The notes under the pieces: model-generated
What the model was told of the DNA's origin: nothing
The model's input: the letters and a program-made list of their open reading frames with translations, nothing else
The model's database searches: none
From: Lachnospiraceae bacterium
GTDB lineage: Bacteria > Bacillota > Clostridia > Lachnospirales > Lachnospiraceae
Reading direction: 5' to 3'
NCBI GenBank assembly: GCA_022769665.1
Contig: JALEIR010000079.1
Location: forward strand, 48,066-112,065
Length of the DNA: 64,000 bases
Shown here: piece after piece, positions 1 through 64,000 of the stretch
How the letters are laid out: every line of letters begins with the position of its first letter
How positions within the stretch are numbered: position 1 is the stretch's first letter
Translations under genes and position numbers: made by a program

Positions 1-604
1 TCGTAAAATCACAGGCAAAATCTTCAACGGAATGATAAATTTCGGAGTATTTATGACTGTATGAATGCATACCCAGCGTGTGGCCGCGATTCACAATATC
101 CAACAACGCTTCCCTGTCCGTTTCCGTCTCTTTTCCTACTACAAAGAAAGTAGCCTTGATATCGTATTGATCCAAAATGTCCAGAATATCATCCGTATAC
201 ACACTGGGGCCATCGTCAAAGGTTAAATATACCTTATGGCCTGCCGTTATCTCTGCGATATCTTCTGTTGATTGTTTTTCCGGATCGGGAAAAGCCTCTT
301 TTACCGGTCCGGATATTTCTCTTCCGGTCTCTCCTGAGACAGGAAGACCCTGTCCCGTAATCACAGTTTCGGCAGACAAGTCATTCAACAGTTCCTGCTG
401 ACTCTGTACCATATCGGACAGATTCTTCACCTGTAAAGTAAGGCTGTCCAGTCTTTCACTGATACTGCTCACTTTAACCAACAGAATCACACAGAGCACC
501 AACGGTACCGTTACTGCCAAAAAAAACATAAGGATAATACATTTTTTAATCCGCTGTACCCGCTGCCGTCTGGCGGCAGATGCCTGAATATTGTCATCTG
601 ACAT
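1..604 (-). CDS. Polysaccharide deacetylase (NodB family), membrane-anchored, 3' end cut by window
   Basis: This is a partial gene; its C-terminus lies beyond the left edge, so the ORF track misses it. Translating back from ATG at 604 gives a short basic cytoplasmic tail and a membrane segment at about residues 21-43. A coiled-coil-like stretch (about 44-75) and a Glu/Pro/Ser-rich linker follow. The NodB deacetylase domain then begins with TFDDGPS (about 128-134; metal and catalytic Asp) and the metal-binding HSYSH (about 178-182). The family removes N-acetyl groups from GlcNAc or MurNAc polymers, so a cell-wall peptidoglycan or polysaccharide deacetylase acting outside the membrane is inferred. 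The substrate cannot be decided from this fragment. Confidence 0.9.
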   Translation of the reverse strand, partial: MSDDNIQASAARRQRVQRIKKCIILMFFLAVTVPLVLCVILLVKVSSISERLDSLTLQVKNLSDMVQSQQELLNDLSAETVITGQGLPVSGETGREISGPVKEAFPDPEKQSTEDIAEITAGHKVYLTFDDGPSVYTDDILDILDQYDIKATFFVVGKETETDREALLDIVNRGHTLGMHSYSHKYSEIYHSVEDFACDFT

Positions 605-711
605 AATTTATTCCCATCTGATTATACTCTCACTTTTTCAAGTATAGCATATTCCACTTTTTTCGAAAAGACAAAATTCAAAAAAGGGACAAAAAAAGAA
701 ACAGTAATATA

Positions 712-879
712 TTATGCACGTTTATTTTTCTTTGCAGAAGATTCTTCCCCGCTTTTGCAACCGCAGTTACACCCCGAACAGCCGCTGCAACACTGCCCTT
801 TGCGAAATCTGCGAAGTTCGCGACGAACAATAAAAAATACCGTCATCGCAATCACAGCGATAATGATGACATCTATCAT
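712..879 (-). CDS. FeoB-associated Cys-rich membrane protein
   Basis: This 55-residue protein is too short for the ORF track. It starts at ATG 879 behind a good AGGAGG site. Residues 2-18 form one hydrophobic helix (IDVIIIAVIAMTVFFIV), followed by a basic stretch and a Cys cluster, CCSGCSGCNCGC. This matches the FeoB-associated Cys-rich family, small proteins usually encoded next to ferrous iron transporters and thought to help iron uptake. No feoA or feoB lies within the visible 600 bases on either side. A Fur-box-like palindrome about 80 bases upstream fits iron control. The family call is confident; the biochemical role is unknown. Confidence 0.85.
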   Translation of the reverse strand: MIDVIIIAVIAMTVFFIVRRELRRFRKGQCCSGCSGCNCGCKSGEESSAKKNKRA

Positions 880-954
880 AACTACCTCCTGTTCTCTGAA
901 AGTATCGTTTATTATAAATACGATATGTTTATTTTAATAAAATGTTACTTCATT

Positions 955-983
955 TTGAGATTCATTCTCATTTAAATTATACA
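955..983 (+). promoter_or_regulatory. Sigma-A promoter toward the DAHP synthase gene
   Basis: TTGAGA at 955-960, a 17-base spacer and TATACA at 978-983 form a good vegetative promoter reading toward the DAHP synthase gene about 140 bases downstream. The Fur-like palindrome covers its -35 and upper spacer. Confidence 0.55.
956..970. promoter_or_regulatory. Fur-box-like operator
   Basis: TGAGATTCATTCTCA matches the 7-1-7 Fur consensus TGATAATNATTATCA at 12 of 14 defined positions and is itself a near-palindrome. It lies between the FeoB-associated gene and the DAHP synthase gene, overlapping the -35 element of a plus-strand promoter. Fur regulation is inferred. Confidence 0.6.
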
Positions 984-1124
984 TTCCGGTCTTGCACCTG
1001 TCAAGACCTTGCAGGTTTTATCCGATTGTGCTATATTTGGTTACAGTTCGGATATCTGTATCAACAGGAACCGACATACAATCAAGCCGTTCCACGCGGC
1101 TCAGAAAGGATTTATCAAAACACT

Positions 1125-2153
1125 ATGAGCTTTGAGTTTGTCAAAAAACTTCCCACTCCGGCCGAAATCCGGGAACAGCTTCCCCTTCCGGAGGAACTGG
1201 CAAAAATAAAAGAGGCACGTGATGCTGAAATCAGAGATGTTCTCACCGGAAAAAGCAGTAAATTTCTGGTAATCATCGGTCCTTGTTCCGCAGATAATGA
1301 AAATGCAGTATGTGATTATGTCAATCGTCTCGCCAAAGTAAACGAAAAAGTAAAAGATAAGCTGATTCTGATTCCCAGAATTTATACCAACAAACCCCGT
1401 ACCACAGGCGAAGGCTACAAGGGTATTGTCCATCAGCCCGACCCGGAGAAAAAGCCGGACTTCCTGGCAGGACTGATTGCCATGAGAAAGATGCATATCC
1501 GCGCTATTGCCGAGACGGGACTGACCGCTGCTGATGAAATGCTTTATCCTGAGAACTGGAGATATGTATCTGATATTCTTTCCTATGTAGCAATCGGAGC
1601 ACGCTCCGTAGAAGATCAACAGCATCGTCTCACCGTCAGCGGCTTTGACGTGGCTGCCGGCATGAAAAATCCTACCAGCGGCGACCTTTCCGTCATGCTC
1701 AATTCCGTCTATGCGGCTCAGCATCCCCATTCCTTTATCTACAGAGGTTGGGAAGTAAACACGACCGGTAATGACCTTGCCCACACCATCCTGCGGGGTG
1801 CCACCAATAAACACGGCAACAATATCCCCAACTATCACTATGAGGACCTAAATCTGCTGATGGAGATGTATGGCAAAATGGATTTGAAAAATCCTGCCTG
1901 TGTCATCGATGCCAACCATTCCAATTCAGGAAAGCAGTTTGCACAACAGATTCGAATTGTTAAAGAGGTTATGCACAGCCGCAAGTTAAATGCCGATATT
2001 CACAAAATGGTGAAAGGTGTCATGATAGAAAGCTACATTGAAGAAGGTTGCCAGAAAGTGGGCGGCGGTGTTTACGGGAAGTCCATTACAGACCCTTGCC
2101 TCGGCTGGGAAGATTCAGAAAATCTGATTTACGATATCGCATCCTACGAATAG
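1125..2153 (+). CDS. aroF: 3-deoxy-7-phosphoheptulonate synthase (class I DAHP synthase)
   Basis: Catalyses the first shikimate-pathway step, condensing phosphoenolpyruvate with erythrose 4-phosphate to DAHP. The protein is 342 aa, normal for the AroF/G/H (type I-alpha) class. Visible family motifs are IGPCSADN, IPRIYTNKPRTTGEGYKG and DANHSNSGKQ. The ORF track extends upstream to 942, but homology begins at MSFEFVKKLPTP, so ATG 1125 is chosen; AGAAAGGA lies about 15 bases before it, rather far for an RBS. No other aromatic-pathway gene is adjacent (aroK is at 56.3 kb). A strong terminator follows directly. Feedback specificity (Phe, Tyr or Trp) cannot be told by eye. Confidence 0.93.
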   Translation: MSFEFVKKLPTPAEIREQLPLPEELAKIKEARDAEIRDVLTGKSSKFLVIIGPCSADNENAVCDYVNRLAKVNEKVKDKLILIPRIYTNKPRTTGEGYKGIVHQPDPEKKPDFLAGLIAMRKMHIRAIAETGLTAADEMLYPENWRYVSDILSYVAIGARSVEDQQHRLTVSGFDVAAGMKNPTSGDLSVMLNSVYAAQHPHSFIYRGWEVNTTGNDLAHTILRGATNKHGNNIPNYHYEDLNLLMEMYGKMDLKNPACVIDANHSNSGKQFAQQIRIVKEVMHSRKLNADIHKMVKGVMIESYIEEGCQKVGGGVYGKSITDPCLGWEDSENLIYDIASYE

Positions 2154-2162
2154 TGAAAAAAC

Positions 2163-2217
2163 AAAAAGACCGTCTGCATGTCCACAGTTCTTATCTGCGG
2201 GCATGAGCGGTCTTTTG
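2163..2217 (+). terminator. Rho-independent terminator after the DAHP synthase gene
   Basis: AAAAAGACCG...CGGTCTTTT forms the outer stem and the inner arms GCATG/CATG add a few pairs. A T-run follows on the plus strand. The A-run on the other side could also serve spoIIM on the minus strand. Confidence 0.8.
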
Positions 2218-2229
2218 TTATACCGTACA

Positions 2230-2838
2230 TCAAAATACTTTTAAATATCCAATCAGAATTCCCGGATTCACATACCCTTCCATCACACATCCCAAAAAGG
2301 TCAGAAAAGCAATCACACCCAGCCATCCCAATTTCTTGACAACAAAAGTTTTGTCTGCCACATGTATGTTCAATCCTCTGGAATAAATCGCCCGGTACAG
2401 GTCTTCCCCCCATCCCAGCATCATGATAATTGCCGGTATATAAAAAAGATACTGGGGAAACATACTGATTATCGCAAGAACAATTCCCTTAATCCCGTAT
2501 CGGACCGTCAGTGTTGCCAGAAAAATGCCGGAAGACATTCCGCACCAAACCGCAGCACCCATGCAGGCGACATATCCAAGGTAGGTAGTTGACAGAACAG
2601 CCAGCAGAATCAGCACTTCCATTCTCTTTCGGAACACATAACAAAAAAGAGCATTGCTGTCCACAGTCATATATTTCATCCGATACAGTGTATCTTCATC
2701 AAACAGTCCTGTATTTTCCAGCAAAATGCTCTTTCCCAGATTCATGATAAAAAATCCTGCCAGTATTCCTGCGCAAAACACAGGCACCAGCTTTTTCCCT
2801 CCCGAGGGTATTTGTTTTCCAACAATCCGCATCATCAT
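2230..2838 (-). CDS. spoIIM: Stage II sporulation protein M
   Basis: An integral membrane protein of about 202 aa with five likely membrane segments. The motif FPQYLFYIPA and the C-terminal EGYVNPGILIGYL are hallmarks of SpoIIM, part of the SpoIID-SpoIIM-SpoIIP machine that thins septal peptidoglycan during forespore engulfment. ATG 2838 (the first of three Met codons) has AAAGGG at good spacing; a GTG at 2862 is an alternative. It is the last gene of a minus-strand group with nudF, the same linkage as nudF-spoIIM in Bacillus. Expression in the mother cell under sigma-E is expected from the family, not seen here. Confidence 0.88.
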   Translation of the reverse strand: MMMRIVGKQIPSGGKKLVPVFCAGILAGFFIMNLGKSILLENTGLFDEDTLYRMKYMTVDSNALFCYVFRKRMEVLILLAVLSTTYLGYVACMGAAVWCGMSSGIFLATLTVRYGIKGIVLAIISMFPQYLFYIPAIIMMLGWGEDLYRAIYSRGLNIHVADKTFVVKKLGWLGVIAFLTFLGCVMEGYVNPGILIGYLKVF

Positions 2839-3048
2839 GCCCGCCCTTTCAGGTGACCGCACACCCCTTTCGGCTCATACATCTCCGAGCGCCTGTACGC
2901 CATACATCGCCGGAAAAATGATGATTTATGTGGGGCTGTCAAATCATTTCATAATATATGCGGTATATGTGTTCTGTATACCTCCGGCTGTTGAACGAAA
3001 ACAGACCACCGTATTGTCAGGAAATGACTGATGCATTTACCCGTGCCT

Positions 3049-3588
3049 TTACTTTACCGCCTTCTTGGCAGCATAGGTCAATATGCCGCAAATGGTCTTG
3101 GAATCCTGAATTTTACAATCAAAAATCATCTGTTTCAATTCCTCTAAGTCATAAGCTTCCACATTCAGATACTCATCCTCATCCAGATGCTGTTTTCCGG
3201 GCTTTAAATCTTTCGCAAGATAAATATCTATCTTTTCATTGCAAAATGCAACGGTCGTATAAATAGAGTTTAAAAGCTCAACTTCGTCACAGACATACCC
3301 TGTCTCTTCCTCCAGCTCGCGCATAGCCGCTTTCTCAGTCGGCTCTTCCCGTCCGTTTAATCCGCCCGCCGGAATTTCCAGGGTTTCCCGTTCCAGGGCA
3401 TTACGGTACTGGCGAACCATCAACAGCTTTCCGTCCTCACGAACCGCAACCACAGCAGCAGCTCCCTTATGATCAATCAAATCCCACTTGGCGGTATTTC
3501 CGTTGGGAATCAGCATGGTATCCTGATAATAGTCTATAATAGCCCCCTTTGCCACCAATTCTCTTTTCAGTCTCTTATATTCTTCCAT
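3049..3588 (-). CDS. nudF: NUDIX hydrolase, ADP-ribose pyrophosphatase type
   Basis: A soluble 179-aa enzyme that probably cleaves ADP-ribose to AMP and ribose 5-phosphate. The complete Nudix box is visible around residues 75-97 (GGLNGREEPTEKAAMRELEEETGY: G-x5-E-x7-RE-x2-EE-x-G). Upstream residues VAVREDGKLLMVRQYR and the IPAGG lead-in are typical of the ADP-ribose pyrophosphatase subgroup. It starts three bases after the aminotransferase stop codon, so the two are surely cotranscribed. spoIIM follows about 210 bases downstream. Confidence 0.88.
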   Translation of the reverse strand: MEEYKRLKRELVAKGAIIDYYQDTMLIPNGNTAKWDLIDHKGAAAVVAVREDGKLLMVRQYRNALERETLEIPAGGLNGREEPTEKAAMRELEEETGYVCDEVELLNSIYTTVAFCNEKIDIYLAKDLKPGKQHLDEDEYLNVEAYDLEELKQMIFDCKIQDSKTICGILTYAAKKAVK

Positions 3589-3591
3589 CTT

Positions 3592-4881
3592 TTATTGCAT
3601 CCTTTCCAACAGTTTCTCCACGCTCACAAGTTTTACGCACAGTACAAACAAATCTGTAGCCTGTGCCATCTCTTCCGGGGTGGGGAAAGACGGAGCAATA
3701 CGAATGTTGCTGTCTTTAGGGTCCTTTCCGTAAGGGTAGGTAGCTCCCGCGCCGGTCAGCACCACACCCGCTTCTTTGCACTTTGCCACAATAGCCTTCG
3801 CACAGCCTTCCATTGCATCAAAAGAAATAAAATATCCGCCGTTTGGCTTTGTCCAGGTACCGATACCTAAACCTGCCAGTTCCTTCTCCAGTCCATTCTC
3901 TACCGCCTCAAATTTAGGCCGCATCAAATCCGCATGCTTTTTCATATGCTCTTTCATGCCTTCGATACCCTTAAAATAACGGGCATGACGAAGCTGATTA
4001 ATCTTATCGTGCCCAATGGTCTGAACGGTCATCTGGCTCTCGATAAAATCTATATTTTTCAACGAAGACGCAATGGCAGACACACCCGATCCCGGGAAAG
4101 TAACCTTTGATGTGGATGCAAAAATGTATACCATATCAGGATTTCCTGCCTTTTCACATTCCTCCAGAATATTTAAAATTTCATCCTGCCTGTCCTCATA
4201 TAAATGATGGATACAGTAAGCATTATCCCAGAATATACGGAAATCTTCCGCTGCAGGTTTCAAATTGGCAAATCGCTTCACAACCTCATCGGAATAAGAA
4301 ATACCTGTAGGATTGGAATACTTAGGTACGCACCAGATTCCCTTGACAGCCGGATCATTGTTCACATACTTCTCTACCATATCCATGTCCGGTCCGTCAT
4401 CGTTAAGCGGTACGTTTATCATTTCAATGCCAAAATACTCTGTAATTCTGAAATGCCTGTCATAACCGGGAACAGGGCACAAAAACTTCACCTTGTCCAG
4501 TTTGCTCCAAGGTGTAGATCCGTTGACACCCTTTATCATGGAACGGGACACGGTATCATACATAATGTTCAGGCTGGAATTACCACAGACTACCACATTA
4601 TCTTTATTGACAGACATCATATTTGCCATAAGTCGCCGGCATTCTCCGATACCATCCAGGTCACCGTAATTTCGCGTATCATTTCCCAATACGGTTCTCA
4701 TATCCGAAGCACTGCTAATCACATCCAGCATTGGCATAGACAACGCAAGCTGTGAAACACCGGGTTTACCTCTGGACATATCCAGCTTTAACCCTTTTCC
4801 CTTTGCGTCCTCGAATTCTTTCTCCAACTGATTTTTCAAAGACAACAGTTCCTCTTTGCTCAATTCCTGATACGCTTTCAT
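3592..4881 (-). CDS. PLP-dependent aminotransferase, class I/II fold (aspartate aminotransferase-like, MocR-type domain)
   Basis: This 429-aa protein starts MKAYQELSKEELLSLKNQLE and has the N-terminal motif LDMSRGKPG of the subgroup often listed as Asp_aminotransf (Corynebacterium AspT-like). The likely PLP lysine is in FASTSKVTFPGSG, and NPTGISY and DNAYCIHHL correspond to the cofactor-contact loops. It lacks the N-terminal winged helix of true MocR regulators, so it is an enzyme. An amino-acid (possibly aspartate) transaminase role is inferred; the exact substrate is uncertain. It leads a two-gene unit with nudF. Confidence 0.85.
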   Translation of the reverse strand: MKAYQELSKEELLSLKNQLEKEFEDAKGKGLKLDMSRGKPGVSQLALSMPMLDVISSASDMRTVLGNDTRNYGDLDGIGECRRLMANMMSVNKDNVVVCGNSSLNIMYDTVSRSMIKGVNGSTPWSKLDKVKFLCPVPGYDRHFRITEYFGIEMINVPLNDDGPDMDMVEKYVNNDPAVKGIWCVPKYSNPTGISYSDEVVKRFANLKPAAEDFRIFWDNAYCIHHLYEDRQDEILNILEECEKAGNPDMVYIFASTSKVTFPGSGVSAIASSLKNIDFIESQMTVQTIGHDKINQLRHARYFKGIEGMKEHMKKHADLMRPKFEAVENGLEKELAGLGIGTWTKPNGGYFISFDAMEGCAKAIVAKCKEAGVVLTGAGATYPYGKDPKDSNIRIAPSFPTPEEMAQATDLFVLCVKLVSVEKLLERMQ

Positions 4882-4970
4882 TTCTTCCTCTCATTCTGCC
4901 GCTCAGAGCGGCTTTATTTTCGTTCTATGCGCGAATATTCTGGCATATTTCCCATGACTCTTACTGGATT

Positions 4971-4999
4971 ATTGTATACAATCATACAGTATGCTTGAA
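4971..4999 (-). promoter_or_regulatory. Promoter of the aminotransferase-nudF unit
   Basis: On the minus strand, TTCAAG (4999-4994), a 17-base spacer and TACAAT (4976-4971) lie about 90 bases before the start codon. The match is moderate. Confidence 0.45.
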
Positions 5000-5040
5000 T
5001 TATCATACTACAAGATGAAAGTTTCTACAAGAGAAAAATA

Positions 5041-5074
5041 AAAAACCGTCGCACTTTTTATGTACGACGGTTTT
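5041..5074 (-). terminator. Terminator downstream of rny
   Basis: AAAAACCGTCG...CGACGGTTTT is a symmetrical GC stem with runs on both sides. It sits just after the rny stop codon, so it probably ends rny transcription and separates it from the aminotransferase gene. Confidence 0.75.
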
Positions 5075-5114
5075 CACACTTATGAAATTTTCAAGTCAAA
5101 AACTGATATAACGG

Positions 5115-6668
5115 TTATTTTGCGTAATCAATAACGCGGCTTTCACGAATAACGTTTACCTTAATTTGTCCGGGATATTCCATTTCAGCTTCAATCTTCT
5201 TGGAAATATCACGTGCCAACAAAACCATATCGGCATCCGAAATTTGTTCCGGCACAACCATTACACGAACTTCACGACCTGCCTGAATAGCAAAAGATTT
5301 ATCTACACCTTTGAAATTGTTTGTTATTTCTTCTAACTGCTTTAATCTGCTAGTATAGGTTTCCAGTGTTTCCCTTCTAGCTCCCGGTCTTGCAGCGGAT
5401 ATTGTATCAGCAGCTTGTACAATACACGCAATCAGGGAAGTAGGTTCAACATCACCATGGTGAGATTCTACCGCGTTAATGACAACGGCATTCTCCTTGT
5501 ACTTTTTACAAAGTTCCACACCAAGTTGAATATGTGAACCTTCCATTTCATGGTCAACGGATTTACCGATATCGTGGAGCAGACCGGCGCGTTTTGCAAG
5601 TCTGACATCCAGTCCCATCTCCGCTGCCAGCAATCCTGATAACTGAGCAACCTCAATGGAATGCTTTAACGCATTCTGACCATAGCTGGTTCTGAACTTC
5701 ATCTTACCCAGCAATCTGACAAGTTCAGGATGAATTCCGTGAACACCAACCTCCAGTGTTGCGGCTTCTCCCTCTTCCTTCATCATTACTTCCACTTCTT
5801 TTTGCGCTTTTTCCACCATCTCTTCGATTCTGGCCGGATGAATACGTCCGTCCACAATCAACTTTTCAAGCGCAATTCTTGCGACCTCACGACGAATCGG
5901 GTCAAATCCCGACAGAATCACTGCTTCCGGCGTATCATCAATAATCAAGTCAACACCGGTCATGGTCTCCAGAGTCCGAATATTACGTCCCTCTCGTCCG
6001 ATAATTCTTCCTTTCATCTCATCGTTCGGAAGCTGTACGACGGAAATCGTGGTCTCAGAAACATGGTCTGCTGCACATCTCTGAATTGCCGATACCACAT
6101 ATTCCTTCGCTTTTTTGTCTGCTTCTTCTTTGGCGCGACTCTCCATTTCTTTGATCATCACAGCCGTTTCATGCTTTACTTCATCTTCAACAATTTTCAA
6201 TAAGTAGTCTTTTGCTTGTTCAGAGGTTAATCCGGAAATTCGTTCCAGTTCCTGCACACGCTGCTCATTCAGCTTGGAAACTTCTTCTTTCATTCTGTTC
6301 AAAGACTCTTCCTTCGCTGCCAAGCTCGCCTCACGCTTTTCAATAGCGTCTGCCTTTTTATCAATGTTCTCTTCCTTCTGTTGAACCCTGCGCTCATAGC
6401 GCTGTGCTTCGGCTCTTCGTTCCTTAATCTCCTTATCAAGCTCATTCTTGGTACGAATGGACTCTTCCTTAATTTCAAGAAGCGATTCGCGTTTCTTGGA
6501 TTCCGCAGTCTTCAGAGCTTCGTCAATAATTTCTCTTGCCTTATCCTGTGCACTTCCGATGGTAGACGCAGCAGATTTTTTCTGAACGGTAGATACAACA
6601 ACACCGGTAATCACTGCTGTCAAAACAACGGCTGCCACAACGATAACAGCTGTTACGACTGGCGACAT
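5115..6668 (-). CDS. rny: Ribonuclease Y
   Basis: A membrane-anchored endoribonuclease that starts bulk mRNA decay. At 517 aa it has the normal length. Order of parts: N-terminal membrane helix (residues 4-28), a long charged coiled coil (about 40-200), a KH RNA-binding domain with [12 protein letters not shown], then the HD domain with the metal-binding LLHDIGK. The start codon follows AAAGGAGGTG. It lies downstream of recX-recA, as ymdA (rny) lies near recA in Bacillus, but has its own promoter and terminator. Confidence 0.96.
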
Positions 6669-6698
6669 CTACAGGAGCACCTCCTTTATTCATTTTTC

Positions 6699-6726
6699 AT
6701 TGTACATTCTAACAAGCAATTTACAA
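6699..6726 (-). promoter_or_regulatory. Promoter of rny
   Basis: On the minus strand, TTGTAA, a 16-base spacer and TACAAT lie about 30 bases before the rny start, close to its AAAGGAGGTG ribosome binding site. Confidence 0.5.
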
Positions 6727-6829
6727 CAGTTAAATTTTAAACTCAAATCAAATTAATGTCAAGCATTAGTCTCAATATCTTCCAAATCTATTTCTGTTTT
6801 TTTGTTAAATTTGTGCATAATGGTATAAA

Positions 6830-7459
6830 TTAATCTGTTTCAAAAAAGAATTCTGATTTCAAAACCCTGCGCACAGCTTCTCCGGAGAATCCCTTTCTCA
6901 ACAGAAAAGCACATATTTTTTGACGTTCCTTCCAATCTGCCGTCTCAGGATTAAATTTTCTCTTTTCCAGCAGTGCATGAATCATACTCTCCTCGTCCTG
7001 TCTGCCTCCCTTGGCTTCCCATTCTTCCCATGCACGCTCCAGCGTTTCCTTGCAAATACCTTTTCCTGTCAAGTCCTGTTCAATTCTTCGTCGGCTTCTG
7101 GTACTCTCATGATCCGTGATGTAAGTAACCGCATAGCGCAAATCATCGGTATAATGAAAATCTGCCACATAGGAAAGAGCCTCCTCTATTATCTTCTCCG
7201 GGTATTGGCCTTCCCTGAGCTTATTTCGAAGCTGCTTTTCGGTATATTCTCGTTTTGTCAAAAGATTCATGGCGCGAAGCTTTGCCCTCTTTGGCAGAAC
7301 CTCCTTCATTATAGCCTCATAATCCTTTGTGGTAATTTCCTCTCCCACACTAATATGATATAAACGAAGTTCGCCTTTGTACAGGACAAAGGCGAACTCA
7401 CCATCAATCATAACCCTGCTGCGGGATTTGGACAGTTCCTCTACAGCTGTAACTATCAT
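6830..7459 (-). CDS. recX: Regulatory protein RecX
   Basis: A 209-aa cytosolic modulator of RecA filaments. It is built of repeated three-helix RecX units; recognisable parts are LTKREYTEKQLRNKL, DLRYAVTYI and RSRRRIEQDLTGKGI. It starts 8 bases after the recA stop, so it is translated from the same SOS-controlled transcript, the usual arrangement by which RecX limits RecA. The N-terminal beta-rich segment (SRVMIDGEFAFVLY) is the one seen in Firmicute RecX proteins. Confidence 0.9.
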   Translation of the reverse strand: MIVTAVEELSKSRSRVMIDGEFAFVLYKGELRLYHISVGEEITTKDYEAIMKEVLPKRAKLRAMNLLTKREYTEKQLRNKLREGQYPEKIIEEALSYVADFHYTDDLRYAVTYITDHESTRSRRRIEQDLTGKGICKETLERAWEEWEAKGGRQDEESMIHALLEKRKFNPETADWKERQKICAFLLRKGFSGEAVRRVLKSEFFFETD

Positions 7460-7467
7460 ATTTTCCC

Positions 7468-8493
7468 TTATTCCTTCCGGGCGGTTTCTTCTTCGGCATT
7501 GTCAAAACCGTAATGCGCTCTGACCTTACGGCTGATTTCTTCACAGATTTCCGGATTATCCTTCAGATACTGCTTTGCATTTTCACGTCCCTGACCGATT
7601 TTGTCACCTTCATAAGCATACCACGCCCCCGACTTCACAACAATATTCAAATCCGATGCAAGATCCAAAATATCTCCCTCTTTGGAAATGCCTTCACCGA
7701 ACATAATATCAAATTCTGCTTCTTTGAAAGGGGGAGCAATTTTATTCTTAACCACCTTCACACGGGTACGGTTACCAATCACTTCACCACCCTGTTTCAG
7801 CGATTCAATACGACGTACATCCATACGCACCGAAGAATAAAACTTTAAGGCACGGCCACCTGTCGTTGTCTCCGGGTTGCCGAACATCACTCCAACCATT
7901 TCGCGGAGCTGGTTGATGAATACCACCGTACAGTTGGACTTGCTGATAACGGCAGTCAGCTTCCGCAGGGCCTGCGACATCAGTCTTGCCTGCAGTCCCA
8001 CATGACTGTCACCCATATCACCGTCAATCTCCGCCTTGGGTACCAGTGCGGCAACCGAGTCAACCACCACGATATCAACGGCGCCGGAACGCACCATGGT
8101 CTCCGTAATCTCCAAAGCCTGTTCACCGTTATCCGGCTGAGAAATGTATAAGTTGTCAATATCAACCCCGATATTTTTCGCATATACAGGATCCAGCGCA
8201 TGCTCTGCATCAATAAATCCCGCGATTCCACCCCTCTTCTGCACCTCCGCAATCATGTGCAGGGTAACTGTCGTCTTACCGCTGGACTCAGGGCCGTAAA
8301 TCTCAACAATTCTTCCTTTGGGAATTCCTCCCAATCCCAGGGCGATATCAAGACTTAAGGAACCCGTGGGAATCGTCTCCACATTCATCTGTGCGGAAGG
8401 GTCTCCCAGCTTCATAACCGCACCCTTGCCGTATTGCTTTTCAATTTGGCTGATAGCCGCATCCAACGCTTTCAGTTTTTCATCTCTTTCCAT
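7468..8493 (-). CDS. recA: Recombinase RecA
   Basis: A 341-aa strand-exchange and SOS coprotease protein. Walker A is GPESSGKTT, Walker B is [12 protein letters not shown], and L2 with flanking residues reads [13 protein letters not shown]. The tracked ORF begins nine codons further upstream, but [14 protein letters not shown] is the normal start and ATG 8493 has AAGGAG at the right distance. It has its own SOS promoter and leads a recA-recX unit below cinA. Confidence 0.98.
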
Positions 8494-8514
8494 CTGGAAT
8501 CTCCTTTTCGTCGG

Positions 8515-8526
8515 GAACAAATGTTC
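8515..8526 (-). promoter_or_regulatory. Second LexA box upstream of the recA start codon
   Basis: GAAC-AAAT-GTTC is a perfect GAAC-N4-GTTC palindrome lying just after the likely transcription start and before the recA ribosome binding site. Its centre is 29 bases from the first LexA box. Confidence 0.7.
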
Positions 8527-8537
8527 TGCCTTTTCTA

Positions 8538-8566
8538 AGAATAAAACATTTGTTCGTATTTGTCAA
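8538..8566 (-). promoter_or_regulatory. recA promoter
   Basis: On the minus strand, a perfect TTGACA (8566-8561), exactly 17 bases of spacer and TATTCT (8543-8538). The spacer carries a LexA box. Confidence 0.8.
8544..8556 (-). promoter_or_regulatory. LexA (SOS) box within the recA promoter spacer
   Basis: On the minus strand it reads CGAACAAATGTTT, close to the Firmicute LexA consensus CGAACRNRYGTTYG. It lies between -35 and -10, so binding would block RNA polymerase directly. Confidence 0.75.
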
Positions 8567-8802
8567 TTGTAATTTGAATGGCATTTTCTAACTTTCTGTA
8601 CAATGACATAAAAGCACTTTTTATGTACCTTAAAACTCCCTCAAAGGCAATCACCTCCGTCTTCATCAAATTTGTTCTGAAACCTTTGGCGAATGCCGGA
8701 ATAAAAAGACATGCAACTGCGGGACAATTTGCCCCACAGTCACGCAGATTCATAAAAGTATCAGACATAAAAAGTTTAACATAACGCCGCCGTTTAGGCA
8801 AC
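8567..8802. other. cinA-recA intergenic stretch
   Basis: Between the cinA stop and the recA promoter there is no convincing gene. Two overlapping ORFs in the track (88 aa minus, 68 aa plus) lack good ribosome binding sites and recognisable motifs. A small AT-rich inverted repeat, ACATAAAA/TTTTATGT, is at 8606-8626. The minus ORF would also run through the recA promoter. Confidence 0.5.
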
Positions 8803-10071
8803 TTAATCTTTTTTCCCGAAGGTGACCTTGCTGAAGTATTCCAGAATACAGTCTCGCATCAGAACCAATGCAGCGGAGACGGCAGACTCTCTCACCTTAG
8901 TACGGTTTCCCGAAAAGCGGTACTTCTTCACCGTAACCTTCCCCTTCACATTGCATGCAATATATACCAGTCCCACCGGTTTCTCCTCTGTTCCGCCGTC
9001 GGGACCCGCAATACCCGTTACTGCAACAGAGACATCCGCTTTTGTCAGCAGTACTGCTCCCTTTGCCATTTCTTCCGCCGTCTGTTCACTGACTGCGCCG
9101 TATCTTTGAAGTGTCGTTTTTTTCACCCCGACAAATCGGCGCTTGGATTTATTGGAATAAGTTATCACGCCGGACTTATATATGTCAGACACTCCCGGTA
9201 CATTGATAAGTCTTGCCGAGAGAAGTCCTCCCGTACAGGATTCCACACAGGTAACGGTCAAATCATTAGCCTGCAGCAGATCAACCACGGCCTTCTCCAA
9301 CGTTACATCCTGCTCTGTAGAATAAATGTTATTACCAAAACGGTTCTTTAATTCCTTGACTACCGGCTTAATCAGCTTCATCGCCGCTTTTTTATCCTCT
9401 GCTGCGGCAGTGACACGAATGTGTACTTCACCGGTCTTGGCATAAGTGGCAATTGTGGGATTTGTCTGGGTATCAATCAAATCCTTTACCATTGTCTCTG
9501 CCCTGCTCTCACCCACACCGCATATTTTTACGGTCTGGGAGCAGATAACCCTGGATGTCAGTTTCGTCAAATAAGGTTCCACGCTCTCTTCAAACATGGG
9601 GCAAAGTTCTCCGGGAGGTCCCGGTAGAAGAATCACTTTGGCCTCTTTTGTCTCCATGATGGCACCGGGTGCCGTACCGTTATGGTTATCCATGACAATA
9701 CACCCTTCCGGCAGCATAGCCTGCTTCCAGTTATTATCGGTAGGTTCAATACCCTTTTCTTCGAAGTACTTTTTGATTGCCTTTTTGCTGGGTTCATGCA
9801 GCACAAGTTGTTTCCCGCAAACCTTTGCCGCAACCTCTTTTGTCAGATCATCCTCCGTAGGTCCCAGCCCGCCCGACAAAATCACAATGTCCGATCGCTC
9901 CATGGCCGTCTTCAACACCATGGTCAATCGCTCCTCGTTATCGCCCACCACCGTCTGGAAGTAACATGAAAGCCCCAATCCTGCACATTTTTCAGCAAGA
10001 TATGCTGCGTTGGTATTCACAATATTTCCGAGCAGTATTTCTGTTCCCACACAGATGAATTCAACCGTCAT
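8803..10071 (-). CDS. cinA: CinA family competence/damage-inducible protein
   Basis: A 422-aa two-domain protein. The N-terminal molybdopterin-binding-like domain has GTEILLGNIVNTN and LSGGLGPTEDDLTKE. The C-terminal CinA domain has TCVESCTGGLLSARL and VAVTGIAGPDGGTEEKPVG and carries nicotinamide-nucleotide amidohydrolase activity in this family. It is thus likely to act in pyridine nucleotide salvage, and perhaps in competence. It sits between pgsA and recA as in Bacillus and pneumococcus; readthrough into recA is plausible since no terminator was seen. Confidence 0.94.
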   Translation of the reverse strand: MTVEFICVGTEILLGNIVNTNAAYLAEKCAGLGLSCYFQTVVGDNEERLTMVLKTAMERSDIVILSGGLGPTEDDLTKEVAAKVCGKQLVLHEPSKKAIKKYFEEKGIEPTDNNWKQAMLPEGCIVMDNHNGTAPGAIMETKEAKVILLPGPPGELCPMFEESVEPYLTKLTSRVICSQTVKICGVGESRAETMVKDLIDTQTNPTIATYAKTGEVHIRVTAAAEDKKAAMKLIKPVVKELKNRFGNNIYSTEQDVTLEKAVVDLLQANDLTVTCVESCTGGLLSARLINVPGVSDIYKSGVITYSNKSKRRFVGVKKTTLQRYGAVSEQTAEEMAKGAVLLTKADVSVAVTGIAGPDGGTEEKPVGLVYIACNVKGKVTVKKYRFSGNRTKVRESAVSAALVLMRDCILEYFSKVTFGKKD

Positions 10072-10090
10072 TTGTTTTTCTCCTCGTAAA

Positions 10091-10666
10091 TCATTTCTGC
10101 TCTTTCATTACATCCTTGTTCTTCACAAGATAATCCACCAGGGAAATCACAGTCAGCGCCAGTGCAATCCACATGACAATATCCGTGAGAATCCGGATCC
10201 AGGAAAACATGGCTCCCAGATTTGCAATCATCAGACAGACCATCACCATTTGAAAGGTTGTCTTAAACTTTCCCCAATAGCTTGCGGCAATCACCACATT
10301 ATTATCCGATGCAATCAGGCGAAAACCGCTGATAATAAACTCCCGGCTGATAATAATGATGACTACCCACGCAGGAATACGCCCCATCTCCACCAGGGCA
10401 ATCAACGCGGCGCAGACCAACAGCTTATCTGCCAACGGATCCATAAACTTACCGAAATTTGTCACAAGATTGTACTTGCGTGCAATTTTCCCGTCTATCA
10501 AATCAGTAAGACTTGCCACAATGAAAATCGCCAGCGCTATCATGTCGGGAATCAAAAGATTTTGTCCGAACCACCCCGCTTCGCCACCCAGCAGAATCAC
10601 CACAAACGGCACAATCAGAATCATTCGGAAAATTGTCAGTTTATTGGGCAAATTCATTTTATTCAT
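10091..10666 (-). CDS. pgsA: CDP-diacylglycerol-glycerol-3-phosphate 3-phosphatidyltransferase
   Basis: A 191-aa membrane enzyme making phosphatidylglycerophosphate for phosphatidylglycerol synthesis. The CDP-alcohol phosphotransferase motif is complete: DGKIARKYNLVTNFGKFMDPLADK, i.e. DG-x2-AR-x8-G-x3-D-x3-D. It starts with the usual MNLPNKLTIFRMILI and has several hydrophobic helices. It overlaps the end of rimO by 8 bases and so is translated from the same message. Confidence 0.94.
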   Translation of the reverse strand: MNKMNLPNKLTIFRMILIVPFVVILLGGEAGWFGQNLLIPDMIALAIFIVASLTDLIDGKIARKYNLVTNFGKFMDPLADKLLVCAALIALVEMGRIPAWVVIIIISREFIISGFRLIASDNNVVIAASYWGKFKTTFQMVMVCLMIANLGAMFSWIRILTDIVMWIALALTVISLVDYLVKNKDVMKEQK

Positions 10667-11987
10667 GATATATTTCTCCTCTTAAATCATATTCGTTGGA
10701 ATCCGTGACAAGCACTTTCACAAAATCCCCCGTCATCAGAGTTGCCGTTGTATCCAGAAACAGATATCCGTCCACATTCGGTGCATCGCGATAGGTTCTG
10801 GTAACGTAAACATCCTCGTCAGACACCTTTCCCTCCACCATGACCTCCAGCACTCTGCCCACCATATTTTCCGCCTTTTCAAAGGCAACGGCCTGTTGCA
10901 GTTCCATCAATTCATCCCTGCGGGCTTCCTTGATTTCCTCCGGTATCTGGTCCGGCATTTCCGCTGCCTTCGTATCCTCCTCCTGGGAATAGGGGAATAC
11001 GCCCAGCCTGTCAAACTCCATCTCATTGACAAATCGATACAACTCCTCGAAATCCTCCTGAGTTTCTCCGGGGAATCCGCTGATTAAAGTGGTGCGCAGG
11101 CAGATATCGGGAATCCGTTCACGCAGCTTTCCGATCCACTGTCTCAGCTCCTCCTGATTGGTACGACGCCCCATACGTTTCAGTACCTTGTCCGAGGCAT
11201 GCTGAATCGGAATGTCCAGATAATGACATACCTTGGGCTCCGTGGCGATGGTTTCAATCAACTCATCCGTTATTTCTTCCGGATAACAATAAAGGATCCG
11301 AATCCAGTAGATGTCACTGATTTTTGCCAGCTCACGAAGCAGCTTCGGAAGACACTTTTCTCCATATAAATCAACACCGTACAGTGTTGTTTCCTGCGCT
11401 ACCAGAATCAGCTCTCTTACCCCTTTTTCACCCAGTATCTTTGCCTGCTCAACAAGTTCCTCCATGGGAATACTTCGATAATCTCCCCGAACCTTGGGAA
11501 TAATACAGTAGGTACAACGCTTATTGCAGCCTTCCGCTATTTTCAGATAAGCAAAGTGTCCTCCCGTTGTCAGGACTCTGTCACGGGCAAAAGGCGGTCT
11601 GCAGTTCAAATCCCGATAATGATTCTGTCCTTTTCCGCCAAGTACTTCTTCCAATGCCTCCGCAATTTCCTCAATGGCCATAGTACCGATAACGGCATCC
11701 ACTTCGGGAATTTCCTTCTGAATCTCTTCACGGTAGCGCTGAGCCAGACAGCCGGCTGCAATCAGCGCTTTTATCTGTCCGGATTTTTTCAACTCTGCCA
11801 TCTCCAGAAGCGTATTGATACTCTCCTCCTTGGCATCTCCGATAAAGCAGCAGGTATTGACAACCACAATATCCGCATCGTTCTCGTCATCCGTAAAGGA
11901 ATAACCCTTCTGCCGTAACATACCCAGCATCATCTCGGAATCCACCAAATTTTTGTCACAGCCCAGGGATACAAATAAAATATTCAT
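10659..11987 (-). CDS. rimO: Ribosomal protein S12 methylthiotransferase RimO
   Basis: A 442-aa radical SAM enzyme that methylthiolates an Asp of ribosomal protein S12. It begins MNILFVSLGCDKNLVDSEMML, the specific RimO signature in the UPF0004 domain. The radical SAM cluster motif is GCNKRCTYCIIP (CxxxCxxC), followed by ISGFPGETQEDF, and the C-terminus ends in a TRAM domain. It is translationally linked to pgsA. A hairpin lies between it and the upstream rpoZ gene. Confidence 0.95.
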   Translation of the reverse strand: MNILFVSLGCDKNLVDSEMMLGMLRQKGYSFTDDENDADIVVVNTCCFIGDAKEESINTLLEMAELKKSGQIKALIAAGCLAQRYREEIQKEIPEVDAVIGTMAIEEIAEALEEVLGGKGQNHYRDLNCRPPFARDRVLTTGGHFAYLKIAEGCNKRCTYCIIPKVRGDYRSIPMEELVEQAKILGEKGVRELILVAQETTLYGVDLYGEKCLPKLLRELAKISDIYWIRILYCYPEEITDELIETIATEPKVCHYLDIPIQHASDKVLKRMGRRTNQEELRQWIGKLRERIPDICLRTTLISGFPGETQEDFEELYRFVNEMEFDRLGVFPYSQEEDTKAAEMPDQIPEEIKEARRDELMELQQAVAFEKAENMVGRVLEVMVEGKVSDEDVYVTRTYRDAPNVDGYLFLDTTATLMTGDFVKVLVTDSNEYDLRGEIYHE

Positions 11988-12008
11988 AAAAATCTTGCCC
12001 CATACATA

Positions 12009-12035
12009 AAGTAGCTGGCAATTTACCAGCTACTT
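12009..12035 (-). terminator. Hairpin between rpoZ and rimO
   Basis: AAGTAGCTGG...CCAGCTACTT is a perfect 10-bp stem with a 7-base loop, just after the rpoZ stop. The T-run is weak on the minus strand and better on the plus strand, so termination may be partial. Confidence 0.55.
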
Positions 12036-12043
12036 CATTTTTC

Positions 12044-12277
12044 CTATTCTTCGTCTCCCAGAATCTTTATCTTGCCTTGGTTCAGTTCTTCTACCGCAAT
12101 GGAAAGGGGTTTCTCTCCCTTGCCGTCCACAAGAGGTTCTTCACCGGCAATAATCTGTCTTGCGCGCTTTGACGTTGCCATAACGATGGAATAACGGCTA
12201 TTAACAACCGGTGCCTCTCCGGGCTCCACCTCACTGTTTACTACTTTCATTAAATCGGAATAAGACGGATGTAACAT
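12044..12277 (-). CDS. rpoZ: DNA-directed RNA polymerase omega subunit
   Basis: A 77-aa small RNA polymerase subunit. The ORF track runs 39 codons too far upstream. The start at ATG 12277 (MLHPSYSDLMKVVN) overlaps the gmk stop by one base (TAATG), with the AAAGGAG site inside the gmk end. Family motifs are NSRYSIVMATSKRARQI and KPLSIAVEEL. The gmk-rpoZ pairing is the normal Firmicute arrangement and implies translational coupling. Confidence 0.92.
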   Translation of the reverse strand: MLHPSYSDLMKVVNSEVEPGEAPVVNSRYSIVMATSKRARQIIAGEEPLVDGKGEKPLSIAVEELNQGKIKILGDEE

Positions 12278-12918
12278 TATTTTGCTCCTTTCGCGAAATC
12301 TTTCAATTCCTCTCTGATTTCTTTTATCATTTCCTGGCATCTGACAGGTGCTCTGCGCGATGCATCCACCAGACGGTGAATTTCCTCTACACACTCATCC
12401 AGATTGTCATTTACTACTATATAATCATAGGCTTCAATGCCTTCTGATTCCTCTGTTGCACGTGCAAGGCGCTGTGCGATTACCTCAGCGCTCTCCGTTC
12501 CTCTCCCTTCCAGCCTGCGCTTCAGTTCTTCCGCACTTGGCGGTGTCACAAACACCAGCAAACTGTCAGGGAACTTTTCTTTGATTTTCAGTGCGCCCTG
12601 AATCTCTATCTCCAAAATGACATTTTTGCCGGCAGCCATCTGCTCCTCCACGTAAGCTCTGGGAGTTCCGTAATAGTTGCCGCAATACAGAGCGTATTCA
12701 ATCAGACCGTTATCTACGATGGTCTCTTCAAATTTTTCCCTTGTGGTAAAAAAGTATTCCACTCCGTCCCGTTCACCCTCTCTGGGTGCTCTTGTTGTCA
12801 TGGAGATGGAAAGTGCGTATTCATTATACTTTTTTAATAATGCTTTTACAAGCGTTCCTTTTCCGGCACCGGAAAAGCCGGACAAAACAATCAGGATTCC
12901 CTTTTGCTTCATTCTCAC
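12277..12918 (-). CDS. gmk: Guanylate kinase
   Basis: Phosphorylates GMP to GDP in the cytosol. It is 213 aa, with P-loop GFSGAGKGTLVKALL at residues 14-28, the GMP-binding region SISMTTRAPREGERDGVEYFF and the lid region IAQRLARATEE. It lies between remA and rpoZ in the standard yicC-remA-gmk-rpoZ unit. Confidence 0.96.
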   Translation of the reverse strand: MRMKQKGILIVLSGFSGAGKGTLVKALLKKYNEYALSISMTTRAPREGERDGVEYFFTTREKFEETIVDNGLIEYALYCGNYYGTPRAYVEEQMAAGKNVILEIEIQGALKIKEKFPDSLLVFVTPPSAEELKRRLEGRGTESAEVIAQRLARATEESEGIEAYDYIVVNDNLDECVEEIHRLVDASRRAPVRCQEMIKEIREELKDFAKGAK

Positions 12919-12931
12919 ACTTCCTCCAACA

Positions 12932-13210
12932 TCAGTCTAGCTCCTCCGCTGTACATCCGTCAGGACTGTCCTGTCCCGACTGTACACGCCCCGCCACAGT
13001 CTCCGGCAAAAGTGCCGAGAGCACCACCTGACTGTTTTCCATGACCAGAACGGATTTTGTCTTTCGGCCCTGGGTGGCATCGATTGCCATTCCCTTCTCC
13101 TTTGCATTCTGCACCAACCGTTTGATGGGAGCGGATTCCGGACTGACAATTGCGATTATTTTTGCGGAGTTGACAATATTGCCGAATCCGATATGAATCA
13201 ACTGCGTCAT
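12932..13210 (-). CDS. remA: RemA-family extracellular matrix regulator (DUF370)
   Basis: A 92-aa protein. In Bacillus, RemA is a DNA-binding activator of biofilm matrix and osmoprotection genes. The family core is visible: [20 protein letters not shown], then [31 protein letters not shown]. It has a short C-terminal extension rich in Asp and Gly after the family domain. Its place between yicC and gmk is conserved across Firmicutes. Confidence 0.9.
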
Positions 13211-13240
13211 ATGCTGCCTTTCTTTAAGCCATGCCTTTTG

Positions 13241-14119
13241 CTATTCAATGTTTTGAATCTGCTCGCGGACCTTTTCAATCTCTGTTTTCAACTCAATGGC
13301 ACAGTTGGAAATTTCCAAATCATTTGCCTTTGACAGGGTTGTATTTGCCTCGCGGTTCATCTCCTGGGCAATAAAATCCAGCTTTCTTCCGATAGAGCCA
13401 CCCTCTAAAAGTGCATTTTTTGTCGTCTCAATATGACTGCGGAGCCTTACGATTTCCTCATCCACACACACCTTGTCCGCAAAAATCGTCACCTCGGTCA
13501 GAAGCCTGCTTTCATCCACAGTATTATCGCCTAAAAGCTCCTTCACCTTCTCCTCCAGCCTGCGGCGGTATTCCGTTACAATCTGAGGAGACCGCTCCGC
13601 GATAAAATCAACCAGCTTCAGCATACCGTCCAGCTTTTCAAGCAGGTCGTCCTTCAGATGCTCTCCTTCCGTAATACGGCTCTCCACAAACATCTTTGCC
13701 GCCCCGTCCACAGCTTTCTTCAGCTCCTTCCAGAGCTCCTCCTCGTCTACACCCGCTTCCTCCATCGTAAATACCTCGGGATATTTGGATAATGTAGACA
13801 CGCGGATGTCATCGTCCAGTCCGAAATCTGCTGCCATCTGACGCAGATAAGTCAGGTACTCTTCTGCCAGTTCTTTATTGTAACGAACCGTGGAAGTATT
13901 CTCGGAAAGATCCTCGTAAGTAATAAATACATCCACCTTACCTCTGGCGATATAATTTTTGAGTTCACTTCGAATAGCAGACTCAAAAAAGTTCAGAGAT
14001 TTAGGCATTTTTATGTTTACATCCAGATAGCGATGATTTACAGCCTTCATCTCTACCGTGAATTTCCGATTGTTCTCGGCGACCTCACATCTGCCGAAGC
14101 CGGTCATACTTTTTATCAT
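13241..14119 (-). CDS. yicC: YicC/YloC family endoribonuclease
   Basis: A 292-aa protein. It starts MIKSMTGFGRCEVAENNRKF and has VEMKAVNHRYLDVNIKMPKSL and, near the C-terminus, KLDFIAQEMNREANTTLSKANDLEIS, the most conserved stretch of the family. Homologues are manganese-dependent endoribonucleases. The tracked ORF begins 26 codons upstream; ATG 14119 has GGAG at good spacing and agrees with the family start. It is the first gene of the yicC-remA-gmk-rpoZ unit. Confidence 0.93.
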   Translation of the reverse strand: MIKSMTGFGRCEVAENNRKFTVEMKAVNHRYLDVNIKMPKSLNFFESAIRSELKNYIARGKVDVFITYEDLSENTSTVRYNKELAEEYLTYLRQMAADFGLDDDIRVSTLSKYPEVFTMEEAGVDEEELWKELKKAVDGAAKMFVESRITEGEHLKDDLLEKLDGMLKLVDFIAERSPQIVTEYRRRLEEKVKELLGDNTVDESRLLTEVTIFADKVCVDEEIVRLRSHIETTKNALLEGGSIGRKLDFIAQEMNREANTTLSKANDLEISNCAIELKTEIEKVREQIQNIE

Positions 14120-14342
14120 CAATTCTCCTATCCGGGCAATGAACCCATATTGCCGCATACTGCATTTTATTATAGAATAAGTTTTTGGAAGCGTCAAGGG
14201 TGAAGGGGTGGCTTTTTCCGGATAAGTTTGATATACTGTAACAGTTCAGCCCGGCGCTTTTATTGCAGAAGGCTGAAGTACGGCAATATACAGAGAATGC
14301 AGTAAAAGAAATTAAGTGATAACAGAATCGAGGAATAAGACC

Positions 14343-16145
14343 ATGGCCTTTGACGGTGTAACGATAGCAAACGTAGTAAGTGAATTGAAAAAAGAATTGA
14401 TTGGGGGCAGATTGTATAAAATTGCCCAGCCTGAGGAGGATGAGCTTCTGTTAACAATCAAGCAGCCTTCCGGTCAAAAGCGCCTCTTCATCTCTGCAGG
14501 GGCCTCCCTGCCTTTGATTTATCTGACAGAGAACAATAAACCAAGCCCCATGACCGCTCCCAACTTCTGTATGCTCTTGAGAAAGCATCTCCAAAACGGG
14601 CGCATCACTGACATTTCCCAACCCGGCCTGGAACGGATTGTGCATATTCAGGTGGAACACCTGGACGAGATGGGCGATCTGCGCCATAAGACATTAGTTA
14701 TTGAAATCATGGGCAAGCACAGCAACATTATTTTCTGTAATGATGACAATATGATTATTGACAGCATAAAGCGGGTCTCCGCCGCAGTCAGCTCTGTCCG
14801 TGAGGTTCTGCCCGGGAAGCCGTACTTTGTGGCACACACACAGGATAAACTGGATGCCCTGACTGTCGGTTACAGCGAATTCCGCGAAGCTCTTTCCGCC
14901 AAATCCCAGCCGGTCTTTAAAGCTCTCTACAGCAGCTTCACCGGCATCTCCCCCATTCTTGCCCAGGAACTTTGTTACGAAGCGGGAATTGACGGAGAAC
15001 AACCCACTGCCGCTTTGGAAGATACCGGATTTCAGTCTCTTTTCCGGGCATTATCCCAAATGGCATCAGCCATCCGGGAAGAGCGTTTTGTTCCCAATAT
15101 TGCCTATACAAACGGAAAACCGGTGGAATTTTGCGCCCTGCCCCTGACTATGTATGGTTTTTCCTCCCCATGTTCTGCTGTCGGCAGCGCTACAGACCAT
15201 TCAGTCTGTAAAAACTCCTGTGATTATACCGTCACCTTCGACTCCATGTCTTCCCTGTTGGAGAACTATTATGCGGAAAAGAATACCATCACCCGGATTC
15301 GCCAAAAGTCTTCGGATTTGCGCCGAATTGTACAGACGGCTCTGGAGCGGAATGTTAAAAAATATGATTTGCAAATGAGGCAAATCAAGGATACAGAGAA
15401 ACGGGACACCTACCGTATTTACGGCGAATTGTTGAACACCTACGGCTACAATGTCGAGCCAGGCGCAAAGTCCCTGGAGGCTTTGAACTACTACACCAAC
15501 GAGACAGTGAAGATTCCCTTAGACCCTACCCTTTCTGCCACCGAAAATGCAAAAAAGTATTTTGATAAATACGGCAAGTTGAAGCGGACCTACGAGGCTC
15601 TCTCCCAGCTGACCGAAGAGGTAAAGGCAGAAATTGACCATCTGGAATCTGTCTCAACAGCTCTGGATATCGCTCTCCACGAGGAAGATTTGGCTGAAAT
15701 AAAAGAAGAACTTACCGAGAGCGGCTATATCCGCAGAAAAGGCGGTACGAAGAAGCAAAAAATGACCAGCAAGCCTTTTCATTATATCAGCAGCGACGGC
15801 TTCCATATATATGTGGGGAAAAATAATTATCAGAACGATGAACTGACCTTCAGGTTCGCCACCGGCAACGACTGGTGGTTTCATGCAAAAAAAATGCCCG
15901 GCTCCCATGTAATTGTGAAGCTGGGCAATGCAGAAGAACTGCCTGACCGAACCTTTGAAGAAGCAGCACGCCTGGCAGCCTACTATTCCAAGGGACGTGA
16001 TCAGGAGAAGGTGGAAATCGATTATATCCAGAAAAAGCATGTCAAAAAACCTGCGGGAGCCAAGCCCGGGTTTGTGGTTTATTATACCAACTTTTCCATG
16101 GCAATTGACAGCGATATTTCCGGAATAAAACAGGTGGCGGATTAG
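14343..16145 (+). CDS. rqcH: Rqc2/RqcH-type NFACT protein (ribosome-associated quality control)
   Basis: A 600-aa protein of the NFACT family (also named FbpA or fibronectin-binding). Bacterial RqcH binds stalled 50S subunits and adds C-terminal alanine tails to incomplete proteins. The order is NFACT-N (MAFDGVTIANVVSELKKEL, then HKTLVIEIMGKHSNIIF), a central helical coiled-coil region (about 300-430), and NFACT-R with DWWFHAKKMPGSHVIVK. The ORF begins upstream, but the MAFDG start at 14343 has AGGAAT and family agreement. It stands alone and is divergent from yicC. Confidence 0.93.
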   Translation: MAFDGVTIANVVSELKKELIGGRLYKIAQPEEDELLLTIKQPSGQKRLFISAGASLPLIYLTENNKPSPMTAPNFCMLLRKHLQNGRITDISQPGLERIVHIQVEHLDEMGDLRHKTLVIEIMGKHSNIIFCNDDNMIIDSIKRVSAAVSSVREVLPGKPYFVAHTQDKLDALTVGYSEFREALSAKSQPVFKALYSSFTGISPILAQELCYEAGIDGEQPTAALEDTGFQSLFRALSQMASAIREERFVPNIAYTNGKPVEFCALPLTMYGFSSPCSAVGSATDHSVCKNSCDYTVTFDSMSSLLENYYAEKNTITRIRQKSSDLRRIVQTALERNVKKYDLQMRQIKDTEKRDTYRIYGELLNTYGYNVEPGAKSLEALNYYTNETVKIPLDPTLSATENAKKYFDKYGKLKRTYEALSQLTEEVKAEIDHLESVSTALDIALHEEDLAEIKEELTESGYIRRKGGTKKQKMTSKPFHYISSDGFHIYVGKNNYQNDELTFRFATGNDWWFHAKKMPGSHVIVKLGNAEELPDRTFEEAARLAAYYSKGRDQEKVEIDYIQKKHVKKPAGAKPGFVVYYTNFSMAIDSDISGIKQVAD

Positions 16146-16157
16146 TCCGCCACCTGC
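16124..16157 (-). terminator. Terminator of the Rpn-family gene, overlapping the rqcH end
   Basis: CAGGTGGCGGA/TCCGCCACCTG is an 11-bp GC stem with a short loop. On the minus strand it is followed by TTTTATT. Its arm includes the rqcH stop codon. Confidence 0.8.
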
Positions 16158-16952
16158 TTACCGATTCATTTTATTAATGATAGCTTCCAGTTTGCGTACC
16201 TTCTCTTCCAGAGCATCCGCTCTGGCCTTCTCGCGCTCTGTATTTGCCCGTTCTTCTTCTCTGCCTTCTTCTCTGCCTTCCGCCCGTCCTTCTTCTCTCA
16301 TATCATCGTCATGCAGTAATTCTTTCATATACTCTGACCTCCATTTTTCGTTGCGCAGTCCCGCTTCAACGGCCTTTTGAAGCTTCCCTGTCAGCTCATC
16401 CATCGGTTTCCCTGTCATTATGTATCGGAACAAAGCCTGCATATCCTCCGGTATTTCATCTCCCTGACAAGTACAGTTGAAGAAATACTTCACCGTCCCA
16501 TCCTGCAATGCCAGTTCCGGTACCTCATCACATCTGTTCCGGAAGGTGTACTGCGGCAAGTCCTCCCCGAAAGGGTCGAAGGTACAGATGAATAAAATGT
16601 TCGTTTCCGGTAAGGTTCGGTACGACTGTTTCTTTTTCAGGTGGTCCGCATCCATCGAAGCCTGGTAAAACCGGCTCCGTCTGGGCAAGTCATAATCCTC
16701 GGGTCTTCTATGGTTCAGGTTCTGCATCTCCGCGTCGTAGACTGCTTCCCCGGCTCTGGTGTAAATATCCAGTCGGATAGGCTTTCCGTCCATTGCATAG
16801 CGGAATTCCCGTTGGGGCTCAATCCCTTCCAGCTCTCCCACCAGTTTTCCCAGCAGGCATTCCAGAACCTCTCTGCACAGCCCGCTGTCCTCCATGACCT
16901 TGCCGAACATGAAATCGTCCGACAGTCTCAGTTCCTCATAGTTTTTTGCCAT
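16158..16952 (-). CDS. Rpn family recombination-promoting nuclease/putative transposase (PD-(D/E)XK)
   Basis: A 264-aa protein. The start LSDDFMFGKVMED, then RLDIYTRAGEAVYDAEMQN (Asp and Glu of the PD-(D/E)XK site, about residues 64-83) and NLNHRRPEDYDLPRRSRFYQASMDA match the PD-(D/E)XK nuclease family transposases, Rpn-like. The C-terminus is a low-complexity EGRAEGREEGREEERA stretch followed by a coiled coil, as in many family members. ATG 16952 follows AGGAGGAG. No terminal inverted repeats or partner genes were seen, so it is a lone gene. Confidence 0.85.
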   Translation of the reverse strand: MAKNYEELRLSDDFMFGKVMEDSGLCREVLECLLGKLVGELEGIEPQREFRYAMDGKPIRLDIYTRAGEAVYDAEMQNLNHRRPEDYDLPRRSRFYQASMDADHLKKKQSYRTLPETNILFICTFDPFGEDLPQYTFRNRCDEVPELALQDGTVKYFFNCTCQGDEIPEDMQALFRYIMTGKPMDELTGKLQKAVEAGLRNEKWRSEYMKELLHDDDMREEGRAEGREEGREEERANTEREKARADALEEKVRKLEAIINKMNR

Positions 16953-17178
16953 ATAGTCTCCTCCTGTGCTCCGGCAGGAGGCCATGGCATAAAAAGATTC
17001 ACTTTCTTTTTTGGCTCCTGCCTAATGATTGTTTGAAATATAAGCAGGAATCTAAAGAAATAAAAAGAATTAGATAGATAATGAATCCGTTTAGAAATAA
17101 CTGCTTATGCACGGATTATAACATAATTATTCCTCAATGACAATACGCTATATTCTTGCTAAATCATCTTTGGATTGC
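16953..17178. other. Intergenic stretch upstream of the Rpn-family gene
   Basis: AT-rich, with no ORF, no strong hairpin and no clear operator between the recJ stop and the Rpn-family start. Confidence 0.4.
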
Positions 17179-18960
17179 TTAGCAGTAATACTGCATGATA
17201 TACTGTAGTTCTGTCTTCCCCCTGTAGGTATTCTTTCCCAGCTGGTAAACTGCCGACACCGCAAACCGGGCTCTTCCCGCATAGAGTGCTTCCTCACTTC
17301 CCGGTCCGTACTTGCCGTTCAGAAATGCTCCAAATTTCACCAAGTCACCGAAATACACAAGCTGCCTTCTCTCTCCCTGCGTGGTTTGCACCGTAAACCG
17401 GGCAGAGTTTTTGTTCACACCCACCTTACAGCCGGATAAGAAAATCAGATTTTTCTGAGCAAACAACGGCTTGGGATTCCCCACACCAAAGGGTTCCAGA
17501 AGCTCCAGTTCGTCTGCCAATTCTCCGTTTCCTTCATAATCTAACGGCAGGGGAACGTCAATATGTACCTTAGCCACGAAATCCTCATCCTGTAATGTAC
17601 ACCTTTCGTTCAACTCACGCCTGAGTGCCTCAATATTTTTCTCCTCCATAGACAGCCCTGCCGCCATGGCATGTCCGCCGAATTTCGTGAAATACCGGCT
17701 CACCTCCGTCATGGCATGATACATGTGATAACCCTCAACGGAGCGTCCGGAGCCTTTGACTCCTTCTTCTCCACGGGTCAAAAGAAAGACGGGATGATTG
17801 TATCTCTCCCGGATTCGTCCGGCAATAATACCCGCCAGGCTTTCATGCACTTCAGGCAGAAAAATCACCATCACCTTGTCCTGTTCCATATGATGTTCCG
17901 CAATATACTTTTCCGCCAGCTCCACACCCTTTAATGTCAGATTCTTTCGACTGTCATTTAAGTCCTTCAGCTCTCTCGCCGCACGCATGGCATCCACCTT
18001 GGTAAAACTCTGAAGCAGTTCCAGCGCCCGTTTGGCTGTATCCAGCCGTCCGGTGGCATTCAGGCAGGGACCGATAATAAAGCCAAGATGATAGGCATTT
18101 AACCTTGCCGGTTCAATTTGATTGACCTCCATCAAGGCCCTCAGTCCCTGATTCTGCGTATTCTTAAGCCGTTTCAACCCCTCCTTCACCAGAATCCGGT
18201 TTTCGTCCTTAAGCTCCATGACATCGCACACGGTAGCCAACGCAGCAAACTGAAGCAGTTCCTCCATGGCTTTCCCCAAACCGGGATTCCCGGTCTTTTC
18301 TGCCAACGCTCCTATCACTTTATAGGCTACCACACCGCCGCAGATACCCGGGAAAGGGTAACCGCACTGCTCCTGTTTAGGGTCGATAACCGCCCGGGCA
18401 GGCGGCAGGATTTCTCTGCGGATTTCTCCTCCATCCTCTGTCTGTTCCATCCGGAAAGGTACCTCATGGTGATCCGTAACAATCACGCTGATTCCGTAGG
18501 ATGCAGCCGTCTCAATCTGCGCAGCAGCCGCAATTCCGTTATCACAGGTAATAATCAGATTCACTCCATCCCGCTTTGCCTCATCAATCAGGCTGTCATT
18601 CAAGCCATAGCCGTCATGAATCCGATGAGGAATCGCTGTATCAACCCGGGCGCCGTATATCTGTAAACCTTTTGTTAAAATATAGGAGGAGCAGATACCG
18701 TCCACGTCGTAATCGCCGATGACACGGATATGCTCCCCCTGTTCCACCGCTTCCATGATGATTTCTACTGCCTTCTCCATATCCTTCAAAAGCCATGGAG
18801 AATAGCAATCTTCCAATGTGCCGTACAGGAATTTTCTGATTTCTCCGTCCTCTGTCAGATCTCTGTTTCTCAATATTCTCGCCAGTACAGGGCTGATATG
18901 AAACTCCTCAGCCCATTTGTCAAAATCTGCTCTTTTGGCAGCCACATACCATTTTTCCAT
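17179..18960 (-). CDS. recJ: Single-stranded-DNA-specific exonuclease RecJ
   Basis: A 593-aa DHH-family 5'-3' exonuclease for repair and recombination. Motifs are VIGDYDVDGICSSYIL (motif I), ITCDNGIAA, VTDHHE (the DHH motif) and, in the DHHA1 domain, SGRSVEGYHMYHAMTEVSRYFTKFGGHAMAAG. The C-terminal OB-type region is present though short, so this resembles the core RecJ rather than the long Bacillus form. It is the third gene downstream of glgA and the flippase gene. Confidence 0.94.
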   Translation of the reverse strand: MEKWYVAAKRADFDKWAEEFHISPVLARILRNRDLTEDGEIRKFLYGTLEDCYSPWLLKDMEKAVEIIMEAVEQGEHIRVIGDYDVDGICSSYILTKGLQIYGARVDTAIPHRIHDGYGLNDSLIDEAKRDGVNLIITCDNGIAAAAQIETAASYGISVIVTDHHEVPFRMEQTEDGGEIRREILPPARAVIDPKQEQCGYPFPGICGGVVAYKVIGALAEKTGNPGLGKAMEELLQFAALATVCDVMELKDENRILVKEGLKRLKNTQNQGLRALMEVNQIEPARLNAYHLGFIIGPCLNATGRLDTAKRALELLQSFTKVDAMRAARELKDLNDSRKNLTLKGVELAEKYIAEHHMEQDKVMVIFLPEVHESLAGIIAGRIRERYNHPVFLLTRGEEGVKGSGRSVEGYHMYHAMTEVSRYFTKFGGHAMAAGLSMEEKNIEALRRELNERCTLQDEDFVAKVHIDVPLPLDYEGNGELADELELLEPFGVGNPKPLFAQKNLIFLSGCKVGVNKNSARFTVQTTQGERRQLVYFGDLVKFGAFLNGKYGPGSEEALYAGRARFAVSAVYQLGKNTYRGKTELQYIMQYYC

Positions 18961-19064
18961 CTTTCAATCCGTACCTCTTCGCAGTCTTCCCAACATTCAG
19001 GCACTATAAGCAAACATGCTATAGACGCCGGAACCTTTTCCATTTCAATCAATCTGTTATACAT

Positions 19065-20726
19065 TTACTTCAGCAATCTGCATTTCTTCGCAACTTTTAC
19101 CAGAAGATACCCTTTGGGAAATCCTCTCAGTTCCTGCTCTGTCACACCCCGAAAGACCAGTAACAATACAAAGTAAATACATGCTCCCAAAAGGATAGCC
19201 GGAATTACCGCAATGGATGGAGACTTTGTAAGCAGCAACAAGCCCTCATACACCGCCCATGCAAAGCCGCCCATAAATACCGCGGCAAGAAGCGGTATCA
19301 GGAAGGTATGAACAATTTCCTGTCGGTATCCTGCTGCCCTGCGCACCGATATCTGATTCAGGATGCAGATTACCGCTGAATAAACCGTATTGGCAATGGC
19401 TATGCCGTACAGTTCCAAATCAGTATAGAACAATAGAACAATGGCTGTCACCGTCTGAATCACCAGCGCAACACCGGCGTTGATAATGGGCGCATTCAGC
19501 TTTCCCAGCCCCTGCAGTATCTGGCTGCTTAAAGTAGACAACGCATAAAAGATAACAGAAATCGCCAAAGTCATCAAAAGCCTTGTGGCAAGGTCCTCCG
19601 CCTCCCGGGTAGTATTCTCGAACAACAACCCCGTCACAGGTCTCGCCAAAACAAAAAGACCCACTGCACAGGGAATGGATATAAGCATTGTGGTCTTTAT
19701 AGCCACGCCGATTTTCTCCCTTGCCCCTTCCATATCTTTCGCCGCCACAAGCTGGGATACTGTGGGAATCATGGCTGCCGCCATGGCGGAAGCAAAAGCT
19801 ATGGGAATATTGGAAATGGTAAGCGCCTGACCGGAAAAAATTCCCCACCGCGCCGAGATATCCATGGTTCCCATATCCCGCATTCCCGGCCAAAGCTTCG
19901 TATAAATACCGGTGTTAACCGTACTGCTCAGATTATAAACTGCTGTACTCAGAATAAACGGAGTAACCACTCTTGTTATCATTTTCAAAATCTCGCCGTA
20001 GGAATCTACCTCATGATGTTTATCCTTCTTGACGCGTCTGTCAATCAGATTCTTATTTAAACCGTAAATTCCCAACATAAACAGAAGTGCTACCAGCACG
20101 CCGACTCCCGTACCCATGGCACTTCCCACAGCACCCTGAGTTGCTCTTGTCATTCTTGAGCTCTCATCTGCCGGCATCTCCAGCGTTCCAAAGGTATGCC
20201 TGATTAACAGATAAGCCGCACCGATACTGACAACTGCATTTGCAATCTGTTCCAGTATCTGGGATACGGAAGTCTGGGCCATACTCTTATGGGCCTGAAA
20301 ATAGCCTCTCAACACTCCTAAAATTCCATAGATAAATATAGTAGGCGCAAAGACGCGTAACACCGGAACTGCCTCCGGTGCTACAAACAGTCCGGCACCA
20401 AAGTACAAAAACAGGCTGGCAATACCTCCTACCACCAGCACATAACCCAGCGCACATTTAAAAATTCTGTGGGCATTCCGATACTCCTTCACCGCCAGCT
20501 TCTGGGCAATCACTTTGGAAATCGCCGCGGGAATACTGTAGGAAGAAATCAGCAGAACGATGGTATAAAAGGCATATGCCGCATGATAATACCCCATACC
20601 TTCATTGCCGATGACACGCTGTAAAGGGCTCCTGTAGAGGAGCCCTATTATTCTGCTGACAATTCCGGCTGCCGCCAGAATCCCGGCCTGCATGATAAAA
20701 TTGTTCTTTGCACTGTTATCCTTCAT
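19065..20726 (-). CDS. Polysaccharide/lipid flippase of the MOP superfamily (MurJ YtgP/SpoVB type)
   Basis: A 553-aa integral membrane protein with about 14 hydrophobic segments. Its start, AGILAAAGIVSRIIGLLYRSPLQRVIG, closely resembles YtgP/SpoVB proteins, which flip lipid II or related cell-wall precursors. A longer loop with charged residues lies near residues 190-250. It begins 2 bases after the glgA stop, so the two are cotranscribed. Whether it is the main lipid II flippase or a sporulation-specific one cannot be told by eye. Confidence 0.85.
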   Translation of the reverse strand: MKDNSAKNNFIMQAGILAAAGIVSRIIGLLYRSPLQRVIGNEGMGYYHAAYAFYTIVLLISSYSIPAAISKVIAQKLAVKEYRNAHRIFKCALGYVLVVGGIASLFLYFGAGLFVAPEAVPVLRVFAPTIFIYGILGVLRGYFQAHKSMAQTSVSQILEQIANAVVSIGAAYLLIRHTFGTLEMPADESSRMTRATQGAVGSAMGTGVGVLVALLFMLGIYGLNKNLIDRRVKKDKHHEVDSYGEILKMITRVVTPFILSTAVYNLSSTVNTGIYTKLWPGMRDMGTMDISARWGIFSGQALTISNIPIAFASAMAAAMIPTVSQLVAAKDMEGAREKIGVAIKTTMLISIPCAVGLFVLARPVTGLLFENTTREAEDLATRLLMTLAISVIFYALSTLSSQILQGLGKLNAPIINAGVALVIQTVTAIVLLFYTDLELYGIAIANTVYSAVICILNQISVRRAAGYRQEIVHTFLIPLLAAVFMGGFAWAVYEGLLLLTKSPSIAVIPAILLGACIYFVLLLVFRGVTEQELRGFPKGYLLVKVAKKCRLLK

Positions 20727-20728
20727 AA

Positions 20729-22174
20729 TTACCCTATCAGCCAGTCGTACATTTCCTGATATTTCTTTGCGGAAACCTCCCAGGAAAAATCGGATGCCAT
20801 CGCTCTGTCAATCAGCTTGTTCCATTCCCGCTTTCTGTCGTAATAGATGCGCTCCGCATAGCGTACCGTATTCAACATTTCATGAGCATTATAGTTTTTA
20901 AAGCTGAAGCCTGTTCCGGTACTTTCATATTCATTATATGCCTGGACTGTATCTTTCAGTCCACCTGTCTCACGGACAATAGGAATAGTCCCATAGCGCA
21001 ACGCCATCAGCTGGCTTAAGCCGCAGGGTTCAAACAGGGAGGGCATGAGAAACGCATCGCAGGAAGCGTAGATTTTATGGGACAACGCATCCGAATAATA
21101 AATATTGGCGGAAACCTTGTCACCATACTTCCAGTCAAAGTGACGGAACATATTTTCATAGCGCTCCTCACCTGTACCCAACACCACAAACTGAATGTCA
21201 TCCTGACACAGTTCATCCATCACATAGGCTATCAAATCAAGCCCCTTTTGATCCGTCAACCGGGAGACAAGACCTATCATCATCTTTTTATCATCCTGAC
21301 GAAGTCCCAGCTCCTGCTGCAGAGCACGCTTGTTTTTCACCTTTTCCTTTCGGAAATTTACGGCATCGTAATTCTTTACAATATATTTATCCGTCTCGGG
21401 ATTGAATTCATTATAATCAATACCGTTGACAATTCCTCTCAAGTCCCCGCTTCTTGCCCGAAGCAACCCATCCAGTCCCTCACCGTAAAACGGAGTCTTA
21501 ATCTCCTCCGCATAAGTATTGCTTACGGTGGTTACCGCATCCGCATAGACGATACCTCCCTTCAACAGATTGGCATCCTTGTATGCTTCCAGCTTATCCG
21601 GTGTAAAATAATACTCCGGCAGTCCGGTAATATTACGAACGGTTTTGGTATCCCATTTCCCTTGGAATTTCAGATTATGTATCGTGATTACCGATTTCAT
21701 TCTGCGGAAAAACTCTCCCTCACGGAATCTCTCCTTCATATAAACAGGAATCAGACCGGTCTGCCAGTCATGACAATGAATCACATCCGGCTGAAAACCG
21801 ATTACCGGAAGAGCGGAAAGAACCGCTTTGGAAAAATATGCATATCGCTCTATTTCCCAGATGGGAGAATCACTGTAAACCTTGGACCCGCAAAAATAGT
21901 ATTCATTATCAATAAAGTAATAATGAACACCGTCCACTTCCGCCTCCAGGATTCCCACATAAACCCTTTTCCAGTTGAAATCCATGTAGAAATGATTGAC
22001 ATATTGCATCTTATCCTTCATTTCCTGCTTCATACAGGCGTACTTCGGAATGATAACCCTGACATCAAAATACTGCTTGTCAATGCATTTCGGCAGAGAA
22101 CCCACAACATCTGCCAAACCGCCTGTCTTTATAAAAGGAACACCTTCCGACGCTGCAAAAAGAATCTTTTTCAC
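20729..22174 (-). CDS. glgA: Glycogen synthase (ADP-glucose, GT5)
   Basis: A 481-aa enzyme elongating alpha-1,4-glucan from ADP-glucose. The N-terminal KTGGLADVVGSLPK is the ADP-glucose-binding KxGGL motif. The C-terminal half has PSLFEPCGLSQLMALRYGTIPIVRETGGLKDTV, the E-x7-E region. The tracked ORF starts 46 codons earlier; the real start is GTG 22174 (VKKILFAASEG) behind GGAGGG. No other glycogen gene is adjacent; it shares a transcript with a flippase gene and recJ. Confidence 0.93.
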   Translation of the reverse strand: MKKILFAASEGVPFIKTGGLADVVGSLPKCIDKQYFDVRVIIPKYACMKQEMKDKMQYVNHFYMDFNWKRVYVGILEAEVDGVHYYFIDNEYYFCGSKVYSDSPIWEIERYAYFSKAVLSALPVIGFQPDVIHCHDWQTGLIPVYMKERFREGEFFRRMKSVITIHNLKFQGKWDTKTVRNITGLPEYYFTPDKLEAYKDANLLKGGIVYADAVTTVSNTYAEEIKTPFYGEGLDGLLRARSGDLRGIVNGIDYNEFNPETDKYIVKNYDAVNFRKEKVKNKRALQQELGLRQDDKKMMIGLVSRLTDQKGLDLIAYVMDELCQDDIQFVVLGTGEERYENMFRHFDWKYGDKVSANIYYSDALSHKIYASCDAFLMPSLFEPCGLSQLMALRYGTIPIVRETGGLKDTVQAYNEYESTGTGFSFKNYNAHEMLNTVRYAERIYYDRKREWNKLIDRAMASDFSWEVSAKKYQEMYDWLIG

Positions 22175-22222
22175 TGTAAGCCCTCCATGATTTCCGGGCA
22201 GCCACTCTGCCCCTTTATGGGC

Positions 22223-22251
22223 ATTATACCTCATTATTTCCGCCATGGAAA
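22223..22251 (-). promoter_or_regulatory. Candidate promoter of the glgA operon
   Basis: On the minus strand, TATAAT (22228-22223) lies 17 bases from TTTCCA (22251-22246). The -10 is perfect, the -35 weak. It sits about 50 bases before the glgA GTG. Confidence 0.45.
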
Positions 22252-22277
22252 GTGTTTCTTTTTTAACAAGCAAAAGA

Positions 22278-22796
22278 CTATTCTCTGTAGGAAAGCCTGA
22301 TTCTGTCCGCAATCAGAGCAATGAACTCGGAATTGGTTGGTTTTCCCTTCCCCGTATCAATCGTATAACCGAATAAGGCATCCAGGGTTTCCATTCTTCC
22401 CCGGCTCCATGCCACCTCGATAGCATGTCTGATTGCCCTCTCCACTCTGCTTGGTGTGGTCTGAAAGCGCTTTGCTATGGTGGGATATAGAATCTTCGTG
22501 ATAGAGCTTATCATTCCCGGGTCCTCCACGGACATCATGATTGCTTCCCGCAGATACTGATAACCCTTGATATGTGCGGGAACACCTATTTCATGTATCA
22601 TGTCGGTTACATCCTGCTCCAAATCTCTGACAATCTCCTTTTGTTTTGTTGTCTCTTTTGCTGTACGATTGCTGTCAGGCTTTGCGGAAGGAACCGTAAT
22701 CATGATTTGAAATTCCTTGTCTCCGTTCATCAAATCCCCTAAAATCTTGTATATTTTTTCGTTATCTTTCGCGGTTTCAATGTTTAACTGTTCCAT
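22278..22796 (-). CDS. Stand-alone Spo0A C-terminal domain transcription factor
   Basis: A 172-aa protein. From about residue 65 to the end it reads like the Spo0A DNA-binding domain: [20 protein letters not shown], then [34 protein letters not shown] and [17 protein letters not shown]. The normal N-terminal receiver domain with its phosphorylated Asp is absent; instead there are about 60 residues with no receiver motif. ATG 22796 follows GGAGGT; the longer tracked start is not supported. It has its own promoter. It may compete with, or replace, phospho-Spo0A at 0A boxes; that role is inferred. Confidence 0.9.
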
Positions 22797-22841
22797 TAAA
22801 CTACCTCCAAACTCAAGAAACTCTAAAATTCGTACTTTTCC

Positions 22842-22871
22842 ATTATAAAAGAAAAAAGTTTGATACTTCAA
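22842..22871 (-). promoter_or_regulatory. Promoter of the Spo0A-like gene
   Basis: On the minus strand, TTGAAG, an 18-base spacer and a perfect TATAAT lie about 45 bases before the start codon. Confidence 0.6.
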
Positions 22872-22992
22872 CACCAAACCATCGCGCTTTTCGCGCTCCT
22901 GCGCCAAAAAAAGAAAGAAGACGAGTCTGTTTCTCTCTATTTTACATATTCCTTCGAAAGGTCACGGGATTTTCATCCGGAACTTTCATCCC

Positions 22993-23021
22993 TTGACAAC
23001 CCATTCAAAGGAAGGCAAAAT
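22993..23021 (+). promoter_or_regulatory. Candidate promoter of holA
   Basis: A perfect TTGACA at 22993-22998 and CAAAAT after 17 bases. The -10 is imperfect. It would give a leader of about 190 bases containing the hairpin and repeats listed next. Confidence 0.45.
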
Positions 23022-23039
23022 ACATAGTAACAGTTCAGT

Positions 23040-23104
23040 CATAAAATGCAGTCGAATGTGCGAGGGTGCTTGCACACAAAGCACATTCTGATCTGCATTT
23101 TATG
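23040..23104 (+). repeat. Long inverted repeat in the holA leader
   Basis: CATAAAATGCAG and CTGCATTTTATG (12 bp, perfect) enclose a second pair, GAATGTGC/GCACATTC, and a small inner stem, GTGC-TT-GCAC. The whole is a 65-base nested hairpin. It is preceded by GTAACAGTTCAG, which also occurs at about 14.24 kb. It has no T-run, so it is not a plain terminator. Confidence 0.7.
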
Positions 23105-23145
23105 AGCGGAACGCCTTCATATGAAATAAAAGATGAGCTGCGAAT

Positions 23146-23183
23146 GCAGCGTCGGATGCGAAGCAGCGTCGGATGCGAAGCAG
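23146..23183 (+). repeat. 17-bp tandem repeat upstream of holA
   Basis: GCAGCGTCGGATGCGAA occurs twice back to back, then GCAG again. It lies between the hairpin and the holA ribosome binding site. Confidence 0.8.
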
Positions 23184-23218
23184 ACGCTTTTATGAATAAA
23201 GAACGAGAGGACACCGCA

Positions 23219-24193
23219 ATGAGACAGATAGCCGAGGATATCAAACAGAATCATTTTAAGCAGATGTACCTGCTCTACGGGGAGGAGCGCTACCTCCGCA
23301 GGCAGTATAAGGACAGGCTTCGGAAGGCTCTCTGCGCCGACGGTGATACCATGAACACACATTTTTACGAAGGGAAGGATATCCCTGTAGGTGAGATTAT
23401 CGACCTTGCAGAAACTCTTCCTTTTCTGGCGGAGCGCCGTGTCATTTTCATCACGGACAGCGGCCTGTTTAAATCCGGCGGAGAAAAGCTTGCAGAATAT
23501 CTGACCGCGCCCAACGAATCCACCTTCTTTGTTTTTACGGAAAGTGAAATAGACAAGCGCAGTAAACTTTATAAAACAGTACAATCCAAGGGCTATGCCG
23601 CGGAATTCGGCACACAGGATGAGAACACACTGAAACGTTGGATTACCGGAATCTTGGCAAAGGACGGTAAAAAGATTTCGGAAAACACGATTCAGCTGAT
23701 TCTCTCCAAAACAGGAACCGACATGGATAATATACAGACAGAGCTGGAAAAGCTTGTGTGTTACTGTATGGACCAAGAGGTCATCACTGCTGAGGATGTG
23801 GAAAGCATCTGTACCACCCGTGTCAGCAACCATATTTTTGACATGGTGAATGCAATTGCGGACAGAAAACAGAAAGATGCGTTGGAGCTCTACTACGATT
23901 TGCTGGCTCTGAAAGAGCCTCCCATGCGAATCCTCTTTCTCATTGCAAGGCAATGCAATATGTTGTTGCAGACAAAGGAACTGAAATCCCGCGGTCACGA
24001 TAACCGGACCATAGGCACCAAAATCGGAGTCCCACCCTTCGTGGTTCAAAAATATATTAACCAGGCTGCCAAATTCAAGACATCCACCCTGCGTAATGCT
24101 GTACAGAAATGCGTTGAAGCTGAGGAAGCCGTAAAGAGCGGACGCATGAACGATATGATGAGCGTGGAAATATTAATTTTGTCAGTATTGTAA
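23219..24193 (+). CDS. holA: DNA polymerase III delta subunit
   Basis: A 324-aa clamp-loader subunit that opens the sliding clamp. It has the N-terminal FKQMYLLYGEERYLRRQYKDRL, then DLAETLPFLAERRVIFITDSGLF, and a C-terminal helical domain (KQKDALELYYDLLALKEPPMRILFLIARQ). The tracked ORF starts 51 codons earlier through repeats and hairpin. MRQIAEDIKQ at 23219 behind GAGAGG is a better start; an in-frame ATG at 23192 lacks a ribosome binding site. Confidence 0.9.
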   Translation: MRQIAEDIKQNHFKQMYLLYGEERYLRRQYKDRLRKALCADGDTMNTHFYEGKDIPVGEIIDLAETLPFLAERRVIFITDSGLFKSGGEKLAEYLTAPNESTFFVFTESEIDKRSKLYKTVQSKGYAAEFGTQDENTLKRWITGILAKDGKKISENTIQLILSKTGTDMDNIQTELEKLVCYCMDQEVITAEDVESICTTRVSNHIFDMVNAIADRKQKDALELYYDLLALKEPPMRILFLIARQCNMLLQTKELKSRGHDNRTIGTKIGVPPFVVQKYINQAAKFKTSTLRNAVQKCVEAEEAVKSGRMNDMMSVEILILSVL

Positions 24194-24256
24194 AGTTCAG
24201 CATTTTTCTGCGAAAGCCCGGGCGGACAAGTATCGAACAAATAAAGCAGAAATCTC

Positions 24257-24286
24257 TTGAAAAAACAACCCAATTCTACTTATAAT
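24257..24286 (+). promoter_or_regulatory. Promoter of xpt
   Basis: TTGAAA, an 18-base spacer and TATAAT, about 60 bases before the xpt start. The leader is too short for a purine riboswitch and none is recognisable. Confidence 0.65.
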
Positions 24287-24344
24287 ATAGGCATCCCATT
24301 GCAGAGACAATGAGAAAACAATCGAAAGAGGAGACAGTACGGCA

Positions 24345-24920
24345 ATGAAATTACTTGAGGAACGCATTCGAAAGGATGGAACAGTGAAAGCGGGAAATGT
24401 GCTGAAGGTAGATTCTTTTTTGAATCATCAGATGGACATCGATCTGTTCAATGAAATGGGAAAGGAATGGGCTCGTCTGTTTGCAGGTTGTCCGATTACC
24501 AAAATTCTGACGGTGGAGGCTTCCGGTATCGGAATCGCCTGTGTAGCAGCCCAACACTTTCATGTACCTGTTGTTTTTGCCAAAAAGACACAGTCGTTAA
24601 ATATCGACGGCGAAGTTTATTCAACAAAAATTCAGTCATTTACCCATAAAAAAATTTATGATGTCATCGTCTCCAAAAAATTCATCACCCCGGAAGACCA
24701 TATTTTGATCATTGACGACTTTCTTGCAAACGGATGCGCTCTGGAGGGACTGTTGGAAATTGTCGGCGAAGCAGGTGCAACCGTAGAGGGAATCGGTATT
24801 GCGGTGGAAAAAGGATTCCAGAAAGGTGGCGATTTGATTCGTTCCAAAGGAATCCGGGTAGAATCTCTGGCAATCGTGGAGAGCATGGATGCCGAAACCG
24901 GAGAAATTTCATTTCGATAA
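24345..24920 (+). CDS. xpt: Xanthine phosphoribosyltransferase
   Basis: A 191-aa purine salvage enzyme making XMP from xanthine and PRPP. The start [30 protein letters not shown] is diagnostic of Xpt. The PRPP-binding loop is [18 protein letters not shown] (about residues 120-137). It sits directly upstream of a nucleoside-type ABC transporter, making a purine uptake and salvage group, though a separate promoter lies between them. Confidence 0.94.
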
Positions 24921-24952
24921 AAGTCGAAAAACAAAAAATCTTTAACCTTCTC

Positions 24953-24982
24953 TTGACAAGAAATGTTACAGATGTTTATACT
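24953..24982 (+). promoter_or_regulatory. Promoter of the BMP transporter operon
   Basis: A perfect TTGACA (24953-24958), an 18-base spacer and TATACT (24977-24982). Confidence 0.7.
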
Positions 24983-25006
24983 GACTAGTGTTGAGAACAG
25001 GCAATG

Positions 25007-25037
25007 GGGTTGTATGGGATATCATACTGCCCTTTTT
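25007..25037 (+). terminator. Leader hairpin with T-run upstream of the BMP gene
   Basis: GGG-TT-GTATG / CATAC-T-G-CCC followed by TTTTT lies about 20 bases after the predicted transcription start and 50 bases before the start codon. An alternative pairing, GGCA (25000) with TGCC (25028), competes with the lower stem. This looks like a leader attenuator or a small regulatory RNA element; no known riboswitch class was recognised. Confidence 0.5.
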
Positions 25038-25086
25038 ATGTTAATCTCACCAAAACCCGAAAATGGGAAAAACAGGAGGAAATTTT

Positions 25087-26304
25087 ATGAAAAAGAAAGT
25101 TCTAAGTTTACTGGCTGCTATGGCCTTAACCGTTAGTACTTTGGCAGGATGCGGAGCATCCGACACCAATGCTTCCACCGGCAACGCAGCAACTTCCGAT
25201 TTAAAGGCAGGTTTTATTTTCCTGCACGATGAAAACTCTACTTATGACCTGAACTTCTTAAACGCAGCAAAGGAAGCCTGCGAAAAACTTGGTGTTGAGT
25301 ATGTTATTAAAACCAACATCCCTGAAGGACAGGAATGCTATGAAGCTGCATGTGAGCTGGCTGATGCAGGTTGCAATTTCATTTTTGCAGACAGCTTTGG
25401 ACATGAGGATTACATGATTGAGGCAGCAAAGGAATATCCCGAAATTCAGTTCAGCCATGCAACAGGAACCAAGGCTCATACCGAGAACCTTGACAACTAT
25501 CACAATGCATTTGCTTCCATCTATGACGGTCGTTATCTTGCCGGTATTGCAGCAGGCATGAAGTTAAACGAAATGATTGAAAACGGCAAGATTGCAGCCG
25601 AAAACGCAAAAATCGGTTATGTTGGTGCTTTCACCTATGCAGAGGTTATTTCCGGTTATACTTCTTTCTTCCTTGGTGCCCGTTCTGTCTGCCCTACCGT
25701 TACCATGGAAGTAACCTTCACCGGTTCCTGGTATGACGAGACCGCCGAAAAAGAAGCTGCAAACAAGCTGATTGAGAACGGTTGCGTATTGATCAGCCAG
25801 CATGCAGATTCCATGGGCGCTCCTACCGCTTGTGAGACAGCAGGTGTACCCAATGTTTCCTACAACGGAAGCACAGCAAGCGCATGCCCTAACACCTTCC
25901 TTGTTTCATCCAAGATTAATTGGGCTCCCTACTTCGAGTATGCTCTGACCAGCATTGCAAACGGTACTGCCATTGCTACCGACTGGTGTGGTTCTCTTGA
26001 GACCGGTTCTGTTGAACTGACCGACCTTGGTACCGCTGTAGCCGCAGGCACTGCAGAAGCAATCGAAGCTGCCAAGGCTGACCTGATTGCCGGAAATGTA
26101 CATGTATTTGATACCACTACCTTTACAGTAGGCGGTGCTGCACTTAACAGCTATATGGCTGACGTTGATACCGATGCAAACTACGAGGGTGACCATGAAG
26201 TAGTTATTGACGGCTATTTCCATGAGTCCGGTGCTGATTTCCGTTCCGCTCCTTACTTTGATGTACAGATTGACGGAATCACTCTTCTGGATAGTGCATT
26301 CTAA
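25087..26304 (+). CDS. BMP-family ABC transporter substrate-binding lipoprotein (nucleoside type)
   Basis: A 405-aa exported lipoprotein with a signal peptide and lipobox LAGC (Cys near residue 21). A Ser/Thr/Asn-rich linker follows, then the Bmp/PnrA fold: FIFLHDENSTYDLNFLNAAKEAC, FSHATGT, YDGRYLAGIAAGMKLNE and GCVLISQHADSMG. Characterised members bind purine nucleosides, and the neighbouring xpt gene supports that. ATG 25087 follows AGGAGG. A terminator directly after it should give more binding protein than transporter. Confidence 0.9.
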   Translation: MKKKVLSLLAAMALTVSTLAGCGASDTNASTGNAATSDLKAGFIFLHDENSTYDLNFLNAAKEACEKLGVEYVIKTNIPEGQECYEAACELADAGCNFIFADSFGHEDYMIEAAKEYPEIQFSHATGTKAHTENLDNYHNAFASIYDGRYLAGIAAGMKLNEMIENGKIAAENAKIGYVGAFTYAEVISGYTSFFLGARSVCPTVTMEVTFTGSWYDETAEKEAANKLIENGCVLISQHADSMGAPTACETAGVPNVSYNGSTASACPNTFLVSSKINWAPYFEYALTSIANGTAIATDWCGSLETGSVELTDLGTAVAAGTAEAIEAAKADLIAGNVHVFDTTTFTVGGAALNSYMADVDTDANYEGDHEVVIDGYFHESGADFRSAPYFDVQIDGITLLDSAF

Positions 26305-26350
26305 TCTTTATTTTTTAGCCATGCAATTGTGCATATGAAATGATTGCAGA

Positions 26351-26387
26351 GGGCGGCACAGCGATTTTCGCCGCGCCGCCCTTTTTC
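26351..26387 (+). terminator. Intra-operon terminator after the BMP binding-protein gene
   Basis: GGGCGGC...GCCGCCC with inner GCG-ATTTT-CGC and a TTTTT tail. It lies between the binding protein and the ATPase gene and probably allows partial readthrough. Confidence 0.8.
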
Positions 26388-26459
26388 TATTGGGCTGAAC
26401 AATTACTCGGCAGAATAGAAAAAGGACGGATTCGTCAATAATCGGAAAGGGGTTAAGCA

Positions 26460-27992
26460 ATGGAAACCAAAACAGCCGCAGTTTCAATGAAAAACGTCTC
26501 AAAAACCTTTGGTTCCGTGATTGCCAACGATAAGGTAAATCTGGATATTTACAAAGGAGAAATTCTGGCTCTGCTGGGAGAAAACGGAAGTGGAAAGACA
26601 ACCCTGATGAATATGCTTTCCGGTATTTATTTCCCGGATGAAGGTCAGATTTTTATCAACGGAAAGGAAGCAGTCATCAAATCGCCCAAAGATGCACTGA
26701 GCTTAGGGATAGGTATGGTGCATCAGCATTTTAAACTGATTGATGTACTGTCTGCTACCGAAAATATAATTTTGGGGCTTCCCGGAAAACTGAATCTGAA
26801 AGAAGCTTACCGGAAAATAGAGGAAATCTGTAACAAATACGGGTTTGAAGTAAATCCCAAGCAGAAAATATATGATATGTCTGTCTCCCAGAAGCAGACT
26901 GTGGAAATCGTCAAGGTACTTTACCGTGGCGCGGATATTCTGATTTTAGACGAGCCTACGGCGGTGCTTACTCCTCAGGAGACAGAAAAACTGTTTCACG
27001 TACTGCGAAAAATGCGGGATGACGGCAAGGCGATTATCATTATCACACATAAGATGCACGAAGTAGAATCCTTATCCGACAGAGTCGCAGTACTTCGTGA
27101 CGGAAAATATGTCGGAAGTATGGCAACCAAGGATACCAATGTAACAGAAATGACCAACATGATGGTCGGACATGCTGTGACTTTAAATATTGAGAGACCG
27201 GACCCTGTAAATCCTAAGCCCCGAATTGAGGTGCAGGGACTGACTGTTCGCAATGAAGAAGGTATTTTGAAGCTTCAGGATGTCAGTTTTACCGCCAACA
27301 GCGGAGAAATATTGGGAATTGCCGGAATTTCGGGCTGTGGACAAAAGGAGCTGCTGGAGGCCATTGCCGGCTTGCAGGTTACGGAATCCGGTACAATCAG
27401 TTATGTGGACGACGACGGAACCAGGGAAATGCTGATTGGTAAGGACCCTCTTAAAATTGCGGAAATGGGCGTTTCATTGTCCTTTGTTCCGGAAGACAGA
27501 CTGGGCATGGGACTGGTAGGTAATATGGATCTTACAGACAATATGATGCTCCGTTCCTTCCGCCGTGGTCATACTCCCTTTACCGACCGTAAACCGCCAA
27601 AACAATTGGCAACGGATGTCGTAAAGAACCTGGAGGTCGTAACACCGGGCATAACCACTCCTATCCGCAGGCTCTCCGGGGGAAATGTGCAGAAAGTATT
27701 AGTCGGACGTGAAATTGCTTCCGCTCCTACCGTACTGTTAACCGCTTATGCCGTACGCGGTTTGGATATCAACTCTTCTTATACCATATATGAATTGATT
27801 AACGAACAGAAGAAAAAGGGTGTTGCCGTCATTTTTGTCGGTGAGGACTTGGATGTGCTGTTGGAGATATCCGATCGGATTATGGTTCTCTGCGGAGGAC
27901 AGGTCAGCGGCATTGTAGATGCACGTAAAACAGATAAAAATCAGATTGGAATGATGATGACCAGTATAGGAGGCAGCGAGAACCATGAATGA
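26460..27992 (+). CDS. Nucleoside ABC transporter ATP-binding protein (two fused ABC domains)
   Basis: A 510-aa cytosolic ATPase of the NupO/RbsA type. Domain 1 has Walker A GENGSGKTT, signature MSVSQKQTVEI and Walker B ILILDEPTAVLTP. Domain 2 has a degenerate Walker A GISGCGQKEL, as usual in this class, and the signature LSGGNVQKVLVGREIA. Its Walker B region reads VLLTAYAVRGLD where relatives have LLIAxPTRGLD. The start is at 26460 behind AAAGGGG. It powers the two permeases that follow. Confidence 0.92.
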   Translation: METKTAAVSMKNVSKTFGSVIANDKVNLDIYKGEILALLGENGSGKTTLMNMLSGIYFPDEGQIFINGKEAVIKSPKDALSLGIGMVHQHFKLIDVLSATENIILGLPGKLNLKEAYRKIEEICNKYGFEVNPKQKIYDMSVSQKQTVEIVKVLYRGADILILDEPTAVLTPQETEKLFHVLRKMRDDGKAIIIITHKMHEVESLSDRVAVLRDGKYVGSMATKDTNVTEMTNMMVGHAVTLNIERPDPVNPKPRIEVQGLTVRNEEGILKLQDVSFTANSGEILGIAGISGCGQKELLEAIAGLQVTESGTISYVDDDGTREMLIGKDPLKIAEMGVSLSFVPEDRLGMGLVGNMDLTDNMMLRSFRRGHTPFTDRKPPKQLATDVVKNLEVVTPGITTPIRRLSGGNVQKVLVGREIASAPTVLLTAYAVRGLDINSSYTIYELINEQKKKGVAVIFVGEDLDVLLEISDRIMVLCGGQVSGIVDARKTDKNQIGMMMTSIGGSENHE

Positions 27993-29088
27993 GAAAAAGA
28001 AAGAACCGCTTTTTCATATAGTGAAAAGAGATGCTCTTCCCTGGTATCAATCTATGGGGATTCGTGCTCTGGCAATCGTCCTTGCGCTGATTCTGTGTGC
28101 TGTTGTGACTACTCTCACCACCGGAACCAATCCGATTGAAGTTTACAAGTCCATAATTATCGGTGCCTTCGGAACAGCCAGAAAAACATGGATTACTCTC
28201 CAGAATATAGCTATTTTGCTTTTAATCTCCCTTGCACTGACCCCTGCTTTTAAGATGAAGTTCTGGAACATCGGCGGAGAAGGTCAGGTACTGATTGGCG
28301 GGTTGGCTGCTGCTGCCTGCATGATTTGCCTGAATGAAAAACTGCCCAATGCGCTTGTAATACTCTGCATGGTGATTGCCAGCATTGTTGCCGGTGCCGT
28401 TTGGGGTTTTATCCCCGCTTTCTTTAAGGCAAAGTGGAACACCAATGAAACTCTTTCCACACTGATGCTGAATTACATAGCAACACAATTAGTTGCATTT
28501 TTCACCATCGTCTGGGAAGTACCGAAAGGCTCCGGAAAAATTGGTATCATCAATCAGAATTCCAATGTGGGATGGTTGCCCCAGATTTTCGGTTCCAAAT
28601 ATCTGCTGAGCATCCTGGTCGCTGCGGTTATCACCGTATTTATGTATATTTATTTGAATTACAGTAAGCAGGGATATGAAATTTCTGTTGTGGGTGAAAG
28701 CGTAAACACCGCCAAATATGTTGGTATCAAAGTGGAAAAAGTAATCATCCGTACCATGCTGCTGTCCGGCGCAATATGCGGTCTGGTCGGTCTGTTATTG
28801 GTTGGTGGTATTAACCATACCATCACCACCACGATTGCAGGCGGACAAGGCTTTACAGCCGTACTGGTATCCTGGATGTCCAAATTTAATCCGCTGACCA
28901 TGATATTTTCCAGTTTCCTGATTATCTTTATGGACCGTGGAGCCAGCGAAATTTCCACCAACTTCGGACTGAACCATTCCTACTCGGACATCCTGACCGG
29001 AATCATTCTGTTTTTTATCATCGGATGCGAGTTTTTTATTACCTATAAGATTCAGTTTATCAAGAAGCATAAAAAGGAGGAACAGTAA
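27985..29088 (+). CDS. Nucleoside ABC transporter permease (NupP-like)
   Basis: A 367-aa membrane protein of the BPD_transp_2 family with about ten hydrophobic helices. The conserved permease segment FWNIGGEGQVLIGGLAA is at about residues 92-108 and STLMLNYIATQLVAF follows. It overlaps the ATPase gene by 8 bases and is followed 2 bases later by the second permease gene, so the three are translated together. Confidence 0.9.
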   Translation: MNEKKKEPLFHIVKRDALPWYQSMGIRALAIVLALILCAVVTTLTTGTNPIEVYKSIIIGAFGTARKTWITLQNIAILLLISLALTPAFKMKFWNIGGEGQVLIGGLAAAACMICLNEKLPNALVILCMVIASIVAGAVWGFIPAFFKAKWNTNETLSTLMLNYIATQLVAFFTIVWEVPKGSGKIGIINQNSNVGWLPQIFGSKYLLSILVAAVITVFMYIYLNYSKQGYEISVVGESVNTAKYVGIKVEKVIIRTMLLSGAICGLVGLLLVGGINHTITTTIAGGQGFTAVLVSWMSKFNPLTMIFSSFLIIFMDRGASEISTNFGLNHSYSDILTGIILFFIIGCEFFITYKIQFIKKHKKEEQ

Positions 29089-29090
29089 TC

Positions 29091-30092
29091 ATGTGGAACT
29101 TCTTACTTGCATTTATACCGAGAGCAATTGTACAAGGAATTCCTCTTCTGTACGGCTGTACCGGAGAAATCGTTACAGAGAAATCCGGTAACCTGAATTT
29201 GGGAATTCCCGGTGTCATGTATGTTGGCGCCATCAGCGGTGTCATCGGTTCCTTCTTCTATGAGAAATCTGTATCCGGTACTTCGGCCATGAATCCGTTT
29301 CTGGCCGTACTGATTCCCATGGTATGCTGTTTGTTGGGATCCCTTTTGATGGGACTGCTGTATTGTTTTCTGACAGTTACTCTGCGGGCAAATCAGAATG
29401 TAACCGGTCTTGCCATGACTACCTTCGGCGTAGGCTTTGGTAACTTCTTTGGCGGTTCTTTGATTAAACTGGTTGCCAGCGATGTACCTTCCATTGCACT
29501 AACCTCAACCAGCAGTTATTTCAGCAAAGCGCTCCCTTTCGCGGGAAAGCTGGGCTGGTTTGGAAAGTTGTTTTTATCCTACGGTTTTTTGGCATACCTG
29601 GGTGTTATCATTGCCCTGGTGGTTTCCTATGTTCTGAATCATACCCGTGCAGGCTTACATTTAAGGGCTGTGGGGGAAGGCCCCAGCACCGCTGACGCAG
29701 CCGGAATCAATGTGACGAAATATAAGTATACCGCCACCTGCGTTGGATGTATGATTGCCGGTTTGGGCGGCCTGTATTATGTAATGGATTATGCCTGCGG
29801 TGTATGGTCCAACGATGCTTTCGGTGACAGAGGATGGCTTGCGATTGCCTTGGTTATTTTCACCATCTGGAGACCCAATATTGGTGTTCTGGCATCCTTC
29901 CTGTTCGGCGGACTTTATATTTTGTATCTCTATATTCCTACCGGTATGGACCATATGGAGTTCCAGGAATTGTACAAAATGATTCCCTATGTGGTTACCC
30001 TGGTCGTTCTTGTAGCTACCAGCATACGCAGCAAGCGGGAGAATCAGCCCCCGGCAAGCCTCGGACTGGCATATTTCAGAGAAGAGCGGTAA
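29091..30092 (+). CDS. Nucleoside ABC transporter permease (NupQ-like)
   Basis: A 333-aa membrane protein, second permease of the BMP-type importer. The early motif EKSGNLNLGIPGVMYVGAISG and ANQNVTGLAMTTFGVGFGNFFGG are typical of this partner. LHLRAVGEGPSTADAAGINV is the cytoplasmic coupling loop. The start follows AAAGGAGGAACAG. It is the last gene of the operon, closed by a terminator. Confidence 0.9.
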   Translation: MWNFLLAFIPRAIVQGIPLLYGCTGEIVTEKSGNLNLGIPGVMYVGAISGVIGSFFYEKSVSGTSAMNPFLAVLIPMVCCLLGSLLMGLLYCFLTVTLRANQNVTGLAMTTFGVGFGNFFGGSLIKLVASDVPSIALTSTSSYFSKALPFAGKLGWFGKLFLSYGFLAYLGVIIALVVSYVLNHTRAGLHLRAVGEGPSTADAAGINVTKYKYTATCVGCMIAGLGGLYYVMDYACGVWSNDAFGDRGWLAIALVIFTIWRPNIGVLASFLFGGLYILYLYIPTGMDHMEFQELYKMIPYVVTLVVLVATSIRSKRENQPPASLGLAYFREER

Positions 30093-30131
30093 GCACACTT
30101 TCCACCGTAAATCACTTTCATTTCATTGCGC

Positions 30132-30158
30132 AAAAAGGGCCGCTTATGTGGCCCTTTT
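30132..30158 (+). terminator. Terminator of the BMP transporter operon
   Basis: AAAAAGGGCC-GCTTATGT-GGCCCTTTT, a compact GC stem with a T-tail. Confidence 0.85.
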
Positions 30159-30303
30159 ACATATCAATATGTAATAGGCGTCCGGTATAAATAACTCAGG
30201 ATACGAAGTTACATATTGCTCACACGTTATTTTTAGGGTAACTACTTCGTTAGCAGATAGAATAGGCAAGGTGTCGTTAACAATGTCAGAGACAACGCCT
30301 TCT
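30159..30303. other. Intergenic stretch between convergent operons
   Basis: Holds an imperfect inverted repeat ACGAAGTTAC...GTAACTACTTCGT (about 30204-30252) and, near the azlD end, AAGGTGTC...GACAACGCCTT, which may be a weak azlD terminator. No gene seen. Confidence 0.4.
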
Positions 30304-30624
30304 TCAGATGATTCGAATCAATACCATGTATACAGCTGTTCCGGCAACAATACTGATAAATGTACTGTGCTTCCACTTATAGCTGGCAGCTACCACCAGT
30401 ACCGCAATCAATCCCGGAATACCGTTTCCCACAAAATCATTCTTAACACTCCGCAGACAATACACAATCAGGACCGCCATAATCGCGGAGGGCAGTATTG
30501 CCCCGAGACGGCTCAACCATTCCGGCATTTTTCGTTTCCCGTGAAAAAGTAAAAAGGGCAATGCGCGAAGTCCGAAGGTTATCAGTGCAGATACAAAAAC
30601 TGCAAACAAAATATATACTGTCAT
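30304..30624 (-). CDS. azlD: AzlD family branched-chain amino acid transporter small subunit
   Basis: A 106-aa membrane protein with about four helices. TFGLRALPFLLFHGKRKMPEWLSRLGAILPSAIMAVLIVYCL is the AzlD core. AzlCD exports branched-chain amino acids. It overlaps azlC by 4 bases (ATGA). Since azlC upstream is frameshifted, the pair may not work in this strain. Confidence 0.9.
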   Translation of the reverse strand: MTVYILFAVFVSALITFGLRALPFLLFHGKRKMPEWLSRLGAILPSAIMAVLIVYCLRSVKNDFVGNGIPGLIAVLVVAASYKWKHSTFISIVAGTAVYMVLIRII

Positions 30625-31318
30625 TTCTCTTTTGCCGCCTTCCGTATTTTTTCACTGTTGTAAAGGACCAGAAGCGCTGAAACTCCAATCAGGGCCGGCA
30701 GCATGAATCGGCTCTCCCCAAAAACGAACAGACAAATAAGTCCCATGACAATTCCCGCCAAAGCAGGGAAATGGGTATCCGCCTTTTCCCACTGTTCTAT
30801 AAAAATAATGACAAACAGGGCTGTCATACAAAAATCGATGCCGTCCATGGAAACCGGAATCAACTGCCCCAGGACACTGCCTGCTACGGCGCCAATCACC
30901 CAATAGCTCTTGGAAAGAATCGCAACACGAAACATAACCTGTTGCTTCTCTTTCTCCGGAAGCTCCAACGTACAATTGACCGCATAGGTCTCATCTGTCA
31001 TGGTATGCATCATATAAAGCTTGCGCCGTCCCATTTTACTGAACTCATCCACAAATGTCAGGCTGTAAAAGGTCTGTCTGCTGTTCATAAAGAATGCAGT
31101 CAACGCAATGGTCAGTATCGATGCTCCGGCTGACATCAAGGTTGTCAGTACGAACTGAAATGCTCCTGTATAGACTGTCACACTAATCAGCAGGGAATCA
31201 TACCACGGAAACCCCGCCTCATTCATCAAAAGCCGTATGCCATTCCCACAAACAGATAACTGCACATAATGGGGACAGATTTTACAAACGCGTATCGAAA
31301 TATTTCTTTTTTGCTCAT
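30621..31318 (-). pseudogene. azlC: azlC, large subunit of branched-chain amino acid exporter, frameshifted
   Basis: The first 30 or so residues (MSKKEIFRYAFVKSVPIMCSYLFVGMAYGF) are in one frame and end at TGA. The remainder (LMNEAGFPWYDSLLISVTVYTGAFQFVLTTL onward, about 200 aa) is in the next frame. Adding one T to the TTTT run at 31228-31231 (minus strand) restores a continuous AzlC of about 232 aa. It is either a true one-base deletion, a slippery run that is phase variable, or a sequence error. The remaining reading frame is undamaged, so the event is recent or not real. Confidence 0.8.
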
Positions 31319-31328
31319 CTGTTTCTTT

Positions 31329-32024
31329 TCAATGCACATATCGTGCATTGTATTCCTCATTGATTTCTTTAATCTCTTTCTTACCATCAATATAATTCTG
31401 GTAGATATCCCATGGAGTTCCTCCACCCAACCAGCAGGAAGAACAATTCTCGCATCCCCCACCGCCGCAATCCAAAGCTTTCCTTACAATCTCTTCTCGT
31501 TCTTCTTTGGTTGTATCCTTGATCAAAAGGCTCTTCATTTTTCGGTTCCTTTCCATGTAAACAGACGTTAGTCCTGCATCATCCGTCAGATACTCAGGCA
31601 TCGGCTTACGCTCAAATCCCAATCTCTCATACAAAGCGATTGCCTTCCCGTTATCCGGATTGGGGTCTACCCATACCTTTTCCGCGCCGTTCCGAAAAGC
31701 CTCCTCCATTGCATAGGAAAGAGCCTTGGTTGCAATGCCTTTTCCTCTCGCAAATGAGAACAACTTGATATCCATCGCTGCACTGTTTCCATGCTGGCAA
31801 TCGATTTCATAAAATGTTTCGCCACAATAAAGGTCTTCTTCAAAGATAGAATAATGATTCACCATTGGCCTTGCTGACGATATCCACCGGAACCAATGAT
31901 TCATCTCCTCATCTGTCTTGTGTAATCCATCCGGAAATCCCACAAACTTCATAACATCTCCGTCTGCCCACAATTCTTTCACATTGGATAAATCATTTAT
32001 CGTTGTTTCTCTTATTGTAATCAT
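31329..32024 (-). CDS. GNAT acetyltransferase fused to a small Cys-rich domain
   Basis: A 231-aa protein. Residues 1-163 are a GNAT fold: ITIRETTINDLSNVKELW, then LFSFARGKGIATKAL (acetyl-CoA loop) and NGKAIALYERLGFE. From about residue 163 a second module begins, MKSLLIKDTTKEEREEIVRKAL, with CGGGGCENCSSCWLGGG and a conserved-looking tail DIYQNYIDGKKEIKEINEEYNARYV. I recall that tail as a stand-alone small Clostridia protein, sometimes mislabelled PurH. The join keeps an internal ATG (31538) with AAAGGAACC before it. Start 32024 has AAGGAG. Function unknown. Confidence 0.75.
   Translation of the reverse strand: MITIRETTINDLSNVKELWADGDVMKFVGFPDGLHKTDEEMNHWFRWISSARPMVNHYSIFEEDLYCGETFYEIDCQHGNSAAMDIKLFSFARGKGIATKALSYAMEEAFRNGAEKVWVDPNPDNGKAIALYERLGFERKPMPEYLTDDAGLTSVYMERNRKMKSLLIKDTTKEEREEIVRKALDCGGGGCENCSSCWLGGGTPWDIYQNYIDGKKEIKEINEEYNARYVH
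31536..31560 (-). promoter_or_regulatory. Internal ribosome binding site and ATG for the Cys-rich domain
   Basis: GGAAAGGAACCGAAAAATG on the minus strand is a normal initiation site inside the fused gene, in frame. It would make the 70-residue C-terminal domain alone. Confidence 0.4.
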
Positions 32025-32168
32025 TTCATCAAATTCTCCTTCCTGACAACTCATATATCAGGGCAAATATCTTAAGTACCGGATGAAAGTCTTTTTTGAT
32101 TATAACATATCCTTCTTGATAATGTTAAGAAATATATGTAACAGGCAAGTCGGTTATGTAGACAGTTT

Positions 32169-32954
32169 CTATAGAAAATACTGTGTTACTATTCGTTCAG
32201 CTTCATTAATACTGAAAGGATGCTCCTGTGTCTCATAAGACAAAATTAGACTAACGGACGGAATAATCCCATTCTCACAATAGATTTTGAATTTTTTACA
32301 AGCATGGTTGATATATTCAGCATTATCCATCATACCAAAATGTTCCCAGTAAAAGAATTCTCCCGTCTTAGGATGTCTTATAGTGAAATCGGGATACAGA
32401 ATAGTACCTTCCAGTACAATTTTTTCCTCATATCGAAACGGTATACCTTCTGCAAACAGGACGCGATCAATCATTGCTTCTGATTTGGACCGAAGCATTT
32501 TCCCCTGGGTTCCTTTTATCAACAATTTTTCGGGATAATTTTGGCATCGTTCATAATCGGCATTCCTCCACTCCTCCAGTTCTTTACTTCTTGAAGCGAA
32601 TTCACCCGCAAGCAATCGCTCATATTCCGGATGTAACAATATTTGTTCTGCTCGGTCCGCTTCTGTCGATGCGGCAACACAAACATATGCTTCACAAGCC
32701 TCCAACTCGCATTGTAAATCCTTATGTTTTGATTCATAGTACTTTTTCAGTGCCAATTTTTCAGCAAGCTCCAGCTCTTTCCGCGCAAGATATTGAGATT
32801 TACCTTGATTGCTTAAATACCATTTGTAGCGAGTCTCATTTTTGGCACAAATTAAATCTCCTTCCGGAAGTTGCCTCTGAAGTGATTCGAGTTCCATCAA
32901 TTCTTCCTTAATCCTGTTAATTCTAGCTTTCACAATATCATAATTCTGAAACAT
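32169..32954 (-). CDS. Hypothetical protein with PD-(D/E)XK-like C-terminal domain
   Basis: A 261-aa protein, not assigned to a named family. The first 60 residues and a central section are charged and helical (coiled-coil-like: NRIKEELMELESLQRQL). The C-terminal half has SKSEAMIDRVLFAEGIPFRYEEK, then YPDFTIRHPKTGEFFYWEHFGMM. The E...PDF...WEH spacing looks like a restriction-endonuclease-type nuclease core. ATG 32954 with AGTAAGG is preferred; the tracked ORF runs 45 codons further through a DNA repeat. Nuclease activity is inferred only. Confidence 0.6.
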   Translation of the reverse strand: MFQNYDIVKARINRIKEELMELESLQRQLPEGDLICAKNETRYKWYLSNQGKSQYLARKELELAEKLALKKYYESKHKDLQCELEACEAYVCVAASTEADRAEQILLHPEYERLLAGEFASRSKELEEWRNADYERCQNYPEKLLIKGTQGKMLRSKSEAMIDRVLFAEGIPFRYEEKIVLEGTILYPDFTIRHPKTGEFFYWEHFGMMDNAEYINHACKKFKIYCENGIIPSVSLILSYETQEHPFSINEAERIVTQYFL

Positions 32955-32986
32955 ATCCTTACTACTCCCTTCTTTTACTTTATGCA

Positions 32987-33120
32987 GGGTATCGCTCGCT
33001 CTTCTTGCCCTCTCATACCCCGCTCGCCTTCCACGGCGGGGTATCGCTCGCTCTTCTTGCCCTCCCATACCCCGCCTCTTCTCTCCCACGGGGTATGGTT
33101 TGCTTAGGGGCGGGGTATGG
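32987..33120. repeat. 52-bp tandem repeat, about 2.5 copies
   Basis: GGGTATCGCTCGCTCTTCTTGCCCTC begins at 32987 and at 33039. A third, diverged unit (GGGTATGG) starts at 33091, so the period is exactly 52. Each unit ends in CATACCCCGC, complementary to the GGGGTATCG of the next unit, so strong hairpins can form. It lies between the MBL-fold gene stop and the nuclease-like gene. Confidence 0.85.
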
Positions 33121-33125
33121 CAGTT

Positions 33126-34220
33126 CTATTTGGACCATACATACCCCCTAAGTCTCACATCGTCATTCTTTGTCTCAACTATAACTGCGCCACATTGATC
33201 AGTCCGATAAGCACTCGTTCCAACTGCTTCCAACCTTTCCAGTGTCTCCTCATGTGGATGTCCGTATGTATTATTTTCACCGCAGGAAATTATCGCTACC
33301 TTGGGCTGAATTTGTTCCAGAAACTCCGAAGAAGTAGAATTTCTGGAACCATGGTGTGCCACCTTCAGAATTGTCACATCGGAAATGTCTCTCTCCGCCA
33401 AAGCCTCCGTCAAGGCTTTCTCCCCCTCCCCTTCCACATCTCCGGTGAGTAACAGACGAAAGGAACCAAAGTCTGTAAAAACGCACAGCGAATAAGCATT
33501 CGCGTTATCGGACGAATAGTCTCTTTCGGGATGAAGACAGAGAAACTTCGCATTGCCGCTTTCCCAGCTCTCTCCGGCAGCAAGGTATGCCAACCGGATT
33601 TGTTTATATGTGCCGGCATCCACATTGTCTGCTACTCCATCTATTGTACTTCTTCTGTTCTCGCCTGCCTTTTCTTCTGATTTATTATCATCTCTTCCGT
33701 CTGTTGATTCAGTTTTATTGTCACTTGCCGCAGTTATCAGTTCCCCAAACTGTTCAAGTTTTGCTCCGTTTTCTACCGCAGGTAAAACCAGTTGTTTCAC
33801 TTCTATGTAATTTTTCTCTGCAAACTCCAGCAATTCCAAAATTCCGTTCATATGATCCGTATCCGGATGAGAGACAAAAACAGCGTCCAGCTCGGAAATC
33901 CCGTAGTATTTCAGGCAGGGCAGAAGAACATATTTGCCCACGCTGCTTCGGCTGCTGCTCCCGCAGTCAAAAAGATATGTGTCACCGGACGCTGCCTGCA
34001 CAAGGCAACAGTCTCCCTGTCCCACATCCAAAAATATGACCCTGTCCCGGGATGCAGGTCGAACCGCCAGAATCAATATTGCAGTAATAAGAGCTATGTA
34101 CTTTATATTCCTTTTTAATCGGGCGAAGATTAACTTGTGAACAATCTGTCTTCTCCTTCTCTGTTCACCTCCATTGACTGCATTAATTGTGTTTTCTTTT
34201 ATTATGAGATCTTTCCACAT
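33126..34220 (-). CDS. ComEC C-terminal metallo-beta-lactamase-fold part, as a separate gene
   Basis: A 364-aa protein. A basic start (GGEQRRRRQ) is followed by one membrane helix (YIALITAILILAV, about residues 41-54) and a metallo-beta-lactamase fold: VIFLDVGQGDCCLVQ, SHPDTDHMNGI (the HxDxDH motif), LLLTGDVEGEGE and LKVAHHGSRNSTS. This is the hydrolase part normally found at the C-terminus of ComEC, thought to degrade one DNA strand during uptake. An acidic insertion lies mid-domain (about 160-190). ATG 34220 behind GGGAGGG is preferred over the tracked TTG. It lies downstream of the membrane half. Confidence 0.85.
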   Translation of the reverse strand: MWKDLIIKENTINAVNGGEQRRRRQIVHKLIFARLKRNIKYIALITAILILAVRPASRDRVIFLDVGQGDCCLVQAASGDTYLFDCGSSSRSSVGKYVLLPCLKYYGISELDAVFVSHPDTDHMNGILELLEFAEKNYIEVKQLVLPAVENGAKLEQFGELITAASDNKTESTDGRDDNKSEEKAGENRRSTIDGVADNVDAGTYKQIRLAYLAAGESWESGNAKFLCLHPERDYSSDNANAYSLCVFTDFGSFRLLLTGDVEGEGEKALTEALAERDISDVTILKVAHHGSRNSTSSEFLEQIQPKVAIISCGENNTYGHPHEETLERLEAVGTSAYRTDQCGAVIVETKNDDVRLRGYVWSK

Positions 34221-34332
34221 TTTTCCCTCCCTCTCCCCTTTGTTCATTTTCAACCTTTCTCCACTCCTTCGGGAGTCTCCGCTTCAACCCACTTCTCTTT
34301 TTCGCCCTGTTTCTTTTGGTCCTGTTTCCTTT

Positions 34333-34366
34333 CGCCCTTCTTCCTTTCACCCTTCTTCCTTTCGCC
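34333..34366. repeat. 15-bp tandem repeat between the two comEC halves
   Basis: CGCCCTTCTTCCTTT and CACCCTTCTTCCTTT, then CGCC. The whole 34254-34381 gap is purine-rich on the coding strand, with stops in the frames that would join the two halves. Confidence 0.75.
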
Positions 34367-34381
34367 TTTCTCTTCTTGTTT

Positions 34382-35860
34382 TCATCTCACTCCGTTTCTT
34401 CTTGCCCTTCTTTTTTCTGCTTCTTTTCGTTTCTCCAGTTCCCTTCTTCTCTCCTCACACAATACTATCCCGGTCAATATTCCGTAGTACAATACCACCT
34501 GCCACACATGAGGCCGCCCCGGATTCCATGTATGGAAGGGTAATTTGTCAAAAAACGTGCACAGGAATTCATAGCCTTGCAGAATAAAACTGTCAACCTT
34601 GGAAGCAAAACCCATTCCCGGAATCAGGCTTAAGAACCCTGCTGCCAAAAGAGGCTTCATCAACGGAAGTATCAAAAGATTTAAGAAAACAGAATACACC
34701 GGAATCTCATAATAATTCCAAAGCTGTATCGGTAGTGTGACGAGTGTGATGGACAGACTTGCCATGTATGATTCCTGCAGTTCCCCCGCAAATTTTCTCA
34801 TCCAGATTTTCCATTGTTTTTCCCCATAATACCGCGCTCCAACCTTCTTCCTCTCCCTGCCGGCCAGTGCCGGATAAACCGAACCGATTCCCAGCACAGA
34901 AGAAAAAGACAACAAGAAGCCGGCGTTTTGAAGATAATAAGGATTTTTTATTACCATAGCCGCAGCCAGGATTCCCAGTGCTGTCAGCATATCATAACTC
35001 CGCCCCAGGATTTCCGCTCCCATCCTCAGCAGATACATACCGATTGCCCGGCACGCTGAAACCGAAAAACCTGCCAGCATACCGTAAAACAGCAAGATAG
35101 CACTTCCTCCTATTGCTGCAGGAATAATGGGTAATCCTATTTTTCTTAACAGCTTGTATAAACCCATGCCGATAATCGTAATATGAAGCGAAGAAATACT
35201 CAAAATATGCAGGATTCCGTTTCTCTTATACAAATTCTTTATATCTGCTTCGAGCTCTGACTTGTCTCCTAAAAGCAAAGCGCACATTACCCCCGCCTGT
35301 TCTGCCGGTAAAATGCGATTCAGTCTTGCACGAAGGTACTGCTTCAGCCGGTAAGCCGCCTCCCGCACATACCAACGCTTACCGTCCTTTGCTAATATCT
35401 CCGCCTTTCGCAGTCTTCCTCCCACACCAAGAGAGCGGTAATAGACGGCTGAGTCAAATTCACCGGGATTTCCCGCAGAAGAAAAAGGCGCAAAGGTCCC
35501 CCTTACGACAACATTGCTTCCCAGCGTGATCGTGTCGACATCCTCCGAAAGTTCACAAATCAGTTTTTGTTGAAACCGAATGCTTTGTTCAATTGAATTA
35601 CTTTGTTCAAATGGAATAATTTGTTCCGAATTACCTGAATTTTGAAATAGATTTTCCGAAAAATAAAAGGTTACTGATTGTAACCGGATTTCTTGTTCGT
35701 CCTTAAAGCATACCTGCCCTGTAGCATACAATATCATACCCGGATTTGGCTGTTGTGCTGAAAAGTCTGCAGCAGGGGAACTGTCCCACCCGCCTGCTGC
35801 CAGCTTCATCCAGGCTATCACTACCAGGAGCAGAGTCACCGCAAACAGCGGTCTTCTCAT
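34382..35860 (-). CDS. ComEC N-terminal membrane channel part (DUF4131 and Competence domains)
   Basis: A 492-aa protein. It has an N-terminal membrane helix, an OB-like DUF4131 region (VVVRGTFAPFSSAGNPGEFDSAVYY), then the Competence domain: LLLGDKSELEADIKNLYKRNGILHILSISSLHITIIGMGLY, ACRAIGMYLL and several membrane helices. It ends after the last helix in a basic tail. ComEC forms the membrane channel for transforming DNA. The usual C-terminal MBL domain is absent and encoded separately just downstream. Start 35860 has GGAGGT. Confidence 0.87.
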   Translation of the reverse strand: MRRPLFAVTLLLVVIAWMKLAAGGWDSSPAADFSAQQPNPGMILYATGQVCFKDEQEIRLQSVTFYFSENLFQNSGNSEQIIPFEQSNSIEQSIRFQQKLICELSEDVDTITLGSNVVVRGTFAPFSSAGNPGEFDSAVYYRSLGVGGRLRKAEILAKDGKRWYVREAAYRLKQYLRARLNRILPAEQAGVMCALLLGDKSELEADIKNLYKRNGILHILSISSLHITIIGMGLYKLLRKIGLPIIPAAIGGSAILLFYGMLAGFSVSACRAIGMYLLRMGAEILGRSYDMLTALGILAAAMVIKNPYYLQNAGFLLSFSSVLGIGSVYPALAGRERKKVGARYYGEKQWKIWMRKFAGELQESYMASLSITLVTLPIQLWNYYEIPVYSVFLNLLILPLMKPLLAAGFLSLIPGMGFASKVDSFILQGYEFLCTFFDKLPFHTWNPGRPHVWQVVLYYGILTGIVLCEERRRELEKRKEAEKRRARRNGVR

Positions 35861-35994
35861 ATATACCTCCAATCCATATAAACATTCATCATTACATTCC
35901 TTTGAATAACAAAAGATCATGTCATACCCAAAGGGCCGAAATGCTTGTCAAACCATATTTAATGTCATAGCACCAATCATGCAAAAACTTATCT

Positions 35995-36903
35995 TTACAT
36001 ATCCCTCGTCGTCACAATATCCAGATTTCTCTCAAAAGTCGTCGATGTAAACGAAGACGGTACTTCACCGTTGATCAGAATCTGAACCTTGTTGATACTG
36101 CTCAATTCTACCAATGAATTGACAATGGAATAAATAGAAACATCCGTAGAAACATTTCCCTGAACCGTTAGGAAATTTTCATCCAGGTTCACATAGCAGA
36201 TGCCGTCCTTCGTCATAACACTTATAATCTTTGTTGCAGGGTTGATACTGGGATACAAGCCCTCTATCGTTGGTCCTGCAATCAACTCCTCCACCACAAA
36301 CCGCTCCAGCGGAGTATTTGTGGAATAATGCTTCTCCCTGTATGCCGCAATCAGATTGGTTCCGTCTTCGCTGGCAAAATACAGCTTTACCCTAACTTGT
36401 TCATAGGTATTAATTTCATTGCCGTCGTTATTGATAAACTGCTCGGCATTCATCCAGCCTACGAGGCTTCCCATACTGTCATACAGCTGATTTCCCTCTA
36501 CCGTAATTCCAACATAGGTCACATTGTCCAGCTGGGTCAACGTACGCACGATTGCTGCGCGCACCAGAATCTCCGTTATGTCAGGGAGTTCCAGATAAGC
36601 TGCATCCACATCCAGCTGTACCTTTCCTTCCTCACATCGCACACCCAAAAGCTGAAACCCCATGGTAAGAGGAGCCTTGTATTCCAGTTTTTCGGGATTG
36701 GTGGAAAGGCACTGAATCAGTTCGTCCAACTGCTCCGCCGGTTCCGTACACTCCATGGCATGGGAATGTACTTCCACCTTCGTTTCCGAATTACTGACAT
36801 AATAAACCTGTAAAATATTCTCTTCGTCATCCTTTTGTTCCCCGCAAGCCGCAAGCATCAATCCAAAGAGAATCGCCAACAGGAATCCAACTGTTTTTCT
36901 CAT
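35995..36903 (-). CDS. GerMN domain lipoprotein
   Basis: A 302-aa lipoprotein with signal peptide and lipobox LAAC (Cys at 20). Two GerMN-type domains follow. The first spans about 30-150; the second, about 170-290, has VRVKLYFASEDGTNLIAAYREKHYSTNTPLERFVVEELIAGP. GerM-like proteins act at the membrane in sporulation and germination, but similar lipoproteins occur next to two-component systems. Its start overlaps the kinase stop by 4 bases (ATGA), so it is probably a functional partner of the kinase. Confidence 0.87.
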   Translation of the reverse strand: MRKTVGFLLAILFGLMLAACGEQKDDEENILQVYYVSNSETKVEVHSHAMECTEPAEQLDELIQCLSTNPEKLEYKAPLTMGFQLLGVRCEEGKVQLDVDAAYLELPDITEILVRAAIVRTLTQLDNVTYVGITVEGNQLYDSMGSLVGWMNAEQFINNDGNEINTYEQVRVKLYFASEDGTNLIAAYREKHYSTNTPLERFVVEELIAGPTIEGLYPSINPATKIISVMTKDGICYVNLDENFLTVQGNVSTDVSIYSIVNSLVELSSINKVQILINGEVPSSFTSTTFERNLDIVTTRDM

Positions 36904-38414
36904 TGCAATTCCTCCCGCTTCTGAACTGATTGACCGTTATTACCGGCAATATAAGTCAGGGGAATTCTCACCGTAAAACTGGTGCCTTCACCCTCCACGC
37001 TGGTCACGGTTATAGAGCCACGGTGCATCAACACGGCATTTTTCGTAATAGCCAGTCCGAGCCCTGTTCCGCCGATTTCTCTGGAATGAGACTTGTCCAC
37101 ACGGAAAAATCTCTCATAAATATGGGGCAGAGATTCCTCCGGAATACCCATGCCTGAGTCACTGACACAAAAGGTAAAATACTGATGGTCCGCGTCCAGT
37201 TCCACCTTAACCCACCCGTGTTCCTTGTTATATTTAATAGCATTTTCCACCAGATTGGTCATAATCAGTGTCATCTTTACTTCATCCACCTCAGCAACCA
37301 CGGGACGCATGCTCTCAAAGACTACCTCCACATCCTTCTTTCGGGCAATGGGCCGCAGTCTCTTTAAGATAAGCTCTGTCAGGTCATTAATATTCAAGGA
37401 TACAATGTTCAGCTCCTGAACCTTCTTGTCCATCTTCACAAGTGCCAGCAAATCTGTAATAATCTGATTTTCACGATCAATTTCCGACACAATATCTTCC
37501 ATGAATTCCCTATACAGCTCCGCCGGAGCGTTATCCTGCGCCAGCAGTGAATCAGCCAGTACCTTGATGGAAGTCATGGGAGTTTTCAGCTCATGGGACA
37601 CATTTGCCACAAACTCCTGTCTGGAATCATCTAATGCTTTCATTCGACGCAACACCTGATTAAAGGCATCCACAATATGCACTGTCTCCACATAGTCCGG
37701 TACGGAAATCGCCTCATCACTGTAGCCCGCTTTCACTTCATTGATTGCCTCCGTAACTCTGTTAAACGGGCGAATCAGTACGCGGGAAAGAATGATTGCC
37801 AGCGCAACAATGCCAACCAGCATCAGATATTCCAGAATCATTGCCTTACGACTCAGCACCTCCATGGTACTGACAATGGCATCATTGGAAATACTGGTCA
37901 GCATTACACCTACAATCGTGCTGGAACCGTCCTCAGAGCCATTGTTGTTTACAATGGGAGTAGTCATCTCTATGTAGCCATGATCCTTGTCATAATGGGA
38001 CATGCTCTCTCCCCGCAGACATCGAATCACTTCCTCGGATATAATTGTCTTCCCCTCACTGATTCCGTAAGTATCCTTGACCACCTTTAGCGCAGAATTA
38101 ATCACCATAACCCTGCCTTCGTAGAGATTGGAAATCATCTCAAGCTCCGCGTTGATAACCGCCCTGGACTGCTCATCTGCTTTATCCGTATTAAAGTAAT
38201 TATTGCTGACCAGATGATTGCCCACAATCAGGAGCTGGTTCTGAACCGTTGCCACACGCTGTTCCACACTCCGCTCCTCATAGTTCGTGAGAATACCGTA
38301 TCGCATCAGCACACCGGGGATAACGCCCACTGCCAGTATAATGATAAAAATGCGCGCCTGCAGGCTGCGCAGAGAGATAAAATTCTTCAGTTCTCCCCAA
38401 ATTTTTGCCAACAT
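36900..38414 (-). CDS. Membrane sensor histidine kinase (WalK-like architecture)
   Basis: A 504-aa protein. TM1 is about residues 21-40, then an extracellular sensor of about 145 aa, TM2 (LMLVGIVALAIIL), HAMP, HisKA with FVANVSHELKTP (phospho-His) and HATPase_c with NLVENAIKYN, DSGMGIPEE and GGTGLGLAI. The architecture resembles WalK without the PAS domain. It pairs with the response regulator 14 bases upstream and the GerMN lipoprotein overlapping downstream. The signal sensed is unknown. Confidence 0.93.
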   Translation of the reverse strand: MLAKIWGELKNFISLRSLQARIFIIILAVGVIPGVLMRYGILTNYEERSVEQRVATVQNQLLIVGNHLVSNNYFNTDKADEQSRAVINAELEMISNLYEGRVMVINSALKVVKDTYGISEGKTIISEEVIRCLRGESMSHYDKDHGYIEMTTPIVNNNGSEDGSSTIVGVMLTSISNDAIVSTMEVLSRKAMILEYLMLVGIVALAIILSRVLIRPFNRVTEAINEVKAGYSDEAISVPDYVETVHIVDAFNQVLRRMKALDDSRQEFVANVSHELKTPMTSIKVLADSLLAQDNAPAELYREFMEDIVSEIDRENQIITDLLALVKMDKKVQELNIVSLNINDLTELILKRLRPIARKKDVEVVFESMRPVVAEVDEVKMTLIMTNLVENAIKYNKEHGWVKVELDADHQYFTFCVSDSGMGIPEESLPHIYERFFRVDKSHSREIGGTGLGLAITKNAVLMHRGSITVTSVEGEGTSFTVRIPLTYIAGNNGQSVQKREELQ

Positions 38415-38428
38415 TTTATGATTTCCTT

Positions 38429-39133
38429 TTATTCATTCAAAAAATAATAGCCCACACCCCACTTGGTATGTACATATTTCGGCTCACTGGGATTCTGTTC
38501 AATCTTTTCACGCAGTCTTCTGATATGCACATCCACCGTCCGTACGTCCCCGGGATAATCTGCGCCCCAAACCAGCTGCAGCAGGCTTTCGCGGCTGTAA
38601 ACCTTGTTGGGATTCAGCATCAGAAGTTCCAGGACCTCAAATTCCTTGGCAGTAAGGCCGATTTCCTTTCCGGCAATATAGGCTCTCCTGCCTTCGCAGT
38701 CCAGCTTCATATCTCCGCTTTCCACCACCTTTGGATTTTCTGCAGGTTCTCCCATAACTCGTCTGGGCTCCGTTCTCCTCATGATGGCCTTGATGCGCGC
38801 TTTCACCTCCAGAATGTTGAAAGGCTTCGTTATATAGTCATCGGCACCGTATTCCAATCCCAAAATCTTATCCATGTCGTCACCCTTTGCAGTAAGCATG
38901 ATTATGGGTACATTGGAAAACTCACGAATCTGTTGACAGACCTCAAAGCCTGTGAGCTTTGGCAGCATGATATCCAAAAGAATAATATCATACTGATTGT
39001 TTCGGGCATATTCCAGCGCTTCCTCACCGTCATAAGCACAATCTACCTGCATGTTATCCTGTTCCAGGCTGAAGCGGATTCCCTTAACAATCAGCTTTTC
39101 ATCATCTACCACCAACGCTCTCTTTCCCACCAT
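38429..39133 (-). CDS. OmpR/PhoB-family response regulator
   Basis: A 234-aa protein. The receiver domain has acidic pocket VVDDE, phospho-Asp in IILLDIMLP, and conserved Thr/Lys in MLTAK and TKPF. A winged-helix DNA-binding domain follows (KEFEVLELLMLNPNKVYSRESLL, VRTVDVHIRRLREKI, VGYYF). ATG 39133 has GAGGTAAAGAAT. An earlier ATG at 39157 overlaps the comEA stop (ATGA) and could be used by coupling, adding 8 residues. It is the partner of the kinase that follows. Confidence 0.93.
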   Translation of the reverse strand: MVGKRALVVDDEKLIVKGIRFSLEQDNMQVDCAYDGEEALEYARNNQYDIILLDIMLPKLTGFEVCQQIREFSNVPIIMLTAKGDDMDKILGLEYGADDYITKPFNILEVKARIKAIMRRTEPRRVMGEPAENPKVVESGDMKLDCEGRRAYIAGKEIGLTAKEFEVLELLMLNPNKVYSRESLLQLVWGADYPGDVRTVDVHIRRLREKIEQNPSEPKYVHTKWGVGYYFLNE

Positions 39134-39153
39134 ATTCTTTACCTCACATTCTG

Positions 39154-39741
39154 TCATTTTACCGTTATCAGATCACGGATTTTATTGTATACGCTTGTCT
39201 TGATGCCGGATACCTTCATAATATCCTCGCAGTTCTCAAAAAGTCCGGAAGTTTCCCTGTAACGAATGATATCTGCTGCCCGTGTTTCTCCGATTCCCGG
39301 CAGAGTACAGAGTATTTCTGCATCGGCCGTATTGATGTTGATTAATTTCTCACAGCTGCCTTCCGACTGCAAATCTGTTATAGATTCCTCAACATTAGGG
39401 AAATACAGTTTTTCTCCATCGGATACCTTTGCAGCCAGATTTACATAGTCAATGGCAGCATTTACATCAAAACCTCCTGCTGCTTCCAATGCATCTGCCG
39501 CACGGCTTCCTTCCGGCAGATATACCACCCCGGGATTTTTCACGGCTCCACACACATAAACACAGATTTCGGTAAAAGCTTCCTGTACATCGGTCTCCAA
39601 CCCTTCTGTCTCAATACCGGAAACCGGAAACTCCTCTTTTCCGATCAGCAGCACATCTTCCTTCCCGGAATCGCATCCGCACATCAGACAACACAAAATA
39701 AGGCTGCAACATGCAACCCGCATTATTCTTTTTATCACCAT
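39154..39741 (-). CDS. comEA: ComEA-type DNA-binding lipoprotein (SLBB and helix-hairpin-helix)
   Basis: A 195-aa protein. It has a signal peptide with Cys residues (CCLMCGC), so it is probably a lipoprotein. A SLBB-like region follows (ICVYVCGAVKNPGVVYLPEGSRAADALEAAGG), then tandem helix-hairpin-helix (ININTADAEILCTLPGIGETRAADIIRYR) that binds double-stranded DNA. Its usual job is to hold transforming DNA outside the membrane for ComEC. It is first in a minus-strand run ending with the comEC halves. Confidence 0.9.
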   Translation of the reverse strand: MVIKRIMRVACCSLILCCLMCGCDSGKEDVLLIGKEEFPVSGIETEGLETDVQEAFTEICVYVCGAVKNPGVVYLPEGSRAADALEAAGGFDVNAAIDYVNLAAKVSDGEKLYFPNVEESITDLQSEGSCEKLININTADAEILCTLPGIGETRAADIIRYRETSGLFENCEDIMKVSGIKTSVYNKIRDLITVK

Positions 39742-39834
39742 AGTCCCTCACTTTCAGGGATTGCCTCTCTATGCTGATTGACCTTATTGTAATGGAATCA
39801 GAATATTTTTACAAGTAACTTTTCCAAAAATTCA

Positions 39835-40275
39835 TTACTTCCACTTGAAAATAATTATCCCAATGATTGCCACTGCCATACCGATTGCTTTTCTCCATTC
39901 CCAGGCCTGTTTTTCCACACCAAACCACCCCAGAAGTTCAATCATATATGCCACCAAAAGTTGTGCAACGACAATCAGCATTACAGCTCGGGCAGGCCCC
40001 AGCATATCCATGCTCTTGATAACGGTATAAGTGATGAAAGCACCGATGGCACCGCCAAGAAGCATATACTTGGGTTGTACCCGTAATACACCCATAAGGT
40101 TACTCCTGTCCGTACATAACCACGCGCCAAGGCATACCAGCAGAGCAGTGAACTGCACAAAAGCGCTTGCAACCCAGATGGTTGATGCTTTGGTAACCTG
40201 CGTGTTGAAAACACCCTGTATGCTCATTAATGCTCCCGAAATCAATGCAATAAAAAAACCAATCATGAGATACAC
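39835..40275 (-). CDS. DMT-family membrane protein (YdcZ/DUF606 type)
   Basis: A 146-aa protein with five hydrophobic helices. LISGALMSIQGVFNTQV, then LLGGAIGAFITYTVIKSMDMLGPARAVMLIVVAQLLVAYMIE, is the YdcZ half-size drug/metabolite transporter pattern. Such proteins probably work as dimers; the substrate is unknown. It lies 58 bases downstream of the orphan solute-binding protein gene. Confidence 0.85.
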   Translation of the reverse strand: MYLMIGFFIALISGALMSIQGVFNTQVTKASTIWVASAFVQFTALLVCLGAWLCTDRSNLMGVLRVQPKYMLLGGAIGAFITYTVIKSMDMLGPARAVMLIVVAQLLVAYMIELLGWFGVEKQAWEWRKAIGMAVAIIGIIIFKWK

Positions 40276-40333
40276 TCTTCCTTTCCTTTTCTTATCAGTG
40301 TATCCTGTGATTGGTTATTTTATGCGAATTTGA

Positions 40334-41734
40334 TTACTGTATGGAATCCGACTGGAAGGATAACAGAAGCTTAAGTTCCTGCGTCAGCGCCGTTACATCT
40401 CCTCCGTCCCAAACCTTTGCAAACAGTCTCTCCAACAACAGCCAGTAATTTCCGGTTTCCATCATCTTAGGCAGCGGTACACTTTCCGCATACTCCATCT
40501 TGAAAATCTGCAGTGCTCCGTTGTCTGTATCGGCAGAAAGATTTGCTGACACTTTTCCGGTCTTCTCATATAGTGAATCTGCACACTCATCCACCAGATA
40601 TGCGGCAAATTTGTTTGCCAGCTCCTTATGCTGCGAATAGCCGTTGACTGCCACCGTATATGTCACAGACATGGAACGGCTTTGAAGCTCACCGCTCACA
40701 TCAGGCATCATCGCAATACCATAGTCAAAATTCAGAGTTCCCTCCTGCCTTGCTGTCTCCAACTTGTTTACCACATCAGTTGTAGCAATGGTAAACACGG
40801 TTTTACCGTCCATGAAATCCTGAATCACCGAGTCATAATTCACCGTATCGGATTCAATAAAGAAAAATTGATTCAACGCCTTGTAAACTTCAAGGCAGTT
40901 GATGGTTTCGGGGTTGTCAATACTGATATTGCTCTTATCATCCCCTGCATCTCCACCCACAATCATATAATTTCCCACAATCCAGTAATTGTAAAAGATG
41001 TCCGATACATCCCATTTCATAATACCTTCCACGCCTTCCGGGACATCAAAGGTATCGGCTATATTCAGAATATCATCCACGGTCTTCGGAATGGCTTCCT
41101 GAAAATATTCCTCTGTCTTTTCCGCCAACAGTTCCTCATCCACCCGGATTCCGTCAGAGCTCTCCGAAGGCTCCTCATCCTCGCTTCCGTCTCCCAGCAG
41201 CTCCTTTTGGGCTGCCTGGGATGCCCATTGCGCCAGATAGGTTTCATTATATAACAATGCACTGGTCTCAAAGGAAAGAGGATATGCCACCTGTTTTCCG
41301 TGATAGGATACGGAATCCAATGCAGCAGCCGGAAAATGTTCTTCATTGCAAACACCTTCCACATCATTTATCTCCACCGCAAGTCCGGATAAATATGCCT
41401 TTTCCAGAGAATCATGGCTGATAATATAAACGTCCGGAAGCTGCTCTTCCCGCACGGAAGCCTTGTTCAGTGCCTCAAGGTACTCACTGTCAGAGGTCAA
41501 CACGGGAATCACATGTACTCCCTCTCTTTCTCCGAATGAAACCGCAGCGCTGTTTACAAAATTCGTCATAGATTCATCGGAATACCAAAAATAAATGGTA
41601 TCCTGTCTGTCAAACCAGGACAGATGCCTGCCGTCCTCCTCTGCAGTTCTCATCTCCAACGTACTTCCGTAAAAAACAGCGACAGCCATAGCCAGTACGG
41701 CTGCCACTGCTATCAGTCTTTTTTTTAAATGCAT
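40334..41734 (-). CDS. Extracellular solute-binding protein (family 1 type), orphan
   Basis: A 466-aa protein with an N-terminal export helix (LIAVAAVLAMAVAVFYGS) but no lipobox Cys, so it would be held by an uncleaved helix or be secreted. The fold resembles family 1 (sugar-type) binding proteins: TIYFWYSDE, LPDVYIISHDSLEKAYL, FMDGKTVFTIATTD. There are no permease or ATPase genes nearby. It starts 24 bases after the argD stop with no terminator between, so it can be the last gene of the arg transcript. Confidence 0.8.
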   Translation of the reverse strand: MHLKKRLIAVAAVLAMAVAVFYGSTLEMRTAEEDGRHLSWFDRQDTIYFWYSDESMTNFVNSAAVSFGEREGVHVIPVLTSDSEYLEALNKASVREEQLPDVYIISHDSLEKAYLSGLAVEINDVEGVCNEEHFPAAALDSVSYHGKQVAYPLSFETSALLYNETYLAQWASQAAQKELLGDGSEDEEPSESSDGIRVDEELLAEKTEEYFQEAIPKTVDDILNIADTFDVPEGVEGIMKWDVSDIFYNYWIVGNYMIVGGDAGDDKSNISIDNPETINCLEVYKALNQFFFIESDTVNYDSVIQDFMDGKTVFTIATTDVVNKLETARQEGTLNFDYGIAMMPDVSGELQSRSMSVTYTVAVNGYSQHKELANKFAAYLVDECADSLYEKTGKVSANLSADTDNGALQIFKMEYAESVPLPKMMETGNYWLLLERLFAKVWDGGDVTALTQELKLLLSFQSDSIQ

Positions 41735-41758
41735 ACCTTTACTCCTGCGTGATACCTC

Positions 41759-42946
41759 TTAAACAATGCATGTGTCCAAAATAGAAATCATTTCATCCAC
41801 ATTTTCCTTCGTTATCACGAGAGGCGGCACGAAGCGGATAATATTTGCTCCGGCATTAATCAGAATCAATCCCTTATCCATGGCGCTGTTGATGATATCT
41901 CTCACGGGGCGGTCAAATACCAGCCCCTGCATCAATCCGGCACCTCGTCTTTCCACAATGCAACTATGCTTTGAAGCAAGTTCATCCAGACGTTTTTCCA
42001 GATAGGGAGCTACCTCTCTCACATTCTCTATTATATGGTTCCGTTCGAATAAATCAAGCACTTTTTCCACCGCAGCGCAGGCAAGCGGGTTTCCGCCATA
42101 GGTTGTACCGTGGTCTCCGGCTTCCAGAGAATGCTGTCCGACCTTCTCCGTCATGAGAAATGCTCCCACAGGGACACCGCAGCCCACAGCCTTTGCCGTA
42201 GACATAATATCCGGCTTCACACCAAATTTCAGCCAGGCAAACATATAACCCGTTCTTCCCATACCGCATTGAATTTCGTCCAAAATCAACAGAATATCCC
42301 GTTCATCACAGATGGAGCGGATTTCCTTTAAGAACTCCTCTTTTGCAGGTACCAGGCCACCCTCACCCTGCACTGTCTCCAGGATAATGGCACAAGTTTT
42401 GTCGGTCAGCTGCGCCTTTACGCTCTCAATGTCATTATAATCCGCAAATTTGATGTTTCCGATTAACGGTTCAAAGGGTTCACGGTACTTTGCATTTCCC
42501 GTGACAGCCAAGGCTCCCATGGTTCTGCCGTGAAAAGAATGATTCATGGCAATGATTTCGTGATCCGTACTTCCATCCTTAAGGTATGCATATTTGCGGG
42601 CAGCCTTTAAAGCGCCCTCCACTGCCTCCGCACCGGAATTGGTAAAAAATATCCTGTCCATTCCGGAGGCTTTCTTTATCTTCTTTGCCGCTTCAATGGC
42701 AGGCACATTATAGTAATAATTGGAGGTATGAATCACCTTGTCAATCTGGTTCTTCAGTGCATCATTGTATTCCCTGTTATTATATCCCAGTGCGAACACG
42801 GCAATACCCGCACAGAAATCCAGATATCTCTTTCCCTCTATATCATAAAGGTAAACGCCGTCTCCCCTGTCCAATACCAGTTGATAACGATTATAGGTGT
42901 GAAGCAGGGCGCTTTCCGCCTCTTCAATATATTCCTGCATACTCAT
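41759..42946 (-). CDS. argD: Acetylornithine aminotransferase
   Basis: A 395-aa PLP enzyme converting N-acetylglutamate semialdehyde to N-acetylornithine. Motifs are FTNSGAEAVEGALKAARKYA, ILDEIQCGMGRTG and the PLP-lysine region MSTAKAVGCGVPVGAF. It is the last arginine gene of the minus-strand cluster, 59 bases after argB. Confidence 0.94.
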   Translation of the reverse strand: MSMQEYIEEAESALLHTYNRYQLVLDRGDGVYLYDIEGKRYLDFCAGIAVFALGYNNREYNDALKNQIDKVIHTSNYYYNVPAIEAAKKIKKASGMDRIFFTNSGAEAVEGALKAARKYAYLKDGSTDHEIIAMNHSFHGRTMGALAVTGNAKYREPFEPLIGNIKFADYNDIESVKAQLTDKTCAIILETVQGEGGLVPAKEEFLKEIRSICDERDILLILDEIQCGMGRTGYMFAWLKFGVKPDIMSTAKAVGCGVPVGAFLMTEKVGQHSLEAGDHGTTYGGNPLACAAVEKVLDLFERNHIIENVREVAPYLEKRLDELASKHSCIVERRGAGLMQGLVFDRPVRDIINSAMDKGLILINAGANIIRFVPPLVITKENVDEMISILDTCIV

Positions 42947-43005
42947 GTCGTTTCCTCATTTCCGAGAACATAGTTTATGTGAGCGATTGAGCCGTTCTCT
43001 GCTCT

Positions 43006-43932
43006 CTAATCGTTTTCCGTGCAGAACCGGTCTCTCTTTTCTCCCGTTGCCAGATTATCATCATCTGCGATAATTGCTGTTCCGATACCCTGCTTAGTGA
43101 AGATTTCCAACAACAGACAATGCGGTACTCTGCCATCCAGAATATGTACTCTTCTGACACCGTTTTTAATGGCAGAAGTACAATTATTCAGCTTAGGAAG
43201 CATACCTCCGCCGATAAAACCTCCGGATATCAATTCCTCGGCTTCGCTGGCTGTCAGCCTGGAAATGAAGGTAGACTTGTCATTGATATCCTTGTAAAGC
43301 CCCTCAATATCCGTTAAGAATGCCAGCTTTTCGGCATTGACAGCTTTCGCTATGGCACAGGCTGCATCATCCGCGTTGATGTTGTAGGTAGCAAAATTCT
43401 CGTCCATTCCGATAGGTGCAACAATGGGAAGGAAATCCTTCTCCAACAAATCATAGAGCACCTTGGGATTGACCTCCGTAATTTCTCCCACATAGCCGAT
43501 GTCCTGTCCGTCGGAGTACTTTTTCTCCACTTTCAAAAGGCCGCCGTCCTTACCGCTGATACCTACAGCCTTGACTCCAAGCTCCTGCACCATGGATACC
43601 AGGCTTTTATTCACCTTGTTCAATACCATCTCCGCAATTTCCATGGTTTCCTCATCGGTGACACGAAGACCGTTTACAAACTTTGCCTCCTTGCCGACCT
43701 TGCCCACCCAGCGGCTGATTTCCTTGCCGCCGCCGTGAACAATAATTGGCTTAAAGCCCACCAGCTTCAAAAGCGTCACATCCTTGATGACATTCTTTTG
43801 CAGTTCTTCATTGCTCATGGCGCTGCCGCCGTACTTCACAACAATAATTTTACGGTTAAAACGTTGTATGTAGGGAAGTGCTTCGATGAGAACTTCAGCT
43901 TTCTGCAATACTTTTTCCATGTCCTTTTCCAT
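43006..43932 (-). CDS. argB: Acetylglutamate kinase
   Basis: A 308-aa enzyme phosphorylating N-acetylglutamate. [31 protein letters not shown] and [12 protein letters not shown] are the family motifs. The N-terminal helix [18 protein letters not shown] is the kind associated with the hexameric arginine-inhibited form; feedback inhibition is therefore likely but inferred. ATG 43932 follows AAAGGAA. Confidence 0.95.
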
Positions 43933-43983
43933 GATAAAGATTCCTTTCTTATGTCGGTTTATTGCTGACTCACCCTTGTCCCG

Positions 43984-45207
43984 TCAGCTCCGGTAGTCCG
44001 CATTGATTTTTACATAGTCATAGCTTAAGTCACAGCCCCACGCAGTAGCCTCTGCTTCTCCCATGTGCATATCTGCCAGCACGGTCACCTCCGGATCGGA
44101 GAGAATCTTCGTTGCCTCCTCCTCGCTGTAGTCAAGCGCTGTACCGTTGCCGAAAATATGGATTTTTCCGCTTTTACTCTCGAAATACAAATCCACATTT
44201 TCCGGGTCAAACTTTGCGCCGGAATAGCCCAATGCACAAAGGAAACGTCCGAAATTGGCATCATGTCCGAAAATTGCCGCCTTGGAAAGGGATGAGCATA
44301 CGACGGATTTTGCCAGGGTTCTTGCATCTTCCTTGCTCGCAGCCCTCACAACCTTCGCCTCAAACAGACAGGTTGCACCTTCTCCGTCCCCCGCCATCTT
44401 TCTTGCAAGGAAAACGGTAATATAATCCAATGCCTCACAAAAAGTCTTGTAATCCTCACCCTCTGCCGTAATTTCATCATTTCCTGCCTGACCGTTTGCC
44501 AGCACTAACAGCGTATCGTTGGTAGAGGTATCTCCGTCCACGGAAATCATATTGAAGGAATCCACCACAGCGGCACTGACAGCTTTTTGAAGCATGGTCT
44601 TGGAGATATTGATATCAGTGGTCACGAATGCCAGCATGGTGCACATATTGGGGTGAATCATTCCGGAGCCCTTGCACATGGCACCCAGTGTCACGGTCTT
44701 ACCGCCGATTTCGATTTCCACTGCAATCTGCTTATGTACAGTGTCTGTCGTCATGATAGCCTTTGCGGCATCCAGCCCGGACTCAGGCGACGCGGATTTG
44801 GCAATTGCAAGCTTCTGAATTCCCGCACTGATTCGATCTATGGGAAGCTGCATACCGATGACACCGGTGGACGCTACCAGAACGGAATCTGTGGGAATTC
44901 CCAAAAGTTCTCCCGCACACTTTGCCTCCGCTTTACAATAATCCAGCCCCTGTTTGCCGGTACATGCGTTTGCAATACCGGAATTCACAACAACAGCCTG
45001 TGCATACGGTGACTCATCCACAACTTTTTTATCCCAAAGTACGGGTGCAGCTTTTACAATATTTGAGGTAAAGGTTCCGGCCACTTTGCAGGGAATCCGG
45101 CTGTAGACCAGTGCCATATCCTTTCTGTTCTGATACTTTATCGCAGCTTCCACACCTGCTGCCTCAAAGCCCTTTGCCGCGGTTACACCGCCATCGATTA
45201 TCTTCAT
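43984..45207 (-). CDS. argJ: Bifunctional glutamate N-acetyltransferase/amino-acid acetyltransferase
   Basis: A 407-aa protein that transfers acetyl from acetylornithine to glutamate (cyclic pathway). It self-cleaves before a Thr in KGSGMIHPNMCTMLAFVTTD; most relatives have Ala where this one has Cys before that Thr. Other motifs are VVNSGIANACTG, STGVIGMQLPIDRI and SVDGDTSTNDT. It sits upstream of argB and downstream of the GNAT gene. Confidence 0.94.
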   Translation of the reverse strand: MKIIDGGVTAAKGFEAAGVEAAIKYQNRKDMALVYSRIPCKVAGTFTSNIVKAAPVLWDKKVVDESPYAQAVVVNSGIANACTGKQGLDYCKAEAKCAGELLGIPTDSVLVASTGVIGMQLPIDRISAGIQKLAIAKSASPESGLDAAKAIMTTDTVHKQIAVEIEIGGKTVTLGAMCKGSGMIHPNMCTMLAFVTTDINISKTMLQKAVSAAVVDSFNMISVDGDTSTNDTLLVLANGQAGNDEITAEGEDYKTFCEALDYITVFLARKMAGDGEGATCLFEAKVVRAASKEDARTLAKSVVCSSLSKAAIFGHDANFGRFLCALGYSGAKFDPENVDLYFESKSGKIHIFGNGTALDYSEEEATKILSDPEVTVLADMHMGEAEATAWGCDLSYDYVKINADYRS

Positions 45208-45318
45208 TTTACTCCATTCCTTTCTGCCACAATCATTTTCCCGTTGTTTTTATCTATCCTGTCTGCTCCGGTGTTTGTTCCGATTTCAGGTTTTCCGGCA
45301 CGGTACACCATATTTCAT

Positions 45319-45783
45319 CTATTGGTTAAATGCCGTTATGTTCGCCTCGTTCAACGTAAAATCATAATAATTCAAATCTTCCCGCTTTGTCCAGCCGATG
45401 GTCCTCCAGAAAGCATTTCCTACATCATTTTTCGTAAAAGCAATCAGACTTACCTTGTTAATTTCTTCTGCTTTCAGTGCGTTCATACAGTGTACCACCA
45501 TGGCTTTTCCGATGCCCATGCGTCTGTAATCCTCTCTCACACATACATGGTAAAGACAGCCTCTTCTACCGTCATGTCCGCAGAGAATGCCACCCACGAT
45601 ATCACCGTTCTCCGCCACTGCCACAACGCTGGTATAAGGATTTCTCTTTAAGAAGCGTTCCACACCCTCCCTGGAATCGTCAATGCTGCGGATGCCAAAT
45701 CCGTGAATGGTCATCCAAAGAGCCTTCAATCCGTCATAGTCCTCCGCTGTCATCGTCCTGATGGTATATGTTTTCGTGCTCAT
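45319..45783 (-). CDS. GNAT family N-acetyltransferase inside the arg cluster
   Basis: A 154-aa single GNAT domain: TIRTMTAEDYDGLKALW, the acetyl-CoA loop VREDYRRMGIGKAMV, and KNDVGNAFWRTIGW. It lies between argC and argJ on the same strand, 42 and 111 bases from them. A role in arginine synthesis, such as a short acetylglutamate synthase, is suggested only by position. The sequence also fits general amine acetyltransferases. Confidence 0.82.
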   Translation of the reverse strand: MSTKTYTIRTMTAEDYDGLKALWMTIHGFGIRSIDDSREGVERFLKRNPYTSVVAVAENGDIVGGILCGHDGRRGCLYHVCVREDYRRMGIGKAMVVHCMNALKAEEINKVSLIAFTKNDVGNAFWRTIGWTKREDLNYYDFTLNEANITAFNQ

Positions 45784-45825
45784 ATTTCCTTCCTCTCACT
45801 CATGATATCTGATGTTGCTTCAATA

Positions 45826-46884
45826 CTATGGGAAACAGGGGACCATTTCCAGGCCCTCGCTCTCCGGAAGTCCGAACAGTAGGTTCATGTTCTGAACCGC
45901 CTGCCCGGCTGCCCCCTTTACCAGATTATCCAACGCACCCATCATGATAACCCGTCCGGTACGCTCATCGATTACAAAATTGATGTCAACATAGTTGCTG
46001 CCCTCCACCCATTTTGTCTCAGGGCATACCCCCTTCTCCAGAACACGGACAAATTTTTCCTTTTCATAATACTTGTCATATACCGCTTTGATTTCCTCGT
46101 AAGCTGGCAGACTGCCGTCCTCTTTTTTCTTCAATTTCGCGTACTCTGTAGCAAGAATTCCTCTGTTCATGGGCACAAGATGCGGCGTAAAATTGATGGT
46201 AACTTTACAATTTCCCGCAAAGCCCAGCTGCTCCTCAATTTCGGGAGTATGCCTGTGATTTGCCACTCCGTACGCCTTCATATTTTCATTGACCTCACAG
46301 AACAGGTTCGCTACTTTTGCTCCCCTTCCTGCTCCCGACGTACCGGATTTTGCATCCACAATCAGGGTGTCCACATCAATCAACCCTTCCTTTACCAGAG
46401 GATAAGCCGTCAATATAGAGCACGTGGTATAACAGCCGGGGTTGGCAACCAGTCTCGTCTTGTCTGTAATTTTGTCACGGTTGATTTCACAAAGTCCGTA
46501 TATTGCCTCCTTAATAAACTGCGGAGACTTATGCTCAATGCCGTACCACTTCTCATACACCGCCACATCCTTGATGCGGTAGTCTGCAGACAGGTCTACG
46601 ATTTTTACCTTTGACAGAATCTCCTCGGTGAGAAGCCCTGCCAGAAAGCCTTGGGGCGTCGCGGTAAAAATCACATCCACCTGCTCCGCCAGCTCAGCAA
46701 GATTGTCGTCTTTGCAGACATCCTCTACAATTTGAAACATATTCTGATACACTTCGTAATATTTCTTGTCTATGTAGCTTCTGGAGCCATACCAGACAAT
46801 CTTTGCATCTTGGTGGTTCATCAGAATTCTCACCAATTCACCACCGGCATAACCTGTCGCTCCGATAATTCCTACCTTTATCAT
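45826..46884 (-). CDS. argC: N-acetyl-gamma-glutamyl-phosphate reductase
   Basis: A 352-aa NADPH-dependent reductase. It starts MIKVGIIGATGYAGGELVRIL (Rossmann motif). The catalytic Cys is in VANPGCYTTCSIL, and KSGTSGAGRGAK is conserved. ATG 46884 agrees with the family start; the tracked ORF adds 17 codons. It is the first gene of the minus-strand arginine cluster and divergent from argG. Confidence 0.94.
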   Translation of the reverse strand: MIKVGIIGATGYAGGELVRILMNHQDAKIVWYGSRSYIDKKYYEVYQNMFQIVEDVCKDDNLAELAEQVDVIFTATPQGFLAGLLTEEILSKVKIVDLSADYRIKDVAVYEKWYGIEHKSPQFIKEAIYGLCEINRDKITDKTRLVANPGCYTTCSILTAYPLVKEGLIDVDTLIVDAKSGTSGAGRGAKVANLFCEVNENMKAYGVANHRHTPEIEEQLGFAGNCKVTINFTPHLVPMNRGILATEYAKLKKKEDGSLPAYEEIKAVYDKYYEKEKFVRVLEKGVCPETKWVEGSNYVDINFVIDERTGRVIMMGALDNLVKGAAGQAVQNMNLLFGLPESEGLEMVPCFP

Positions 46885-47018
46885 GATAGTAACCATGCCT
46901 TTCCGTACCCGCAGGCTTTCTAAAGCGCCCCACACAGGTACATGTTTTCTGATAATTTGTGGCCTTATGCCGGTCTATCTCTCCGATTCGTACCGGGTTA
47001 TTTTGCCATCTTTATGTT

Positions 47019-47046
47019 ATCATACCACTTTTTGTATAAATGTCCA
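47019..47046 (-). promoter_or_regulatory. Promoter of the argC cluster
   Basis: On the minus strand, TGGACA (47046-47041), a 16-base spacer and TATGAT (47024-47019), about 130 bases before the argC start. Confidence 0.5.
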
Positions 47047-47061
47047 CTACTTTTTTCATTT

Positions 47062-47165
47062 TTATGCACCTTTATAAATATTGTATGTTTATTTATGCAT
47101 TTAATATTGAATAATCATGTTTTTAATGCATATTTATAAAAACAGCTTGCATTTACATTTTTTCT
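47062..47165. promoter_or_regulatory. Phased ArgR-like sites between argC and argG
   Basis: Four TGCAY-plus-AT-rich sites, at 47064 (TATGCACCTTTATAAATA), 47096 (TATGCATTTAATATTGAA), 47127 (AATGCATATTTATAAAAA) and 47148 (CTTGCATTTACA). They are 32, 31 and 21 bases apart, close to whole helical turns. The last overlaps the argG -35. They resemble ARG boxes; binding by an arginine repressor is inferred. Confidence 0.45.
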
Positions 47166-47175
47166 GTTGTATAGT
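47147..47175 (+). promoter_or_regulatory. Promoter of argG
   Basis: TTGCAT, exactly 17 bases and TATAGT, about 30 bases before the argG start. Confidence 0.65.
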
Positions 47176-47208
47176 GTACTCAACATATTTTACGGAGGTT
47201 ATTTCATT

Positions 47209-48432
47209 ATGAAAGAAAAAGTAATTCTTGCTTATTCCGGCGGCCTTGATACAACCGCTATCATTCCCTGGCTGAAGGAGAACTTTGACTACGAAGTTAT
47301 CTGTGTCTGCGTTGACTGCGGTCAGGCAGAGGAATTGGACGGTTTGGAAGAAAGAGCGAAGTCCTGCGGTGCTTCCAAGCTCTACATTGAGAATGTTATT
47401 GACGAGTTCTGTGACGATTACATTGTTCCCTGCGTACAGGCAAACGCAATCTACGAGAACAAATATCTGCTGGGCACCTCTATGGCAAGACCTCTGATTG
47501 CCAAGAAACTGGTTGAGATTGCCCGCAAGGAAGGTGCCACCGCCATCTGCCACGGCGCTACCGGAAAAGGCAATGACCAGATTCGTTTTGAGCTGGGCAT
47601 CAAGGCGCTGGCTCCCGATATCAAAATTATCGCAGCATGGAGAAATGACAAGTGGACCATGGATTCCCGTGAATCCGAGATTGAATACTGCAAGGCTCAC
47701 GGTATTCACCTTCCCTTCTCCGCAGATTCTTCCTACAGCCGTGACCGTAATATCTGGCACATCAGCCATGAAGGTCTGGAACTGGAAGACCCTGCAAATG
47801 AACCGAACTATGATCATCTCCTCGTTCTGGGAACTACACCCGAGAAAGCGCCCGACGAAGCCGAATATGTGACCATGACCTTTGAAAAAGGCGTTCCCAC
47901 TTCCGTCAACGGCAAGAAGATGAAGGTTTCCGAAATTATCACCGTTCTCAACGAATTGGGCGGAAAGCACGGTATCGGAATTGTAGACATTGTAGAAAAC
48001 CGTGTTGTCGGCATGAAGTCCCGTGGCGTGTATGAAACACCCGGCGGAACCATTCTCATGGAGGCTCATCAGCAGCTGGAGGAACTGATTCTGGATCGCG
48101 ATACTTACGCTATGAAAAAGGAAATGGGCAGCCGTTTTGCAAGTCTGGTTTACGAAGGGAAATGGTTTACTCCTCTCCGTCAGGCAGAGCAGGCTTTCAT
48201 CGAAGAGACACAGAAATATGTAACCGGCGAAGTTAAATTCAAGCTCTACAAGGGCAATATCATCAAGGCCGGTACCACATCTCCCTACTCTCTGTACAAT
48301 GAGAGCATTGCATCCTTCACCACAGGTGAACTTTACAACCATCACGATGCGGAAGGTTTCATCAATCTGTTCGGACTCTCCTGCAAAGTTCGCGCAATGA
48401 AGATGCAGGAACAAGGTGAAGAGTTGTTCTAA
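47209..48432 (+). CDS. argG: Argininosuccinate synthase
   Basis: A 407-aa enzyme joining citrulline and aspartate with ATP. It has the N-terminal P-loop [12 protein letters not shown], then [17 protein letters not shown] and [24 protein letters not shown] 47209 follows GGAGGT, 14 codons inside the tracked ORF. argH and argF are not in the window. It is transcribed divergently from the argC cluster under a shared regulatory region. Confidence 0.96.
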
Positions 48433-48443
48433 GGCGGTAGAAT

Positions 48444-48713
48444 ATGCTGTATAAAATACTCATCATATATTTACTTATCATTAATATTATAGGTTTTGTC
48501 TTGATGGGAATTGATAAACAAAGAGCCATCCGGGGTGCCTGGCGCATCTCGGAGGCTTCTTTGTTTCTGACGGCTTTTCTGGGTGGAGCTCTTGGCTGCA
48601 CCCTGGGCATGCACCAATTCCGTCATAAGACAAAGCATTGGTATTTCCGCTTTGGGTTACCTGCCATTACCCTGGTACAAATTCTTCTGCTTTTTCTTTT
48701 TTTTAAACAATAA
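48444..48713 (+). CDS. DUF1294 family membrane protein
   Basis: An 89-aa protein with three hydrophobic helices. GIDKQRAIRGAWRISEASLFLTAFLGGALGCTLGMHQFRHKTKHWYF is the DUF1294 pattern. Its function is unknown. It starts 11 bases after argG and probably rides on that transcript. Confidence 0.88.
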   Translation: MLYKILIIYLLIINIIGFVLMGIDKQRAIRGAWRISEASLFLTAFLGGALGCTLGMHQFRHKTKHWYFRFGLPAITLVQILLLFLFFKQ

Positions 48714-48719
48714 ATATGG

Positions 48720-48725
48720 TATAAT
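48720..48725 (+). promoter_or_regulatory. Extended -10 promoter of the LytTR regulator
   Basis: ATGGTATAAT has a perfect TATAAT with an upstream TG; the -35 region is only a T-run. It lies about 65 bases before the start codon. Confidence 0.45.
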
Positions 48726-48792
48726 TTTTGTGAGCAGAAAACCAAGTGGCGCCGAATGATTGATGTATTATCGGACGAAAGGATGAAACACT

Positions 48793-49503
48793 ATGCATAT
48801 TGCGCTTTGTGATGACAATGTAGCCGACCGAAAACAATTTGAACGTTTGGTAAAGCGGGAATCTGACCGGCGGGCCGCAACAGATGGAACCTTGTTTGTG
48901 GATTCTTTCGGAAATGCCGACTCTCTTCTGACGAATCCCATGCAGTATGATGTATTCTACATTGACATGTGCAAAACTCCGAATATCACAGGTGCCGATG
49001 TGGTAAAATCCCTAAAGGACAAGGGAGTAAATGCCCCCATTGTCATGTGCTGCTCCAATATCAATTACAGAGAACAGGACTTTCCGGAGAATGTTATCTT
49101 TCTGGATAAACCCATTAAAGCTGACGAACTCAGTGCAAGCATTGATCATGCCCTGAAAATTATGGAACAAGCTGTTCCGCTGATTGAAATCCGGGTAGAA
49201 AAGGAAACCCGATATATGACAGAGTCGGACATAATGTATGCCGTGGAACGCGGAAGAATGCTGGACATCTTTTTGCAGGACGGAAGTATGATTTCCATTC
49301 TCGACAATGCTCAGAATCTCTTTTCCCAATTGGAAGGATTTCCTGTATTTTTTTCTCCCGGTATGAAGGTTGTTTTAAACGGCAGATACATAGAACAAAT
49401 TGGTTTTTATAAGGTTACCATGCGTGGTGGAAGAACTTTTCATGTTTCTCACGGATGCATGGCATACGCAAAAAAAATGTTCAATGAATTTCATCCCTGC
49501 TGA
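48793..49503 (+). CDS. Orphan LytTR-family response regulator
   Basis: A 236-aa protein. The receiver domain has HIALCDDNVADRKQF (acidic pocket), phospho-Asp in YDVFYIDMCK and Lys in LDKPIKADEL. A LytTR-type DNA-binding domain follows (about 130-236: VEKETRYMTESDIMYAVERGRML and VFFSPGMKVVLNGRYI). No histidine kinase is adjacent. Regulators of this class usually control quorum-sensing, bacteriocin or cell-wall genes; the target here is unknown. Confidence 0.87.
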   Translation: MHIALCDDNVADRKQFERLVKRESDRRAATDGTLFVDSFGNADSLLTNPMQYDVFYIDMCKTPNITGADVVKSLKDKGVNAPIVMCCSNINYREQDFPENVIFLDKPIKADELSASIDHALKIMEQAVPLIEIRVEKETRYMTESDIMYAVERGRMLDIFLQDGSMISILDNAQNLFSQLEGFPVFFSPGMKVVLNGRYIEQIGFYKVTMRGGRTFHVSHGCMAYAKKMFNEFHPC

Positions 49504-49527
49504 AATTCGCGTCGTAAACGTACATTC

Positions 49528-49575
49528 AAAAGCCGCAACATCACACTCATGTAAGGGTGGTGCTGCGGCTTTTTT
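49528..49575 (+). terminator. Terminator between the LytTR gene and the small membrane genes
   Basis: AAAAGCCGCA...TGCGGCTTTTTT with an inner CATCAC/GTGGTG stem. It can work in both directions. Confidence 0.85.
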
Positions 49576-49580
49576 GATTA

Positions 49581-49724
49581 TCAGTTAAATATGGAAATTC
49601 CGTGTCTTATTTTGCGAAACACCTTATAGAAGATAACCGCAATAAGAGAAATAACAATGTACATTGTGGAGACAAATCCGGCAACTCCTCCAATGATGAT
49701 AATAATCCATAATCCGATATTCAT
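49581..49724 (-). CDS. Small membrane protein (47 aa)
   Basis: Missing from the ORF track because of its size. The sequence starts MNIGLWIIIIIGGVAGF and ends in a basic tail, FYKVFRKIRHGISIFN. Two membrane helices are likely. ATG 49724 has AGGAGTG before it. It overlaps the stop of the upstream small gene by 4 bases (ATGA), which supports it as real. Function unknown. Confidence 0.65.
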   Translation of the reverse strand: MNIGLWIIIIIGGVAGFVSTMYIVISLIAVIFYKVFRKIRHGISIFN

Positions 49725-49882
49725 GCTTCTTCACACTCCTTTTCCCCTGTCTCCTCTTTTTCTTCCGGGTTTCTCTTTTTACCGCCCAGCTCGTATATAC
49801 AGCCTAAGATTCCACCGCCGATTGCGATAATCATCATGACTGCAAAGACTATTTTTTCTACCATATCTTTTCTGCCATGCAT
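49721..49882 (-). CDS. Small membrane protein (53 aa) with charged tail
   Basis: Translated from ATG 49882 (MHGRKDMVEKIVFAVMMIIAIGGGILGCIYELGGKK), with GGGGAGG about 11 bases upstream; the tracked ORF is longer. One hydrophobic helix is followed by a Lys/Glu-rich tail. It overlaps the next small gene by ATGA, so the two are coupled. Function unknown. Confidence 0.6.
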   Translation of the reverse strand: MHGRKDMVEKIVFAVMMIIAIGGGILGCIYELGGKKRNPEEKEETGEKECEEA

Positions 49883-49983
49883 TGATGCATGGTCCTCCCC
49901 TTCGCTCAAAATTACATTTATCATTTTTTGCACGCAAAATAGACGCTTTCTTTCAAGCGTTTCCTCAGGCAATCATATGGCAA

Positions 49984-50391
49984 TTATGCTTTTTTCCCGT
50001 CCTTGTGGTGAATATACTTAAGAGTTCTGTGCCTGTATTGATTGTCACAGGCCGAATAAAGAAAAACAGACTTTTCCCGAATATAAAATCTAAAAAGAAG
50101 TACTGAGGGTATCAGGCAAAGAAACAGCCACCAAACCGGTCTGGTTCCGGTCGAAAAACGTGTGGAAGCGCGAAGCACAATCAAATCCTCCAGCTGACTG
50201 AATACGCTGTGCTCACGATATAAAACCGTTTCCTGTCCGGAACTTACTTTCTGAAAGCTTACACTACTGATTGTTACACATTCCAAAGGGGAATCCATGT
50301 GGATTTCATCCACATGCATCCCCATAGCAAACAATAATAATGTTATGAGCAGGCATAAAGTCCTGTGGTAAAAGACATTTTTTCCACTCAT
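49984..50391 (-). CDS. Hypothetical membrane protein (135 aa)
   Basis: Not recognised. Start ATG 50391 (MSGKNVFYHRTLCLLITLLLF) has GGGAG. One N-terminal hydrophobic helix, an extracytoplasmic segment of about 65 residues, and a second helix (WWLFLCLIPSVLLFRFYI) with a basic cytoplasmic tail. It lies between DegV and the two small membrane genes on the same strand. Confidence 0.6.
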   Translation of the reverse strand: MSGKNVFYHRTLCLLITLLLFAMGMHVDEIHMDSPLECVTISSVSFQKVSSGQETVLYREHSVFSQLEDLIVLRASTRFSTGTRPVWWLFLCLIPSVLLFRFYIREKSVFLYSACDNQYRHRTLKYIHHKDGKKA

Positions 50392-50517
50392 TTCTACTCC
50401 CGACTGTTCCCGTTCATTTTTGTTATGCTGTTCCAAATACTCTCTTGGAAATCTAACACCAATATAGCACATTTTCCCGAAAATACAACTCAATGATTGA
50501 AAAAACAAGCTCTTTCA

Positions 50518-51360
50518 TTACGCAGTCACAATGATTCCGCCATCGTTAGCATACATACTGCTGATTCCCCTGGTATTTAAGATAATGACTTTCGTAAACC
50601 GAGTTTTTGCCAAAAGCAGTTTTTTCATCAACTCCGCTTTTTCAGGCGCATTACAATGACTGATAATCAGGCACCTTTCTCCTACATTCCGCAAATCTTC
50701 CACCAACAGATCTCCCAACCTTGCCAGCGCCTTTTTCATGCCGATACACTGGGATTTCTGTACAATCTTTCCCTTACATCCCGCCATAATGGGCTTTATA
50801 TTGAGCGTAGAAGCCACCAACGCCTTCACCGTCGAAAGTCTTCCGTTCTTACGTAATGTTTCCAGATTGTCTAACACAAAATAAGTAAAGACATGGTTAC
50901 GGAACTGCTCCGTCTTCTCCACAATTTCTTCAAAAGGAAGTCCGGCTTCTTCCAGTTCCATGATTTTCAATACAATCTGAGTCTCACCACAGCTTGCGGA
51001 TTCCGAATCAAACACATGGATTTCCTTTTCACCGTACTCCTCCTGATATAGCTTCACTCCCAACATGGCACTGTTATAACTTCCGCTGAGTTGGGAGGAA
51101 AGAGTCACAACATAGACACGGTCAGCATCCGTTTTGAAAGAATCCATATAGCGTTCCGGTGACGGGCAGGCAGACCTGGGACATACGGGAGACGCCGCCA
51201 CCTTGCTCAAGAAATCCGCCTGGTCAAAATTTTCATCATCCATCATATGATAGTCTCCCACAAACAGCTCCAGCGGTACCCTCTGCAATCTTTCATCCTT
51301 CAACAATTCTTCAGGCAGTTCACAACAACTGTCTACCACAATCTTATAACTATAACTCAT
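50518..51360 (-). CDS. DegV family fatty-acid-binding protein
   Basis: A 280-aa cytosolic protein. YKIVVDSCCELPEELL, then SPVCPRSACPSPERYMDSF and VVTLSSQLSGSYNSA, are the DegV hallmarks; FakB-type members of this family present fatty acids to a kinase. NLETLRKNGRLS and LNIKPIMAGCKGKI are also conserved. ATG 51360 follows GGAGG; the tracked ORF is 23 codons too long. No FakA is in the window. Confidence 0.92.
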   Translation of the reverse strand: MSYSYKIVVDSCCELPEELLKDERLQRVPLELFVGDYHMMDDENFDQADFLSKVAASPVCPRSACPSPERYMDSFKTDADRVYVVTLSSQLSGSYNSAMLGVKLYQEEYGEKEIHVFDSESASCGETQIVLKIMELEEAGLPFEEIVEKTEQFRNHVFTYFVLDNLETLRKNGRLSTVKALVASTLNIKPIMAGCKGKIVQKSQCIGMKKALARLGDLLVEDLRNVGERCLIISHCNAPEKAELMKKLLLAKTRFTKVIILNTRGISSMYANDGGIIVTA

Positions 51361-51433
51361 AATGTCCTCCACATCCGCCAGTTTTATTTTAGAGTATCGA
51401 AAACTTTTACACATGGTTTTCATTACCACATCA

Positions 51434-51462
51434 ATACTAGCATACCATTACCGGTTTGTAAA
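51434..51462 (-). promoter_or_regulatory. Promoter of the DegV gene
   Basis: On the minus strand, TTTACA (51462-51457), 17 bases and TAGTAT (51439-51434), about 75 bases before the start. Confidence 0.55.
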
Positions 51463-51501
51463 GTATTCATCCACCATTTTTCTTTCCGGTGCAACACTTC
51501 C

Positions 51502-51530
51502 TTGTATACAATTTGTCTTTTTTATACTAT
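51502..51530 (+). promoter_or_regulatory. Promoter of the DUF5721 gene
   Basis: TTGTAT, 17 bases and TACTAT, about 40 bases before the start codon. Confidence 0.5.
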
Positions 51531-51572
51531 ACTAAAAAAGGAATCAACATACTTTCAGAATAGAGGAAATAT

Positions 51573-52106
51573 ATGACAGCAGTTCAAATAACTTCCATGA
51601 AAGACTTTATGAATAAGCTTTTACTATCGGATACTTTCGACTGTTTTCTGCTGGAGGAAGCGGTCGTAGGCACTGCCAATACCTTCACCATAGACGGACA
51701 TATCAACAAAGAGTTTTTTTCAGGTGAAAATACAGAAATTTCATCCTCCGCCAAAGCTTCCGACAACAAGGAACCTCCAACCTCCGGCAGGGACTTTCGT
51801 CCCTGGAGCGAAATAAAAGGCTTGTGCTTTGACCTGATAAAGGGAAAACGTACTCCCCTATTTTTCCGCTTTGTATTACAACTGATGCCGGAAAAAGCTG
51901 CCGCTCTTTTGGAGAGGGAGAACTGTGATGTGGATTCTTCCCAGATTAAAGCTCTTGTTTTGAATATCCGTTACGACGGAACAAAAGCCGTGTTGACCAC
52001 AGGTATCTCCTTCCATACCTTTGTCATGTCAAAGGAACCCGATATCATCTGGGACAAAGCATTGTTAAAATATCTGGATGGTAACGGAATTGAATATTCA
52101 AATTGA
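51573..52106 (+). CDS. DUF5721 family protein
   Basis: A 177-aa cytosolic protein. It starts TAVQITSMKDFMNKLLLSDTFDCFLLEEAVVGTANTFTIDGHINKEFF, which I recognise as a conserved Lachnospiraceae protein of unknown function. The start follows AGAGGAAATAT. It is followed by a peptidase gene on the same strand. The family name is from memory. Confidence 0.7.
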   Translation: MTAVQITSMKDFMNKLLLSDTFDCFLLEEAVVGTANTFTIDGHINKEFFSGENTEISSSAKASDNKEPPTSGRDFRPWSEIKGLCFDLIKGKRTPLFFRFVLQLMPEKAAALLERENCDVDSSQIKALVLNIRYDGTKAVLTTGISFHTFVMSKEPDIIWDKALLKYLDGNGIEYSN

Positions 52107-52175
52107 AAAATGAATCTGTCGGTGCTATGATGATTTCGGCTTAAATTTTATTTGTCTGACAGGAGATGACGGAAA

Positions 52176-54215
52176 TTGCAAACACAGCAGAAGTATCTGA
52201 AACAACTGGATGTTTCCTGGTCCTACAGGCTGGCAAAAAAAATGGAGCTTATCTGCTCTAACCCCAAGCTCGGCTATCGAACCGCAGGCTCTGTCGCCGA
52301 GCTCGCTACCGGGGACATGCTGGCTGATACAATGAGAGATATCGGCTTTCCGAAAATTTATAAGGATGCCATAACTGTAGATTCCTGGGAATTTCAAAAA
52401 GCTGAGCTGACCTTCCGCGACTGTAACGGAACCGGAAGAACAGTACAGCTGGGTGCTTATCAGACGCAATTTGTGACAGACGGCCCGCAAAAATACGCGC
52501 TCATCTATCTTGGAAAAGGTACAAAATTTGACTATGAAAACGTTGATGTTAAGGGCAAGCTGGTGTTGACCGATATCAACCAGCGTGACGAATGGTGGAT
52601 TAACTATCCGGTTTATCAGGCATACTTAAAAGGTGCGGCTGCCGTAATTGCTGTACAGTCCGGCGGCTATGGCGAAGTAGATGATGCGGCTTTAAATGCA
52701 CAGGATATTGCCGGACCCTGCGAGGCTCCTGCTTTTTCCATTTCCCGCCGGGATGCGGCCGCTTTAAAAAAAGTATTGAACGAAGCAGGAGAAACAGAGG
52801 TATTCTTTGATGCCGTGTCACAAGTGCAAAAGAATCAAACCACCTACAATATCGTAGGAGAAATACCCGGCAGACACGCCGAACGCCGGATTATGCTTTC
52901 GGCTCATTATGATTCCTATTTTGATGGATTTCAGGATGATAATACTGCTATTGCCATGATGCTCTGCATCGGAAAGACCTTGTTGGAAATCGGCTATCAA
53001 CCGGAAAACACTCTGATTTTCTGCGCTATGGCTGCTGAGGAATGGGGTGTCATAGATTCACAGTTCGACTGGTCCACAGGTGCCTACGAACAGGTATTTA
53101 CCGTGCATCCCGAATGGCGCGGAAGCGTCATTGCGGATTTGAACTTTGAACTGCCGGCTCTGGCTCACGGAACCCGCGCCAGGATCCGCAGTACCAGAGA
53201 ATATGTTCCCTTTCTGGAAAGCTTTTTGGAGGAACTGCCGACACTGACCCCTGCTTATCCGGAGGAGACACGGATAACAGCCCCCATAGAGACCTGGTCT
53301 GATGATTTTTCCATTGCGATCGCAGGAATTCCGTCCATGGTCAACGATTTTACCGGTGGCAGTTTTATGGAAACCAATTATCATTCCCAATTCGACAATG
53401 ATGATTATTACGATGGAGACGTCTATCGGATGCATCACGAGCTGTTCGGACTTCTCTTGCTGGCTTTCGACAAGACAGCGGTAGCACCATTGTCTTTTTC
53501 GGATGTTTTGACCGAAGCCGGCAGACAGTTGGATATCGCCTGCTGCGAAATGTGCAATGCAGACGGTCAAATTTTTCTGGACACTTTACAGGTTGCAGCC
53601 GAGGCAGGTCAAATCGCATATCAAAAGATAGAGGAAATAAACCGGGCATATCTGAAACTCAAAGAAGAAAACCATTTGTCGGAAGCCGAAGATCTGTTTT
53701 TCAGGTACCGCACCATGGAGCAGGCGCTCCTCGCCGCTTTTCAAAAGGAACAGGATACCTTTGTCCGTATAGATTGGCATGGCAATGTTTTGTTTCCCCA
53801 CCGTATTCTGCAGGATCATCTTCAGTTGCTCTCCGGAGCTGTTAAAGACTTAAAGGAAAACAAAATTTCTGTTGCCTTGCGCAAACTTTATCAGATAGAC
53901 AATAATTCTTATGCCTTTTCCTTTGAGAAAGATGTCTACGAACATTTTACGGAAAATAGCCTGAACCAGCCAAAGGACCGCTTGAAATGGGGATATGGAC
54001 GGGTTATCGGCCACGAAGATTTATTTGACGTGGTATCCGGCCTTCTGGACAAAGAAAAAAGCAATACTTTCGACTGTTCTGCCGAAATTACTTTTCTGGA
54101 AAATGCTTACGACAGACAAACGGTTCTGTACCGGAATGAAATCATTAAAATGACAGAAGCAACAAAGGAAATACAGCGGCTATTTACGGAAGCCGGAAAG
54201 GATTTTTATGACTAG
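52176..54215 (+). CDS. M28 family metallopeptidase with PA insert
   Basis: A 679-aa protein without a clear signal peptide. The first part (about 1-230) has a PA-like insertion (KGAAAVIAVQSGG). The peptidase core has LSAHYDSYFDGFQDDNTAIAMML (His and Asp zinc ligands), AMAAEEWGVIDS (Glu-Glu) and later METNYHSQFDND (His ligand). A helical C-terminal region of about 220 residues follows. The start is the TTG at 52176 behind AGGAGATGACGG; an ATG in that run is out of frame. Aminopeptidase activity is likely; the substrate is unknown. Confidence 0.87.
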   Translation: MQTQQKYLKQLDVSWSYRLAKKMELICSNPKLGYRTAGSVAELATGDMLADTMRDIGFPKIYKDAITVDSWEFQKAELTFRDCNGTGRTVQLGAYQTQFVTDGPQKYALIYLGKGTKFDYENVDVKGKLVLTDINQRDEWWINYPVYQAYLKGAAAVIAVQSGGYGEVDDAALNAQDIAGPCEAPAFSISRRDAAALKKVLNEAGETEVFFDAVSQVQKNQTTYNIVGEIPGRHAERRIMLSAHYDSYFDGFQDDNTAIAMMLCIGKTLLEIGYQPENTLIFCAMAAEEWGVIDSQFDWSTGAYEQVFTVHPEWRGSVIADLNFELPALAHGTRARIRSTREYVPFLESFLEELPTLTPAYPEETRITAPIETWSDDFSIAIAGIPSMVNDFTGGSFMETNYHSQFDNDDYYDGDVYRMHHELFGLLLLAFDKTAVAPLSFSDVLTEAGRQLDIACCEMCNADGQIFLDTLQVAAEAGQIAYQKIEEINRAYLKLKEENHLSEAEDLFFRYRTMEQALLAAFQKEQDTFVRIDWHGNVLFPHRILQDHLQLLSGAVKDLKENKISVALRKLYQIDNNSYAFSFEKDVYEHFTENSLNQPKDRLKWGYGRVIGHEDLFDVVSGLLDKEKSNTFDCSAEITFLENAYDRQTVLYRNEIIKMTEATKEIQRLFTEAGKDFYD

Positions 54216-54843
54216 CAAACAACTTTATCAGGTACAGCCGGAAGATTTGCCGAAACTGGAAGAACTTTTAACCAAATGTTTTTCTCTTGACCCTCTCTAT
54301 GAAGAATTGATTCCGGACGAAAATGTGCGAAAGCGTCTCATGCCGGAGCTGTTTACCTGTGATATGACGGAATTCTACGAATCCTGTGAAATATTTGCAG
54401 ACAGTAAAGAGCTCAACGGTATATTGGTTGTCTCGGACGAAACAGAACCGTATCACTTGCTGAAATACTACCTTAATGATGTGCTGGCCTCTCTGCGCAC
54501 GGACGGATATTTGATTAAAGAGGATCATTCCCTGAAAACTCTTTTCAATTTCATACTGGGACGGGATTATCTGAACTCTGCATGGACCGACCAGCTGCAT
54601 CAGAAAAACAGAATGCATATCATCTATCTTGCGGTAGATCCTGAAATGCAACACCACGGAATTGCGGCTGCGCTGGTGGAAGAAGCCATCCGCTATGCCG
54701 ACGGGCATAAAATGATGATTTCTCTGGAAACCCATAATCCCAAGAATGTAGCTTTTTATCAGCAATTCGGATTTAAGGTGTTCGGTGTAATGGAAAAACA
54801 CTTTAAACTCAAACAGTATTGCCTGATTCGGGAAGCACAGTAA
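54208..54843 (+). CDS. GNAT family N-acetyltransferase
   Basis: A 211-aa GNAT protein with acetyl-CoA loop YLAVDPEMQHHGIAAALVEEA and LETHNPKNVAFYQQFGFKVFG. The start overlaps the peptidase gene by 8 bases, so both are translated from one message. The target is unknown. Confidence 0.87.
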   Translation: MTSKQLYQVQPEDLPKLEELLTKCFSLDPLYEELIPDENVRKRLMPELFTCDMTEFYESCEIFADSKELNGILVVSDETEPYHLLKYYLNDVLASLRTDGYLIKEDHSLKTLFNFILGRDYLNSAWTDQLHQKNRMHIIYLAVDPEMQHHGIAAALVEEAIRYADGHKMMISLETHNPKNVAFYQQFGFKVFGVMEKHFKLKQYCLIREAQ

Positions 54844-54851
54844 GCAGATCG

Positions 54852-55205
54852 CTATTTCATTTTTGATTTAAAGAAAAAACTGGCAATATAGCCAAAAATC
54901 AAAGCCGCTGCGGTTCCCACCGCTCCGGCTTTAAAACCGCCGGCAAAAAGTCCCAAAAATCCCTGCTCCTTCACCGCTTCCTTTACACCTTTCATCAGCA
55001 CATTTCCAAAACCCAGAAGCGGTACGCTTGCTCCTGCTCCCGCGAACTCCTGAAAGGACTCATACCACCCGAATACGCTGATGACTGCTCCGGTCACCAC
55101 CAGGAGCACCATAATGCGCCCCGGCATCATCTTTGTTTTCTCCATCAGAATCTGCACAAGAGCGCATATCAATCCGCCTACCCAAAACGCATTTACATAA
55201 TCCAT
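54852..55205 (-). CDS. spoVAE: Stage V sporulation protein AE-like membrane protein
   Basis: A 117-aa protein with four helices. FWVGGLICALVQILMEKTKMMPGRIMVLLVVTGAVISVFGWY, then FAGAGASVPLLGFGNVLMKGVKEAVKEQGFLGLFAGGFKAGAVG, closely matches SpoVAE. SpoVA proteins move dipicolinic acid into and out of spores. The usual spoVAC and spoVAD neighbours are missing here; the gene is alone between a GNAT and a transporter gene. Confidence 0.85.
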   Translation of the reverse strand: MDYVNAFWVGGLICALVQILMEKTKMMPGRIMVLLVVTGAVISVFGWYESFQEFAGAGASVPLLGFGNVLMKGVKEAVKEQGFLGLFAGGFKAGAVGTAAALIFGYIASFFFKSKMK

Positions 55206-55303
55206 ACGGCATACTCCTTTACATCTTCTCCACAGCCTGTCTCCCGTTTGGGGTCATAACCGCTGTAGTGAAGTTTTTCTTAGTTTCTGCTGCTTTTGCT
55301 TTT

Positions 55304-56239
55304 TTATGTATTTTCCGTCTCTTTCTTTTTTAAATGAAACCATTTTGCCGGAAGCTGTACCAATATGACTGCCCCAAAAACGAGAATGCAGCCCGCAATC
55401 TGTCTCTCCGTCATCGTCTGATCGGTCTTTAAAAAACCTATCTTATATGCAATCCACCCGGAAATCGTGGCGAACACAGATTCCAGACTGAGCAAAAGTG
55501 CTGCCACCGTAGGATTCACACCGTTCTGCCCCACAATCTGCAGCGTATAGGCCACACCACAGCTTAAAACTCCTGCGTACGCAAGCGCCCCTGCACCGCC
55601 CTGCAACTGTTGCCATGTTGGATTTTCCAGCACAAATGCACCTCCGGTGCAAAGGAATCCACAGACCGCAAACTGAATACAAGAGATAATTACCCCATCT
55701 GTCTTCGGCGAAAAATAGTCCACAAGCAAAATATGTGCCGTAAACACAATGGCACAGAAAAATACCAGAAGATCACCTGTTCCCAGCACCAGGCTCTCCG
55801 TCATACACAGCAGATACATTCCGGCAGCCGCCATTACCGCTCCGATCCAGACAATACCCGGAACCTTTCTACGGAAGAAAACACCGGCGATAGGCACAAA
55901 GATAATATAAAGGGTAGTGATAAATCCCGCTTTTCCCACGGTTGTATATTGTAACCCATACTGTTGAAGGGTACTGGCCACAGTAAGTGCAAGTCCACAG
56001 AAAAACCCCGCCTTTACCGTAATATTCCAATCAATTTTCTTATTCTTCGTCCCCCGGATTCTGTCCCGAATCAGGATATAACTCAGCAATACAACGGCTC
56101 CAATCAGAGAACGGACACCGTTGAAGGTAAGCGGTCCCATATAATCCATACCCTTACTTTGGGACACAAACGCCATACCCCAGATAAATGCTGCCAACAG
56201 TAAAAGAAGACTGTGTCCGAGCTTTTTATTTTCTTTCAT
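55304..56239 (-). CDS. DMT superfamily transporter (EamA)
   Basis: A 311-aa protein with ten membrane helices in two EamA repeats. LLLLLAAFIWGMAFVSQSKGMDYMGPLTFNGVRSLIGAVVLL is the first repeat start and LSLESVFATISGWIAY the second repeat core. The start is ATG 56239 (MKENKKLGHS), inside the tracked ORF, and it lies 58 bases after aroK. Substrate unknown; metabolite export is likely. Confidence 0.88.
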   Translation of the reverse strand: MKENKKLGHSLLLLLAAFIWGMAFVSQSKGMDYMGPLTFNGVRSLIGAVVLLSYILIRDRIRGTKNKKIDWNITVKAGFFCGLALTVASTLQQYGLQYTTVGKAGFITTLYIIFVPIAGVFFRRKVPGIVWIGAVMAAAGMYLLCMTESLVLGTGDLLVFFCAIVFTAHILLVDYFSPKTDGVIISCIQFAVCGFLCTGGAFVLENPTWQQLQGGAGALAYAGVLSCGVAYTLQIVGQNGVNPTVAALLLSLESVFATISGWIAYKIGFLKTDQTMTERQIAGCILVFGAVILVQLPAKWFHLKKKETENT

Positions 56240-56297
56240 TGTAAATATCTGTCCTTTCCCACTGTCGCTTATCTGCCGAAAGCAGACAGTAGTCTTT

Positions 56298-56804
56298 TTA
56301 TTCTTCATTCAATATCTGTTTGGCAATCTCCGCCACGATTTCCCGCAGCATCTTTCCCTCACACGAAATCACCACATGGGCATATTGTTCATAGAGCGGA
56401 ATCCTCTCCGCGTATAAATCTCTCAAGGTTTGGCCCGGTTGCAGGGTAACACCTCTGGCATTTAAATCTCCCAGACGGGCTTCTATTTCTTCATAGGGCA
56501 GTTTTAGGTATACCACAGTGCCAATCTCCCGCAGATGTTCCATGGCTCCCGCTCCGTAAACGGCACTTCCGCCTGTTGCGATGACGCTTTTATGAAGTGT
56601 CAACGAAGCATTCACATCATTTTCAAGCTTCCAAAAGCCCTCTACTCCTTTTTCTTCAATCAACTCATGGAGCAGCTTTCCATATCTCTCCTGAATCACC
56701 AAATCGGAATCCACAAAACTGTAGCCCAGTCTTTTTGCCAGAACCACCCCCACCGTACTCTTTCCCGCACCGGGCATGCCGATTAGTACAATGTTATCCT
56801 TCAT
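56298..56804 (-). CDS. aroK: Shikimate kinase
   Basis: A 168-aa enzyme phosphorylating shikimate. P-loop is GMPGAGKSTVG; SFVDSDLVIQ and IATGGSAVYG contribute the substrate site; the lid region is RGVTLQPGQTLRDLYAERIPLY. It is slightly diverged, since many relatives have LxxLLxRDRxRPLL in the lid. It is followed by the EamA transporter gene. Confidence 0.92.
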   Translation of the reverse strand: MKDNIVLIGMPGAGKSTVGVVLAKRLGYSFVDSDLVIQERYGKLLHELIEEKGVEGFWKLENDVNASLTLHKSVIATGGSAVYGAGAMEHLREIGTVVYLKLPYEEIEARLGDLNARGVTLQPGQTLRDLYAERIPLYEQYAHVVISCEGKMLREIVAEIAKQILNEE

Positions 56805-56884
56805 ATTCTATATATCCTCCATTATGTGTATCACAGTCTTCATCTCATTATAGACGAAACATCTTCAGCTTCGCAAATCGACAT

Positions 56885-56912
56885 AACAAACGCCGCTCTT
56901 TCAAGCGGCGCT
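56885..56912 (-). terminator. Terminator of ridA
   Basis: CGCCGCT-CTTTCA-AGCGGCG with TTTGTT after it on the minus strand, just after the ridA stop and before aroK. Confidence 0.6.
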
Positions 56913-56947
56913 GCCTACTCTCAAAAAATCCTCTTCGCTATGATTAC

Positions 56948-57322
56948 CTACACTTCCGCAATCACTTCAACCTCGCAAAGTACATTCTTGGGTAATGTCT
57001 TTACAGCCACACAGCTTCTGGCAGGCTTCTCGGTAAAGTATTTTGCATAGACTTCGTTGAAAGCCGCAAAATCTCCCATATCCGCCAAAAAGCAGGTTGT
57101 CTTTACAACTCTTGTATAGTCGGTACCCGCCTCAGCCAGCAATGCACCAATATTTTTGCATACCTGTTCAGCCTGTGCCGAAATATCTCTGCCTTCTATT
57201 TCGCCTGTGTCCGGATTGATGGGAATCTGTCCGGATGCAAAAAGCATGCCGTTTACAATGATGCCCTGAGAATAGGGTCCGATTGCCGCAGGTGCCTTGT
57301 CTGTTGAAATTTTTCTTAACAT
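56948..57322 (-). CDS. ridA: RidA family reactive intermediate/imine deaminase
   Basis: A 124-aa protein. KISTDKAPAAIGPYSQGIIVNGMLFASGQIPINPDTGEI, then ARSCVAVKTLPKNVLCEVEVIAEV, is the complete RidA pattern. The conserved Arg in PARSCV binds the imine carboxylate. It deaminates 2-aminoacrylate from PLP enzymes. ATG 57322 has AAGGAGG; the tracked ORF adds 10 codons. Confidence 0.95.
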   Translation of the reverse strand: MLRKISTDKAPAAIGPYSQGIIVNGMLFASGQIPINPDTGEIEGRDISAQAEQVCKNIGALLAEAGTDYTRVVKTTCFLADMGDFAAFNEVYAKYFTEKPARSCVAVKTLPKNVLCEVEVIAEV

Positions 57323-57394
57323 ATGTCTGCCTCCTTTTTCGGCTGTCTGCACATCGCTGACAGTACATGAATTGTCACGGTTACTTTGTGATAC

Positions 57395-57646
57395 TTACTT
57401 CGTCATATCCACTTCCGGCTCGTCAAACTCCGCTGTCACATAAAAGCCTCTGGAATTTTCTATTACATCTGTCACAACGCCTTCCCGGCTAATCAGCCGA
57501 TACCGGAAAGGAATATTTGCGGACATGGCAAGGGAAGGGTCGATTACATAATAATAATTACTGGGCAATACGCCCTCCGTAACCGTAATCTTCTGTCCTG
57601 CCTCCAGCAGTCCGGGCCGCTCCATCTTAAACTCCATTTTTCTCAT
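57395..57646 (-). CDS. Hypothetical protein (83 aa)
   Basis: Not recognised. It starts MRKMEFKMERPGLLEAGQKITVTEGVLPSNYYYVIDPSLAM, is probably cytosolic and beta-rich, and has no membrane helix. It ends about 70 bases upstream of the ridA start, on the same strand. GGTGAG lies before the start codon. Length and codon pattern look coding. Confidence 0.55.
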   Translation of the reverse strand: MRKMEFKMERPGLLEAGQKITVTEGVLPSNYYYVIDPSLAMSANIPFRYRLISREGVVTDVIENSRGFYVTAEFDEPEVDMTK

Positions 57647-57793
57647 TTTTAAGTCTCACCCCGGTTCTTAAATACCCGAATTAAGACATATTGTATCAAC
57701 ATCAGTCCCCGATTGCAAGATAAATCGAAGGGTTTCTTCAAATCTGTAATCCACGAACTGTCTCTCAATGAAAGTGCATAAATAAGATGTGCT

Positions 57794-58768
57794 CTAGGAT
57801 TTTATCTCTCCTACAAGATAATCCCGTAATCTTTTTAGGTCAGCCTCAGGAAGCATGTGTTCCTCACCTTCAAACCACACTTTCATTGCAAGTTCCGGCA
57901 GATACTTCAAGTCCTCCGGAACAGTATTGATCATCCAAAGACCGCCCTCATATTTTGACAATATTCTTTTCTCCTTTTTAAAGGATAAAATTCTACCCAG
58001 TATCAAAACATTGCTTGTAAGGTATCTGGCATCATAATCATGAAAATCATAATCCTCGATATCAGCACTGATTGCCGACCAGAAATCTTCATCCGAAACA
58101 TCCGCAAATACTTCCTGTATTTCCTCTCCATACAGCACTATGCCACATTGCTTAAGTAACTTGATATAGCCGGTTACATCTGCATCAGGAAATTCATGGT
58201 CTGCCACATACACCTCAGTATCCGGATTTCGAAACCTTTCAAGATATTTCTCAGTCCAGAAATCACTGTAATGAAATACACAGTTCCCCGGTGTCTTCCA
58301 ATTTTTTGCATCAATCTGTTTCACTGCGGACATCTCAAGAGGACGCGGACTTCTATCAATTTCTATGATATCCCCGGCGATTTCAAGTTTCGTTACCACT
58401 TCAAGGGAGTCCCTGACAACCACAAGTATATCAATATCTCCTGAATTCGGATGAAATGCATTAAGTGCAATTGAGCCATGTAAATATACACCAATCAAAT
58501 TATCACCTAAATGCCTTCTCCAGATATCCACGACATTGTTAATCTGATTCAATATCTCAAATGGTAAATCTTTGTATCCAAGCAAATTACTCATAACATA
58601 GTAACCCCCATTCCGTTTTTCATTCACCCACAACACTTGTATCATTGCATCTGTAGGATGCTGTCCATAAATCCATCTGGCATGAATATTCATGTCTTTT
58701 GTATGCGTAATTACTTCTATATATTTCTCTCTTACCACGGCAAGATCGCTAGCCAAAACCAACTGCAT
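57794..58768 (-). CDS. Aminoglycoside-type nucleotidyltransferase with a GNAT remnant at its N-terminus
   Basis: A 324-aa ORF. From residue 59 it is a nucleotidyltransferase of the ANT(9)/AadA kind: LIGVYLHGSIALNAFHPNSGDIDILVVV carries the GS...DxD catalytic motif, and a DUF4111-like helical C-terminus follows (PFEILNQINNVVDIWRRHLG lies before the motif). The first 45 residues (VREKYIEVITHTKDMNIHARWIYGQHPTDAMI) read like the start of a GNAT acetyltransferase, cut off. ATG 58594 (MSNLLGY) with GGGGG upstream gives the 266-aa family length and may be the true start. Drug modification is not proven. Confidence 0.78.
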   Translation of the reverse strand: MQLVLASDLAVVREKYIEVITHTKDMNIHARWIYGQHPTDAMIQVLWVNEKRNGGYYVMSNLLGYKDLPFEILNQINNVVDIWRRHLGDNLIGVYLHGSIALNAFHPNSGDIDILVVVRDSLEVVTKLEIAGDIIEIDRSPRPLEMSAVKQIDAKNWKTPGNCVFHYSDFWTEKYLERFRNPDTEVYVADHEFPDADVTGYIKLLKQCGIVLYGEEIQEVFADVSDEDFWSAISADIEDYDFHDYDARYLTSNVLILGRILSFKKEKRILSKYEGGLWMINTVPEDLKYLPELAMKVWFEGEEHMLPEADLKRLRDYLVGEIKS

Positions 58769-58816
58769 ATTTCCTCACTTCCCCTAAAACATACAAATTC
58801 GCCATTCTGTCAATTA

Positions 58817-58867
58817 CGAGTCATGGGGACATCGAGTCACGAGTCATGGGGACAGGTCCCTTGACTC
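58817..58867. repeat. GAGTCATGGGGACA repeat and GGGAC-AG-GTCCC hairpin
   Basis: CGAGTCATGGGGACA occurs at 58817 and 58840. The second copy continues as GAGTCATGGGGACAGGTCCCTTGACTC, which folds on itself. A similar TATGGGGACAGGTCCC is at 60475. It is probably part of a dispersed Clostridia repeat family. The rest of 58769-59062 holds no gene. Confidence 0.75.
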
Positions 58868-59062
58868 TCCCCTTTAACTCTCTGTTCACCTTCAACATCT
58901 TTCACAAAACTCTTACCTTTTCTTTTCCACTATAATCACATGATTACTTGCCCCTAATATGGATTCTTCACGGGAAGATATGCAACTGTCAAATTAATGA
59001 GAAAAAACAGCCCTGTATAACGTCCCTCACTAAAGATTTATCGTCACGCAGAGCGTCCCCAA

Positions 59063-60451
59063 TCATGCTACCGTCAGATTTTTCACCCAGCGCTCTTTCT
59101 TCAGCCAGATGTAGGCTGCTATTACCTTCAAAATGTCCACAGACTTTACAAATATATACATTGCGACAGGACCTATTGGTGTTAAAAGTGCAATCAGGAA
59201 TGTCGACGGGATGATAATCAAAGTTCCGATTCCGTCAATCCACATCCCCATTTCCGTATCTCCTCCTGCCCGGGAGACGGCAAACTCTGTATTGTTGAAT
59301 ACCCACAACGGCATAAACAGAGCCATAAAAGTTACCATATCTCTGCAGATTGCCTGGGATGCGGCACTGAGGGAGCCAAATACAACAGGAATCAACAGTG
59401 TTGTCGCAAGGCCAAAGAAGCATACACCGATGCCGAACAGGATGGAGCCGGAGAATAACCACGTTTTCTGCTTTCTTGCCTCATCCAACCTGCCTTCGCC
59501 CAGAAGCTTTCCGATGATTACTCCCGTAGCTGTGTACACTCCGCTGAATGCCACGAAATACAAATTTGCGATGGCAAAGCTGGAGCTCATTCCGGATACA
59601 ACATCCGCCCCACCGCGGCCGTTATAAAGCGCTGTCGTTACTGTTTCGGACGCCACCCAGATTAACTCCGAAAAAATAATCATTCCGCCCTTTTTCAGAA
59701 TATCCCGGAACAATTTCCAGTCAATGCTTCCAAATGTCTTAAGGGTAATCAGGAAAGGCGGCTTCGTCTTTGCCACATAAATCAAGTAAATCAACATCTC
59801 AATTACACGCGCAATAATCGTTGCAACAGCTGCTCCTCTTACCTCAAGTCTGGGTGCTCCCAGATTGCCGTAGATAAACACCCAGTTGAAAAAGGTATTA
59901 ATCAGAGTTGCCGCTACAGATATCAACAACGGAGCTTTCACCCGCCCGATTTCTCTTAGGGAAGATGCCAATATGGATGAGATTACCATCGGCAAACCGA
60001 CAAATCCCATGAGGAACATATATTGTTCTCCCTGATCAAGTATCAGGTCAGCCTGTGTATTACCCATAACCATCAGGCTTAACACTGTACGCGGTATAAT
60101 CATGCTTACAATAATATAGATAATAAAGGCGGCTCCGGTTACAATGATTTTAAAACAGAGCGCCTGCTGCATCCCATGCTTTTCTTTTGCACCAAAATAC
60201 TGGGTAAGGAAGATTCCTCCCGCGGCACAAATGGCATTTGTCAATACCATGAAGACAAATAAAATCTGTCCGGCAATATTAACACCGGACATTTTCACAT
60301 CGCCCAGTCCGGACACCATAAAATTATCAATCAAAGACACCAGATTCTGTATCAGACTCTGCGCCATTATAGGCAGTCCGATTGCCAGTGCTGATTTATA
60401 GAAGGCTGCCGGACCGAACCATCGATACTTTTCCTCTTTTATTTTGTTCAT
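59063..60451 (-). CDS. MATE family multidrug/metabolite exporter
   Basis: A 462-aa membrane protein with about twelve helices. ALAIGLPIMAQSLIQNLVSLIDNFMVSGLGDVKMSGVNIAGQILFVF is the MATE start, and the second half begins around LFRDILKKGGMIIFSELIWVASE. It resembles NorM/DinF-type sodium- or proton-driven exporters. It is flanked on both sides by the GGGACAGGTCCC repeat. Confidence 0.92.
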   Translation of the reverse strand: MNKIKEEKYRWFGPAAFYKSALAIGLPIMAQSLIQNLVSLIDNFMVSGLGDVKMSGVNIAGQILFVFMVLTNAICAAGGIFLTQYFGAKEKHGMQQALCFKIIVTGAAFIIYIIVSMIIPRTVLSLMVMGNTQADLILDQGEQYMFLMGFVGLPMVISSILASSLREIGRVKAPLLISVAATLINTFFNWVFIYGNLGAPRLEVRGAAVATIIARVIEMLIYLIYVAKTKPPFLITLKTFGSIDWKLFRDILKKGGMIIFSELIWVASETVTTALYNGRGGADVVSGMSSSFAIANLYFVAFSGVYTATGVIIGKLLGEGRLDEARKQKTWLFSGSILFGIGVCFFGLATTLLIPVVFGSLSAASQAICRDMVTFMALFMPLWVFNNTEFAVSRAGGDTEMGMWIDGIGTLIIIPSTFLIALLTPIGPVAMYIFVKSVDILKVIAAYIWLKKERWVKNLTVA

Positions 60452-60474
60452 ATACTCTTTTCCCTTCCGAGATT

Positions 60475-60490
60475 ATGGGGACAGGTCCCG
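60475..60490. repeat. Second copy of the GGGGACAGGTCCC repeat
   Basis: TATGGGGACAGGTCCC lies just upstream of the MATE gene on the minus strand, matching the repeat about 1.4 kb away at the other end of that gene. Confidence 0.6.
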
Positions 60491-60526
60491 TGGCTCCTTT
60501 CGGGTTCATATTGAGTCATCTCTTAT

Positions 60527-61216
60527 CTATCCGGAAAACTCCTTCATTTCTATTCTATCCCATTGACGATTCTCACACCAATACACTTTCCTCTCAGTTG
60601 CATCAAAAACCATCGACACAACTGTGGGACAAACTATTTGCGAACAAGCTTTTAGTATGTCGAAGCAATCTCGTACATTAAAAGTTTCCGTAGCCTTTGA
60701 AAGCATCTCTTCCGCTGTTCGATATCGATCCACTCCCATCCATGGGTGCTTTTCACTCTCCCCTTTGAATGGTGAGAAATTCGTAAGTACCACAAACTCT
60801 GGTTTCTCATAATACTTATAGCCCTGGCCCGGAATAATATGTAGCACATTTCCTTTTGCATTAGAGAGTGCCGACATAAATGTTACTCCCGGTATGCTAT
60901 AAACCATGCTACTTTCAGCAATCGATTTTATCTCTTCAAAAGTTTTCTTCTGTAGTAATAAGTCGATATCAAGCATCATCGAAATGGGGGCATCTGCTTT
61001 TGGATTACTTCTTTCATCATATGGATGACACGTAGGCATTCCCACAAAATCTCCTCTTGAATTTGCACCAAATAAAGGTAGCCATCCTTCCTTTTTATCA
61101 TATATTTCAATATAAACACCGTCATCGGTAGCTCTGACCCTATGTATCATATCAAGAATATCCAAATTCCATCCTACCAATGTTTTTCCTTTATTTATCA
61201 CAAAACTCGTACACAT
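60527..61216 (-). CDS. Linear amide C-N hydrolase (Ntn, choloylglycine hydrolase-like)
   Basis: A 229-aa protein. The second residue is Cys (MCTSFVINKGKTLVGWNLD), the Ntn nucleophile exposed when Met is removed. VVLTNFSPFKGESEKHPWMGVDRYRTAEEML is a typical second half of the family. Members hydrolyse bile-salt or penicillin-like amides or work as acyltransferases; this one is shorter than bile salt hydrolases (about 320 aa), so the substrate is open. ATG 61216 has GGGGAGG. Confidence 0.8.
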   Translation of the reverse strand: MCTSFVINKGKTLVGWNLDILDMIHRVRATDDGVYIEIYDKKEGWLPLFGANSRGDFVGMPTCHPYDERSNPKADAPISMMLDIDLLLQKKTFEEIKSIAESSMVYSIPGVTFMSALSNAKGNVLHIIPGQGYKYYEKPEFVVLTNFSPFKGESEKHPWMGVDRYRTAEEMLSKATETFNVRDCFDILKACSQIVCPTVVSMVFDATERKVYWCENRQWDRIEMKEFSG

Positions 61217-61280
61217 AAACTCCTCCCCAAAATCCATTTCTATCAAAACTATTGGTTCTGCTGCACACACTGAATATGAA

Positions 61281-61493
61281 TCATAGACCTATGCCGGTGT
61301 TATTATCAAAAGAGGTCCCAATCGCGGTACCCAGGCACATTCCAAGACACATCCCCTCTGCTCCGTAATCGTCGCTCTTACTTTCATTCTTCCTTTTCCT
61401 TGCAGCACTTCTGGCAACAAATATGGCCAATAAAAGTCCCATTGCAATCCACGGCAAAGCCGCCCGAATAAACTCAAGTATGTTTTCCATCAT
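61281..61493 (-). CDS. Small membrane protein (70 aa)
   Basis: One membrane helix (ALPWIAMGLLLAIFVARSAA), then a Lys/Ser-rich stretch and a glycine-rich tail, GMCLGMCLGTAIGTSF. The start follows AAGGAGG. I do not know a named family. It is between the Ntn hydrolase and a GNAT gene on the same strand. Confidence 0.65.
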   Translation of the reverse strand: MMENILEFIRAALPWIAMGLLLAIFVARSAARKRKNESKSDDYGAEGMCLGMCLGTAIGTSFDNNTGIGL

Positions 61494-61535
61494 TCATCCT
61501 CCTTCAATTGATATAATGTCCCAGTGACTTTCCGA

Positions 61536-62456
61536 CTAATTGCCTCTTTTCCAATAATTCCAATGTATCCCCTTCCCATAACCGATCTTTTCATAGAAAG
61601 GATCTCCTCCGCCGGTCATATGTGTTGCGCCCAGCGCTTTCATGGTATGATAGTGTTTTGAAAGTGCAGCAGATGCAAGCCCTATCTTTCGATATTTTGG
61701 AATTGTACAAAGCGGCTCCATATACGCAAGTTTGTTTTCCGGTACCCACCACATTCCGGAAAAACATGCATATTCCTCATTCTCATCTGCAATAATTATG
61801 TCATACTGATGTGTGGAATGAGGTGATGGCGCAAGAATAGAACCTATCACCCCCTTGAATGATTTTTCAGGAGTCCATTCAAAACTGTTATCCTGAATTT
61901 CCCAATTTTCAAAAGGGCCCTTTTCTCCATGGTTAAAACCATACCAGAAACATTTTGCCAACTTAACCGGATCAGTTTTTGCCGGTTCTACAAAATGAAA
62001 GCCATCCGGAATTTCAAAATTCAGTTCGTTCTTAAAGTCAAACTCTCTGTCTTCATAATCAAACACATTTCTGAATCCTCGTTTTGCCGCAGCTTCCATC
62101 AGAAATTCCTGTCCGTTAAATAAAATGAATTGCTGCTTATTATCGAAGTTCGGCATATTATGAATTGCATAATCAATCATTTCGTCCGCAAGATATTCGT
62201 AACCCGGACGAACCTTGAAATAAATATCCGTCACCGGTGCTTCATTAAATACGAAAGCTACAATCCTGTCGCCATCAAACCAAAATCGATTTAAATACTG
62301 ATAAGAAGTATCCATCCACGATGATTGTATCGCGTACTCAAAAAATGGAGCTGCTACTCCGCCACCTCTGTCCTTGTCATATATTTCCACAAAAAAATCC
62401 CAAACAAGATTTATATCTGTTAAAATCTGAAATTGTTTTGTAGTAATATTACTCAT
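61536..62456 (-). CDS. GNAT family N-acetyltransferase (long, two-lobe form)
   Basis: A 306-aa protein. The N-terminal half is a diverged GNAT-like lobe (FWFDGDRIVAFVFNEAP), and the C-terminal half is a complete GNAT domain: CTIPKYRKIGLASAALSKHYHTMKALGATHMTGGGDPFYEKIGYGKG. The preferred start is ATG 62456 (MSNITTKQF) with GGGAGG about 12 bases before. Substrate unknown. Confidence 0.82.
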   Translation of the reverse strand: MSNITTKQFQILTDINLVWDFFVEIYDKDRGGGVAAPFFEYAIQSSWMDTSYQYLNRFWFDGDRIVAFVFNEAPVTDIYFKVRPGYEYLADEMIDYAIHNMPNFDNKQQFILFNGQEFLMEAAAKRGFRNVFDYEDREFDFKNELNFEIPDGFHFVEPAKTDPVKLAKCFWYGFNHGEKGPFENWEIQDNSFEWTPEKSFKGVIGSILAPSPHSTHQYDIIIADENEEYACFSGMWWVPENKLAYMEPLCTIPKYRKIGLASAALSKHYHTMKALGATHMTGGGDPFYEKIGYGKGIHWNYWKRGN

Positions 62457-62539
62457 CTTTGCAATAACCTCCCATTCTAAGAACGATACAAAATTATATT
62501 TTTGCAAATTCACCATTCACATGAAGTACCAGTCCAAAT

Positions 62540-63142
62540 TTACCTCCACGGTTTCACTCCATCCAGCCATCCCCTGCTTTTCCAATATTCTTTCTCGGAA
62601 GGTGATGCTCCCCAGTCAGCCTTTTGCATTCCTCCATAAAACCAGAAAAGAATAAGGGATTTGATACCAACTTTCACTGTTTTTTCCCCGGACAATTTTG
62701 AAGCCAACCGGTCCATATCCTTTTCGATTTTTTCTTTCTTCTTATCAGGCACCATATTCCAGTTCATTGCATTGACACTGATTCCATATCTGGTTACTTC
62801 CGGAATTCCCCAATTCAACAGATTATTTGCAACCAGCTTATTTGCCTTACCGGCACCTGCTCCTGCTGCAGTTGAGATTACAACCGCACGTTTTTTGAAC
62901 ATTTCCTCATATGGCTTATGTGTTAACCAATTTGTAAAAAACAAATCCAGAAATGCCTTCATAGGTGCACTTGGCATCATGCAGTAATTAGGTGTTGTCA
63001 ATATCAGAAGGTCGGCTGCTTTTATTGCGTCATCAATTGGTTTTTTATCTTCCCAAAACGGACACTTTTCTCTACTTTCAAGACAGCCGTAACACCCTGT
63101 GCAAAAATGATTTAAGTCCTTTGGCAGGAAAAATTCTTTCAC
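62540..63142 (-). pseudogene. NAD(P)H-dependent flavin reductase family, 5'-truncated
   Basis: The 200-aa ORF begins in mid-domain: VKEFFLPKDLNHFCTGCYGCLESREKCP, then ADLLILTTPNYCMMPSAPMKAFLDLFFTNW, with the flavodoxin-like core. In relatives about 35-40 residues come first, including a GSPRxxSNT-type FMN phosphate loop. Here a stop lies 11 codons before the GTG and no good ribosome binding site is seen. The missing start was not found in the 50 bases upstream. It is probably an inactive remnant, though GTG initiation cannot be excluded. Confidence 0.7.
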
Positions 63143-63191
63143 TTCCCATATCCATATTGATAGCAGCTACCTGCAAACCTTTCTTTCACGC

Positions 63192-63731
63192 CTAATATGT
63201 AATCGGTGTCCTAAACAGTGCACTCAATATACAATCCGCCACGAACACAACGAAAAGCACCAGACAGACAATGCGAACGATTTTGGTATTTATCCTTCTA
63301 ACCATGCTCTCCGCTTTCGGTTCCAGCAGATAGTGGAACACAAGCCCCATAACGGCAAAACTCATCACACTGCGCAAGCAGATGATTCCATCAATGTTCC
63401 ACAGCAATCCTCGGTAATCCCAAAGACGCATTCCGAAAAACCGGATGGAGATAACGCCAATGACGTATTCAACAACACCGGTGACCACAGCACAAAGGAA
63501 AAACAGCAAAGCCGGATGCTTCTTCATTGGTTTTATGGCATAAATTCCTAAGGCGCCAATCCCGTAAATAGGTAGCCAGGGACCATACAGAATTCCCCTA
63601 TTCCGCAACATACCTTCTGTGAACCAATAGAAGATTTCCTCGTAAATCCATCCCGCCAGACAACCGATCAGGAAGATTAAAAATAAGTAACACTGGCGAT
63701 TTATTATCTCCGTTTTTCTCTCTGTATACAT
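63192..63731 (-). CDS. Putative ABC transporter permease, CmpB family membrane protein
   Basis: A 179-aa protein with five helices. LIGCLAGWIYEEIFYWFTEGMLRNRGILYGPWLPIYGIGALGIY, then VEYVIGVISIRFFGMRLWDYRGLLWNIDGIICLRSVMSF, is the pattern of the ABC_trans_CmpB family. Its function is unproven and there is no ATPase partner nearby. It lies just before the truncated reductase. Confidence 0.85.
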   Translation of the reverse strand: MYTERKTEIINRQCYLFLIFLIGCLAGWIYEEIFYWFTEGMLRNRGILYGPWLPIYGIGALGIYAIKPMKKHPALLFFLCAVVTGVVEYVIGVISIRFFGMRLWDYRGLLWNIDGIICLRSVMSFAVMGLVFHYLLEPKAESMVRRINTKIVRIVCLVLFVVFVADCILSALFRTPITY

Positions 63732-63871
63732 GCACTTCTCCTTTTCTCTTTTGAAATATCTTACTATGGATTCCTTCTCTACTTGCCATTTTCTTCTGAA
63801 AATGCTGCACCCCTTCCGATATTACTGTATGATGCCAAAGGGCTCTCTTCGTGGCAGAAGAACCGTCCCTG
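63732..63871. other. Intergenic stretch at right end
   Basis: Contains GGGACGGTTCTTCTGCC on the minus strand, similar to short dispersed Clostridia repeats, and no gene. Confidence 0.35.
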
Positions 63872-64000
63872 TCAGCAAGTGGCTCCCTCCTCTGCATACA
63901 CCTTTGCAAAGTGTTCAAAATGTTTTCTGATTTTATAAAGCACCTCTTCTTCTCTCTCCGGCTGTCTGTCATACATATGAATCAGAAGAGAAACCGGTGC
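63872..64000 (-). CDS. C-terminal end of an unidentified gene (5' end beyond window)
   Basis: An open frame runs in from the right edge and ends at TGA 63872: APVSLLIHMYDRQPEREEEVLYKIRKHFEHFAKVYAEEGATC. It is acidic and basic mixed and helical. No family recognised from 42 residues. The ORF listed at 63598-63972 is in another frame and is not supported. Confidence 0.45.
   Translation of the reverse strand, partial: APVSLLIHMYDRQPEREEEVLYKIRKHFEHFAKVYAEEGATC

What the first reader, a model, noticed from the sequence alone, without database searches (positions are those of the whole stretch)
31329..32024. GNAT enzyme fused to a small Cys-rich module that keeps its own start signal
The C-terminal 70 residues with CxxxxCxxCxxC-like spacing look like a protein normally encoded separately. 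An RBS and ATG remain at the junction. The fusion suggests that the Cys-rich protein works with an acetyltransferase, and that two products may be made from one gene.
Basis: partly seen in the sequence, partly recalled or inferred. Interest (0 to 1): 0.5.

Follow-up and report, generated by a model that had tools for sequence, protein, structure and literature searches.

The report
Acetyltransferase accidentally joined to small protein
In one gut-type clostridial genome an acetyltransferase gene has run into the next gene, a common small cysteine-cluster protein that is a separate gene in nearly all its relatives; the joining looks recent and incidental, but the small protein turns out to be a probable distant cousin of antitoxins that restrain Fic enzymes.

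Summary
The minus-strand gene 32024-31329 encodes a 162-residue GNAT followed directly by a 69-residue CxxxxCxxCxxC protein that keeps its ATG and a usable Shine-Dalgarno. The last part is a real, unnamed small-protein family of Lachnospiraceae-type bacteria. Of about 180 members read, only three are fused: this one, and two related species with a Cys-poor paralogue fused to an isochorismatase-type hydrolase. The same GNAT subfamily is stand-alone elsewhere, or fused at the same C-terminal point to other domains (Nudix, a second GNAT). In all five other genomes that hold both proteins, the genes lie apart. So the fusion does not show that the Cys protein works with an acetyltransferase; it looks like a private stop-codon loss. 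The junction reads CGA AAA ATG AAG; one A fewer would give GNAT-RK-TGA overlapping the ATG by 4 nt. Two products are plausible but unproven: the internal ribosome site is as strong as in stand-alone relatives, yet 21% of synonymous recodings do as well. The less expected result concerns the small family: profiles link it, both ways, to VbhA-like Fic antitoxins, with the SxxxE[G/N] inhibitory motif gone and a Cys cluster in its place.

The parts
31329..32024 (-). fused ORF, 231 aa: GNAT + Cys-cluster module
   Evidence: translation; Pfam GNAT
32036..32044 (-). ribosome-binding site of the GNAT start (AGGAAGGAG)
   Evidence: sequence; duplex energy -12.9
31539..32024 (-). GNAT acetyltransferase part (162 aa), nearest homologues 65-67% identical and in another family of the order
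31546..31554 (-). internal Shine-Dalgarno-like stretch GGAAAGGAA
31535..31542 (-). junction AAAAATGA: run of five A into the retained ATG (31538-31536); the TGA at 31537-31535 is one base out of the GNAT frame
   Evidence: sequence; the stop-loss reading is inference
31332..31538 (-). module: 69-aa member of the LIKDTT small-protein family (subfamily A), retained start codon at 31538
31434..31469 (-). Cys cluster C-x4-C-x2-C-x2-C (fusion residues 186, 191, 194, 197)
   Evidence: translation; this kind of cluster in 88 subfamily-A sequences

Best explanation
A lineage-specific gene fusion. A GNAT gene, rare in this genus, came to lie directly upstream of a resident small gene; loss of the GNAT stop codon then joined the two frames with no linker. 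The simplest route is one extra A in the AAAA(A)TGA junction, where GNAT would otherwise end RK-TGA and overlap the small gene's ATG by 4 nt. The small protein belongs to a widespread stand-alone family: three short helices with a Cys cluster between helices 1 and 2. This family is probably an offshoot of the VbhA-type Fic antitoxin fold in which the Fic-inhibiting motif is gone and a probable metal- or Fe-S-binding loop stands in its place. Most likely the cell still makes some free 69-aa protein from the retained start besides the fusion, and the acetyltransferase plays no specific part in the small protein's work. Shown: family, stand-alone state, unlinked partners, retained start, profile link to VbhA-like proteins. 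Inferred: how the stop was lost, metal binding, the second product, the absence of a functional link.
For: Stand-alone homologues with conserved start and RBS. GNAT homologues stand-alone, or fused at the same point to Nudix or a second GNAT. The two genes unlinked in 5 of 5 other genomes that hold both, and two genomes have the GNAT but no module. Junction sequence. Other members do overlap their upstream gene by 4 nt (L107, L109, L110, L155), and 4-nt and 1-nt overlaps are the commonest spacings in prokaryotes (PMC10666635). Module coding sequence conserved: 37 synonymous against 10 non-synonymous codon differences to G022. VbhA link: profile A1 finds Fic-neighbour proteins L150/L151 (E 3.2e-8 and 2.8e-5 per genome); those match Pfam VbhA at 1e-4 and 1.9e-4 and L150 sits beside a Fic gene; the reverse profile A4 finds subfamily C (3.1e-4, 4.7e-4); hhalign A2-A4 96.7%; a related C. 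difficile plasmid gene lies directly before a Fic gene.
Against: Direct hhalign of the module family against canonical VbhA gives nothing; the link rests on the intermediate pair A4, and Pfam VbhA is matched below its gathering score. The predicted fold found no PDB match. The reading frame is open and intact, so a useful fusion is not excluded. The family has one other fusion (two species, isochorismatase), so fusions are not unique to this genome.
Confidence: 0.6

Rival explanations
1. The fusion is an assembly or sequencing artefact: the real sequence has one A fewer, so GNAT stops at TGA and the small gene starts at the overlapping ATG, an ordinary two-gene operon.
For: A single base in an A-run restores a textbook ATGA overlap; every other subfamily-A homologue read is stand-alone; the genome is a 93-contig draft.
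Against: A five-base run is short for a homopolymer error; the read data cannot be inspected; fusions of this GNAT to other domains and of this family to isochorismatase exist in other genomes.
Confidence: 0.2
2. A functional (Rosetta-stone) fusion: the Cys-cluster protein helps or regulates the acetyltransferase, for example as a metal- or redox-responsive domain.
For: Intact frame, complete GNAT domain, conserved Cys cluster.
Against: No other fused or adjacent pair; unlinked in all five other genomes holding both; the GNAT is fused to different domains elsewhere.
Confidence: 0.12
3. The module is a working Fic antitoxin and the fusion carries an antitoxin on an acetyltransferase.
For: Profile link to VbhA-like proteins beside Fic genes.
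Against: The [S/T]xxxE[G/N] inhibition motif is at the inhibitory-helix end in none of 173 members (2 chance matches inside the Cys loop) against 7 of 8 VbhA controls; a Fic motif was found in only 1 of the 80 GTDB loci of the family, and none in the window.
Confidence: 0.04

Closest known systems
VbhA / FicA antitoxins (Pfam PF18495)
   Same: Short helical protein; the family's nearest outside relatives (L150, L151, C. difficile plasmid gene) are VbhA-like and lie beside Fic genes; VbhA is described as three anti-parallel helices (PMC5033356) and the module model has helices 11-22, 42-50, 56-67.
   Different: No SxxxE[G/N] motif, no linked Fic gene, Cys cluster between helices 1 and 2 in most members.
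GNAT acetyltransferases (Pfam Acetyltransf_3 / Acetyltransf_1)
   Same: GNAT domain including the C-terminal acetyl-CoA-binding part; nearest solved chains are AAC(6')-Ib-like and N-terminal acetyltransferases at weak E-values.
   Different: C-terminal 69-aa fusion found nowhere else; no NCBIfam equivalog cut-off reached, so the substrate is unknown.
Other domain fusions of the same two families
   Same: GNAT + Nudix (L131, L132), GNAT + GNAT (L130), subfamily-D module + isochorismatase (L193, L194).
   Different: Different partners, so no constant pairing.

Membership tests
GNAT superfamily | GNAT domain including the acetyl-CoA-binding region | tested here: met
   Pfam Acetyltransf_3 54.6 bits (cut-off 25.4), Acetyltransf_1 42.4 bits (cut-off 20.7)
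GNAT superfamily | acetyl transfer from acetyl-CoA | not testable with these tools
   needs an enzyme assay
VbhA / FicA antitoxin | sequence-profile membership (PF18495 gathering score) | tested here: not met
   module family: no match; only the linking relatives L150/L151 match, at 1e-4 and 1.9e-4, below cut-off
VbhA / FicA antitoxin | [S/T]xxxE[G/N] inhibition motif at the end of helix 1 | tested here: not met
   motif definition from PMC5033356
VbhA / FicA antitoxin | gene beside a fic gene | tested here: not met
   Fic motif in 1 of the 80 GTDB loci of the family; most VbhA control loci do have one
VbhA / FicA antitoxin | short helical fold and common ancestry | tested here: inconclusive
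   transitive profile link; direct comparison negative; fold search negative
LIKDTT small Cys-cluster family (unnamed, defined here) | conserved I-x-D/E-T/S-T-x-E-E-R and Y-x-x-Y-I-x-G, about 64-77 aa | tested here: met
   stand-alone homologues cover the whole module at 71-86% identity

The most novel reading that the evidence does not exclude
A large, unnamed family of Lachnospiraceae-type small proteins arose from Fic antitoxins by replacing the Fic-inhibiting motif with a metal- or sulfur-binding Cys cluster. It now serves sulfur or tRNA-modification metabolism: its genes recur beside TcdA/ThiF, rhodanese-PP-loop (TtcA-like) and one HD hydrolase.
Probability: 0.25. Interest if true: 0.55.

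Novelty: new variant of a known kind. Interest (0 to 1): 0.33.

Why it matters
The fusion itself is a warning example: a retained start codon plus unlinked homologues marks a private stop-loss fusion, not a Rosetta stone. The wider value lies in the small family: conserved, often in tandem paralogues, unnamed in Pfam and NCBIfam, and plausibly an antitoxin fold put to a new use with a Cys cluster. That can be tested directly (metal analysis, Fic binding, knock-out next to tcdA).

Tried and rejected
PDB sequence search with the family profile: nothing. Foldseek of the module model: nothing (much of the Cys loop has pLDDT below 50). PADLOC and PHROGs: no match for the module. Viral contigs: no relative, though two phage records hold distant members. 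A guess from memory that such proteins are annotated as PurH found no support. A joint alignment of fusion, GNATs and modules misaligned the GNATs onto the module, so the fusion was not folded. Direct hhalign of the family against canonical VbhA was negative. Upstream open-frame extensions of other members (L047, L117, L048 and others) run past a conserved start region with an RBS and were judged spurious by eye, not domain-tested. Whether GNAT genes in general are enriched beside the family was not computed; three loci with a neighbouring GNAT of another kind were seen (L050, L070, L099), which I took as background.

Full report
What is there. The ORF lies on the minus strand, 32024 to 31329, 231 aa. 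Residues 1-138 are a GNAT acetyltransferase domain (Acetyltransf_3 E 2.5e-14); no curated equivalog reaches its cut-off, so the substrate is unknown. Residues 163-231, MKSLLIKDTTKEEREEIVRKALDCGGGGCENCSSCWLGGGTPWDIYQNYIDGKKEIKEINEEYNARYVH, are unknown to Pfam and NCBIfam.

The last 69 residues are a family. The module alone finds relatives in 11 of 61 related genomes; a profile finds 42 of 138 genomes of the genus and 21 of 391 of the class, in 10 genera (two of those matches are the VbhA-like relatives below); at least 540 places in GTDB contigs encode a relative. Members are mostly 64-77 aa, begin with the same (K/S)(I/L)LIKDTT and mostly have a good Shine-Dalgarno. Of 178 distinct sequences, 88 have the CX3-4CX2CX2C(x)(L/I/M)GGG cluster (A), 5 a variant (B), 22 only CxxC (C), a few no or one Cys (D), and 54 form a paralogue (E, CIADCDMCGLCKVFHGKD) that often follows A directly. 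Invariant positions over 43 members are not the cysteines but E13, R14, Y49, I50, G52: the Cys cluster sits on an older helical frame.

The fusion. Among these loci only this genome fuses the family to a GNAT. Two other species (G123, G074) have a Cys-poor member at the N-terminus of an isochorismatase-type hydrolase, a hydrolase that occurs in most genomes of the genus, nearly always without the module. The GNAT subfamily is rare: 4 of 138 genus genomes and 5 of 392 order genomes, this genome counted in both. It stands alone in G303, G138, G129 and G089, ending at YMELRKG or YMELCKEKED; it is fused to a second GNAT in G210 and to Nudix in G485 and G445, at the same point. Seven other genomes hold the GNAT: five also have the small family, always on another contig, and two have none. 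The pairing is therefore not conserved, and the GNAT C-terminus is simply a place where fusions happen.

The junction. DNA reads TAC ATG GAA AGG AAC CGA AAA ATG AAG AGC. Met163 is the family's start codon, so nothing was lost from the small gene and nothing inserted. One A fewer gives CGA AAA TGA, a stop overlapping the ATG by 4 nt. Several stand-alone members overlap their upstream gene by exactly 4 nt, and short overlaps are the commonest spacings in prokaryotes and couple translation (PMC10666635). That the stop was lost by one extra A is inference; an assembly error would look the same.

Two products? The internal site pairs with anti-SD as well as the sites of stand-alone relatives (-10.2 against a median of -9.9), but 21% of synonymous recodings reach it. 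Internal initiation is plausible, not shown. The module's coding sequence is conserved: 37 synonymous and 10 non-synonymous codon differences to G022; this mostly reflects time before the fusion.

Where the family comes from. The family profile built without them found L150 and L151 (E 3.2e-8 and 2.8e-5 per genome). L150 is followed by a Fic gene, and L151 by a reading frame that looks like the start of one. They match Pfam VbhA at 1e-4 and 1.9e-4, just under its cut-off. The reverse search with these two finds subfamily C (3.1e-4, 4.7e-4). hhalign: family against L150/L151 96.7%, L150/L151 against eight VbhA 75.4%, family against VbhA directly nothing. Related C. difficile plasmid genes are annotated 'antitoxin VbhA family protein', or lie directly before a 'Fic family protein' gene. 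VbhA has three anti-parallel helices, and Fic inhibition needs a [S/T]xxxE[G/N] motif in the inhibitory helix (PMC5033356). The module model has three helices and, after helix 1, the Cys cluster instead; the motif is absent, and so is a linked fic. I therefore call it a probable offshoot, not an antitoxin.

What it may do. Among 80 GTDB loci, within 5 kb: an HD hydrolase in 17, TcdA/ThiF in 10, a rhodanese-PP-loop (TtcA-like) protein in 6, and two of the three also in another taxonomic family (L149). This points to sulfur or tRNA-modification metabolism, weakly, since many loci are from related Butyrivibrio. In this genome the HD gene (C89) has no family member beside it.

Verdict. As a finding it is a modest curiosity; the small family deserves a name and a metal analysis.

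Noticed in passing
L130 (G210), L131 (G485), L132 (G445): The same GNAT subfamily is fused at its C-terminus to a second GNAT or to a Nudix domain in other genomes.
   Followed up: yes
L193 (G123:C13) and L194 (G074:C8): A Cys-poor paralogue of the module is fused to the N-terminus of an isochorismatase-type hydrolase in two species.
   Followed up: partly
L126 and L127: A KptA/Tpt1 RNA 2'-phosphotransferase gene starts right after the stop of the stand-alone GNAT.
   Followed up: partly
L004, L006, L023, L026, L049, L106, L110, L149: Conserved neighbourhood of the family: TcdA/ThiF, rhodanese-PP-loop (TtcA-like) protein and one HD hydrolase, in changing order.
   Followed up: partly
L044, L050, L078, L116, G022:C14: A diverged paralogue (CIADCDMCGLC type) follows the family gene closely, as a tandem pair.
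   Followed up: partly
L007 (G031:C15): The family member is truncated: its frame opens only at about residue 20, so it looks like a decaying copy.
   Followed up: no
L046, ORF of 343 aa upstream of the family gene: A large protein begins with MRSFLIKNTTKEERE, the family's N-terminus, and then continues with unrelated sequence.
   Followed up: no
window 61536-62516 (-): A 326-aa protein that resembles by eye a protein encoded next to the stand-alone GNAT in L126 and L127 (both hold ITTKQFQILTD near the N-terminus).
   Followed up: no
L166: A VbhA-like inhibitory segment (degenerate motif LQDVDG) is fused to the N-terminus of its Fic domain.
   Followed up: no
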